Shown piece by piece: positions 1 to 46,659 of a DNA stretch of 46,659 bases. Below the pieces are notes generated by a model. The model saw only the letters and a program-made list of their open reading frames with translations, was not told the DNA's origin and made no database searches. Location of the stretch: positions 13,832 to 60,490 of the forward strand of contig JAJPYF010000033.1 of the NCBI GenBank assembly GCA_021205085.1, written 5' to 3'. The stretch's first letter is position 1. Each line of letters opens with the position of its first letter. This DNA comes from Clostridiales bacterium. GTDB lineage: Bacteria > Bacillota > Clostridia > Lachnospirales > Lachnospiraceae. Made by a program: the position numbers and the translations under genes.

Positions 1-536
1 TCATAGAGATTCGTGTTTTTTTTTTTTGATTCGGGGAAGACGTAGATCTCCACACCGGCCCGGTGCGCCCACTCCGTAAGCTGCTCCCCGGCCGCCGCGC
101 GGAACGTATCCGCCGCACCGAGAATCACCTTCCGCCCCTGTGCCTTTAGCTTCGAGGCCAGCTTGCCGATCGTCGTCGTCTTTCCGACGCCGTTCACGCC
201 GATCACCAGCACCACGGACTTCTCACTCTCAAAGCGGTACGCCGCCTCCCCGATCTGCATCTGCTCCTTGATACTCTCGATCAGCAGCTCCTTGCACGCC
301 TCCGGCTCCTTAATGTGCTGCTCCTTCACCTTTTCCTTCAGGTTCTCTATGATCTCCTCCGTCGCGCGGACGCCGAGATCGCCCATCACGAGGATCTCCT
401 CGATCTCCTCATAAAAATCCTCGTCGATATGGGAAAATCCCTTAAACACCGAGTCAATCCCGGAGACAATATTATTTCTCGTCTTCGTCAGGCCGTTGAC
501 CAGCCGCCGGAAGAATCCCTTTTTCTCTTCGCTCAT
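1..536 (-). CDS. ftsY: Signal recognition particle receptor FtsY, partial (runs off left edge)
   Basis: Minus-strand open frame from ATG at 536 (not in ORF track because it has no stop in the window): [23 protein letters not shown]...[52 protein letters not shown] GTPase G1 and DTFRAAA motifs; just downstream of smc. Confidence 0.93.
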
Positions 537-553
537 CACATCCTCCTTCCATC

Positions 554-3500
554 TCAGGCATCCAGCTCACTCTCGATCAGGTTCACCGACACCAGCGCCG
601 ACACGCCCTTCTCCTGCATCGTGATTCCGTACAGCCGGTCCGCGGCGATCATCGTCCCGCGCCGGTGCGTGATAATGATAAACTGCGTGTGCTGCGTCAG
701 CTTATGCAAATACCGGGCGTACCGCTCCACATTCGGGTCGTCCAGCGCCGCCTCGATCTCGTCCAGCAGACAGAACGGCGACGGTTTCAGATTCTGTATC
801 GCGAAAAGCAGGGCGATCGCCGTCAGCGCCTTCTCTCCGCCGGAGAGCTGCATCATGTTCTGCAGCTTCTTGCCCGGCGGCTGGGCGATGATGCGGATGC
901 CGCAGTCCAGAATGTCCTGATCCTCGGCCATCGCCAGCTCCAGCGTTCCCTTTCCCCCGCCAAAAAGCTCCTTAAACGTCCGGTCAAACTCCCTTTGGAT
1001 ATCCGCGAACTTCTCCGCGAACTGTTTTTTCATTCCCTCATCCAGCTCCGCGATGATGCCCTCCAGCGTCTTCTCCGCCTGCTGCAGATCCTCGTACTGC
1101 CCCTTAAGGAACGTATAGCGCTCCGAGACGGAACGGTATTCCTCGATCGCATTGACATTGACATTGCCGAGCTTCCGGATCTCCTCCTTTACCGCGGAAA
1201 TCTGTTTTTTCAGCTCGGCCGCGCCCGGAAGGTCGTCGGAGCGCAGCTTCATCGCCTCGTGGCGCGTCAGCTCGTACTCATGCCACATATATTCGGTCTG
1301 GGATTCTCTGGTGTGCTCCAGCTTCTCCCGCTGGTCGTTCAGGCGGAAAAGCTCCTTGTCCAGCTGGGACAGCTCCTGCGAAAGCGCCTCCCGCTTCTCG
1401 AAAAATCCCTTGTGCTCCCGCGCCATCTCTTCCTTTCCGGTTGTACACTGCTCCAGATCCGCGCACAGCGTCTCCCGCCGCTTCGCGGTCTCCCCGCAGC
1501 TTTCGGTCAGCTCCTCAATCTCCTGCTGCCGTTTCTCGATCTCCTGCCCGCTGTTGGAGGCGTTCAGGAGAACCTCCTGCTGCGTCTGGTGAAGTCCCAG
1601 TATCTCCTCCGCCACACGTTGAATGTTTTCTCTGGAAAAATCGGATTTCTGGACAAGCTGTGCAATGGCAACCGTTGCAGCGGAAATCTCCGCCTGCTTC
1701 GCCTCCGCCTCCTTGTTCAGCGCTTCCAGCTCTCCCGCCAGCGCCTCGTTCTGAGCGGTAATGTCCGCTTCGCGCTTACGGGAATGCTCCACCTGAAGAA
1801 GAACCTGCTGCTTGTCCAGCTCCGCTTCACTCTTCTCATCGTCCAGCTTCTGAAGCTCGCCGCGGATATTCTCGTAGAATGCCTCCTGCTGCGCCTGCTC
1901 TTCCCTGAGATGCTCCACCTCCACCTGCAGCGTGTTCTGCCGGATGTAGAAATCCTGCAGCGTCGTCGCCAGCTCGTCAAAATCATCCTTCAACAGCGCA
2001 TCCGCCGTCCGGACATCCTCCAGACGCTCCTGCACCTTCTTTGACTGCTCCGTATGCTCCCGGATCTGACGCTCCAGCGCCGCGATCTCACGGCCGCGCC
2101 CCAGGAGGTTGCTGCTGTTCTTAAACGCGCCGCCGGTCATGGAACCGCCCGGCATGAGTGACTCGCCCTCCAGCGTCACAATGCGGAGGGAATAGTGGTA
2201 TTTCCGCTCGATCGCGATGGCGTGATCGATCGTGTCCGCCACCAGCACCCTTCCAAGCAGATAGCCCGCCACCTGCCGGTAGCGCTCCTCCGTCTTCACC
2301 AGTGTATCCGCCATGCCGATGGCGCCCTGCTCATGGAGGGCTTTTCTGGCCGGAACCGACTCCGGCGCCGACACACTGGTCAGCGGGAGGAAGGTCGCCC
2401 GCCCGTATCGTTTCTCTTTTAACCACGCGATCATCCGCTTCGCCGTATCCTCGTTGTCCGTCACAATATTCTGGATACTGCCGCCTAAAGCGGTCTCGAT
2501 CGCGGTCTCATACCGCTTGTCCACACGGATCAGGTCGGCCACCACGCCGCGGATGCCCGGCGTATCCGCCTTTCGCTCCATGACCCGGCGGATGCTGTTC
2601 CCGTATCCATCGTAGCGCTCCGCGATGTTTTTCAATGTCTCCAGACGGGAGGTCTCCCGCATCGCCTGCTGCCGGAGGCTGTCGAACTCCTTCTCCAGCT
2701 CCTCCGCCTGCTGCCGCCACTTCCGACGCTTCTGATCCACTCCGATCTTCTGCTTCTCCATGTCGAGGATTTTCTCATTTAACTGATTTAAGGCATCCTC
2801 CCGGCTTTCAAGCTGCCCCGCGACATCCGTGCCGGTGCTCTGCTGCGCCAGAAGCTGGCTGTTTAACTGTGCCCTGCGGATATCCGCCTGCTCGATGATC
2901 GTATTAAAACGCTGCTGGCCGCCCTCAATGGAAGCCCTCGCGTCCAAGAGGGCGAGAATCTCCTGCTGGCCGGCCTCGATTTTCTCACCGGCCTGCGCCG
3001 CCTTCTCCTGCAGCTGCTCCAGTCCGGCCTCCAGTTCCCGCTTTTTGGCCTCCGCCTCCGCGATCTGACGGTCCGTCTCAGCCTTCTCATCGCTGTAGCG
3101 CTGCCCGGTCTGCTGGCGGCGGTCAATCTCCTCCTCCAGTGTGTCCAGCCGCTCCCGGACATGCGACTCGCTCTGCTCGATCGTCCAGATCTGCTCCCGC
3201 AGGACATTGATCCGGCCCTCCAGCTTCTCCCGCTCCACGTCGGTCTCGCTGATCTGTCCGGTCAGAAGCGCAATCCGCGCGTCGTTCTCCTGTATCTTTG
3301 CGTCCAGCTCCTCATACCGGAGCCGTGTCTGCTCAAATTCCGCCGAGGCGGCCGTCTGCTGCCCGTCCGCGATCTCATACTTCTCCCGGACGGACGCCTC
3401 CTCCCGCTCCACGCGGTCCATCTCGGAGAGGAAAAGATTCACCTCACAGACCTTCAGCTCGTCCTTTTTCTTTAAATAAATGCGCGCATGCTCCGACTGG

Positions 3501-4120
3501 CGCTCCAGCGGGCCGACCTGCCGCTCCAGCTCCGTCAGAATATCCGTGATGCGCACCATATTCTGCTGCTCGGTCTCCAGCTTTTTCACGGTCATCTGCT
3601 TGCGGCGCTTAAACTTCACAATGCCCGCCGCCTCGTCGAAGAGCTCCCGCCGTTCCTCCGGCTTGCCGCTTAAGATCCGGTCGATCTGCCCCTGGCCGAT
3701 GATGGAGTAGCCCTCCTTGCCGATGCCCGTGTCATAGAACATCTCGTTGATATCTTTTAACCGGCAGGCCGTCCCGTTTAAGAGGTACTCGCTCTCCCCC
3801 GAACGGTAAACCCGCCGCGCGACCGTCACCTCCGAATAATCCAACGGCAGGTAATGATCGGAATTGTCCAGCGTGATCGCCACATAGGCAAAGCTCACCG
3901 GCTTGCGGTTCTCCGTCCCGGCAAAAATCACATCCTGCATGCTGGAGCTGCGGAGCTGCTTTACCTTCTGCTCACCAAGCACCCACCGCACCGCGTCGGC
4001 CACGTTGCTCTTTCCGCTGCCGTTCGGACCCACGATGCCGGTGATCCCGTTATGGAACTCCAGAACGATCCGGTTCGCAAAGGATTTAAACCCCTGTATC
4101 TCAATGGACTTCAGGTACAT
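554..4120 (-). CDS. smc: Chromosome segregation protein SMC
   Basis: 1188 aa; Walker [10 protein letters not shown], coiled coils, hinge, C-terminal [16 protein letters not shown] and DEIEAALDD. Confidence 0.97.
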
Positions 4121-4805
4121 AGGATCCTCCTTTCAGCCGCAGGATCGTCCGGTATGCCGCCTCCTGCTGCGCCGCCTTCTTCGTAGGCCCCTCGCCGCAC
4201 CCCATCGGCTCCCCGCCGACGCGCGCCTCGATCCGGTAGGTCTTGTTGTGATACGGCCCCAGCTCCTCCAGAAGTACATATTCCAGCGTACCCAGACCAT
4301 CATTCTGCAGAATCTCCTGCAGAATCGTCTTGCTGTCGTAAAAAAGCTGCATGTGCTCCAGATCCTTCAGCACAAACCGGGTGATAAACGCCTTCGCCCC
4401 GGCAAACCCGCCGTCCAGATAAACCGCGCCGATGACCGCCTCGAACGCATCCGAAAGAATCGACTTGCGCTTCCGGCCGCCGGTGTGCTCCTCACCCTTC
4501 CCCATAAAAAGATAATCCCCCAGGCGGATCGCCCCGGTGCAGAACGCCAGCGTCTGCTCGCAGACAATGCTCGCGCGGACACGGGTCAGCTCCCCCTCCG
4601 CCCAGTCCGGATGGCTCTGAAACAAATGCTCGCTGGTGACAATCTCCAGCACCGCGTCGCCGAGGAACTCCAGGCGCTCATTGTTGTATGTTTTTTTCAT
4701 ATGATGCTCATTGGCATAGGAGCTGTGCGTCAGTGCCTGCCGCAGCAGTCCCTCATTTTGGAAATGATATCCGATGAGGTCCTGAAATTCCCGCATTTTT
4801 TCCAT
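4101..4805 (-). CDS. rnc: Ribonuclease III
   Basis: NERLEFLGDAVLE signature plus C-terminal dsRBD (GPTKKAAQQEAAYRTI); overlaps smc start by 20 nt. Confidence 0.96.
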   Translation of the reverse strand: MEKMREFQDLIGYHFQNEGLLRQALTHSSYANEHHMKKTYNNERLEFLGDAVLEIVTSEHLFQSHPDWAEGELTRVRASIVCEQTLAFCTGAIRLGDYLFMGKGEEHTGGRKRKSILSDAFEAVIGAVYLDGGFAGAKAFITRFVLKDLEHMQLFYDSKTILQEILQNDGLGTLEYVLLEELGPYHNKTYRIEARVGGEPMGCGEGPTKKAAQQEAAYRTILRLKGGSYVPEVH

Positions 4806-4889
4806 CTGTGTTATCCTCTTTGTTTCATAATTCAGGGCTGCTGTATCCGTACAGCAGCCCCGTGTTCACCGTACCTATCATCCATTCCC

Positions 4890-5117
4890 TTACAGAGAAC
4901 TGTTCCGGATCTGCCGGACCGCGTCGCCGACCGTCCGGATCTGATCCGCCTCTTCCGCAGGAATCTCGATACCGAACTCTTCCTCCAGCTCGGTGATAAT
5001 CTGGAACAAATCCAGAGAATCAGCGTCAAGCTCTTCAAACGTCGTCTCCTCTGTGATATCATCCGCTTCCACATCCAGCACTCCTGCTATGATCGTCTGA
5101 ATCTTCTCGAATTCCAT
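4890..5117 (-). CDS. acpP: Acyl carrier protein
   Basis: 75 aa with phosphopantetheine motif ELDADSLDLFQI; next to plsX. Confidence 0.94.
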   Translation of the reverse strand: MEFEKIQTIIAGVLDVEADDITEETTFEELDADSLDLFQIITELEEEFGIEIPAEEADQIRTVGDAVRQIRNSSL

Positions 5118-5168
5118 GCCATTTGTCCCTCCTTTCCTGTCGTATTTCTCTATAAACGAAGTTCGCTT

Positions 5169-6176
5169 TTATCCGATATGCTCCATTATTTTCTCATTGA
5201 TGCCCTGCTGCTTGAACAGCACACACTGGAGAATAGCATTTTTCACCTCGACGGCCGTCGAGCTCCCGTGCATCTTCACCACAAGCCCCTTGCAGCCCAG
5301 CAGCGGCGCCCCGCCGTACTGAGAAGCATCAAACTCCTTTAACGTCTGTTTTAGCGCGGGCTTGATCAGAAGCCCGCCGATCTTGGACCGAAGGGACGAC
5401 ATCAGCCCCTCCTTTACCTTTGAGATGAGCGTCGACGCCACGCCCTCATACAGCTTCAGGACAATGTTCCCGGCAAAGGCATCGCAGACAATCACATCCG
5501 CCCCGCCGTGGGGAATCTCTCTGGCCTCGATGCTGCCGGTAAAGTGGATCCCCGGACATTCCCGCAGCAGAGGATAGGTCTCCTTGACCAGAGCGTTGCC
5601 CTTCTCCTCCTCCGCGCCGATATTTAAGATGGCCACTCTGGGATGCTCCACGCCGACCACGTTCTCCATATAAACGGAGCCCATCTGGGCAAACTGCACG
5701 AGGTGGGACGGGCGGGCGTCCACATTCCCCCCGGCGTCCACCAGCAGCGCTACGCCCTTCTCCGTCGGAATCAGCGGCGCCATCGCCGGACGCTCCACGC
5801 CCTTGATCCGGCCGACCACCACCTGGCCGCCGACCAGAAGCGCGCCGGAATTTCCCGCGGAGACAAACGCATCCGCCTCTCCCCGTTTCACCATATTCAT
5901 GCCGACTACCATCGATGACTGTTTCTTCGAGCGAATCGCCATAACCGGGTGCTCCGCCGTCTCAATGACCTCCTCGCAGTGCACCACATCGATCCGCTCT
6001 GCGTCGTAGGTATACTTTCCCAGCTCAGCACGGAGCAGCTCCTCCCGTCCGGTCAGAATCAACCGGATATCCCCGCGGGAATTGACGCTCTCTACGGCGC
6101 CCTTTACGATCTCTCCCGGCGCGTTGTCGCCTCCCATGGCGTCCACCGCGATACGGACCAACTCTGCCATACTCAT
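5169..6176 (-). CDS. plsX: Phosphate acyltransferase PlsX
   Basis: IAVDAMGGDNAPGEIVKGA start motif, DAFAGNIVLKLYEG; upstream of acpP. Confidence 0.96.
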   Translation of the reverse strand: MSMAELVRIAVDAMGGDNAPGEIVKGAVESVNSRGDIRLILTGREELLRAELGKYTYDAERIDVVHCEEVIETAEHPVMAIRSKKQSSMVVGMNMVKRGEADAFVSAGNSGALLVGGQVVVGRIKGVERPAMAPLIPTEKGVALLVDAGGNVDARPSHLVQFAQMGSVYMENVVGVEHPRVAILNIGAEEEKGNALVKETYPLLRECPGIHFTGSIEAREIPHGGADVIVCDAFAGNIVLKLYEGVASTLISKVKEGLMSSLRSKIGGLLIKPALKQTLKEFDASQYGGAPLLGCKGLVVKMHGSSTAVEVKNAILQCVLFKQQGINEKIMEHIG

Positions 6177-6200
6177 CCCTCCGTGCTTTCTTTTAAAGCT

Positions 6201-6229
6201 ATACTACATCAATATTTTCCATAAATCAA
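6201..6229 (-). promoter_or_regulatory. Predicted sigma-A promoter for plsX-acpP-rnc-smc-ftsY
   Basis: Minus strand TTGATT - 17 nt - TAGTAT just upstream of plsX. Confidence 0.55.
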
Positions 6230-6267
6230 CCACAATCCGGCGTTTTTCCGCCGCCTGCCGCCCTGCG

Positions 6268-7005
6268 CTACACCAGCCCTGTGCACTCGGACAGCGCCGC
6301 CTCATCCGCCACGACCACCACATCGTTGTGAAGCTGGAGAACGGAGGCCGGAACGGACGGCGTGATAGGACCGAAAAATGCTTCCCAGACAATCGGCGCT
6401 TTCTCCTCACCCGACACCACGACAAGAATCTTGCGGGCGCTCATGATCGTCTTGATCCCCATCGTGTACGCCTGCCGCGGCACATGCTCCTCCGAGAGGA
6501 AGAACCGCATATTGGCCTTGATCGTCCGCTCTGTCAGGTTCACGCAGTGCGTCTGCTTTTCAAAGGCGATGCCCGGCTCATTAAACCCGATGTGGCCGTT
6601 ATGCCCCAGACCGAGAAGCTGCAGGTCCACCCCGCCCATGGACTGGATGACGGCGTTATAATCCTCACATGCCTTCTGACTGTCCATCTCCGTTCCGTCC
6701 GGCAGGTAGGTATTGGCCTTGTCGATATTGACATGGTCAAACAGATTTTCATTCATAAAATAATAATAGCTATGGGGATCCTCCCGCGGAATCCCGCGGT
6801 ACTCGTCCAGATTGACCGTGGAAACCCGAGAAAAATCCAGATCGCCCTTCCGGTACCAATCGACCAGCTGCCTGTATGCCCCGACGGGCGTTGATCCCGT
6901 GGCCAGGCCCAGAACACAGGCCGGTTTCATGATAATCTGCGCCGAGATGATATTTGCGGCCTTGCGGCTCATGTCGTCGTAATCCTTCGCTTTGATGAAA
7001 TTCAT
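6268..7005 (-). CDS. nagB: Glucosamine-6-phosphate deaminase
   Basis: GLATGSTPVGAYRQLV, NLDEYRGI, GLGHNGHIGFNEPG. Confidence 0.96.
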   Translation of the reverse strand: MNFIKAKDYDDMSRKAANIISAQIIMKPACVLGLATGSTPVGAYRQLVDWYRKGDLDFSRVSTVNLDEYRGIPREDPHSYYYFMNENLFDHVNIDKANTYLPDGTEMDSQKACEDYNAVIQSMGGVDLQLLGLGHNGHIGFNEPGIAFEKQTHCVNLTERTIKANMRFFLSEEHVPRQAYTMGIKTIMSARKILVVVSGEEKAPIVWEAFFGPITPSVPASVLQLHNDVVVVADEAALSECTGLV

Positions 7006-7024
7006 AAATACGCCTCCCGATGTG

Positions 7025-7059
7025 AAAAGAAAAAGGGTCGGGGACTAAGTCCCTGACCC
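7025..7059 (-). terminator. Intrinsic terminator/attenuator between rpmF and nagB
   Basis: Minus-strand hairpin GGGTCaGGGACT-t-AGTCCCcGACCC followed by TTTTTCTTTTC. Confidence 0.85.
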
Positions 7060-7077
7060 TCTCATACCTAAACAATA

Positions 7078-7257
7078 TTAGTCCACAGCAATGATCTCTT
7101 TTTTATTGTAGCTGCCGCAGTTCCTGCATACTCTGTGCGGAACCATCAGCTCACCGCATTTGCTGCACTTTACCAGAGTCGGAGCTGTCATCTTCCAGTT
7201 CGCTCTTCTCTGATCTCTTCTCCCCTTGGAAGATTTATTTTTCGGGCAAATCGACAT
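7078..7257 (-). CDS. rpmF: 50S ribosomal protein L32, zinc-binding form
   Basis: MSICPKNKSSKGRRDQRRANWKMTAPTLVKCSKCGELMVPHRVCRNCGSYNKKEIIAVD; absent from ORF track because only 59 aa. Confidence 0.95.
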   Translation of the reverse strand: MSICPKNKSSKGRRDQRRANWKMTAPTLVKCSKCGELMVPHRVCRNCGSYNKKEIIAVD

Positions 7258-7298
7258 CGCATTCCACCTCCAATGCTTGTTTTAATCACACTTCGACC

Positions 7299-7327
7299 AT
7301 TATAAACATCCATCAAAGGTTTGTCAA
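7299..7327 (-). promoter_or_regulatory. Consensus sigma-A promoter for rpmF
   Basis: Minus strand TTGACA - 17 nt - TATAAT, exact consensus, about 40 nt upstream of rpmF start. Confidence 0.8.
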
Positions 7328-7346
7328 CAGGATTTTCGAATAAATC

Positions 7347-8537
7347 TTACTTTACCAGCGCAACGGTATCCCGCGCGATCGCAAGCTCCTCGTTGGTCGG
7401 GATGACACAGACCTTCACCTTGGAATCCGGGGTGGAGATGACGAGATCCTCTCCGCGGTGTCCGTTCGCCTCCTCGTCCAGCGTCACGCCGAGATAGCCG
7501 AGGTACTCGCAGACCTTCTTGCGGACGAGCGGGGCGTTCTCACCGATTCCCGCCGTAAACGCGATCGCGTCCACGCCGTTTAAGGCCGCCACATAAGAGC
7601 CGATGTACTTCGCCACGCGGTAGCTGAAGACCTCGATGGCCGCTGCGCAGAGCTCGTTGCCGTTGTTCATGCCCTCCTCCAGATCGCGGAAGTCGCTGGA
7701 GAGCTTGGAAATCCCCTGAACGCCGGACTTTTTATTCAAAACATTCATGATCCCGGCGATGTCGAGATTCTCCTTCTTTGCGATAAACTCCATGATGGCC
7801 GGATCGATATCGCCGGAGCGGGTGCCCATCACCAAACCCTCCAGCGGGGTGAGACCCGTGGAGGTATCGACACACTTGCCGTCCTTCACCGCGCTGATGG
7901 AAGCGCCGTTGCCGAGATGGGCGACAATAATCTTTGAATTGGAGAGATCCATCCCGAGGAACTCTGCCATATGTTTGGATACAAAGCTGTGACTGGTTCC
8001 GTGGAAGCCGTATCTGCGGACCTTGTATTTCTCATAATATTCGTAGGGAAGGCCGTAGAGATATGCCTTCTCCGGCATCGTCTGATGGAACGCCGTGTCA
8101 AACACGCCGACCATCGGCACGCCCGGCATCAGCTCCTTGCAGGCGTTGATCCCGATCAGGTTCGCCGGGTTGTGGAGCGGCGCCAGATCATTGCACTCCT
8201 CCACTGCCGCGATCATCTCATCCGTGATCAGTGCGGAGGAAGCAAACTTCTCACCGCCGTGCACTACGCGGTGTCCCACCGCGCCGACCTCGGTCAGATC
8301 CTTGATCGCGCCGGTCTTCTCATTTACCAGAGCATCCAGAACCAGCTGAATGGCCTCTTTATGTGTCGGCATCGCCGCATCCGTGATCTCCTTCTCAAGA
8401 CCGGCCTTCTGATAAGTCAGTCTGCCGTCAATCCCGATCCTCTCGCAGAGACCCTTCGCCAGCACGGACTCGGTCTCAGAGTCGATCAGCTGATACTTCA
8501 GCGACGAGCTGCCGCAGTTGATAGCTAAAACATTCAT
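7347..8537 (-). CDS. ackA: Acetate kinase
   Basis: MNVLAINCGSSSLKYQL, GHRVVHGGEKF, FHGTSHSFVS. Confidence 0.97.
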   Translation of the reverse strand: MNVLAINCGSSSLKYQLIDSETESVLAKGLCERIGIDGRLTYQKAGLEKEITDAAMPTHKEAIQLVLDALVNEKTGAIKDLTEVGAVGHRVVHGGEKFASSALITDEMIAAVEECNDLAPLHNPANLIGINACKELMPGVPMVGVFDTAFHQTMPEKAYLYGLPYEYYEKYKVRRYGFHGTSHSFVSKHMAEFLGMDLSNSKIIVAHLGNGASISAVKDGKCVDTSTGLTPLEGLVMGTRSGDIDPAIMEFIAKKENLDIAGIMNVLNKKSGVQGISKLSSDFRDLEEGMNNGNELCAAAIEVFSYRVAKYIGSYVAALNGVDAIAFTAGIGENAPLVRKKVCEYLGYLGVTLDEEANGHRGEDLVISTPDSKVKVCVIPTNEELAIARDTVALVK

Positions 8538-8592
8538 GACATATTCTCCCTTCGGGTTTTCTCTTTACTCGGCAAAAACATCTGCCTCTCCC

Positions 8593-8620
8593 ATTATAGA
8601 CCAAATCGGAAGATTATCAA
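8593..8620 (-). promoter_or_regulatory. Predicted sigma-A promoter for ackA
   Basis: Minus strand TTGATA - 16 nt - TATAAT. Confidence 0.6.
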
Positions 8621-8680
8621 GTGATATTGCCGATTTTTCTTGTAGTTTTTGTGAATTTTCTTGTGCATATTGACATTTTT

Positions 8681-10693
8681 TTAACAGTTCTTCTCGATCA
8701 CCACCGTGGAGAACGGCTTCATCTCCTCCCCGGCCTCACCGAAGACGACCCGGCCGCCCTCCGCGCGCGGGGCAAAGGCCACCGGCGTCGAATTGTAATT
8801 CTGCACGAAGATATACTCCGCATCGCCGCTCTGACGGGAAGACACCGCCACGCCGTCCGGAATCTCCTGCTCCAGAATCCGCCGCACTCCGGCCTCGCGC
8901 AGAATCTTCGCGTACACATCGTCGTAGAACGCCTGCTCGGCATCGGCGCAGACATAGTAGGCACGCCCTTCCCCGTAACGATTTACTGTCAGCGCCGGTG
9001 TTCCGGCGTAGAAGTCCTCCCCGTAGACATACAGCGCCTTCGCCGTCCGCAGATCGACCAGCTGGCAAAGATGCTCACAGGAATAGACCGCATCCGAATC
9101 CAGCGATTTCACCGTGTTGGACTCTCCCTCGTAGAGCGCGTCGATCTCCGTGCTCCGAAGCCCCATGACATCCATCAGGCCGCCCGGCGTCCCGCCGAGG
9201 AAGCAAAGGTCATTCTCGTCCGCCACGCCGCTCCAATAGGTCATAATCAACGTACCGCCGCGGTTGACAAACTCGCGGAGCCGCTCGGCAAACCCCGGCC
9301 GGAACATATAGACCATGGGCGCCGCGACCACCTGATAGGGATCCAGTGTCCGCGTCATGTCGATCACGTCCACATTGACCCCCTGTTTGCGGAAGGCGTA
9401 CCAGGACTTCTCCACCGCCTCCCGGTAGTACATATTTTCATTCCGCGGGCCGGCCGACTCCTCAATCGCCCAACGGTTTTCCCAGTCATAAATCACCGCC
9501 ACCGAAGCCTCGACCTTCGCATGGTTCATCGCGGACAATGCCTCCAGATCCGCGCCCACCTGACGGCACTCCTGATACACGCGGTCATCCTCTTTCCCAT
9601 AGTGATCGATCACCGCCCCGTGCAGCTTCTCGAAGCCGCCGCGGCCTTTCCGGATCTGGAAATAGAGCACGCTGTCCGACCCGTGCGCGATGGCCTGCAG
9701 GGACGCCGTCTCCAGCATACCCGGCCGCTTCAGCTTGCTCACCGGCACCCAGTTCGTCGGCCCCGGGCAGGACTCCATCAGGAGGAAGGGCTCCCGCTTC
9801 ATGCCGCGCATCACGTCATGCTGCATCCCGGAGTTCACCGCTGTCAGCGCCTCCGGCCCCTTGTGCCAGAGCGGGTAACTGTCCCATGAAATCACATCCA
9901 CCGCATCCGCCAGCTCATAATAGTTGACAAAGGAATTCGTATAGAACATATTGGTGGTCACCGGCTTGACTGCTCCGGCCTCCCGCAGCGCCTCCACCTC
10001 CATCCGGCAGAAATCCGTCGTCTGATGGCTCACGAAACGGCGCCAATCCAGCGTGAGCCCGTGGATGGAGAACTCCCCGCGCGATGGGGACGGGCTTTCG
10101 ATCTGATCAAAGCTCTGGTAATCATGGCTCCAGAAAGAGGTGTTCCACCGCCGGTTCACCTCATCGATCGTGTGATACCGCTCCTTCACCCAGTCGCGGA
10201 ACGCCTGCTGGCACAGCGGGCAGTGGCACTCCCCGGTATACTCGTTGGAAATGTGCCAGAGAATCACACCCAGATGCCCGTCAAAGCGCTTCGCCAGAGC
10301 CTGATTCATGCTGCGCACCTTCTCCCGGTAGACGGGCGATGTGTAACAGTGGTTGTGGCGGACGCCAAAGAGATCCCGCTGCCGCGCCTCGTTCACGCGG
10401 AGCACCTCCGGGTACTTGTCTGCCAGCCAGTGCGGCCGCGCGCCGGACGGCGTCGCCAGATTCACTGAGATCCCGTTCTCATACAGACGGTCGATGATCT
10501 CCTCCATCCAGTCGAAATCGTAAACCCCATCCTCCGGCTCCAGCTTCGCCCATGCAAAAATCCCCAGAGAAACCGTGTTGATGTGCGCCTTCTTCATGAG
10601 ACGGATATCCTCGCTCAAAATCTCGGGATACTCCAGCCACTGGTCCGGATTGTAGTCCCCTCCATACAGAAATCGGTCAAATTTTACGCTCAT
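8681..10693 (-). CDS. Beta-galactosidase, GH42 family, cytoplasmic
   Basis: FLYGGDYNPDQWLEYPEILSEDIRLMKKAHINTVSLGIFAWAKLEPEDGVYDF; WHISNEY acid/base region; no signal peptide; start moved to 10693 because of the AAAGGGGGAGCAGCATG ribosome-binding site. Confidence 0.93.
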   Translation of the reverse strand: MSVKFDRFLYGGDYNPDQWLEYPEILSEDIRLMKKAHINTVSLGIFAWAKLEPEDGVYDFDWMEEIIDRLYENGISVNLATPSGARPHWLADKYPEVLRVNEARQRDLFGVRHNHCYTSPVYREKVRSMNQALAKRFDGHLGVILWHISNEYTGECHCPLCQQAFRDWVKERYHTIDEVNRRWNTSFWSHDYQSFDQIESPSPSRGEFSIHGLTLDWRRFVSHQTTDFCRMEVEALREAGAVKPVTTNMFYTNSFVNYYELADAVDVISWDSYPLWHKGPEALTAVNSGMQHDVMRGMKREPFLLMESCPGPTNWVPVSKLKRPGMLETASLQAIAHGSDSVLYFQIRKGRGGFEKLHGAVIDHYGKEDDRVYQECRQVGADLEALSAMNHAKVEASVAVIYDWENRWAIEESAGPRNENMYYREAVEKSWYAFRKQGVNVDVIDMTRTLDPYQVVAAPMVYMFRPGFAERLREFVNRGGTLIMTYWSGVADENDLCFLGGTPGGLMDVMGLRSTEIDALYEGESNTVKSLDSDAVYSCEHLCQLVDLRTAKALYVYGEDFYAGTPALTVNRYGEGRAYYVCADAEQAFYDDVYAKILREAGVRRILEQEIPDGVAVSSRQSGDAEYIFVQNYNSTPVAFAPRAEGGRVVFGEAGEEMKPFSTVVIEKNC

Positions 10694-10833
10694 GCTGCTC
10701 CCCCTTTTTACAAAATCTTTTTCTTTCATTGTAACGATTCTGCATAAAAACTACAAGTGCAAACTTGCCGAATCCGCAAAAGCATGTTAGTATAACCCAT
10801 AACGTTTTAAATAATTACAAGAGGAGACCATAG

Positions 10834-11592
10834 ATGAAAAAGAAAAAAGTTTTACTGATCCTTGCGCTTGCAGCCGGGGTTGCGGCGTTTGCCGGATGTC
10901 AGTCAACAGACAGCACCGATCCAACTGCATCGGCGGAAGCCGAAGCGGATTCCTCCGCATCCGGGGAGGAGACCGTCACCGCGGACGACATCGAGTCCAC
11001 CGTCGTCCTGAACAAGACCTACTGGTCCGGCTCGACGGTTCGGGTACGCATGCTCTTCGACGAGGAAGGAAACTGCCGCTACGGATATGTCGGGTACTAC
11101 ACACTCCAGACTTCCGAGGACGGCTATCCGATCGTCACCTTCGTCTACTACGCGGACACCGACGAGGATCAGATGGCCGGCACCACCTACGCCCTGCGGG
11201 ACAACGGGGACGGCACCTACGACAAGACTCTCTACACGGAAGACGAGGAGCCGGACTTCGACGACACCTCCGTGACCATGACGCTGTCGCTGTCGGAGGG
11301 CACGGACGGGATTCTTGGCAGTTCTTACTTCGACGGGATCTATGAGGGCAGCGACGGCCGCAACTACACCTTCACGAGCGACGGGATATTCTACGCGGAG
11401 GTCTGGCTCGAGTATGTGGCGGATGAGGACTACATCGTGATGAACGGGAGCGACTCGTCCACGATCTACACCTACACCGCCGATGAGGACTACGATTCCA
11501 TCACGCTCTACAAGGACGGAAGCAAGGTCATGGATCTCGCAGCGGAAGAAGCAACGGAAACCGAGGCAGAGGAAACCGACACTTCAGAATAG
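10834..11592 (+). CDS. Small secreted lipoprotein of unknown function, very acidic
   Basis: Lipobox MKKKKVLLILALAAGVAAFAGCQ; GAGGAGA ribosome-binding site; terminator follows. Confidence 0.85.
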   Translation: MKKKKVLLILALAAGVAAFAGCQSTDSTDPTASAEAEADSSASGEETVTADDIESTVVLNKTYWSGSTVRVRMLFDEEGNCRYGYVGYYTLQTSEDGYPIVTFVYYADTDEDQMAGTTYALRDNGDGTYDKTLYTEDEEPDFDDTSVTMTLSLSEGTDGILGSSYFDGIYEGSDGRNYTFTSDGIFYAEVWLEYVADEDYIVMNGSDSSTIYTYTADEDYDSITLYKDGSKVMDLAAEEATETEAEETDTSE

Positions 11593-11646
11593 AATAAATC
11601 CTGTCATTTTACATCAATCTTACCACGATTCCATAGACCAGAAGAA

Positions 11647-11675
11647 GGAGCTGCCAGCCGGCAGCTCCCTTTTTG
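11647..11675 (+). terminator. Intrinsic terminator after the lipoprotein gene
   Basis: GGAGCTGCC-agcc-GGCAGCTCC followed by CTTTTTGT. Confidence 0.85.
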
Positions 11676-11748
11676 TATATACGATACTTCTTATCGCAAT
11701 CCCTATACATTTGTAACGTTGTGTAAAATTCACACCGAAGTCTGTCTC

Positions 11749-12582
11749 CTACTTCACCGCGCCGGTGATACCTTCTGCGAACTGTCTCTGCAGGACGAAG
11801 AAGACAACCATCGTCGGAATGGAGCAGAACAGAACAGCCATCATGATCATACCGTAGTCGATAACATATCCGCCGGTCAGGTTGGAAACCAGCATAACCA
11901 TGTTCAGCGACTTACCGTCTGTCATACAGACCTTCGGCCACAGGTAAGCGTTCCATGAATTCATGAAGGTGATAACCGCCGCCGCAGCGTAGGTAGACCG
12001 CATGGTCGGGAAGTAAATCCGGATAAAGATGCCGAACTCATTCAGACCGTCCAGACGGGCCGCCTCAAGGAGGGCCACCGGGAAGTTTCGTGAATTGTTT
12101 CGGAACATCATGATCATAAACGGCGTCGAGATCATCGGCAGGAAGAAGCCGGGGATCGTGTTTAAGAGCCCCCATGAGGAGAACATCTTGAACAGCGGAA
12201 CCATCGTCGCCACCTGCGGGATCATCATAGCCAGCAGCAAAATCGTGAAAAGTCTGTCTTTATATTTGTCATGATACAGCTCAAAGCCAAAGCCTGCGAG
12301 CGAGCAGATGAAAAGGCAGATCAGTGTCACGCTGATCGCGTAGGCAAAGGAATTCGCCATTGCCCGGCCGACAGGCTGATTGTCAAGCAGGTTCCTAAAG
12401 TTCTGAGCCGCGTAGGTTCCCGGAGTCAGCTTTCCTCTGGACACATCCGCCATCGTATTGGTCGCAGCCGAAATCATCCAGTAGAACGGGAACACGGAAT
12501 AAATGGACATAATGATCAGGAAGATGTAGGTCGGAATCAGTCTCCGCTGAATCATGGAAGCATTCTGTTTCTTCTTAGTCAC
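11749..12582 (-). CDS. Carbohydrate ABC transporter permease (MalG/AraQ type)
   Basis: TM-rich; EAARLDGLNEFGIFIRIYFPTMRS is the EAA-type loop; likely GTG start at 12582, overlapping the upstream stop by 8 nt (ORF track start 12615). Confidence 0.9.
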   Translation of the reverse strand: MTKKKQNASMIQRRLIPTYIFLIIMSIYSVFPFYWMISAATNTMADVSRGKLTPGTYAAQNFRNLLDNQPVGRAMANSFAYAISVTLICLFICSLAGFGFELYHDKYKDRLFTILLLAMMIPQVATMVPLFKMFSSWGLLNTIPGFFLPMISTPFMIMMFRNNSRNFPVALLEAARLDGLNEFGIFIRIYFPTMRSTYAAAAVITFMNSWNAYLWPKVCMTDGKSLNMVMLVSNLTGGYVIDYGMIMMAVLFCSIPTMVVFFVLQRQFAEGITGAVK

Positions 12583-13471
12583 GCGTATCACCCACTTTCT
12601 GACTGATTGCGGCAAGGATTGCCACCAGAATAAAGATTAAAAATGCCATCGCGCAGGCGTAGCCGAAGCCGGACGCGTTCACGAAAGCCTTATTATATAC
12701 ATAGTGAGACATGGTGATCGTCGCATTCGCGGGACCGCCGTTTGTCAGGTTCATCGACTCGTCAAACAACTGCAGCGTACCGTTGATGGACTGAATACCT
12801 GTCATAACGATAACCGGCCTTAACAGCGGGACGGTGATGCGCCAGAATGTCTGCCATCCGGTAGCGCCGTCGATCTGCGCCGCCTCGTAGACGGAATACT
12901 CGATATTCTGCAGACCGGCGAGGAAGAAGACCATGTTGTATCCGGTCCATCTCCAGATCAGGGCGAAGATGATGACAAACCTTGCCGTGCCGGCCGTTCC
13001 GATAAAGTTGATATTTTGACTCGTAATGTGAAGCGCCTGTAAAAGATGGTTTACAAATCCGTCCGTCGCAAACAGGAAACGGAAGATAATCGCGTAGGAT
13101 ACCAGCGAGGTCGCGCAGGGCAGGAAAACGCAGGTACGGAAAACGCCTTTAAATTTCAGATGCTGATTATTCAAAACCTGTGCCAGCAGGATCGCCAGCA
13201 CCAGCATGATCGGTACCTCGATCGCCAGATACAGGAATGTATTCCCGATGGAGCGAACGAAGATCTTATCCTGAAACATGCGGATATAGTTGTAGAATCC
13301 GGCAAACTCTGTCCTCGAGCCCGATCCGGTCTGCAGAGACATGACGAACGCCTTAATCATCGGGTAAAAGCTCATGACCGCGATCATGGCGGAGGCAGGG
13401 ATCAGAAATACCCAGCCGGCCGCGTTCTGTTTCGCCATCAGAGACATACCTTTCTTTTTCGGTTGTTCCAC
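12575..13471 (-). CDS. Carbohydrate ABC transporter permease (MalF type)
   Basis: TM-rich; YEAAQIDGATGWQTFWRITVPLLRPV EAA loop. Confidence 0.92.
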   Translation of the reverse strand: MEQPKKKGMSLMAKQNAAGWVFLIPASAMIAVMSFYPMIKAFVMSLQTGSGSRTEFAGFYNYIRMFQDKIFVRSIGNTFLYLAIEVPIMLVLAILLAQVLNNQHLKFKGVFRTCVFLPCATSLVSYAIIFRFLFATDGFVNHLLQALHITSQNINFIGTAGTARFVIIFALIWRWTGYNMVFFLAGLQNIEYSVYEAAQIDGATGWQTFWRITVPLLRPVIVMTGIQSINGTLQLFDESMNLTNGGPANATITMSHYVYNKAFVNASGFGYACAMAFLIFILVAILAAISQKVGDTRD

Positions 13472-13497
13472 TTCAAAACCCCCTTCTTTTCAAAGCT

Positions 13498-13524
13498 GCG
13501 GAGGCTGCACGCAGCAGCCTCCGC
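13498..13524 (-). promoter_or_regulatory. Intercistronic 11-bp stem-loop between binding protein and permease
   Basis: GCGGAGGCTGC-acgca-GCAGCCTCCGC perfect inverted repeat. Confidence 0.8.
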
Positions 13525-13565
13525 ACATGAATTACTTAATGTTCAGTTGCCGTCAGAATGCAGTC

Positions 13566-14948
13566 TTACTGCAGGCCGAGATTCTCTCCTGCGAAGTCAG
13601 ACTGGCTCTGTGCATCCTCAATCTCCGTCTCATAATCAGAACCGTTCACAATATTTGTGATCGCGGTGCCGGCATAGCCGCGGGCATCATAGTACATCGC
13701 GCTGACATTGTTAGAGGGAACCTGTGCAGCATACTCCACGATCTGAGCATAAATCGCCTCGCCGTTCCAGAACTCCTGCGGCTCAGAATAAACATCGGAG
13801 TCGCCGGCCGGGATGTAGGTCGCGATCGCAGCGGTGGTCGGAAGGATATTCTCATACAGCTCTACGCTGCCTGCGAAGGTGTAATTCAGGAAGTCGATCG
13901 CCAGGTCAACATTGGAGCAGTTCGAGGTGATATACCAGGAAGAACCGCCGTTGTTGGAGTAGTTGGTTGCGCCAGCAGTCTCGGTCAAAGCCGGCATGTT
14001 GGTGATATCCCACAGTCCGGAGAAGTCCTCAACGCTCATGATGGTCGCGCAGATCCAGCAGCCGTTGATCGTTCCGACAACCGCGCCGGTGGTGATGGAG
14101 GATACATAGTCATCCCAGGAGTTAACCTCCATCAGGACGCCCGCTTCCTTCATCTCGATGTAGTAGTTGATGCACTCCTCAAGAGCGCTGTTCCCGACCA
14201 GGTTCGCAGTGCCGTCCTCGTTGAAGAGGGAAGCGCCCGCGGACTGGAGCATCTCAAGGAGCAGGTCCGGAGAATCCGCCTGGCTGGAGATCATCGCCAT
14301 GCCGGTCTGCTCATAGATGTCGGTACCGATGGTGATGAACTCATCCCATGTGATGTCCTCAAGATCCTCGATGGTGTAGCCGCACTCCTCAAGGATATCA
14401 ATCCTGTAAGCGCCGACAACCGTGCCGTTATCAAACGGAACGCCGTAGTTCTTGCCGTCAACGGTGGAGTAGGAAACCTTGCCCTCCGGGAAGTTCGAGA
14501 AATCAATGCCGGAGTCGGTCAGGTCTGTAAATGCATCCGGATACAGGTATACGAACTTCTGATAGGAGTTATCCTGCATCAGGACAATGTCGGGAAGTGT
14601 GCTGAAATCGCCGGCCTCGCCCGCTGTGGTCAGCAGGGTCTCGCAGTCGTCGGACAGGGTCTCAACGATCGTGACGCCGAAGTTCTCATTAACCTCTTCC
14701 TTGTAAATCCTGGCGGCCTCTTCCATAGCAGGGATGTTAAAGGAAGCATCCCATGTCCAAACGGTGAGGGTCTCAGTGCCTTCTACGGAAGTAGTGGAAG
14801 AATCCTCTTCTGCCTCCGCCGCAGCGCTGCCGTCATCTGTCGTCGTAGTGTCGCTGCTGGAGCTGTCAGAACTCCCGCATCCGGCCATTGCGCCCATAGA
14901 TGCGACCAATGCACCTACGAGCATGATGGAAAGAATTTTCTTTTTCAT
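13566..14948 (-). CDS. Sugar ABC transporter substrate-binding lipoprotein
   Basis: Lipobox MKKKILSIMLVGALVASMGAMAGCG; TLTVWTWD; adjacent permeases. Confidence 0.93.
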   Translation of the reverse strand: MKKKILSIMLVGALVASMGAMAGCGSSDSSSSDTTTTDDGSAAAEAEEDSSTTSVEGTETLTVWTWDASFNIPAMEEAARIYKEEVNENFGVTIVETLSDDCETLLTTAGEAGDFSTLPDIVLMQDNSYQKFVYLYPDAFTDLTDSGIDFSNFPEGKVSYSTVDGKNYGVPFDNGTVVGAYRIDILEECGYTIEDLEDITWDEFITIGTDIYEQTGMAMISSQADSPDLLLEMLQSAGASLFNEDGTANLVGNSALEECINYYIEMKEAGVLMEVNSWDDYVSSITTGAVVGTINGCWICATIMSVEDFSGLWDITNMPALTETAGATNYSNNGGSSWYITSNCSNVDLAIDFLNYTFAGSVELYENILPTTAAIATYIPAGDSDVYSEPQEFWNGEAIYAQIVEYAAQVPSNNVSAMYYDARGYAGTAITNIVNGSDYETEIEDAQSQSDFAGENLGLQ

Positions 14949-15024
14949 GTGTTATCCTCCTCATGAAATAAATAAAATATAGTTTTGTGAAAATGACAGG
15001 AAACTGCCACATTCACATGTTAAA

Positions 15025-15033
15025 ATTATACCA
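15025..15033 (-). promoter_or_regulatory. Extended -10 promoter element for the ABC importer operon
   Basis: Minus strand TGGTATAAT (TGnTATAAT), about 80 nt upstream of the binding-protein start. Confidence 0.5.
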
Positions 15034-15235
15034 AAGAGATGTTCACGATTGTTGGCATTTTCATCTGCAAAGCACGCATATTTAATTCTATATCGCAAAA
15101 TCCACCAATTTAAAAACAAAAAAACGGACTTTTTGACATTTTTATCAAAAAATCCATCTTTTTGTGTCCGATTCGTAAATAATCTGAAAACTTTCCGTTT
15201 CCATTCGACAACTTCACGAAAAGATCACCAAACGG

Positions 15236-16177
15236 TTACCATCCCTTCTCCACCATGATGTCACAGTCGGCCAGCCGGCTCTCGAAATTGTCCGGCTGCC
15301 GTTTCCACTGGTAGGGCGATGTCCCCGTGATCCGCTTAAAGTTGCGGTTGAAGGTGGATGTCGTGGTGAACCCCACCTTCACGGCGATCTCCTCCATCGA
15401 GTGGCCGGTCTTCCGGATCAGCTCACAGGCCTTCTGGATGCGGACGTGGTTTAAATACTCCACCGGTGTCATTCCGATGTTCTCCTCAAACAGCCGCCGG
15501 AAGTGCGATTCACTGACATGGCAGACCTCGGCGATCTGGGAGATTTTCATATGGACCGGATAGTTGTCATGGATGTAATCCAGCGCCGGGCGTACCTGCT
15601 CAAAGCCGGTCTTCACCCGCATGCCCCCCTCTGTCATCAGCGCAGAACCCGCATTCACCCGCGCAACATAAACCAGAAGAGACAGGCACAGCCCGCGGAC
15701 GCACTCCCGGTACAGAGAATCCTGCTTTTCCCGCGTCTCATCGAGTATCGCGTGGGTGATGGCCGCCAGCTTCGGAACATCCGTCTCCATGCCGAGGTAC
15801 GGCTTTTTGTTGATCCGGTCCAGCATCCTCTGCTGGTAAATGAGGTCGTCCGGATACATGGCCTGCAGAACCTTCTCCACATCCACAAACAAATATTCCC
15901 AGTGGCTCTCCGTCCCCTCCGCACTCATGGTCGTGTGGGGGAAATTGGCCGGAATCACGCTGATCATGCCGGGCTGATAATCCCAGTTCTCATCCTCCAT
16001 TACCAAATATCCGTTGCCGTACCGGCAGATGCCGATCTCCAGAAGATTGTGAAAATGCAGCGGGTTATCCCTGTCGCCGTATTTTCTCTTCCATTCTTCC
16101 CCCTGCAGCGTAAGCAGAAATTCGTTCTGGGGGATGTCATAGTATCTGAGTTCTACTTTCCCTTTTGCCTTCTTCAT
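15236..16177 (-). CDS. AraC family transcriptional regulator (cupin plus AraC HTH)
   Basis: C-terminal ISQIAEVCHVSESHFRRLFEENIGMTPVEYLNHVRIQKACELI...VGFTTTSTFNRNFKRITGTSPYQW. Confidence 0.94.
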   Translation of the reverse strand: MKKAKGKVELRYYDIPQNEFLLTLQGEEWKRKYGDRDNPLHFHNLLEIGICRYGNGYLVMEDENWDYQPGMISVIPANFPHTTMSAEGTESHWEYLFVDVEKVLQAMYPDDLIYQQRMLDRINKKPYLGMETDVPKLAAITHAILDETREKQDSLYRECVRGLCLSLLVYVARVNAGSALMTEGGMRVKTGFEQVRPALDYIHDNYPVHMKISQIAEVCHVSESHFRRLFEENIGMTPVEYLNHVRIQKACELIRKTGHSMEEIAVKVGFTTTSTFNRNFKRITGTSPYQWKRQPDNFESRLADCDIMVEKGW

Positions 16178-16698
16178 TGCAAAAATACCTTCTGGGGATA
16201 GCGAAGCTTCAGCATGCGCAGAATCTCCTCGTCCAAGTCCATGAGCAGCTTAATCTTCTGCCTCTCCGTCCCCTTCTCCATCTCTCTCTCGACGATGACG
16301 GTGTAATACGGTACGTTCTCCTCATAGGATGTGTAGTCGTACTTTTTAATTTTCTCCGTCCCGCCGTTTTTCTTGTACTTTAAGACCGTCTCATGATCCG
16401 GCGGGGCAATGACCTCCAGGTTTTTATAGTACAGCACCTGACTCTCCCGCCTCCGGTTCTTCCCGTAGATCGTGTCCACCGAAAAATACTCCTGTTCAAA
16501 GGTATAATCGTAGCCCGACTTATAAAACCCGGTATAGATAAAATACAGACCGGCCATAAAAAAGGCGGGCATCATGTAACCGCTGTCAAAAATAATCCCC
16601 ATGAGGATAAAGATGACGGTGAAAACAATCATCGATCGCCGCAGCGGCTTGCTGAATCTTTTCGGTTTGCGTGAGATGTGCCTCGTTATCGTATACAT
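16174..16698 (-). CDS. YcxB-like family membrane protein
   Basis: Two hydrophobic N-terminal segments then a YcxB-like C-terminal domain; ATGA overlap with araC. Confidence 0.6.
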   Translation of the reverse strand: MYTITRHISRKPKRFSKPLRRSMIVFTVIFILMGIIFDSGYMMPAFFMAGLYFIYTGFYKSGYDYTFEQEYFSVDTIYGKNRRRESQVLYYKNLEVIAPPDHETVLKYKKNGGTEKIKKYDYTSYEENVPYYTVIVEREMEKGTERQKIKLLMDLDEEILRMLKLRYPQKVFLQ

Positions 16699-16789
16699 AT
16701 GATATGCGCCTGTCCTTTCGCAGCCGCCGCTGTATGCTCACGGCCGCGCCCTTTCCTTATACTGCCCCGAAAATCACTCCCCGTCCTGC

Positions 16790-17806
16790 TCAGTCATTAT
16801 ATCCGTTCGGATTGTTGCTCTGCCATCTCCAGGAATCCGCGCACATCTCCTCGATGCCGTACTGCGCTTCCCAGCCGAGCTCCGCCTTCGCCTTTGCCGG
16901 ATCGCAGTAACACATGGCGATATCACCGGCGCGGCGGGGCTTGATCTGATAGTTGATGGGATGCCCGCAGGCCTTCTCAAAGGCATGAACGACCTGAAGA
17001 ACGCTGTATCCGTTGCCGGTTCCCAGATTGTAAATGGAGACGCCCTCGTTGGCCGACAGTTTCTCAATCGCTTTCACATGGCCCACCGCCAGGTCCACCA
17101 CATGGATGTAGTCGCGGACACCGGTCCCGTCCGGCGTGTCATAGTCGTCGCCGAAGACGCCGAGGCACTCCAGCTTGCCGATGGCCACCTGCGCCACATA
17201 GGGGAGAAGGTTGTTGGGAATCCCCTTCGGATCCTCGCCGATCATTCCGCTCTTGTGCGCGCCGATCGGGTTAAAGTAGCGCAGCAGGACGACATTCCAC
17301 TCCGGATCGGAGGTGTGGATGTCGGTCAGAACCTGCTCCAGCATACTCTTCGTCCAGCCGTAAGGATTCGTGCAGGTTCCCTTCGGGCACTCCTCGGTGA
17401 TCGGGATCATGGCAGGGTCGCCGTAGACCGTCGCGGAGGAGCTGAAAATGATATTCTTGCAGCCGTGGTTTCGCATCACGTCCGTGAGCACCAGCGTGCC
17501 GCCGATGTTGTTATGGTAATACTCGATGGGCTTCGCGACGGACTCTCCCACTGCCTTCAAACCGGCAAAGTGGATGACGGCGTCGATCCTGTTCTCCTCG
17601 AAAACCTTCGTCATCGCCTCGCGGTCAAGGATGTCCGCCTCGTAAAATTTCAGGGTTTTGCCGGTGATCTCCTGCACCCGGTCAAGGGCCTTTTCACTGG
17701 AGTTGTAAAGGTTATCAACGACGATCACGTCGTACCCCGCGTTTAAAAGTTCTACACATGTGTGGCTGCCGATGTAGCCGGCGCCGCCTGTCACTAAGAT
17801 GGTCAT
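16790..17806 (-). CDS. galE: UDP-glucose 4-epimerase
   Basis: MTILVTGGAGYIGSHTCVELL, YxxxK-type NPYGWTKSMLE; start set at 17806 after AAGGAGG. Confidence 0.96.
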   Translation of the reverse strand: MTILVTGGAGYIGSHTCVELLNAGYDVIVVDNLYNSSEKALDRVQEITGKTLKFYEADILDREAMTKVFEENRIDAVIHFAGLKAVGESVAKPIEYYHNNIGGTLVLTDVMRNHGCKNIIFSSSATVYGDPAMIPITEECPKGTCTNPYGWTKSMLEQVLTDIHTSDPEWNVVLLRYFNPIGAHKSGMIGEDPKGIPNNLLPYVAQVAIGKLECLGVFGDDYDTPDGTGVRDYIHVVDLAVGHVKAIEKLSANEGVSIYNLGTGNGYSVLQVVHAFEKACGHPINYQIKPRRAGDIAMCYCDPAKAKAELGWEAQYGIEEMCADSWRWQSNNPNGYND

Positions 17807-17826
17807 AGTTGCCTCCTTTTCTTTGA

Positions 17827-17872
17827 GGATGCTTCGAATGTCAGCTATATATTGCAGGCATCCGAAGCATCC
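17827..17872 (-). promoter_or_regulatory. Inverted repeat in the galT-galE spacer
   Basis: GGATGCTTCG ... CGAAGCATCC perfect 10-bp arms, just upstream of galE ribosome-binding site. Confidence 0.75.
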
Positions 17873-17889
17873 GCCACAGTTAATGTCAA

Positions 17890-19380
17890 TTACAATATAC
17901 CTATAAACCGTTCGAACGCCGCACGCCCTTCCGGTGTGCACTTATATACGCCCGCGTCCTCAAGGACTCTGACGAACACCTTCCCGATCTCGTCCTGAAG
18001 GATGGACTCTACGTTCTCCGGCGTGAAGGTGTACGCGTCCTTGAAGATGTCGTACCAGTCCGCGTGCTTCTCGATGGCCTCGTTTGTGCGGAGGTCTTTC
18101 CCCGCGAGGATGTACTCTGCCATGAGATCCATCTCAGATTTCAGGCGGGCCGGAAGCACGGCGAGACCCATCACCTCGATGAGGCCGATGTTCTCTTTTT
18201 TGATATGGTGAAGCTCCGCGTGCGGGTGATAAACGCCCAGCGGGAACTCGTCGGTCGTGATGTTGTTGCGGAGCGCCAGATCCAGCTCATAAAGATCCCC
18301 GCGCATGCGGGCGATCGGCGTGATCGTGTTGTGCGGCTCCCCGTCGGTCTCCGCGAAGATAAACGCATCCTCGTCGGTGTATGCGCGCCACTTTTTCAGA
18401 ATGTGGTCGGCCAGATCGATGACCCGCTCATCCTCCTTCCCACGGATGCGGATGACGGACAGCGGCCAGTGGACAATCCCCGCCTCCACGTCCTCATAGC
18501 CGGGTACCGCGAAGGTTTTCTCCATTTCAGCCTTCTCCATGGCGAAGGTGTAATGGCCGCCCTGGAAATGGTCATGGCTTAAAATCGAGCCGCCGACAAT
18601 CGGCAGATCCGCGTTCGACCCTAGAAAATAGTGGGGGAACTGCTTCACAAAATCAAAGAGCTTGCGGAAGGCTGCCCGGTCGATCTTCATGGGCACATGC
18701 TCCCCGTTGAAGACGATGCAGTGCTCATTGTAATACACGTAGGGAGAATACTGGAAGCCCCACTGACTGCCGTTGATCGTGATGGGGATGATCCGGTGAT
18801 TCTGGCGTGCCGGGTGGTTCACCCGCCCCGCGTACCCCTCGTTTTCCACACAGAGCTGGCACTTCGGATAGGCGGACTGCGGAGCCAGCTTGGCCGCCGC
18901 GATGGCCTTCGGATCCTTCTCCGGCTTGCTTAAGTTGATCGTAATATCAATATCGCCGTACTCCGACGGCACTTTCCACCTGCGGTCCTTCGCGATGCGG
19001 TCCTTGCGGATGTAGTTGGTCGCCACGCTGAATTTGTAATATTCATCCGTCGCATGCCGCGCGCTGACGGCATAGTTCTCGCGGAAGGCACGGATCACCT
19101 GTGACGGCCGCGGCGTGATGCAGTTCATCAGCTCCGTGTCAAAGAGATCGCGGGAAACCACTCCGCCGTCCTTTAACACACCTTTTTCCAGCGCATAGTC
19201 CAGAATATGGGAAAGCGTGTCCGCCAGATCGATGTCCGTGAAGGTCTCCGCCGGCGCTTCGTAATCGTCCTTCTCAAGCACTTCCAGGATCTGGTTCGTG
19301 CTGTAGATGCGCTCCTCCTCCGGAATAAGCCCGGCGTCGATGCCGTACTGGACGAGCTTTGCAATATATGTGTCTGTCAT
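17890..19380 (-). CDS. galT: UDP-glucose-hexose-1-phosphate uridylyltransferase, Firmicutes (GalT class II) type
   Basis: LCVENEGYAGRVNHPARQNHRIIPI, SILSHDHFQGGHY; next to galE and galK. Confidence 0.95.
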   Translation of the reverse strand: MTDTYIAKLVQYGIDAGLIPEEERIYSTNQILEVLEKDDYEAPAETFTDIDLADTLSHILDYALEKGVLKDGGVVSRDLFDTELMNCITPRPSQVIRAFRENYAVSARHATDEYYKFSVATNYIRKDRIAKDRRWKVPSEYGDIDITINLSKPEKDPKAIAAAKLAPQSAYPKCQLCVENEGYAGRVNHPARQNHRIIPITINGSQWGFQYSPYVYYNEHCIVFNGEHVPMKIDRAAFRKLFDFVKQFPHYFLGSNADLPIVGGSILSHDHFQGGHYTFAMEKAEMEKTFAVPGYEDVEAGIVHWPLSVIRIRGKEDERVIDLADHILKKWRAYTDEDAFIFAETDGEPHNTITPIARMRGDLYELDLALRNNITTDEFPLGVYHPHAELHHIKKENIGLIEVMGLAVLPARLKSEMDLMAEYILAGKDLRTNEAIEKHADWYDIFKDAYTFTPENVESILQDEIGKVFVRVLEDAGVYKCTPEGRAAFERFIGIL

Positions 19381-19397
19381 AACTCTGCGCCCCCTTC

Positions 19398-20564
19398 TTA
19401 TAATACCCGGCCGCCGTCTCCGATTTCCACAACATAGAAATCAGCGGCGTAGCCGATTTTATCAAGATAGGCTTTGCCGACATTCTCGATGAATGCGTCG
19501 ACACAGTTCTCCTTTACGATGCTGACGGTGCAGCCGCCGAAACCCGCGCCGGTCATGCGGGAGCCGATGACGCCCTCCTGCTCCCATGCCGTCTCCACAA
19601 GGGTATCCAGCTCGATGCCGGTGACCTCATAGTCATCCCGGAGGGAGACATGGGAGGCGTTCATAAGTCTGCCGAACTCCTCGATATCGCCGTTCTGCAG
19701 AACCTCCACTGCCTTCAAAGTGCGCTGGTTCTCATAGACGGCATGCTTTGCACGGCGCTGCCGGACCTCGCTCTTGATGAGATCCTTGTTCGCTTCAAAC
19801 TCCTCCTCGGTCAGCTCGCCAAGGGTATGAATATCCAGCTTTGCGCGCAGCTCCTCCACGGCCTGCTCACACTCGGCGCGGCGCTCGTTGTACTTGGAGT
19901 CGCCCAAGCCCCGCTTTTTATTGCTGCAGGCGATGACGATCTTCGCATCCTTCAACTCCAGCGGAACATAGGTATAGGAAAGATCGCTGCAGTCTAAGAA
20001 AATCGCCATGTCCTTTTTGCCCATGGCAATGGAGAACTGATCCATGATGCCGCAGTTGACCCCGTTGAAATGATTCTCGCAGTACTGGCCGAACAGGGCG
20101 ATGTCCTGCATGCTCACGCCCTCCAGGCCGTACAGGTCGCGGAGCGCCACGCCGACAACCACCTCCACTGAAGAGGAGGAAGAAAGGCCGGACGCATTGG
20201 GGATATTTCCGAACAGCAGCATGTCAAAGCCGGTGTCGATGGCATATCCTTTTTCGATAAACGTCCAGACAACGCCGACCGGATAGTTCGTCCAGTCTGC
20301 CGCCTTATCGTACACAAGGTGATCCAGACTCGCCTCCACAATCCCGATTTCCTCGAAGTTCTGAGAGTAAAAGCGCATCTTCCGATCGTCCCGCTTGCGG
20401 ACGATGGCATAGGTGCCGATCGTGAGTGCGCAGGGGAAAACGTGCCCGCCGTTGTAATCGGTGTGCTCGCCGATCATGTTGACCCGGCCGGGGGCAAAAT
20501 ACCTGCGGATGTCGCCGCCGTCGCCGAACTTCTCCTTAAAATCTTTCAATAACTCTGTTTCCAT
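19398..20564 (-). CDS. galK: Galactokinase
   Basis: APGRVNMIGEHTDYNGGHVFPCAL, GLSSSSSVEV, MTGAGFGGCTV. Confidence 0.96.
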   Translation of the reverse strand: METELLKDFKEKFGDGGDIRRYFAPGRVNMIGEHTDYNGGHVFPCALTIGTYAIVRKRDDRKMRFYSQNFEEIGIVEASLDHLVYDKAADWTNYPVGVVWTFIEKGYAIDTGFDMLLFGNIPNASGLSSSSSVEVVVGVALRDLYGLEGVSMQDIALFGQYCENHFNGVNCGIMDQFSIAMGKKDMAIFLDCSDLSYTYVPLELKDAKIVIACSNKKRGLGDSKYNERRAECEQAVEELRAKLDIHTLGELTEEEFEANKDLIKSEVRQRRAKHAVYENQRTLKAVEVLQNGDIEEFGRLMNASHVSLRDDYEVTGIELDTLVETAWEQEGVIGSRMTGAGFGGCTVSIVKENCVDAFIENVGKAYLDKIGYAADFYVVEIGDGGRVL

Positions 20565-20606
20565 GTGAAACCCTCCATACATTTATATTCTTTTTTAATC
20601 CCGTCG

Positions 20607-22040
20607 TTATACATTAATCTCCGCCGTAACGCCCAGAAGGTCGCGATTCGCCTCCAGCACCGGGCTGACACAGTTTTTCAGGAAATTTTCCACCTGAAGC
20701 TCTGCGCGGCCGGTGTAGCGGGCGGGATCCATCGCCGCCTGAAGCTCCTCCAGCGAAAGCCCGAAGCTCTCGTCCGCCGCGATCAGCTCCAGCAGATTGT
20801 TGTCCAGGCCGTTCTGCTTGACATTCGCGCCGGCCTCCATGGAAAGCTGACGGATCCGCTCGTGGAGCTCCTGCCGGTCGCCGCCCTTTTTCACGGCGTC
20901 CATCATGATGTTCTCGGTCGCCATGAAAGGCAGCTCGCTCATGAGATGCTTGGTGATGACCTTGTCATAGACGACCAGACCGTCCACCACATTGAGGCAG
21001 AGGTCAAGAACGCCGTCGATCGCCAGAAATCCCTCCGCGATGGAGAGACGCTTGTTTGCGGAGTCGTCCAGCGTCCGCTCAAACCACTGCGTGGCGGATG
21101 TGATCGCCGGATTCAGGGCGTCGATCATCACATAGCGCGAGATCGAGGCAATACGCTCGCTCCGCATGGGATTGCGCTTGTATGCCATGGCGGAGGAGCC
21201 GATCTGGTTTTTCTCGAAGGGTTCTTCCACTTCCTTCAAATGCTGAAGCAGGCGGATGTCGTTGGACATCTTGTGGGCGCTGGCCGCAATACCCGCCACC
21301 ACATTCATCACCCGCGTGTCTACTTTTCTGGAATAGGTCTGCCCGGACACCGGATAGCAGCCGGAAAAGCCCATTTTCTCCGCGATCATGGGGTCAATCT
21401 TATCAATCGTTTCCTGATCTCCGTCGAAGAGCTCCAGAAAGCTCGCCTGTGTCCCGGTCGTCCCCTTGGAGCCGAGCAGTTTCAGGGAACCGAGCACATA
21501 GTCCAGATCCTCCAGATCCATCAGAAACTCCTGCGTCCAAAGCGTGGCGCGCTTGCCTACGGTCGTGGGCTGCGCCGGCTGGAAGTGCGTGAAGGCCAGC
21601 GTCGGCAGCGCCTTGTAGCGGTCTGCGAAAGCCGCCAGCTCCGCGATCACGTTCACCAGTTTCTTACGGACGAGCTGCAGCGCCTCGGACATCAGGATGA
21701 TATCCGTATTGTCTCCCACGTAGCAGGAGGTCGCTCCGAGGTGAATGATGCCCTTCGCCTTCGGGCACTGGACGCCGTAGGCGTAGACATGGGACATTAC
21801 GTCGTGGCGAACCAGCTTCTCCCGCTCCTTCGCCACCTCAAAGTTGATGTCGTCCTTGTGGGCTTTCAGCTCCTCGATCTGCTCATCGGTGATGTCCAGA
21901 CCCAGCTCTTTCTCGGTCTCCGCGAGGGCGATCCAGAGACGCCGCCATGTGCGGAACTTCTTCTCCGGTGAAAAAATGTATTGCATTTCTTTGCTCGCGT
22001 ATCGCTCGGAAAGCGGGCTGGAGTACCTGTCGTTACTCAT
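20607..22040 (-). CDS. purB: Adenylosuccinate lyase
   Basis: IGSSAMAYKRNPMRSERI signature; start at 22040. Confidence 0.95.
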   Translation of the reverse strand: MSNDRYSSPLSERYASKEMQYIFSPEKKFRTWRRLWIALAETEKELGLDITDEQIEELKAHKDDINFEVAKEREKLVRHDVMSHVYAYGVQCPKAKGIIHLGATSCYVGDNTDIILMSEALQLVRKKLVNVIAELAAFADRYKALPTLAFTHFQPAQPTTVGKRATLWTQEFLMDLEDLDYVLGSLKLLGSKGTTGTQASFLELFDGDQETIDKIDPMIAEKMGFSGCYPVSGQTYSRKVDTRVMNVVAGIAASAHKMSNDIRLLQHLKEVEEPFEKNQIGSSAMAYKRNPMRSERIASISRYVMIDALNPAITSATQWFERTLDDSANKRLSIAEGFLAIDGVLDLCLNVVDGLVVYDKVITKHLMSELPFMATENIMMDAVKKGGDRQELHERIRQLSMEAGANVKQNGLDNNLLELIAADESFGLSLEELQAAMDPARYTGRAELQVENFLKNCVSPVLEANRDLLGVTAEINV

Positions 22041-22087
22041 ATATTTCCTCCTGTAATTACTATTATATACTCCACGATAAGCGTCGC

Positions 22088-23533
22088 TCACCTTTCGTAG
22101 TCACCGCGTATATCCTCCTCCGGCGGGTCGAGCGGATATTTCCCCGTGAAGCAGCCGCGGCAGATCGGAAGCCCGCCTGCCATGGCGTCGAGGCGCTCGT
22201 TTTTCAGGTAGGCGAGGGAGTCTGCGCCGATGACCTGCCGGATATCCTCGACCGTGCGGTTGTAGGCGATGAGCTGCTCCCGCACCGGAATGTCAGTGCC
22301 GAAGTAGCAGGGCCACAGAAACGGCGGGGAACTGATGCGCACGTGAACCTCCCGCGCGCCGCCCTCCTTCAGCATGTTGACGATGAGGTTTGAGGTCGTG
22401 CCGCGGACAATGGAGTCGTCGATCATGATGATCCGTTTGCCCTCCACCGCCTCGCGGATGACATTCAGCTTGACACGGACGCTCTGCTCCCGGCTGCTCT
22501 GTTTCGGCTTGATGAATGTCCGCCCCACATAGCTGTTTTTCATAAAAGCCACGCCGTAGGGGATGCCGGACTCCATGGCATAGCCCAGAGCTGCCGCGTT
22601 GCCGGACTCCGGCACGCCGACCACCAGATCCGCCTCCACCGGCGAATCCTTTGCCAGAAACCGTCCCGCCATGATGCGCGCGTCGTAGACGCTGACGCCG
22701 TCAAAGCGGCTGTCCGTCCTTGAAAAATAAATATACTCAAAAATACATCTGCCCTGCCGCTCCGGTGCAATGGCGTTTGTCATATCCGAGAGAAGCTCGC
22801 CGTTCTCCGTGATGGTGACCACCTCGCCCGGCAGGACGTCGCGGATGAACTCCGCCCCGATGGTGTCGAGGGCGCAGGTCTCCGATGTGATAATATATGC
22901 GTTGTCCCGCTTCCCGATGCAGAGCGGGCGAAAACCGAAGGGGTCGCGTGCCCCGATGAGCTTGCGCGGGCTCATGACGACGAGGGAATAGGCTCCCTTC
23001 ATCTTGCGCGTCGCCCGCCGCACCGCTTCCTCAACGGTCGCGCTGTGCAGGCGCTCCCGCGCGATGTGGTAGGCGATGACCTCAGAGTCGATGGTCGTTT
23101 GAAAAATCGCTCCGGTATATTCCAGATCATGGCGAAGCTCAAGGGCATTAATCAGATTCCCATTATGCGCCAGCGCCAGCGTTCCTTTTACATAGTTTAA
23201 GACCAGCGGCTGGGCATTTTCCCGCGTGGAAGCCCCCGCCGTGGAATAGCGGACATGCCCGACGCCGATGTCCCCCTTCATGGACTTTAACCGGTCGGCC
23301 GTGAAGCTCTCGCTCACCAGCCCCATGTCCTTGTGGGAAGTAACCTTCCCCTTCGGGCCGTAGGTCTCGCTGACTGCGATACCGCAACTCTCCTGCCCCC
23401 GGTGCTGGAGGGCAAACAAGCCGTAATAGATGGTGGACGCGACATCCGCCCCGTCCAGATCATAAATGCCGAAAACGCCGCACTCCTCGCGAAGCCTGTC
23501 CGAAGCCGCGTCTGTCTGTATAATCTCCTGCAT
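22088..23533 (-). CDS. purF: Amidophosphoribosyltransferase
   Basis: EECGVFGIYDLDG Ntn nucleophile, RIIMIDDSIVRGTTS PRPP motif. Confidence 0.97.
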   Translation of the reverse strand: MQEIIQTDAASDRLREECGVFGIYDLDGADVASTIYYGLFALQHRGQESCGIAVSETYGPKGKVTSHKDMGLVSESFTADRLKSMKGDIGVGHVRYSTAGASTRENAQPLVLNYVKGTLALAHNGNLINALELRHDLEYTGAIFQTTIDSEVIAYHIARERLHSATVEEAVRRATRKMKGAYSLVVMSPRKLIGARDPFGFRPLCIGKRDNAYIITSETCALDTIGAEFIRDVLPGEVVTITENGELLSDMTNAIAPERQGRCIFEYIYFSRTDSRFDGVSVYDARIMAGRFLAKDSPVEADLVVGVPESGNAAALGYAMESGIPYGVAFMKNSYVGRTFIKPKQSSREQSVRVKLNVIREAVEGKRIIMIDDSIVRGTTSNLIVNMLKEGGAREVHVRISSPPFLWPCYFGTDIPVREQLIAYNRTVEDIRQVIGADSLAYLKNERLDAMAGGLPICRGCFTGKYPLDPPEEDIRGDYER

Positions 23534-23572
23534 AGAAACCTCCGCGTGGTTTTCAAGCCGTCCGATCCAAGA

Positions 23573-24445
23573 TTATCGGAACTCTTTCCCCGTCAACAGT
23601 GCAAATGCTTCTTTGTATTTCTCCACGGTCTTTTCAATCACCTCGTCCGGGAGAAGATAATCGCTGTCCGGGTTCGCCTTCAGCCAGTCACGCACAAACT
23701 GCTTGTCATAGGACGGCTGGCTCTTGCCCGGCTCGTAGCCCTCAAGCGGCCAGAAGCGGGAGCTGTCCGGCGTGAGCATCTCATCGCCCAGAATAACATT
23801 GCCCTCTTCGTCCAGACCGAACTCAAACTTCGTATCCGCAATGATAATTCCCCGGCCGTAAGCGTAGTCCGCGCATTTCTTATAGAGGGCGATCGTGTAA
23901 TCCCGAAGCTTCGCGGCGTACTCCTCACCCCTGCCCGGAAACTGCTTTTCCAGTATCTCGACGGTGCGCTCATAGCTTACATTCTCGTCATGATCTCCGA
24001 TCTCCGCCTTCGTCGACGGGGTATAGATCGGCTCCGGCAGCTTCTCAGACTCCTGCAGCCCCTCCGGGAGCGAAATCCCGCAGACCGTGCCGTCTTTCTG
24101 ATAGCTCGCCCAGCCGCTGCCCGTGATGTAGCCGCGGACGATGCACTCCACCGGAAGCATATTCAGCTTCTGACACTTCATGCTGTTTCCGTCAAAGCGC
24201 TCTGTCCGGAAAAACTCGGGCATATCCGCCGTATCCGTGGAAATCATGTGATTCGGCAGGATATCTTTTGTAAAATCAAACCAGAACCGGGACATCTGCG
24301 TCAGAATCGCGCCCTTGTCCGTCACCTTGTTTTTCAAAATCACATCAAACGCGGAGATCCGGTCTGTCGCCGTCATGATCAGGCTGTCGCCGATATCGTA
24401 AATCTCCCGCACCTTTCCCTCTTTCACCGGTCTGTACTCTTTCAT
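23573..24445 (-). CDS. purC: Phosphoribosylaminoimidazole-succinocarboxamide synthase
   Basis: VKEGKVREIYDIGDSLIMTATDRISAFDV, IIIADTKFEFG. Confidence 0.94.
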   Translation of the reverse strand: MKEYRPVKEGKVREIYDIGDSLIMTATDRISAFDVILKNKVTDKGAILTQMSRFWFDFTKDILPNHMISTDTADMPEFFRTERFDGNSMKCQKLNMLPVECIVRGYITGSGWASYQKDGTVCGISLPEGLQESEKLPEPIYTPSTKAEIGDHDENVSYERTVEILEKQFPGRGEEYAAKLRDYTIALYKKCADYAYGRGIIIADTKFEFGLDEEGNVILGDEMLTPDSSRFWPLEGYEPGKSQPSYDKQFVRDWLKANPDSDYLLPDEVIEKTVEKYKEAFALLTGKEFR

Positions 24446-24575
24446 AACCATCCGTTCCCTTCTGTGCATTTCATTTCTGTTGCAGCGATCTCCGGTTCCC
24501 CGTATAAATCGCAATACCTTTCTGTATCATAACGCAAAAACAATCATACTTCAACTGATTTTTGCGCAGAAGTTC

Positions 24576-25667
24576 TCACTCTGCGGCCAGATATTCCAGC
24601 ACCTGCTCCGCCGTTTTCCCGCGAAGTCCGGCTGAGTCCGCGATTCCGTCGTCCGACGCCCATGAAAATTTTGTCCCGTAGAGGTATTTGGACGCACTCA
24701 CCGCCGTCTTCTGGCCGCCGAAGCAGGACCACCATGCGGGATAATATGTTTTCATAAAGTCAGCAGCGAGCTCGGACGCCTGCGAGGAAGACCCGCCCGA
24801 AACGGTCCCGCTCAGCTGGACGCCGCCGTTCGGCGTGCTGTGGACGATCAGGACGCTGCCGTCCTCACACTGCCCCAGGCAGAGAAAAACATGCCCGCTG
24901 ATGCTCACGATGTCGCCCGCCTGAAAGGTGTCGTAGGGCGTGCAGCTCTGCGCCGTTCCGTACCCGCAGTAAGCCAGCGTGGAGGCAACCTTCGAGGATT
25001 TGAACACATAGCCGCCCGGCTGACCCTCGGAGAGAATGGAATTATACACCGCCCATCCGATAAAGCCGGAGCAGTCCAGCCCGTAAAACCGCCACTTCCG
25101 GTTTCCGCTCTCCCATGAGCTTTTCCCCGCCTTGTAGGAATACCCGCTGCCCGCATTGGCGGCAAAATACTGCGCCCACTCCGGATAAACGCCCTGATAA
25201 AGCGCGGTCTCACCGGCTGCTGTGTCGGCCGCATTCCAGCCGCCGCCCCAGACATACAGCGTTGTTCCCACCGGCTGCATGGCATTCTCCAGAAGGTATG
25301 TAATGTCCGTGACCGGCAGATCGACCTTCCCGTCCGTGACCTCCCAGTCCGCCGTGATTCCCGCAACCGTTCCATGCACCGTCCCGGTCGTCAGAAAAGC
25401 GATCCTGCCGTCCTCGACATACCACCAGTCGCCGTCGTTCTCAATAAAGCCGGTCTCCACATCCGTCACTGTCACCTCAAAATCGCTCCGGTTTTCCGCG
25501 GTAAGCGCGTCAAAACAGAGGATGCTGTCAGCCGCAAGAAGCGCATCCTCCCTCCATGTCCCCGCTGTATCCGCTTCCTCCGCAGCCGAGACCTGCGACG
25601 GTATCGCCGCAAAAAGGGCGGCTGACAAAACAACCACAGCCGCAAAACATATCCTGTGAGTTCTCAT
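24576..25667 (-). CDS. Secreted NlpC/P60-type cysteine peptidase
   Basis: Signal peptide MRTHRICFAAVVVLSAALFAAIPSQVSAA; GLDCSGFIGWAVYNS Cys motif; GDIVSISGHVFLCLG His motif. Confidence 0.8.
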   Translation of the reverse strand: MRTHRICFAAVVVLSAALFAAIPSQVSAAEEADTAGTWREDALLAADSILCFDALTAENRSDFEVTVTDVETGFIENDGDWWYVEDGRIAFLTTGTVHGTVAGITADWEVTDGKVDLPVTDITYLLENAMQPVGTTLYVWGGGWNAADTAAGETALYQGVYPEWAQYFAANAGSGYSYKAGKSSWESGNRKWRFYGLDCSGFIGWAVYNSILSEGQPGGYVFKSSKVASTLAYCGYGTAQSCTPYDTFQAGDIVSISGHVFLCLGQCEDGSVLIVHSTPNGGVQLSGTVSGGSSSQASELAADFMKTYYPAWWSCFGGQKTAVSASKYLYGTKFSWASDDGIADSAGLRGKTAEQVLEYLAAE

Positions 25668-25768
25668 TTTCTCCAAATCCCCATTTCTGTTCTGATACAT
25701 TCTATCTAATAAAAGATATTCAACTCTGTGAAAAAATAACGATTCCATTTTCGTCCGGCACAGGAAAA

Positions 25769-25807
25769 GCCCGGAAACGGCAGGACAAACCCCCGCCATT
25801 TCCAGGC
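25769..25807 (-). terminator. Intrinsic terminator after gpmI
   Basis: Minus strand GCCTGGAAATGGCGGG / CCTGCCGTTTCCGGGC, 16 bp with G-U wobbles, followed by TTTT. Confidence 0.75.
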
Positions 25808-25824
25808 TCTGTACATTTTATCTC

Positions 25825-27363
25825 TTACCGGATCAGCAGGGATTTCCCTGTCATCTCCGCCGGCTGCTCCAGCCCCATCAGCTCGATCAGCGTCGGCACG
25901 ATGTCCGCCAGACATCCGCCCTCTCTCAGGCGATAAGACGGATCCGCGTTCACCAGAATAAACGGCACCGGATTCGTCGTGTGCGCCGTATGCGGCTTCC
26001 CGGTTTCGTAGTCGATCATCTTCTCCGCGTTGCCGTGGTCGGCGCAGATAAAGAGAATCCCGTCCACATCCTTTATGGCCTGCACCGCGTCGCCAACAAG
26101 GCTGTCCACGCGCTCCACCGCCGCTACCGCCGCCGGAATCACGCCGGTATGTCCCACCATATCCGGGTTGGCAAAGTTGATGACGATGACATCGTATTTG
26201 TCGGATTTGATGGCCTCCACCAGATCCATGCCCACCTCCGGTGCGCTCATCTCCGGCTTCTGGTCGTAAGTGGCCACCTCCTTGGGCGAGGGCACCAGCA
26301 GGCGCGCCTCATCGACATTCGGCTCCTCGACGCCGCCGTTGAAGAAAAACGTCACATGCGCGTACTTCTCGGTCTCCGCGAGACGGAGCTGTTTCTTTCC
26401 CGCCTTCGCGAGAAACTCGCCGAAGGTGTTGGAGATGGACTCCTTCTCGAAGGCAATGATCTTGTTCGGAATCGTCTCATCATAGTCCTTGAAGCAGACA
26501 TAGGTAAGCTTCATGAAATTTCTCTCAAATCCCGTGAACGCGTCGTCGCAGAACGCACGCGTGATCTCTCTGGCACGGTCCGGCCGGAAATTGAAAAAGA
26601 TCACGGAATCGTTTTCTTTCACAAGCGACAACGGCCGCCCGGCCTCGTCCGTGATGACGGTCGGGAGGACAAACTCATCCGTCACACCCGCCGCGTAGGA
26701 GTCCGCCAGCGCCTGCACCGGGCAAGTCGCCTGCACGCCGACACCGGACACAAGGGAGTCATATGCCTGCTTCACGCGATCCCAGTTCGTATCGCGGTCC
26801 ATGGCATAATACCGGCCGGAAAGAGAAGCCACCTGACCCACGCCGATCTCCTCCATCTTCGCGAGAAGCTGCTCCACATAGCCCTTTCCGGACGCCGGCG
26901 GGGTGTCCCTGCCGTCTAAGAATGCATGCACATACACCTTGGTAAGCCCGTGGCGCTTTGCCATCTCCAGCAGACCGTACAGATGCGTAATGTGGCTGTG
27001 CACGCCGCCGTCGGAGAGCAGTCCCCACAGATGAAGGTCGGAGTCGTGCTCCTTGCAATTCTCAATCGCGGCGAGCAGCGCCTTATTTTCAAAAAAGTCG
27101 CCGTCCTCGATGGACTTCGTGATGCGGGTCAGATCCTGATAGATGATGCGCCCCGCGCCGATGTTCATATGGCCGACCTCGGAATTGCCCATCTGCCCGT
27201 CGGGAAGGCCGACCGACAGACCGGAGGCGTTGCCCTTCACGAAGGGGTACTCCCTCATCAGGCAGTCCATCACCGGGGTGTTTGCCATGGCGATGGCATT
27301 GCCCTCCGGATTGTCATTGAGGCCGTAGCCGTCGAGAACCATTAAAACAATTGGTTTCTTCAT
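25825..27363 (-). CDS. gpmI: 2,3-bisphosphoglycerate-independent phosphoglycerate mutase
   Basis: VLMVLDGYGLNDNPEGNAI, GNSEVGHMNIGAGR. Confidence 0.97.
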   Translation of the reverse strand: MKKPIVLMVLDGYGLNDNPEGNAIAMANTPVMDCLMREYPFVKGNASGLSVGLPDGQMGNSEVGHMNIGAGRIIYQDLTRITKSIEDGDFFENKALLAAIENCKEHDSDLHLWGLLSDGGVHSHITHLYGLLEMAKRHGLTKVYVHAFLDGRDTPPASGKGYVEQLLAKMEEIGVGQVASLSGRYYAMDRDTNWDRVKQAYDSLVSGVGVQATCPVQALADSYAAGVTDEFVLPTVITDEAGRPLSLVKENDSVIFFNFRPDRAREITRAFCDDAFTGFERNFMKLTYVCFKDYDETIPNKIIAFEKESISNTFGEFLAKAGKKQLRLAETEKYAHVTFFFNGGVEEPNVDEARLLVPSPKEVATYDQKPEMSAPEVGMDLVEAIKSDKYDVIVINFANPDMVGHTGVIPAAVAAVERVDSLVGDAVQAIKDVDGILFICADHGNAEKMIDYETGKPHTAHTTNPVPFILVNADPSYRLREGGCLADIVPTLIELMGLEQPAEMTGKSLLIR

Positions 27364-27388
27364 TGTGTTCTTCCTCTACCTTATAAGA

Positions 27389-28135
27389 TCAGTAGTTCAC
27401 GATCGATCCGAAGTCCGGCTTCAGGGACGCGCCGCCGACAAGGCCGCCGTCGATGTCCGGTTTGCCGAAGAGCTCGGCTGCGTTTTTGCCGTTTACGGAT
27501 CCGCCGTACTGGATGCGGATGGACTCTGCCGTCGCCTCGTCATAGACCTCCGCGATGCAGGCACGGATCGCGCCGCAGACCTCCTCTGCCTGATCGGCTG
27601 TGGCTGTCTCGCCGGTACCGATCGCCCAGATCGGCTCGTAAGCGATCACCGCTGTCTTCGCCTGATCCGCGGTCACATTCTGGAATGCGATCTTGATCTG
27701 CATACGGATCCAGTCGATGTAGATGCCCTGCTTGCGCTGGGTCAGAGTCTCGCCGCAGCAGACAATCGGGGTGATGCCGTGCTCAAACGCCTTCAGCATC
27801 TTCTTGTTAACGGTCTCATCGGTCTCCGCGAAGTACTCTCTCCGCTCAGAGTGGCCGATGATGACATATTTCACGCCCGCATCGGTCAGCATCGCCGGAG
27901 CAATCTCGCCGGTGTAAGCGCCTTTCTCCTCATAATACATATTCTCCGCGCCGATCTGGATATTGGAACCCTTCGCAGCCTCGATCGCCGGGATGATGTC
28001 GATGGCGGGTACGCAGAATACAACGTCTACATCGTCATTTTTCACCAGCGGCTTCAGCTCGTTGATCAGAGCGACCGCCTCGGAGGGGGTCTTGTTCATT
28101 TTCCAGTTTCCAGCGATAATTTTCTTTCTTGCCAT
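27389..28135 (-). CDS. tpiA: Triosephosphate isomerase
   Basis: [27 protein letters not shown]. Confidence 0.98.
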
Positions 28136-28159
28136 GATAAATGTCTCCTTTTCTATTCT

Positions 28160-29371
28160 CTAACGATCGTTCGCTGCCGCCACGCCGGGAAGCTCCTTGC
28201 CCTCGAGGAACTCAAGGGACGCGCCGCCGCCTGTGGAAATATGGGTCATCTGTGCGCCGAAGCCGAGCTGGTTGACCGCCGCCGCGGAATCGCCGCCGCC
28301 GATGATGGTCGTTGCATCGGTCTCTGCCAGCGCCTTTGCCACCGCGATCGTGCCCGCTGCCAGCGTCGGGTTCTCAAACACGCCCATCGGTCCGTTCCAC
28401 ACCACGGTCTTCGCAGACTTCACAGCGTCCGCATAGAGTGCCTGTGTCTTCGGTCCGATGTCGCAGCCCTCACGGTCTGCCGGCATATTCTCGGAATCAT
28501 ACACCTCGGTCTCCACCGGAGCGTCAATCGGATCCGGGAATTTGTCGATGGTCACGGAATCCACCGGAAGGAGCAGCGTCTTTCCGAGGGATTTTGCCTT
28601 CTCCATCATCTCCTTGCAGTAGTCGATCTTCGTATCGTCAACCAAAGAGTTTCCGATCTCATATCCCATCGCTTTCTGGAAGGTGTAAGCCATGCCGCCG
28701 CCGATGATCAGCGTGTCGCACTTCTCGAGAAGGTTGGAAATCACGTTGAGCTTGTCCGCCACCTTTGCACCGCCGAGGATAGCGACAAACGGACGCTCCG
28801 GTGTCTCCACCGCGTTTCCGAGGAAGTCGATCTCTTTCTGCATCAGATATCCGACCACCGCGGTATCCACCAACTGCGCCACACCCACGTTGGAGCAGTG
28901 CGCTCTGTGAGCTGTTCCGAAAGCGTCATTTACAAACACATCGCAGAGGGAAGCCAGATCCTTCGAAAAAGCTTCGCCGTTTTTCGTCTCCTCCGGACGG
29001 AAGCGGGTGTTCTCCAGAAGAATCACATCGCCGTCCTTCATCGCCGCGACCGCTGCCCTTGCGTTCGGTCCGACTACCTCCGGATCCGCCGCAAACCTGA
29101 CCTCCTGGCCGAGCAGCTCGGACAGGCGCGCCGCAACGGGAGCCAGTGTCTTAGTCTTTTTGTCCTCCTCGGTCTTTACCTTGCCGAGGTGGGAGCAGAG
29201 AATCACTCTGCCGCCGTCCGCGATCAGCTTTTTGATCGTGGGAAGCGCCGCAACCAGACGGTTCTCATCGGTGATCTGGCCGTTTTTTAAGGGTACGTTA
29301 AAATCGCATCTGCAGAGGACCTTCAAGCCCTTTACATTAATGTCGTCTACGGATTTCTTATTTAATCCCAT
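28160..29371 (-). CDS. pgk: Phosphoglycerate kinase
   Basis: [49 protein letters not shown]. Confidence 0.98.
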
Positions 29372-29395
29372 GTCTTAATCTCCTTTAAAATATAG

Positions 29396-29433
29396 AAAAA
29401 GCAAGGGTCCGGCCCTTATCTGACCGGACCCTT
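29396..29433 (-). terminator. Intrinsic terminator/attenuator between gap and pgk
   Basis: AAGGGTCCGG / CCGGACCCTT 10-bp stem, minus-strand T tract GCTTTTTC downstream. Confidence 0.8.
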
Positions 29434-29469
29434 AAGAGTCTTTGTACCAAAATTATACTGTGTGAACCA

Positions 29470-30483
29470 TTAAGCAAGCTCAGCAAAGTATTTGATGGTG
29501 CGAACCATCTGGCTTGTGTAGCTGTTCTCATTGTCATACCATGAAACAACCTGTACCTGTGTGGTGCCGTTGTCAAGCGGAAGCACCATGGTCTGGGTCG
29601 CATCGAAGAGAGAACCGTAGGTCATGCCGATGATATCGGAGGAAACGATCTCGTCCTCATTGTAACCGTAGGACTCGTTCGCAGCCGCCTTCATCGCCGC
29701 GTTGATCTCCTCAACCGTGACATTCCCCTCAACAACCGCGTTCAGCATCGTGGTGGAACCGGTCGGGGTCGGTACACGCTGTGCAGCGCCGATCAGCTTG
29801 CCGGAAAGCTCCGGGATAACCAGTCCGATCGCCTTTGCAGCGCCGGTGCTGTTCGGAACGATGTTCACAGCCGCCGCACGGGATCTTCTGAGATCACCCT
29901 TGCGCTGCGGGCCGTCCAGTGTCATCTGGTCGCCGGTGTAAGCATGAATCGTGCACATAATACCGCTCTTGATGGTTGCAAGGTTGTTCAGAGCCTGTGC
30001 CATCGGAGCAAGGCAGTTGGTGGTGCAGGACGCCGCGGAGATGATGGTATCCTCAGCGGTCAGGATGTCCTGGTTTACATTATAAACAACGGTAGGAAGG
30101 TCATTGCCTGCCGGAGCGGAGATGACAACCTTCTTTGCGCCTGCGTTGATGTGCGCCTGCGCTTTTGCCTTGGAAGTGTAGAATCCGGAGCACTCCAGAA
30201 CAACGTCAACATCCAGTTTCGCCCACGGGCAGTTGTTTGCATCCGGCTCCGCGTAGATCTTGATCTCCTGTCCGTCAACCGTGATGGAATCCTCACCGGC
30301 GACTACCGTGTCAGCCTTGGCATATTTGCCCTGTGAAGAATCATACTTTAATAAATGCGCCAGCATCTTCGGGCTGGTAAGGTCGTTGATCGCTACGATC
30401 TCATATCCCTCTGCACCAAACATCTGTCGGAAAGCCAGACGGCCGATACGGCCAAATCCATTGATTGCAACTTTTACTGCCAT
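29470..30483 (-). CDS. gap: Glyceraldehyde-3-phosphate dehydrogenase
   Basis: [30 protein letters not shown]. Confidence 0.98.
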
Positions 30484-30550
30484 TTTTCATTCCTCCTAGA
30501 ATAATTTTATAAACCCATACTAACTGGACTTTCTCATCCAATCTTTCCCT

Positions 30551-30579
30551 ATTCTACCCAATTAGAACCAAGATTTCAA
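30551..30579 (-). promoter_or_regulatory. Predicted sigma-A promoter for gap
   Basis: Minus strand TTGAAA - 17 nt - TAGAAT. Confidence 0.6.
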
Positions 30580-30733
30580 TAGTTTCCGACGGTTAATTTT
30601 AAATTTTGTTAATTTTTTATCTATCTCCTTATTTTTCTTCCTGTTTTTAGAGGAAATGCCCATAAAATAACCGGAATCCCTTTCCGTTTTCCGCAATTTA
30701 TGATATTCTGACTTTCGGGGAGGACATTTTATA

Positions 30734-31531
30734 ATGTGGGACACTCATATGCACACATCCTTCTCCGGCGACAGCGACGCTGCTCCGGAGGCGATGATAA
30801 AAAAGGCAATGGAACTGGGATTAGACGGCATCTGCATCACAGACCATCTGGATCTGGACTATCCGGATGACCCGGATCTGTTTCTGCTGGATCCTGACGC
30901 ATATCTTCCGGAAATTGCGCGTCTGCGGGAAAAATACCGCGGCCGGTTTCCCGTGTACACCGGCATCGAGCTGGGGCTTCAGGCGCACCTGGCCGAAATC
31001 CACCGCGATCTGGTGAACACACACGACTTTGACTTTGTCATCGGCTCCTCCCATGTCGTACACGGCGCGGACCCTTACTATCCCGCCTACTACGAGGGGC
31101 GGACCGAGGAGGAAGCCTATCTGGAATATTTTGAATCCATTCCGGAAAACATCCGGGTTTTTGATGAATTTGATGTGTACGGTCACATCGACTATGTGGT
31201 CCGCTATGGTCCGAACCGCAATAAATTCTACAGCTATTCACGCTATCAGGACGTGATCGATGAGATCCTGCGGCTTCTGATCCGCCGTGGAAAGGGGATC
31301 GAGGTCAACACGGCCGGCTTACGCTACGGGCTGGGACATCCCAATCCCACGGAGGAGATCATCCGCCGCTATCACGAACTGGGCGGGGAGATCATTACTC
31401 TCGGCTCGGATGCACACCGACCGGAGCAGATCGCCTTCGGTTTTGACCGGATTCCCGACCTGCTGAAAAGCTGCGGATTTCGGTATTTTACTGTTTTTCA
31501 CCGGAGGACACCGGAGTTTGTGAAGCTGTGA
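30734..31531 (+). CDS. PHP-domain histidinol-phosphatase-like protein (HisK family)
   Basis: WDTHMHTSFSGDS, GICITDHLD, GSSHVVHG, GSDAHRPEQI. Confidence 0.85.
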   Translation: MWDTHMHTSFSGDSDAAPEAMIKKAMELGLDGICITDHLDLDYPDDPDLFLLDPDAYLPEIARLREKYRGRFPVYTGIELGLQAHLAEIHRDLVNTHDFDFVIGSSHVVHGADPYYPAYYEGRTEEEAYLEYFESIPENIRVFDEFDVYGHIDYVVRYGPNRNKFYSYSRYQDVIDEILRLLIRRGKGIEVNTAGLRYGLGHPNPTEEIIRRYHELGGEIITLGSDAHRPEQIAFGFDRIPDLLKSCGFRYFTVFHRRTPEFVKL

Positions 31532-32924
31532 GCCGGCATTGACGCAAAAACCGCGCGGCGAACTCCGGATTGGAATAATAATATAAATGAGGAAATCCCG
31601 CCGCGAAAGCATCCCCTGCAACCATGCAGTCCCAGCTTCGGCTGCTGCCGGGCTTTTGAGCGTGAAACGCATCCCCGTTTTCCGAGCTGTCAAAATAATG
31701 AAACTCGTGGGCGCGGATGCTGCACCCGGTCTCCCCGAAAATCTGCGGACGGTTTGCGGTGAGCGTGACATACCCGAAGCTGGTCAGACGATTCGTCCGG
31801 TGCACATGTCCATGAATAATTCCCGCCATAGGCCAGATTTTCCCCTGCATGTCCTCCATGGTATCATGCAGATACAGAAACCCGCCGCACTCCGCCAGAT
31901 ACGGCAGCCCGGCACGGATTGCCCGGCGTAGGGATGCAAGCATAGAAGCATTCGCGCTCAACTGCCCGGCATACAATTCCGGATAGCCGCCGCCGAGGAG
32001 CAATCCCTGAACATTCGAGGGCAGCTCCTTGTCATGCAGCGGGGAGAAAAAAACGAGTTCCGCGCCGAGCGTCTGCAAAAGCTCCAGATTATCTTCATAA
32101 TAAAAACAGAACGCTTCGTCACGGGCGACGGCGATCCGAAGCTTCTCCCGAAGAGATTTTTCAACGATTGTCCGGATATCATCCGACATAGCACAGCCCA
32201 GATCAGGGGCCTCACCGGCCATCTGCAGAATCGCATCGAGATCCAGCGTTTTTTCCAGCACCTCCGCCAGTTTATTCAGCTTATCCCGAAGCCCCGCAAT
32301 CTCATCCGGCGTCACCAGCCCCAGATGGCGGCTCTCAATCACACAATCCTCCACCCGCGGCACATAGCCGAACACCCGAACCGGCAGCGCAGCTTCGATG
32401 GTCTCCTTTAACCCCGGATAAACCGCCGGGGAAATCTGATTTAAAATCACGCCCCGGATATGGCTGTTGTGTTCTGTTCCCGCCGCCCGCTCTCCCTGCG
32501 GACAAAATTCCAGAAATCCCTGAATCAGCGGAACCGCGGACAGACTCATTCCCTTTGCATTGACCACGAGAATCACCGGCGTATCCGTCACATCCGCAAG
32601 CTCCCATGAGGAAGCCCGTGCCGTGACGCCTCCCACGCCGTCGTAAAATCCCATGACTCCCTCCATGACGGAGACATCTGCCTGCGCCGCCTGTCGGCCG
32701 AAGAGGTAGCGGACGGTCTGAGCCGGTGTAAAAAAGGTGTCCAGATTCCGCGAGGGCGTCCCGATGACCTTCGTGTGAAACAGAGGATCAATGTAATCCG
32801 GCCCGCATTTAAAGGAGGCCGGCTTCCATTTTCGGTTGACAAGCGCCTGCAGAATCCCGCAGGTAATCAGGGTTTTTCCGCTGCCGCTCGCGGGGGCGGC
32901 GATCATGAAGCGCGGGTATCGCAT
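31488..32924 (-). CDS. cbiA: Cobyrinate a,c-diamide synthase
   Basis: MIAAPASGSGKTLITCGI P-loop; LLLGGGYPELYAGQL; YLAECGGFLYLHD glutaminase triad region. Confidence 0.95.
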   Translation of the reverse strand: MRYPRFMIAAPASGSGKTLITCGILQALVNRKWKPASFKCGPDYIDPLFHTKVIGTPSRNLDTFFTPAQTVRYLFGRQAAQADVSVMEGVMGFYDGVGGVTARASSWELADVTDTPVILVVNAKGMSLSAVPLIQGFLEFCPQGERAAGTEHNSHIRGVILNQISPAVYPGLKETIEAALPVRVFGYVPRVEDCVIESRHLGLVTPDEIAGLRDKLNKLAEVLEKTLDLDAILQMAGEAPDLGCAMSDDIRTIVEKSLREKLRIAVARDEAFCFYYEDNLELLQTLGAELVFFSPLHDKELPSNVQGLLLGGGYPELYAGQLSANASMLASLRRAIRAGLPYLAECGGFLYLHDTMEDMQGKIWPMAGIIHGHVHRTNRLTSFGYVTLTANRPQIFGETGCSIRAHEFHYFDSSENGDAFHAQKPGSSRSWDCMVAGDAFAAGFPHLYYYSNPEFAARFLRQCRLTASQTPVSSGEKQ

Positions 32925-35038
32925 GGAGCTCCTCCTTTTCCCGTCATCGTAATCACATAGACCGGGTTCTGCCCCTCCATCATATGATAACGGCCGGCCG
33001 GTCTGGCCTTCGCGACAGTGACGCTCGCGATATCCTCAACCTCCAGCGGCAGGTCCCGCGCCGCCGCGAGGGTTTCTGTCAGAGTTTCCAGAGTAATGCA
33101 GTTGAGCACAATCCGGACTGACGGATTCTTCTCAGAAATCACGGCCAGAATTTCTTTCAGGCTGCCGCCGCTCCCTCCGATAAACACATGGGTCGGCGCG
33201 GGCAAACCGCGCAGCGCTTCCGGCGCCTGTCCCGGAACAATTTCAATGTTATCAACCGCGAATTTTTTCTGATTTTCTGCAATCAGGCTGCACGCCTCCT
33301 CTTTCTGCTCGACCGCGTAAACCTTGCCGCGATCCGCCATGCGGGCGCACTCCACGGCGACGGATCCCGTCCCCGCACCGACATCATAGACAACAGCGTC
33401 CCGCGTCAGGCGAAGCTTTGCAAGCGCAACGGCCCGCACCTCCTCCTTCGTCATCGGAACGTTTCCGCGCAAGAACGCACCGTCCGGAATGCCGCAGGTG
33501 ACTGCCTCGCTGCACGCCTGCGAATTGACAATCACCGCTGCAAAAATTCCCTCGCCCCGGAACTTTGCAAAATCTGCGGCAGTCCCCTCATAAATATGCT
33601 CGGAAGGGTAGCTCAAATCGCCGCCCACGTACATTTTCACCGCGTCAAAGCTGTAAGACAAAAGCTTTCCGGCAATTTTCCGAATGCTCTCTGCATCGGA
33701 GGCGAGCGTGAAAACCTTTTCGTTCTGCCGGACCATCCCAATCAAATCCGGCTCTCTCCCGTGGCTGCTGGCAAGCACCATATCCTCCCACGGCATCCGA
33801 AGGCGGGCGGCAAAATATGCCGCCGTGGAAATGCCGGGGATCAGGCGAACCTGCATTTCATCCCCGAAATATTCCGGCAGGCGCTTTGCCCCGCTGTAAA
33901 AGCCGACATCGCCGGAAAAAGCGACGACAATTTTTCCATATTCCGGATGCTCTTCGATATAAGCCGCGATCTCATCCGGCCGGTACAATACAGCGTTCGG
34001 CTTATGGAAGTCCCGCAGCGCATCCAGCATCCGCGCGGCGCCGATGATGCAGTCCGCCTCCTCACAGGCCGCGACCGCCTCCAGCGTCATGTTTTCCCGG
34101 CTGCCCATACCGATGCCGAGAAGGGTGACGCAGCGCGTTTTCCTTCCTACACCCGCAGAAAGAACTGCCGCCTGACCACCATATATATTCACATTTTCCG
34201 ATGTGCCGGACTCCTTCTCCGCATAGGCTTGCCATATCTTCAGAACAATCCCCCGAATCTCCTCCGCAGAATATCCCGCTTCCTGCAGCGGACGCCGAAT
34301 CACGACGCAGGCCGCGCCGCAGTTTTTTGCCGCTTCCACCTTCTCCGAAAAACCGCCCGCCCCGCCGGACTCCTTCGTGACCAGATATTTCGCACCGGTC
34401 ATCCGGATCGTCGCCTCGTTCATCTCCCGCGAAAACGGCCCCTGCATACAGATCACCTGTTTCCCGGAAAGGCCGTATCGGGCTTTTTTTTCAAAAATTT
34501 CTTCCTGCAAAAGTGTCCGGATATAAAGCCGCTCCCGGTCCGCGATCGTCTCCGCGAAAACTGGCAGCTCCTTTATCCCTGTCGTGAGAAGAATATTCCC
34601 CTGCTGCCCGTCCAGCCAGCGGGCGGCAGACGCAGCATCCTCAAACACAACAGTTCCATCGCCCGGCTCTGTCTTGGTTTCACCGCGCAAAAGCCGGTAA
34701 TATGCCGTCCGATTTTCCCCGGCGGCAAAGCGAATGTTCCGGGTCGCCTCATCGGCGTAAGGATGCGTCGCGTCGATGACCGCCAACAGCTGCTCCCCTC
34801 GAATCAGCGCCGCCATCCTGTCGGCGTCCATCCGGCCGACACGCACCTCGATACCGGCAGTCTGCCGCAGCAGTTCCTCCCCGTACTCCGTCGCCACGCA
34901 GACAAGAGCGGGGATTCCCCGCCCATCCAGGAACTCCGCCAGCTCCCGCCCTTCTGTTGTACCGGCAAAGAGGAGGAACCGTCTTCCCATCCGATCGCTT
35001 TTCCCGGCATCTGTTGTCCGCTTCTTTGTATCAGTCAT
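32903..35038 (-). CDS. Triple fusion: precorrin-6A reductase (CbiJ/CobK) - CbiE - CbiT
   Basis: N-terminus LLFAGTTEGRELAEFL and DATHPYADEATRNI (CbiJ); VTLLGIGMGSRENMTLEAVAACEEADCIIGAARML (CbiE); GIPDGAFLRGNVPMTKEEVRAVALAKLRL...VYDVGAGTGSVAVE (CbiT); one 711-aa frame. Confidence 0.93.
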   Translation of the reverse strand: MTDTKKRTTDAGKSDRMGRRFLLFAGTTEGRELAEFLDGRGIPALVCVATEYGEELLRQTAGIEVRVGRMDADRMAALIRGEQLLAVIDATHPYADEATRNIRFAAGENRTAYYRLLRGETKTEPGDGTVVFEDAASAARWLDGQQGNILLTTGIKELPVFAETIADRERLYIRTLLQEEIFEKKARYGLSGKQVICMQGPFSREMNEATIRMTGAKYLVTKESGGAGGFSEKVEAAKNCGAACVVIRRPLQEAGYSAEEIRGIVLKIWQAYAEKESGTSENVNIYGGQAAVLSAGVGRKTRCVTLLGIGMGSRENMTLEAVAACEEADCIIGAARMLDALRDFHKPNAVLYRPDEIAAYIEEHPEYGKIVVAFSGDVGFYSGAKRLPEYFGDEMQVRLIPGISTAAYFAARLRMPWEDMVLASSHGREPDLIGMVRQNEKVFTLASDAESIRKIAGKLLSYSFDAVKMYVGGDLSYPSEHIYEGTAADFAKFRGEGIFAAVIVNSQACSEAVTCGIPDGAFLRGNVPMTKEEVRAVALAKLRLTRDAVVYDVGAGTGSVAVECARMADRGKVYAVEQKEEACSLIAENQKKFAVDNIEIVPGQAPEALRGLPAPTHVFIGGSGGSLKEILAVISEKNPSVRIVLNCITLETLTETLAAARDLPLEVEDIASVTVAKARPAGRYHMMEGQNPVYVITMTGKGGAPCDTRAS

Positions 35039-35796
35039 TTTTCTTCTCCGGATAACACATGATTAATGTGACAAAGGGGTATCCGCGGCGTCACCATCCG
35101 GCCGCCGATCACTTTTGTCTGAGAATTTCCTATAAAAACCGTGGTAAACATATCGGTCTGTACGTCCCGCAGTTCCCGCAGGAGAAAAAGCGCCACCGTT
35201 TCCCCCTCCCGCCCGATATTGGACACCGTGCCGCAGACGGTGTCGCCGCTCCGGTAGCGGAGAATCAGGTCGCAGGCTCTCTGCAGATAACCGCTCCGCT
35301 TCCTGCTGGAAGGATTATAAAGGCAGATCACAAAATCCGCCTCCGCCGCGGCGAGCAATCGCGCCTCGATTGTCTCCCACGGCGTCATGAGATCACTCAG
35401 ACTGACCACGGCAAAATCATGCATCAGCGGCGCGCCAAGCACCGCAGCTCCGCCGGTAGCAGCCGTCACGCCGGGAACAATCTCGACCTCCACACCGGGG
35501 AATTCTCCCCCGATCTCCAGCATCAGGCCGCTCATTCCGTAGACACCGGCGTCCCCGCTGCAGATCATCGCCGTGGTCTGTCCGGCGGCTGCCGCCTCAA
35601 AGGCCATCCGGCACCGCTCGATCTCCCGCGTCATCGGCGTCGTCAGAAACCGTTTCCCCGGAAAATGCTCCCGAACCAGATCGACATACACCGTATATCC
35701 GACGATCACCTCGCAGCTTTGCAGGATATTCACCGCCCGCACCGTCATCTGTTCGTAAGCCCCCGGGCCGATGCCCACCACAAAAAGTTTATTCAA
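35035..35796 (-). CDS. cbiH: Precorrin-3B C17-methyltransferase (CbiH/CobJ)
   Basis: LFVVGIGPGAYEQMTVRAVNILQSCEVIVGYTVYVDLV; ICSGDAGVYGMSGLMLE. Confidence 0.94.
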   Translation of the reverse strand: MNKLFVVGIGPGAYEQMTVRAVNILQSCEVIVGYTVYVDLVREHFPGKRFLTTPMTREIERCRMAFEAAAAGQTTAMICSGDAGVYGMSGLMLEIGGEFPGVEVEIVPGVTAATGGAAVLGAPLMHDFAVVSLSDLMTPWETIEARLLAAAEADFVICLYNPSSRKRSGYLQRACDLILRYRSGDTVCGTVSNIGREGETVALFLLRELRDVQTDMFTTVFIGNSQTKVIGGRMVTPRIPLCHINHVLSGEEK

Positions 35797-37054
35797 AGGA
35801 CACCTCCCACGGCCGCTCCAAAAGCGCCGCCGTCACTCCGTTTCCGGCCGTCTTCCTGCACAGAAACCGCGCCGATTGCTGCTCCTCCTCTGTCAGCACC
35901 GCCATGGCCGCACGCTCACAGACATTGTCCGCACCGGTCACTCCGGCGACAAAATCCGACGCGCTGTACTCCCCCGGAACCGCCTGAAGTGTCTCCGCAG
36001 AAAATGTCTCAAACGACACACCGAACTCTCCCGCCAGCGCCGCAAGCCCCGGCTCATCCGCTTTCCGGTCGATCGACGCGACCGCGCAAACGCTGTGCGG
36101 AGAAATATGATTTTCCCGCAATACTCCGCAAACAAAATCACGGATCTCCTCAAAAGACTTCCCTCTTTTGCAGCCGACCCCCAGGACGACCGCACGCGGA
36201 ACCAGATGAAGCGTGGGAATATTCTTCCCGCTTTCCTCCGTCGGAAGGAACAAGGATTTTGCTTCCTCGGAGATATCACGAATTACAGCGTCATTAAAAA
36301 CGGAAACAATCACCGCCGCCGAGAGGCACATTTCTTTCGGATGCGTTGAATCCTTACCCTCCGACAATTTGCCCTCCTCCGGCTCTGTCCGGCTCAGTCG
36401 CGACGGATTCGCCGGAGTCAGCCGAAAGAACTCCGCAGGAAGCGTTCCGCGCACCTTCCCATCGTCTTCGCAATAAAAGGCGACCGGTTCCCCGCCCACG
36501 ATGCGTGCGGCGACACGCTTTGCCGCCTGCAAATCCGTGATGTACAGGTTGTTTTTCTGCGCCCAGACATCGACCGCAAGCTTCCCGCCGACATCCGAGG
36601 CCGTAGTGATCACAGGGTCCGCTCCCAGCCTGTCAGCCAGGAAAAGCGTCAGCTCATTTCCCCCGCCCAGATGTCCGGACAGGAGGGAAATCACGTGGTT
36701 TCCCCGCTCATCCGCCGCCAGCACCGCCGGGTCCGTCGTCTTGGAGACAAGAAACGGGGCAATCGTGCGCACCGCGATGCCCGCCGCTCCGATGAAAAGA
36801 ATCGCATCCGCGGCCGGAAACACCTTCGCGCACCAGTCATGCAGAGACTCCCGCACCGCAACTGCATCCACACTCTGACAATTCTGCGCGCCGATCTTGC
36901 TGTATAGCACAACGCGCGCCGAACCGGCCTGCCCCTCTGCCGATGAGCGGCACGGCATTTCTTCGTCATATTCCGCCAATGCATCCCGAACACGCTCGGC
37001 CAGCCGCGCCCCCTGCTCTGTGAAAAAAATTACCGCAATCTCTTTTTTTCTCAT
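35789..37054 (-). CDS. cbiG: Cobalt-precorrin 5A hydrolase CbiG
   Basis: ILFIGAAGIAVRTIAPFLVSKTTDPAVLAADERGNHVISLLSGHLGGGNELT; GVGCKRGKSFEEI. Confidence 0.93.
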   Translation of the reverse strand: MRKKEIAVIFFTEQGARLAERVRDALAEYDEEMPCRSSAEGQAGSARVVLYSKIGAQNCQSVDAVAVRESLHDWCAKVFPAADAILFIGAAGIAVRTIAPFLVSKTTDPAVLAADERGNHVISLLSGHLGGGNELTLFLADRLGADPVITTASDVGGKLAVDVWAQKNNLYITDLQAAKRVAARIVGGEPVAFYCEDDGKVRGTLPAEFFRLTPANPSRLSRTEPEEGKLSEGKDSTHPKEMCLSAAVIVSVFNDAVIRDISEEAKSLFLPTEESGKNIPTLHLVPRAVVLGVGCKRGKSFEEIRDFVCGVLRENHISPHSVCAVASIDRKADEPGLAALAGEFGVSFETFSAETLQAVPGEYSASDFVAGVTGADNVCERAAMAVLTEEEQQSARFLCRKTAGNGVTAALLERPWEVSFE

Positions 37055-37058
37055 TTTC

Positions 37059-37817
37059 TCACCGATCTGTCTTTCGGAACTCCGTTTCAAAGGACGGATT
37101 GTAAAGGTCAGATCTCCGGTACCCGCTGTGCGCCACCGCATCGCCGACAATGATCAGCGCTGTTTTCGCGATGCCGTGCGCCGCCGCCGTCTGCGCCAGT
37201 GTCCCGACTGTGCAGAGGTAAGACTCCTCCTCCGGCCATGTGGCTTTGTAGACAATCGCCGCCGGAGTCGCCTCCGTATAGCCGCCGACAACTAGCTCTT
37301 TTTCAAGCTCTTCCAACAATCCCGCGCTCAGAAAAATCACCATCGTTGCCCCGTGCGCCGCGAAAGAAGCGATGCTCTCGCGCTCCGGCACCGGCGTCCG
37401 CCCGGCCATGCGGGTGATGATCACGCTCTGGGACACATCGGGAAGCGTGTACTCCAGATTCAGCGCCGCCGCCGCGCCGCAAAACGAGCTGACGCCCGGA
37501 CAGCTCTCATAGGCAATCCCCAGTGCATCCAGCGCGTCCATCTGCTCCCGGACAGCCCCGTAAATACAGGGATCGCCGGTGTGAAGGCGAACGGTCATCA
37601 AGCCATTCTGCTCTGCCTCCCGCATCACCGCGAGAACCTCCTCTAGTGTCATCCGCGCACTGTTGTAAACCGTGCAGTCCGGCTTCCGCTCATCCAAGAG
37701 TGCCGGATTGACAAGGGAACCGGCGTAGATGATCACATCCGCCTCGCGGATGAGGCGCTGTCCCCGGACGGTGATCAGGTCGGGGGCGCCGCTGCCGGCG
37801 CCGACAAAGTAAATCAT
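37059..37817 (-). CDS. cbiF: Precorrin-4 C11-methyltransferase CbiF
   Basis: MIYFVGAGSGAPDLITVRGQRLIREADVIIYAGSLVNP; HTGDPCIYGAVREQMDAL. Confidence 0.95.
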   Translation of the reverse strand: MIYFVGAGSGAPDLITVRGQRLIREADVIIYAGSLVNPALLDERKPDCTVYNSARMTLEEVLAVMREAEQNGLMTVRLHTGDPCIYGAVREQMDALDALGIAYESCPGVSSFCGAAAALNLEYTLPDVSQSVIITRMAGRTPVPERESIASFAAHGATMVIFLSAGLLEELEKELVVGGYTEATPAAIVYKATWPEEESYLCTVGTLAQTAAAHGIAKTALIIVGDAVAHSGYRRSDLYNPSFETEFRKTDR

Positions 37818-37851
37818 AGTGTGCCTTCTCTCTATCATATGAAACGAGTGA

Positions 37852-37935
37852 TTGCGAAACTGCAAAGTTATTATAGCATGGATGTGCCAGAAAACAACTT
37901 CAACGCCCATCCCCATACAAAAACAAGTTTCGCAA
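37852..37935. repeat. Copy C (84 nt) of the dispersed palindromic intergenic element
   Basis: Termini TTGCGAAACT / AGTTTCGCAA perfect 10-bp IR; contains shared core ACAACTTCAACGC (37894-37906). Confidence 0.75.
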
Positions 37936-37945
37936 ACACTCTAAC

Positions 37946-39181
37946 CTACGTTCTCGTTACCTTCTGCGCCCCAATTTTTTCTAAGAGCTCCGGCACGTTC
38001 CGCGTCCGGCCGAGTTCCCCGTATACCTTGGAGAAGATGACGGCGCCGACTTGCAGGCGTCCCTGTGCCCGGCGGTTCAGGTGATATTCGATTTTCTCTG
38101 TGAGAATGTCGAGTGTCGGCTGCCATGCATCGGTCCCGTGAATGATGCGAAGCCCTTCGTCTGTGGTGACGGCGTCCAGAATCTGCCGCGCGCGGTCGGC
38201 GTCAATTCCCGCCCGCAGCGCCGCGGCGGAAAGGATTTCCATCCGGGCGTCGCCCTCTCTGGAATGGGTGTTCATAATGCCGCCCGCAACCTTGACAAAT
38301 TTCCCGATATGGGCGACAAAGAGCAGACCGTCCAGCTCCAGATTGACCGCCAGATCGATGGTCTGCCCCACATAATTGCTGCACTTGACCGCCGCCTCCG
38401 GACCAAACGGAAAATTTTCGTTCAGATAATCTGCGCCGTAGTTTCCGGGCGTGACCGGAATGTATCTCTGATGCGCCGCTTTCTGGCGCAGCTCCAATTC
38501 AATCGTTGAAATCACGGCCTGTTCGCTCATCGGCTCTACGATGCCGGATGTCCCCAGAATGGAGATACCGCCCTCAATCCCCAGACGGGGGTTGAAGGTC
38601 TGCTCCGCCAGCCTGCGTCCCTCCGGAGCCGAGATCGTCACCTCCAGACTGCCTGTGTATCCAAACTCCTCACAGACCGCCTGTACTTCCTCCGTGATCA
38701 TCTGCCGCGGCACCCGGTTGATGGCAGGTGCGCCGACCGGCTGCTCCAGACCGGGAAGGGTCACCGTGCCAATGCCCTCTCCTCCGCGGATGTCAATCGT
38801 TGCGATGTTTTCCGGCTGCCCGTCGTCCGCGCTCCCGCTTCCCGTCTCGCGTCCGTTCTCACCCTGCCGCCGACAGGCCCCGCCGCATTTTCTGACCCGT
38901 GCATAAATCAGAATGCCGTCCGTCACATCCGGGTCGTCCCCGGCATCCTTCTGAATGGCGCAGCTCGCCGACTCATCGTCCCAACGGGGGAAAAGCGGCT
39001 CCAAAAACAACGATATTCCCTTCGGCGTCGTCAGACGCACCGCATCCACCGCTTTTCGGGAAAACAGCATCCGCGCCGCCGCCTGCGCCGCTGCCGCCGC
39101 ACAGCTCCCCGTCGTGTAGCCGAAGCGCAGCTTTCGGTCGCCCCGGATGATATACTTTTCCTTCAGCCCATTTTCTGTCAA
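37946..39181 (-). CDS. cbiD: Cobalt-precorrin-5B C1-methyltransferase CbiD
   Basis: RFGYTTGSCAAAAAQAAARML; GTSGIVEPMSEQA; FVAHIGKFVKVAGGIMNTHSREGDARME. Confidence 0.96.
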   Translation of the reverse strand: MTENGLKEKYIIRGDRKLRFGYTTGSCAAAAAQAAARMLFSRKAVDAVRLTTPKGISLFLEPLFPRWDDESASCAIQKDAGDDPDVTDGILIYARVRKCGGACRRQGENGRETGSGSADDGQPENIATIDIRGGEGIGTVTLPGLEQPVGAPAINRVPRQMITEEVQAVCEEFGYTGSLEVTISAPEGRRLAEQTFNPRLGIEGGISILGTSGIVEPMSEQAVISTIELELRQKAAHQRYIPVTPGNYGADYLNENFPFGPEAAVKCSNYVGQTIDLAVNLELDGLLFVAHIGKFVKVAGGIMNTHSREGDARMEILSAAALRAGIDADRARQILDAVTTDEGLRIIHGTDAWQPTLDILTEKIEYHLNRRAQGRLQVGAVIFSKVYGELGRTRNVPELLEKIGAQKVTRT

Positions 39182-39201
39182 AACGTCAGCTCCTCTTCCT
39201 T

Positions 39202-39816
39202 TTACCGCTCAAAAATGAAGGTATCCTTCAGCCCCAGCCACTTCTGATCCTTCTCGCTCAGGTTCAGCGGCGAGCCGTCGCTCATGCGATACCCCTCCGC
39301 ACCGGCTGTGCCGGAATACTCCCCAACCAGCTGCGGCCACTCGATTCCGATCTGTGGGTCATTCCACGCCAGTCCGCCCTCGTCGCCCGGATGATAAAAA
39401 TCCGTGCACTTGTAGCAGAACTCCGCGAGATCCGAGAGCACCAGAAATCCGTGGGCAAACCCCTCCGGGATGTAAAACATCTTCTTATTTTCCTCGGTCA
39501 GCTCCACGCCGAACCACTTGCCGTAGGTCTCGCTGTTTCCGCGCAGATCGACCGCGACATCAAAGACCGCGCCGCGGACAACCCGGACCAGCTTGCCCTG
39601 CGGGAATTCCTTCTGGAAATGCAGGCCGCGCAGCACGCCCTTTGTGGAAGAAGACTGGTTGTCCTGAACGAAGACCATGTTCAGACCCGCCTCCTCCATG
39701 TCCCGTTGATTGTAGGTTTCCATAAAATAACCTCTCGCATCGCCGTGAACGGTCGGCTCGATGACGCAGAGTCCGGCGATGCCGCCGGCGTTTTTTTCCA
39801 CTTTAATTTGTCCCAT
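39202..39816 (-). CDS. rfbC: dTDP-4-dehydrorhamnose 3,5-epimerase
   Basis: DARGYFMETYNQRD, FVQDNQSSSTKGVLRGLHFQ, YIPEGFAHGFLVL. Confidence 0.96.
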   Translation of the reverse strand: MGQIKVEKNAGGIAGLCVIEPTVHGDARGYFMETYNQRDMEEAGLNMVFVQDNQSSSTKGVLRGLHFQKEFPQGKLVRVVRGAVFDVAVDLRGNSETYGKWFGVELTEENKKMFYIPEGFAHGFLVLSDLAEFCYKCTDFYHPGDEGGLAWNDPQIGIEWPQLVGEYSGTAGAEGYRMSDGSPLNLSEKDQKWLGLKDTFIFER

Positions 39817-39853
39817 GAAAGTGCTCCTTTTCTATTTTCTAAAATGTTTGATT

Positions 39854-39995
39854 GGAATATGCACTGAAACAACTTCAACGCGGGCACGCTCTCGCTAGAC
39901 TCCGCACGCAACGGTACATAAGAGACCAAAATACGGTCTCTAAGTACCGGCGGCTCCGAACTACCCGCTTATGAAGTGTATTCTGTGCATATTCC
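39854..39995. repeat. Copy A (about 142 nt) of the dispersed palindromic intergenic element
   Basis: Arms GGAATATGCAC / GTGCATATTCC; core almost identical to copy B; inner hairpin CGGTACATAAGAGACC / GGTCTCTAAGTACCG. Confidence 0.9.
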
Positions 39996-40047
39996 CCCCA
40001 TCTTTCTTCGCTTCTCTCTTATTTATCTATATATTTCAAAAACATAA

Positions 40048-41040
40048 CTACCCGAAAATATATAGTCCCATATTCCGGGAGAATGTGCTTTTCCGCACGC
40101 CGCTTTGACGGTACAGGCGAATCCGCCTGAGCTTCCCGGCGTCGAGCGCGTCCCCGAAGAGGCGAATCGCGGAATCGTCCGGAAGGTCGTATATCTCGGC
40201 AAACAGTCTTGCCTGCCGCTGTTTTTCCTCGACGGCTCCCCGGATCGCCTGTTTGCTGTGGGTCAGCTTATACATAATATAAGAAGGACCGAACTTCCGC
40301 GCGCCCTGCTCGTTGTCCCCGTGCTGGCGGTAGAGGATGGTCGCCTCATCCAGATAAGCGATTCCCCCGAACTGTGCGGCAATCAGCGCCGCCCACCAGT
40401 CGTGCATAACGACATCGGTCAGGTCTGTCACCTCGATCAAGCGGTCGCGCAGCGCACGGTTGACCATCATCGTACAGCCCACCACGACATTCTCAATCAT
40501 CAAATGGCAGGCGGCAAGATCCTCGCAGTGCAGCCGCTGATACTGATTCATGCTGTCCGCGATCGGGTGCAGTTCCCGGTCTGCGACCCGCAGGTCACTG
40601 AAAACCAGACGCGGAATTTCCGCTGTCCTTCCCACGTTATCACAGAGTGCTTCCCTTTCCGCCCCTGTCATCGGATCACAAGATTCTGCTCCCCTGCTGC
40701 CGCGCATCCGCCGCAGCGTCTTCTCCATTTTATCCGGCAGCCACACATCGTCCTGATCACAGCACATGTACAGCGGCGCCTCCACCTGACGGAAGAGAAA
40801 GAAAAAATTATTCTTCGCTCCACCGGAGGGCTCGCCCTCCACGCAGACAAACTTTTCCGGATATCGGTTCGCATATTCCGCGATAACCACCGCCGTCCCA
40901 TCTGTCGAGCCGTCATCATGGATATACGCGACCCAACCGGTCTCGGACTGCGCCAGCAGCGAGTCCAACAGCTCGCCGAGATATTTTTCTCCGTTATATG
41001 AGGCAACTAAAATCGCTATCTTCTCTGTCTTATATCTCAT
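40048..41040 (-). CDS. Glycosyltransferase family 2
   Basis: IAILVASYNGEKYLGELLDSLLAQ...YIHDDGSTDGT. Confidence 0.9.
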   Translation of the reverse strand: MRYKTEKIAILVASYNGEKYLGELLDSLLAQSETGWVAYIHDDGSTDGTAVVIAEYANRYPEKFVCVEGEPSGGAKNNFFFLFRQVEAPLYMCCDQDDVWLPDKMEKTLRRMRGSRGAESCDPMTGAEREALCDNVGRTAEIPRLVFSDLRVADRELHPIADSMNQYQRLHCEDLAACHLMIENVVVGCTMMVNRALRDRLIEVTDLTDVVMHDWWAALIAAQFGGIAYLDEATILYRQHGDNEQGARKFGPSYIMYKLTHSKQAIRGAVEEKQRQARLFAEIYDLPDDSAIRLFGDALDAGKLRRIRLYRQSGVRKSTFSRNMGLYIFG

Positions 41041-41827
41041 GTCCGGCGAACCATCCCCACTTCCGAAAATACCTCACTGCGGACTTCAGATGCTCGAGAA
41101 ACAGCCTTCTGTCCCTGTGGGAAGCCCGCTCCCACCTGTGAACCACAGCCGCGCCCGGATAATACATGAGCTTTGACACCTGATTCACCCGTTTGCACAG
41201 ATCGGCGTCCTCCACATACATGAAAAACTCCTCGTCAAACCCGTGCAATTTCCGAAACAGCTCCGTCCGGATCACGAGAAAGCTTCCCTGTCCGAAGGGA
41301 ACCTGAAACGACTTTGTGTAATCCATATCCTGCATCGTGTGCCACCGGTAACGCTTCCGAAAAACCTTTTTCCCGAACATGCGGACAAACAGATCCCACG
41401 CCGTCAGCTCTCTCCGGTAGACGGGCTGCAGATTGCCCTCTTCATCGAGAAGTCGGGGAATACACATCCCCACTTCCGGCCTTTCATCCATCCACGGCAA
41501 AATCGCCGCAAAAGGGTCGTCACGAAAAATAATATCCGGGTTTACAATCGCGTGGTACCGGGAATCCAGCCGGTCAAGCAGAAGATTGTTCGCGCGCCCG
41601 AACCCCAGATTTTCCCCGGCAGGGATGTAGCAAACCCAGTCATCCCCCTTGATCTGTGCCAGCAGATCCGCTCTGTCGGCGGCACAGTCATGTTCGCCGC
41701 TGCTGTTGTCCACGATGTAAATGCGGCAGTCGGCGTCCGGCGCGGCATATTTCTTATAAGAAGAAATCGCCGCCGCCACGTCCCGGTAATTTTTGTACGC
41801 GACGATGGCGATCGTCAGTTCACTCAT
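41030..41827 (-). CDS. Glycosyltransferase family 2 (rhamnosyltransferase-like)
   Basis: TIAIVAYKNYRDV...IYIVDNSSG; NPDIIFRDDPF; FVEDADLCKRV-like motif YVEDADLCKRV. Confidence 0.88.
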   Translation of the reverse strand: MSELTIAIVAYKNYRDVAAAISSYKKYAAPDADCRIYIVDNSSGEHDCAADRADLLAQIKGDDWVCYIPAGENLGFGRANNLLLDRLDSRYHAIVNPDIIFRDDPFAAILPWMDERPEVGMCIPRLLDEEGNLQPVYRRELTAWDLFVRMFGKKVFRKRYRWHTMQDMDYTKSFQVPFGQGSFLVIRTELFRKLHGFDEEFFMYVEDADLCKRVNQVSKLMYYPGAAVVHRWERASHRDRRLFLEHLKSAVRYFRKWGWFAGHEI

Positions 41828-42764
41828 AATCAATCTCTTTTAAATACCGGCCGAGGGCATCCTGCCATGTCGGCAGCGGTGTGAAGCCGTTCTGCACGAG
41901 CTTCGACTTGTCCAGCCGGCTGTTGAACGGCCGCGCCGCCTTGGAAACCCCGTACTCCTGCGTGGTCACCGGCGCCACCACCAAACTCTCCCGGCCGTAC
42001 TCGGCGTGCCCAAGCGCCGCCGCCTGTCGGAAAATCTCTACCGTAAAATCGTACCAGCTGATGTAGCCGCCCTCGTTGGTCGCATGATAGTATCCGTATT
42101 TTTCCGTCTCAATCATGTCCACCAGCAGCCGCGCAAGGTCGAGCGTGTAGGTCGGTGTGCCGATCTGATCGGCAACCACCCGCAGCTGGTCGTGCGTTTT
42201 CCCGACATTCAGCATGGTTTTGATAAAGTTTTTCCCATTCACGCCGAAAACCCATGCGATACGGACGATGAAAAACTTCTCCAGCAGCTCCGACACCGCC
42301 AGCTCGCCCTCCAGCTTCGTCTGCCCGTAGACATTCAACGGCTTATAGTCCGTGCAGTCCGGCTGCCACGGCTCCTCGCCCTGTCCGTCAAAGACATAAT
42401 CCGTGCTGATGTAGACCATCTTGCAGTCCAGCTTGCGACAGACCTCGGCAATGTTTCGCGTGCCTCTCGCATTGATGGCGCGAACCTTGTCAACCTTGTC
42501 CTCATCCTCCGCCAGATCAACCGCCGTCCACGCCGCGCAGTGCACCACCACATCCGGCTGAATCTGCGTGATTGTCCGGTCGACCATCTCCGCATCCGTG
42601 ATATCCATAGACACATAGGGCATGGCCGTCACGGCACTTCCGTCCGCCGCGCCGCTGTAGGCCGGCGCGAGATCCGTGCCGATCCCCTCATATCCGCGCT
42701 TTGCCAGTTCATTCATCACGTCATGGCCGAGCTGTCCGGCCACACCGGTCACAAAAACTTTCAT
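41820..42764 (-). CDS. rfbD: dTDP-4-dehydrorhamnose reductase
   Basis: KVFVTGVAGQLGHDVMNEL; STDYVFDGQGEEPW; NVYGQTKLEGE. Confidence 0.96.
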   Translation of the reverse strand: MKVFVTGVAGQLGHDVMNELAKRGYEGIGTDLAPAYSGAADGSAVTAMPYVSMDITDAEMVDRTITQIQPDVVVHCAAWTAVDLAEDEDKVDKVRAINARGTRNIAEVCRKLDCKMVYISTDYVFDGQGEEPWQPDCTDYKPLNVYGQTKLEGELAVSELLEKFFIVRIAWVFGVNGKNFIKTMLNVGKTHDQLRVVADQIGTPTYTLDLARLLVDMIETEKYGYYHATNEGGYISWYDFTVEIFRQAAALGHAEYGRESLVVAPVTTQEYGVSKAARPFNSRLDKSKLVQNGFTPLPTWQDALGRYLKEIDYE

Positions 42765-42781
42765 CCTGTCCTACCTCCCGG

Positions 42782-43801
42782 CTAACGGTTTCCGTACATT
42801 TTCTCGTAATAATTCTGATACTCTCCGGAGATGATGGTCTCCCACCACTCGCGGTTGTCCAGATACCAGCGGATCGTCTTCTTGATACCGTCCGCAAACT
42901 TCGTCTCCGGCAGCCAGCCCAGCTCATTGTGAATCTTCGTCGGATCGATCGCATAGCGCATATCGTGGCCCTTCCGATCCGTCACATAGGTAATCAGGCT
43001 CTCCGGCTTGCCCAGCTCCTTGCAAATCATCTTCACAATGTCGATATTTCTCATCTCATTGTGTCCGCCGATGTTGTAGACCTCCCCCACGCGGCCCTTG
43101 TGAATAATCAGGTCGATTGCCTTGCAGTGATCCTCCACATACAGCCAGTCGCGGACATTCTCACCCTTTCCGTACACCGGGAGGGGCTTGTCATTCAACG
43201 CATTGGCGATCATCAGCGGGATCAGCTTCTCCGGGAAATGATACGGCCCGTAGTTGTTCGAGCAGCGGCTCACCGTCACCGGCAGGCCATAGGTCCTGTG
43301 ATACGCCAGCACCAGCAAATCCGCGCCCGCCTTGGACGAGCTGTACGGGCTACTCGTGTGGATCGGCGTCTCCTCCGTGAAAAACAGATCCGGCCGGTCC
43401 AGCGGCAGGTCGCCGTAAACCTCATCGGTGGAAACCTGATGATAGCGCGTAATCCCATACTTGCGGCAGGCATCCATCAGCACCGCCGTCCCCTTGATAT
43501 TCGTGTCAAGGAAGATCTCCGGGTTCTCGATGGAACGATCCACATGGCTCTCCGCCGCAAAATTCACCACGATGTCCGGATGCTCCTCCTCAAAAAGGCG
43601 GTAAACCGCCTCCCGGTCCGTGATGCTCTCCTTCACGAAACGGAAATTCGGGTTGTCCATCACCGGCTCCAGCGTGGAGAGGTTGCCCGCGTAGGTCAGG
43701 CAGTCCAGACACACGATGCGGTAGTCGGGGTACTTGCCCAGCATATGAAAAATAAAGTTGCTTCCGATAAAACCGGCGCCGCCGGTCACGATGATTGTCA
43801 T
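42782..43801 (-). CDS. rfbB: dTDP-glucose 4,6-dehydratase
   Basis: IIVTGGAGFIGSNFIFHML; SPYSSSKAGADLLVLAYHRTYGLPVTVSRCSNNYGPYHFPEKLIP. Confidence 0.97.
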   Translation of the reverse strand: MTIIVTGGAGFIGSNFIFHMLGKYPDYRIVCLDCLTYAGNLSTLEPVMDNPNFRFVKESITDREAVYRLFEEEHPDIVVNFAAESHVDRSIENPEIFLDTNIKGTAVLMDACRKYGITRYHQVSTDEVYGDLPLDRPDLFFTEETPIHTSSPYSSSKAGADLLVLAYHRTYGLPVTVSRCSNNYGPYHFPEKLIPLMIANALNDKPLPVYGKGENVRDWLYVEDHCKAIDLIIHKGRVGEVYNIGGHNEMRNIDIVKMICKELGKPESLITYVTDRKGHDMRYAIDPTKIHNELGWLPETKFADGIKKTIRWYLDNREWWETIISGEYQNYYEKMYGNR

Positions 43802-43829
43802 AAAAAAGTCCCTCCGTTATATATTTTTT

Positions 43830-44020
43830 TGCGAAACGCCATATTGTTATATTACGGATTTGTCCAGAGACAACTTCAACGCGGGCACGCTCTCGCTAGT
43901 CTCCGCACGCAGCGGTACATAAGAGACCAGAATACGGTCTCTAAGTACCGGCGGCTCCGTACTACCCGCTTTCGAAGTGTACTCTGTACAAATCCCCTCT
44001 ACATCATGACGCGTTTCGCA
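43830..44020. repeat. Copy B (191 nt) of the dispersed palindromic intergenic element
   Basis: Termini TGCGAAACGC / GCGTTTCGCA; arms GGATTTGT / ACAAATCC; core shared with copy A. Confidence 0.9.
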
Positions 44021-44039
44021 CTTACTTCAATTAATATAA

Positions 44040-44936
44040 TTAATATAACCCGTCCTGATACTTTCCGTCGAGAACGTCCTTCAGGTACTGGCCGTACTGG
44101 TTTTTCTTCAGGACTTCGTAGACGCGCAGGACATCCTCCCGCGTGATCCACCCGTTTAAGTAAGCGATCTCCTCCAGGCAGGCGATTTTGCGGTGCTGGT
44201 GCTGTTCCACGGTCTTGACGAAGTTCGTGGCGTCGACCAAGCTCTCATGTGTGCCGGTGTCCAGCCATGTGAAGCCCTGTCCGAGAAGCTCCACGTTCAG
44301 CTGCCCGCTCTCCAGATAAATCCGGTTCAGATCCGTGATCTCCAGCTCACCGCGCGCGCTGGGCTTCAGATTTTTCGCATAGTCAACGACCTGATTATCG
44401 TAAAAATAGAGTCCCGTCACACAGTAATTACTCTTCGGCTTCTCCGGCTTCTCCTCGATTGAGATCGCCTTTCCCGTATGGTCAAATTCGACGATGCCGA
44501 AGCGCTCCGGATCGTCCACATAGTATCCGAACACGGTCGCGCCCTTGCCGGACTCCGCGTTCTCCACCGCCGCCTTCAGCCGCTTGCGGAAGCCGTGCCC
44601 CGCGAAAATATTGTCTCCGAGAACCATCGCCGCCGTGTCATCCCCGATAAAATCCGCTCCGATGACAAACGCCTGCGCCAGACCGTCCGGGCTGGGCTGC
44701 ACCGCGTAGGAAAGATGTACGCCGAAGTGGCTGCCGTCTCCCAGCAGCTCCTCAAACCGCGGCGTATCCTGCGGCGTGGAAATGATCAGGATATCACGAA
44801 TCCCTGCGTTCATCAGCACCGACATCGGATAATAGATCATCGGCTTGTCATAGATCGGCAGCAGCTGCTTCGATGTAACCATGGTCAACGGGTAAAGCCG
44901 TGTGCCCGATCCGCCGGCCAAAATAATCCCTTTCAT
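44040..44936 (-). CDS. rfbA: Glucose-1-phosphate thymidylyltransferase
   Basis: [42 protein letters not shown]. Confidence 0.97.
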
Positions 44937-44970
44937 AAAAAATTCTCCTTCTCTGTTCGTGTTTTCAGGT

Positions 44971-44991
44971 GTATACTGGTATAGTATACTA
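44971..44991. promoter_or_regulatory. Palindromic site in the divergent rfbA / HTH-gene spacer, candidate operator
   Basis: GTATACT-ggtat-AGTATAC inverted repeat containing the perfect palindrome TAGTATACTA (44982-44991). Confidence 0.5.
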
Positions 44992-45031
44992 GCAGAAAAC
45001 CAAAAATGCAATCACACCGGAGGAAGTTTTC

Positions 45032-45406
45032 ATGCAAGCCATCGATATTTTTATCAAAAATCTGCTGAGGCATATCGATCAGGAGGCGAAGCCGTCCATG
45101 CTGCAGCTCAGCCTCAGCATCGGCGCCTCTCCGAGTTATATACAGAAGGTCTCCACCAACAACCTCCATCCTTCCTTTCCGAAAATCGATGAAATCTGCC
45201 GGTATTACGATGTTCGCGGCTGGGAAATGTTCTGCGATATGGACGAAGACAGCGATCTCGTCTCCACCATTCAGATGCTGGAAACCATGCCCGCCGACAC
45301 ATTCCCGCTCATCTATGAGTATGTGAAATACCTGAATAAACGGTACGGGGATGGAGCCGGCAAGCGCGGCAAAAAACGTAAGAAAAGCTTTTGGAAGATG
45401 CGGTAA
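45032..45406 (+). CDS. XRE-like helix-turn-helix protein with basic C-terminus
   Basis: SMLQLSLSIGASPSYIQKVSTNNLHPSFPKIDEICRYYDV HTH pattern; tail KRGKKRKKSFWKMR. Confidence 0.75.
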   Translation: MQAIDIFIKNLLRHIDQEAKPSMLQLSLSIGASPSYIQKVSTNNLHPSFPKIDEICRYYDVRGWEMFCDMDEDSDLVSTIQMLETMPADTFPLIYEYVKYLNKRYGDGAGKRGKKRKKSFWKMR

Positions 45407-45447
45407 CAATCTATCACTTGCACCAGATACCAACAGGAGTCCAAAAG

Positions 45448-45818
45448 ATGAGCATTAACACAGACCAGATTAAATCCCTCAGATTCAAAGATCTACTCGC
45501 CATGACCGAACCCAGCATACAAACCAAACGTCTTCCCCGAGCATCCCGGCTTCGCAAATCAGATGCAGAAATTCTCTTTACAGAGACATTATGTGGTGCC
45601 ACAATCACATCTACAAACAGTTTCTCTACTCAATTATTCCCGAAGAAATCGTCTTAGAATTTCCATGGTATTTGCCGATTTTCTTAATCTGCGAACCCAG
45701 ACTCGACAATAGCCAAGAATCTCGCGAGGCATATCACATTGCACTCCACATTGACAATGTAGTCTGTTACCGAAAGCATGGTTTATATTACGATATCAGT
45801 GAATTATTGTCTGCATAA
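45448..45818 (+). pseudogene. Possible frameshifted gene of unknown family (two overlapping plus-strand frames)
   Basis: Frame 1 from ATG 45448 MSINTDQIKSLRFKDLLAMTEPSIQTK...; frame 2 ORF 45591-45818 ...PWYLPIFLICEPRLDNSQESREAYHIALHIDNVVCYRKHGLYYDISELLSA looks like a genuine C-terminus. Confidence 0.35.
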
Positions 45819-45895
45819 CGGCCACCACAAAAGACAGTATCATCTCCCTGTTGAATGAATTCACCAATAATCGGTATACCTTTTTTCTGATTCAT
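45788..45895 (-). CDS. Unlisted 35-aa ORF downstream of the SecB-like gene
   Basis: MNQKKGIPIIGEFIQQGDDTVFCGGRYADNNSLIS*, preceded on the minus strand by GCGGAGGATTTTACATATG (strong SD). Confidence 0.45.
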   Translation of the reverse strand: MNQKKGIPIIGEFIQQGDDTVFCGGRYADNNSLIS

Positions 45896-45926
45896 ATGTA
45901 AAATCCTCCGCATATTCGAGACATCA

Positions 45927-46343
45927 CTACTTTGCCACAATAGGGGGAAGTATTATCGGCGGCTGTCCAAAAGATGCTGTAATTTCCGCAATTAATAATG
46001 ATATTCTGCTCATCAAATTTCCAATGACAAAATCTCCGTTCAATTTAAATTCTTCTGCAACATTAATACTATGCCAATCATACTCATCTATCTTCTCAGG
46101 ATTAAAAGTCAAAATTGCGCCAAATGATACAGATAATTCAAATATTCCTGCCGGTTCTCGCCGAATAGTCCTTGTAACAATCAACTTAACACACTTTTGC
46201 TCAATTACCTCCGCCTGAAAATTATCTTCGCATTGGAATCTATTTTCTGCATCGTCTATATCATTGTCCATTTTATCATACGATACTTTTTGTAAATAAA
46301 ATTCATACTCATCCAGAAAATATTCTGACAAATTTTTTATCAT
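45927..46343 (-). CDS. SecB-like chaperone (probable TA-associated)
   Basis: 138 aa with SecB-like pattern: FELSVSFGAILTFNPEKIDEYDW...NGDFVIGNLMSRISLLIAEITASFGQPPIILPPIV; 17 nt downstream of HicB-like gene. Confidence 0.65.
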   Translation of the reverse strand: MIKNLSEYFLDEYEFYLQKVSYDKMDNDIDDAENRFQCEDNFQAEVIEQKCVKLIVTRTIRREPAGIFELSVSFGAILTFNPEKIDEYDWHSINVAEEFKLNGDFVIGNLMSRISLLIAEITASFGQPPIILPPIVAK

Positions 46344-46360
46344 TCTAAAATCCTCTTACA

Positions 46361-46659
46361 TTATTTAAATAATGGCCGCTGATAAAAGTTCCGTTGGTTT
46401 GCTGTTGTTTTTGTATCAATTACCACTGTATTTTCATGTATGGGAAGCGAGAAAATATTGTATGCTTCAGACACTCCTTCTTCTTTTTGCTGACTCTCCT
46501 CGGTAAATACATATTGTTCAATAGCTCTCACCACCATCGAATTTAGCGATTCGTTTTTCGCATTTGCCTTTAATGCAAGTTTTTTATGCAAATCTGGCGG
46601 TATTCTTACATTAAATGTTCCTTTAAATTCCTTATCTGGATTTTTCCCTGTTTTTGCGC
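46361..46659 (-). CDS. HicB-like antitoxin, partial (runs off right edge), with C-terminal extension
   Basis: Frame stays open to the edge: KTGKNPDKEFKGTFNVRIPPDLHKKLALKANAKNESLNSMVVRAIEQYVF (HicB RHH) followed by about 46 extra residues ending NQRNFYQRPLFK. Confidence 0.8.
   Translation of the reverse strand, partial: AKTGKNPDKEFKGTFNVRIPPDLHKKLALKANAKNESLNSMVVRAIEQYVFTEESQQKEEGVSEAYNIFSLPIHENTVVIDTKTTANQRNFYQRPLFK

Follow-up and report, generated by a model that had tools for sequence, protein, structure and literature searches.

An intergenic block of 191 nt next to rfbB, within the 46,659-nt stretch of Lachnospiraceae DNA analysed here (the window), belongs in all likelihood to a MITE family new to science, one that carries a conserved, RNA-like three-way junction as its core and would be moved in trans by an IS1182-like transposase. 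That the family is mobile is well established. For this block, the sequence-only reading of the window had proposed one of two things: a MITE-like element, or a structured RNA that acts in cis at junctions of minus-strand operons. The former stood, as did the structured core of the latter, while the cis-acting role at operon junctions fell. Evidence for mobility and a strand-specific structured core thus combine the two alternatives into one, a mobile element whose core is structured.

Results

Copies of the element in the window

All of the nested inverted repeats that had been named in this block are present (Table 1), and the near-identical core noticed 4 kb away (copy A) was recovered at 39857-39996, with 89% identity to copy B over 140 nt. 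A third, internally deleted copy (copy C) had been overlooked. From our own annotation of the ORFs, we take the surrounding genes to be an rfb cluster (rfbA, rfbB, rfbD, two glycosyltransferases and rfbC), and copies A and B both lie in sense orientation inside a minus-strand operon. Predicted folding energies of the 191-nt block are -90.3 kcal/mol for its minus strand (z = -7.8) and -76.9 kcal/mol for its plus strand (z = -7.2), and none of 200 shuffles was as stable in either case. The window copies look old, and none was seen to be flanked by a target duplication.

Table 1. Positions of the three copies and of the parts of copy B (window coordinates)
Feature	Position	Strand	Basis or remark
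Copy B, whole element	43830..44020	minus (RNA-sense strand)	inverted repeats, folding, covariance-model match
Copy B, core	43858-43993 (G000:C105:57689-57824)		covariance-model (R1) match
Copy B, left outer inverted repeat TGCGAAACGC	43830..43839	plus
Copy B, right outer inverted repeat GCGTTTCGCA	44011..44020	minus
Copy B, P1, 3' arm of minus-strand RNA	43858..43879		folding, covariation
Copy B, P1, 5' arm of minus-strand RNA	43972..43993		folding, covariation
Copy B, P2, 3' strand (GCGGGC on plus strand)	43881..43886	minus	partner 43964-43969 (ACCCGC on plus strand)
Copy B, P2b mini-hairpin	43889..43896	minus	loop GAGA (GNRA) on minus strand
Copy B, P4 (43913-43918 / 43945-43950), conserved internal loop, P5 (43922-43928 / 43936-43942) and P5 loop	43913..43950	minus
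Copy A, between GT2 gene and rfbC	39854..39995	minus	P1-P5 intact; type-1 outer repeat not recognisable
Copy C, remnant	37850..37937	minus	outer repeats GATTGCGAAACTG / CAAGTTTCGCAAAC, one P1 arm, P2-P5 deleted

Distribution of the element

The description of the element as dispersed was borne out in the host genome, an incomplete MAG of 1.98 Mb in 164 contigs where BLAST found 19 places, 12 of them solid, hence at least 12 copies, and in relatives, where it detected the element in 8/20 genomes of the same genus and 16/150 of the same family. A covariance model built from 26 copies found the core in 9/20 same-genus genomes and in 127/299 genomes of the family sampled at about one genome per genus (42% of sampled genera), often with at least 11 scored candidates each. 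Beyond the family, the model was negative in all of about 280 genomes of other families, and of 292 genomes drawn from across the class it was positive in seven, every one a member of the same family. Judging from the titles of the records matching the core pattern (Roseburia porci, Coprococcus catus, Kineothrix, Ruminococcus turbiniformis and many Lachnospiraceae MAGs), this family is the Lachnospiraceae. Strong core copies also occur in records titled Muribaculum or Muribaculaceae MAG (L136, L163, L176, L182, L189, L193, L205, L208); since the core was seen in no other family, these are probably mislabelled Lachnospiraceae bins.

A scan of the curated Rfam covariance models, as the sequence-only reading had proposed, gave no match to the core at the gathering threshold or at E<=5. 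The search of phages for the core returned one weak partial match, that of plasmids none, and the exact core pattern was absent from viral contigs. No report of the element came to light in the main texts of open PMC papers. Four host-genome copies are truncated where contigs C106, C72, C90 and C43 of G000 stop within or beside the central hairpin, and the palindromes of the element appear to break short-read assemblies.

A three-way junction conserved by compensatory change

The core occupies ~136 nt in the middle of the element and consists of P1 (~22 bp), P2, the GNRA mini-hairpin P2b and an arm formed by P3, P4 and P5, in which an internal loop is conserved. On the window's minus strand, P1 and P3 are variable, P2 is of the GCAGGU/GCCUGC type, P2b has two base pairs and its GNRA loop, and P4 is nearly invariant (CGGUAC/GUACCG, with a YU bulge); beyond P4 follow the internal loop UUAG / CUUAU, a variable P5 and a loop of the GUAUUUU type.

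Covariation, which had been named as the check on the structured-RNA idea, is overwhelming in helices P1-P5. In a sequence-based alignment, 42 of the 52 pairs change on both sides, none of 500 shuffles reaches the observed values, and the covariation score of 0.45 drops to 0.09-0.16 when the pairing is slid, which destroys the signal. Base identity in P1, P3 and P5 changes almost without constraint while pairing is kept: across 134 copies, most P1 positions are Watson-Crick paired in 88-98% of cases and all four pair types occur, the number of paired copies declining past position 30. Two copies in G308 (L419 and L421) have centres that are 96.6% identical and P1 arms that are wholly different yet fully paired, and in G044 the copies differ from one another in P1, in P3 and in the outer repeats, each of which still pairs. 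Dead insertions would not stay paired, so that the fold is probably under selection in spreading lineages, or else the paired arms are renewed jointly by a copying process.

The structured-RNA idea was partly right in that the covariation is RNA-like and specific to one strand. Of 150 copies, 140 have a GNRA loop in P2b, which reads so on the window's minus strand only, and G.U exceeds A.C (222 vs 105 over all aligned stem positions, to which one conserved U.G in P2 contributes; 134 vs 84 in P1 and beyond, p = 0.0009). These counts come from a symmetric pairwise alignment of the arms; the first, sequence-based alignment is uninformative for this comparison because P3 is misregistered there. 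The GNRA loop and the excess of G.U over A.C indicate that one strand is the folded molecule, and both fit RNA and single-stranded DNA equally.

In some copies, P5 is enlarged by extra nested hairpins (L405 = G113:C7:85500-86150; L026 = G015:C272), giving units of up to 346 bp with intact ends. Short forms that keep P1 and P2 and have lost P3-P5 are recurrent (L014, L015, L290, L287, L407), the one in L407 resembling a deletion between AAGCAG direct repeats.

Ends, target duplications and empty sites

The MITE-like half of the earlier proposal held on several counts, namely TIRs, target duplications, sites filled in some genomes and empty in relatives, and an autonomous IS that shares its ends. 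The element is intergenic, occurs in many copies and contains no gene: units measure 205-215 bp (type 1) or 274 bp (type 2), remain under 600 bp and lack a transposase gene. Type-1 units of ~205-215 bp are bounded by TTAGGYRATTGCGAAACTC, and target duplications of 9-15 bp, most of them 10-13 bp, flank 48 of 73 type-1 TIR pairs, against a mean of 1.75 in shuffled controls. Type-1 TIRs were found at both ends of 45 of 169 core copies (0/169 with shuffled flanks), at one end of 17 and at neither end of 107. Type 2 has the same core with unrelated ends (GGTTYGGGTGTCAAAAGCCC, GGTTYGGGTGTCAAAAGCCCTTA) and is represented in G184 (L300-L303, L320-L349) by four identical 274-bp copies, each with perfect 7-bp duplications; type-2 ends recur in many further copies in that genome, where no transposase was found beside lone type-2 TIRs, nor any autonomous element with such ends.

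At the copy A site, the element is absent from the close relatives G011 and G012. At the copy B site, G011 lacks it and G012 carries a short derivative whose outer repeats, TGTGAAACGT/ACGTTTCACA as compared with TGCGAAACGC/GCGTTTCGCA, are compensated. Four other host sites are empty in one or both of these relatives, some resembling deletions; the empty sites are imperfectly clean, and loss is not always separable from original absence.

The orientation of the element relative to genes is random. Among 155 copies with two flanking genes, 52 are sense to both and 55 antisense to both, and the remaining configurations are equally balanced (24 vs 24), contradicting the proposed cis-acting role.

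Core pairs less than 600 bp apart are divergent in 13 cases, tandem in 3 and convergent in none (close pairs: L209, L190, L197, L212, L186, L084, L046, L099, L045, L108, L107, L113, L157). In some, such as L084 and L099, matching inverted repeats occur only outside the pair, as in a composite element. In two species of one genus (L120 in G225, L126 in G493), a divergent core pair flanks, at the same place, a gene for a 253-aa protein, a putative polysaccharide deacetylase.

A candidate autonomous partner

Scanning viral contigs for the TIRs identified ISs of ~1.77 kb with the same ends as the MITE (L472, L474), encoding transposases of 485 and 507 aa with DUF772 and DDE domains. L472 is flanked on both sides by the duplication CATGAAAGAA, and TTTGCGAAACGCCATA, in the left end of copy B, is identical to one end of the IS in L474. 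Related ISs (L477, L484, L500) have the same ends and duplications of 11-14 bp. The transposases score 48 bits against Pfam DUF772, above its cut-off of 23, and 68-69 bits against NCBIfam NF033551 (IS1182), below its cut-off of 270, and we accordingly call the partner IS1182-like only.

Relatives of the transposase occur in 26 of the 299 family genomes. At E<=1e-60, the incomplete MAG from which the window comes gave no IS1182-like transposase, and none turned up between type-1 TIRs in G206, G113 or the other loci; draft assemblies lose repeats such as these ISs. By genome, IS and core are not associated (core in 11 of 26 IS-bearing genomes vs 127/299 overall), so that the IS-MITE link is one of ends and duplications only. 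With the type-1 ends in common and similar duplications, an IS1182-like IS is likely to supply the transposase for the MITE.

Alternative explanations

A cis-acting structured RNA at operon junctions, serving as leader, attenuator or stabiliser, would suit both the strong conservation of the structure and the sense placement of copies A and B, but the random orientation of the 155 copies relative to genes indicates that the element is not a cis-regulator. Presence/absence polymorphism at the same site among close relatives and the lack of a constant neighbour gene also speak against such a role, which we consider highly improbable. A cis-regulatory RNA or riboswitch was likewise rejected, as there is no constant orientation upstream of certain genes. 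A different view takes the RNA, not the DNA ends, as the conserved unit: a family of free-standing structured RNA genes, selfish or useful to the host, hitchhiking on the ends of several transposons. It would explain why the same core is found with type-1 ends and 9-15 bp duplications as well as with type-2 ends and 7-bp duplications, why neither type-1 end is present in 107/169 copies, and why near-identical centres in G308 are joined to unrelated P1 arms. Nevertheless, type-1 ends and core recur together in many genera and many of the other ends may be mere decay, and we regard this view as rather unlikely.

The fold could also work as DNA: a recombinase would recognise an extruded cruciform or a hairpin of the lagging strand, in the REP/RAYT or IS200/IS605 manner, with quasipalindrome correction keeping the arms paired. 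Indeed, the whole unit is palindromic, its outer arms also change in compensated fashion, and GNNA loops closed by GC are generally known to form very stable DNA mini-hairpins. However, target duplications and a DDE-type partner indicate ordinary DDE transposition, and the excess of G.U over A.C is confined to P1 and P2 and does not extend beyond them, so that simple correction of the arms fails to explain the core; we judge a purely DNA-based fold improbable. REP and BIME elements, mobilised by RAYT, are palindromes of 20-40 nt with a tagged end (GTAG or CGTC), a Y1 transposase and no target duplication; with its units of ~205-274 bp, target duplications and DDE-type partner, the present element falls outside that class.

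Discussion

According to the favoured explanation, that of a MITE with a structured core, the DDE transposase of an IS1182-like IS with the same ends would move the element in trans. The core would be kept as a single-strand fold, of RNA or of single-stranded DNA from the window's minus strand, because element lineages losing the fold would stop spreading, and it would act in propagation of the element rather than in regulation of the neighbouring rfb genes. The core occurs with unrelated ends and so behaves like a module. We tentatively advance the further possibility that it is an active RNA (or single-stranded DNA) module needed for spread and carried by MITEs with unrelated ends, its stems hypervariable and always paired.

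The interiors of MITEs are usually IS remnants or unconserved hairpins, unlike the specific three-way junction found here, with compensatory change across ~127 sampled genera. In other respects, the element resembles prokaryotic MITEs, which are short and gene-less, have TIRs and target duplications, lie in AT-rich intergenic sites, have transcripts predicted to fold stably and are believed to depend on an IS transposase acting in trans (PMC10969869). In QMITE2 of Coxiella, the target duplications are of 7-9 bp (PMC10969869). The element is also similar to MRSC-65-2 and other MRSC candidates in the main text of Narunsky et al. (2024, PMC11109978), which are multi-copy, free in orientation, supported by covariation, perhaps acting as DNA and sometimes near transposases. 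MRSC-65-2, from diverse phyla, is described there as one long stem bearing a UYCCGG repeat, whereas the present element is branched, contains a GNRA loop and was found in one family only; it may overlap with another MRSC. With the IS1182-like ISs, the MITE has in common its type-1 ends and the length of its target duplications, but these ISs lack the structured core. BOX, RUP and SPRITE of Streptococcus pneumoniae are likewise small, repeated intergenic elements with folded transcripts and a tendency to cluster, RUP being believed to be mobilised by an IS transposase. However, their host belongs to another bacterial family, we found no sequence or Rfam relation to them, and we know of no comparable three-way junction among them.

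Should movement depend on the core, the DDE transposition of a bacterial MITE would include an RNA- or single-stranded-DNA-assisted step, of which we know no description. Whatever the role of the core, the element is abundant and structured, has no match in Rfam and occurs in 42% of the sampled genera of a major gut family, where it could be mistaken for a riboswitch and appears to break assemblies. It is unusual among MITE-type DNA because an RNA-like core fold is kept intact while most stem sequences change freely, and these always-paired stems provide a natural library for studies of three-way-junction folding.
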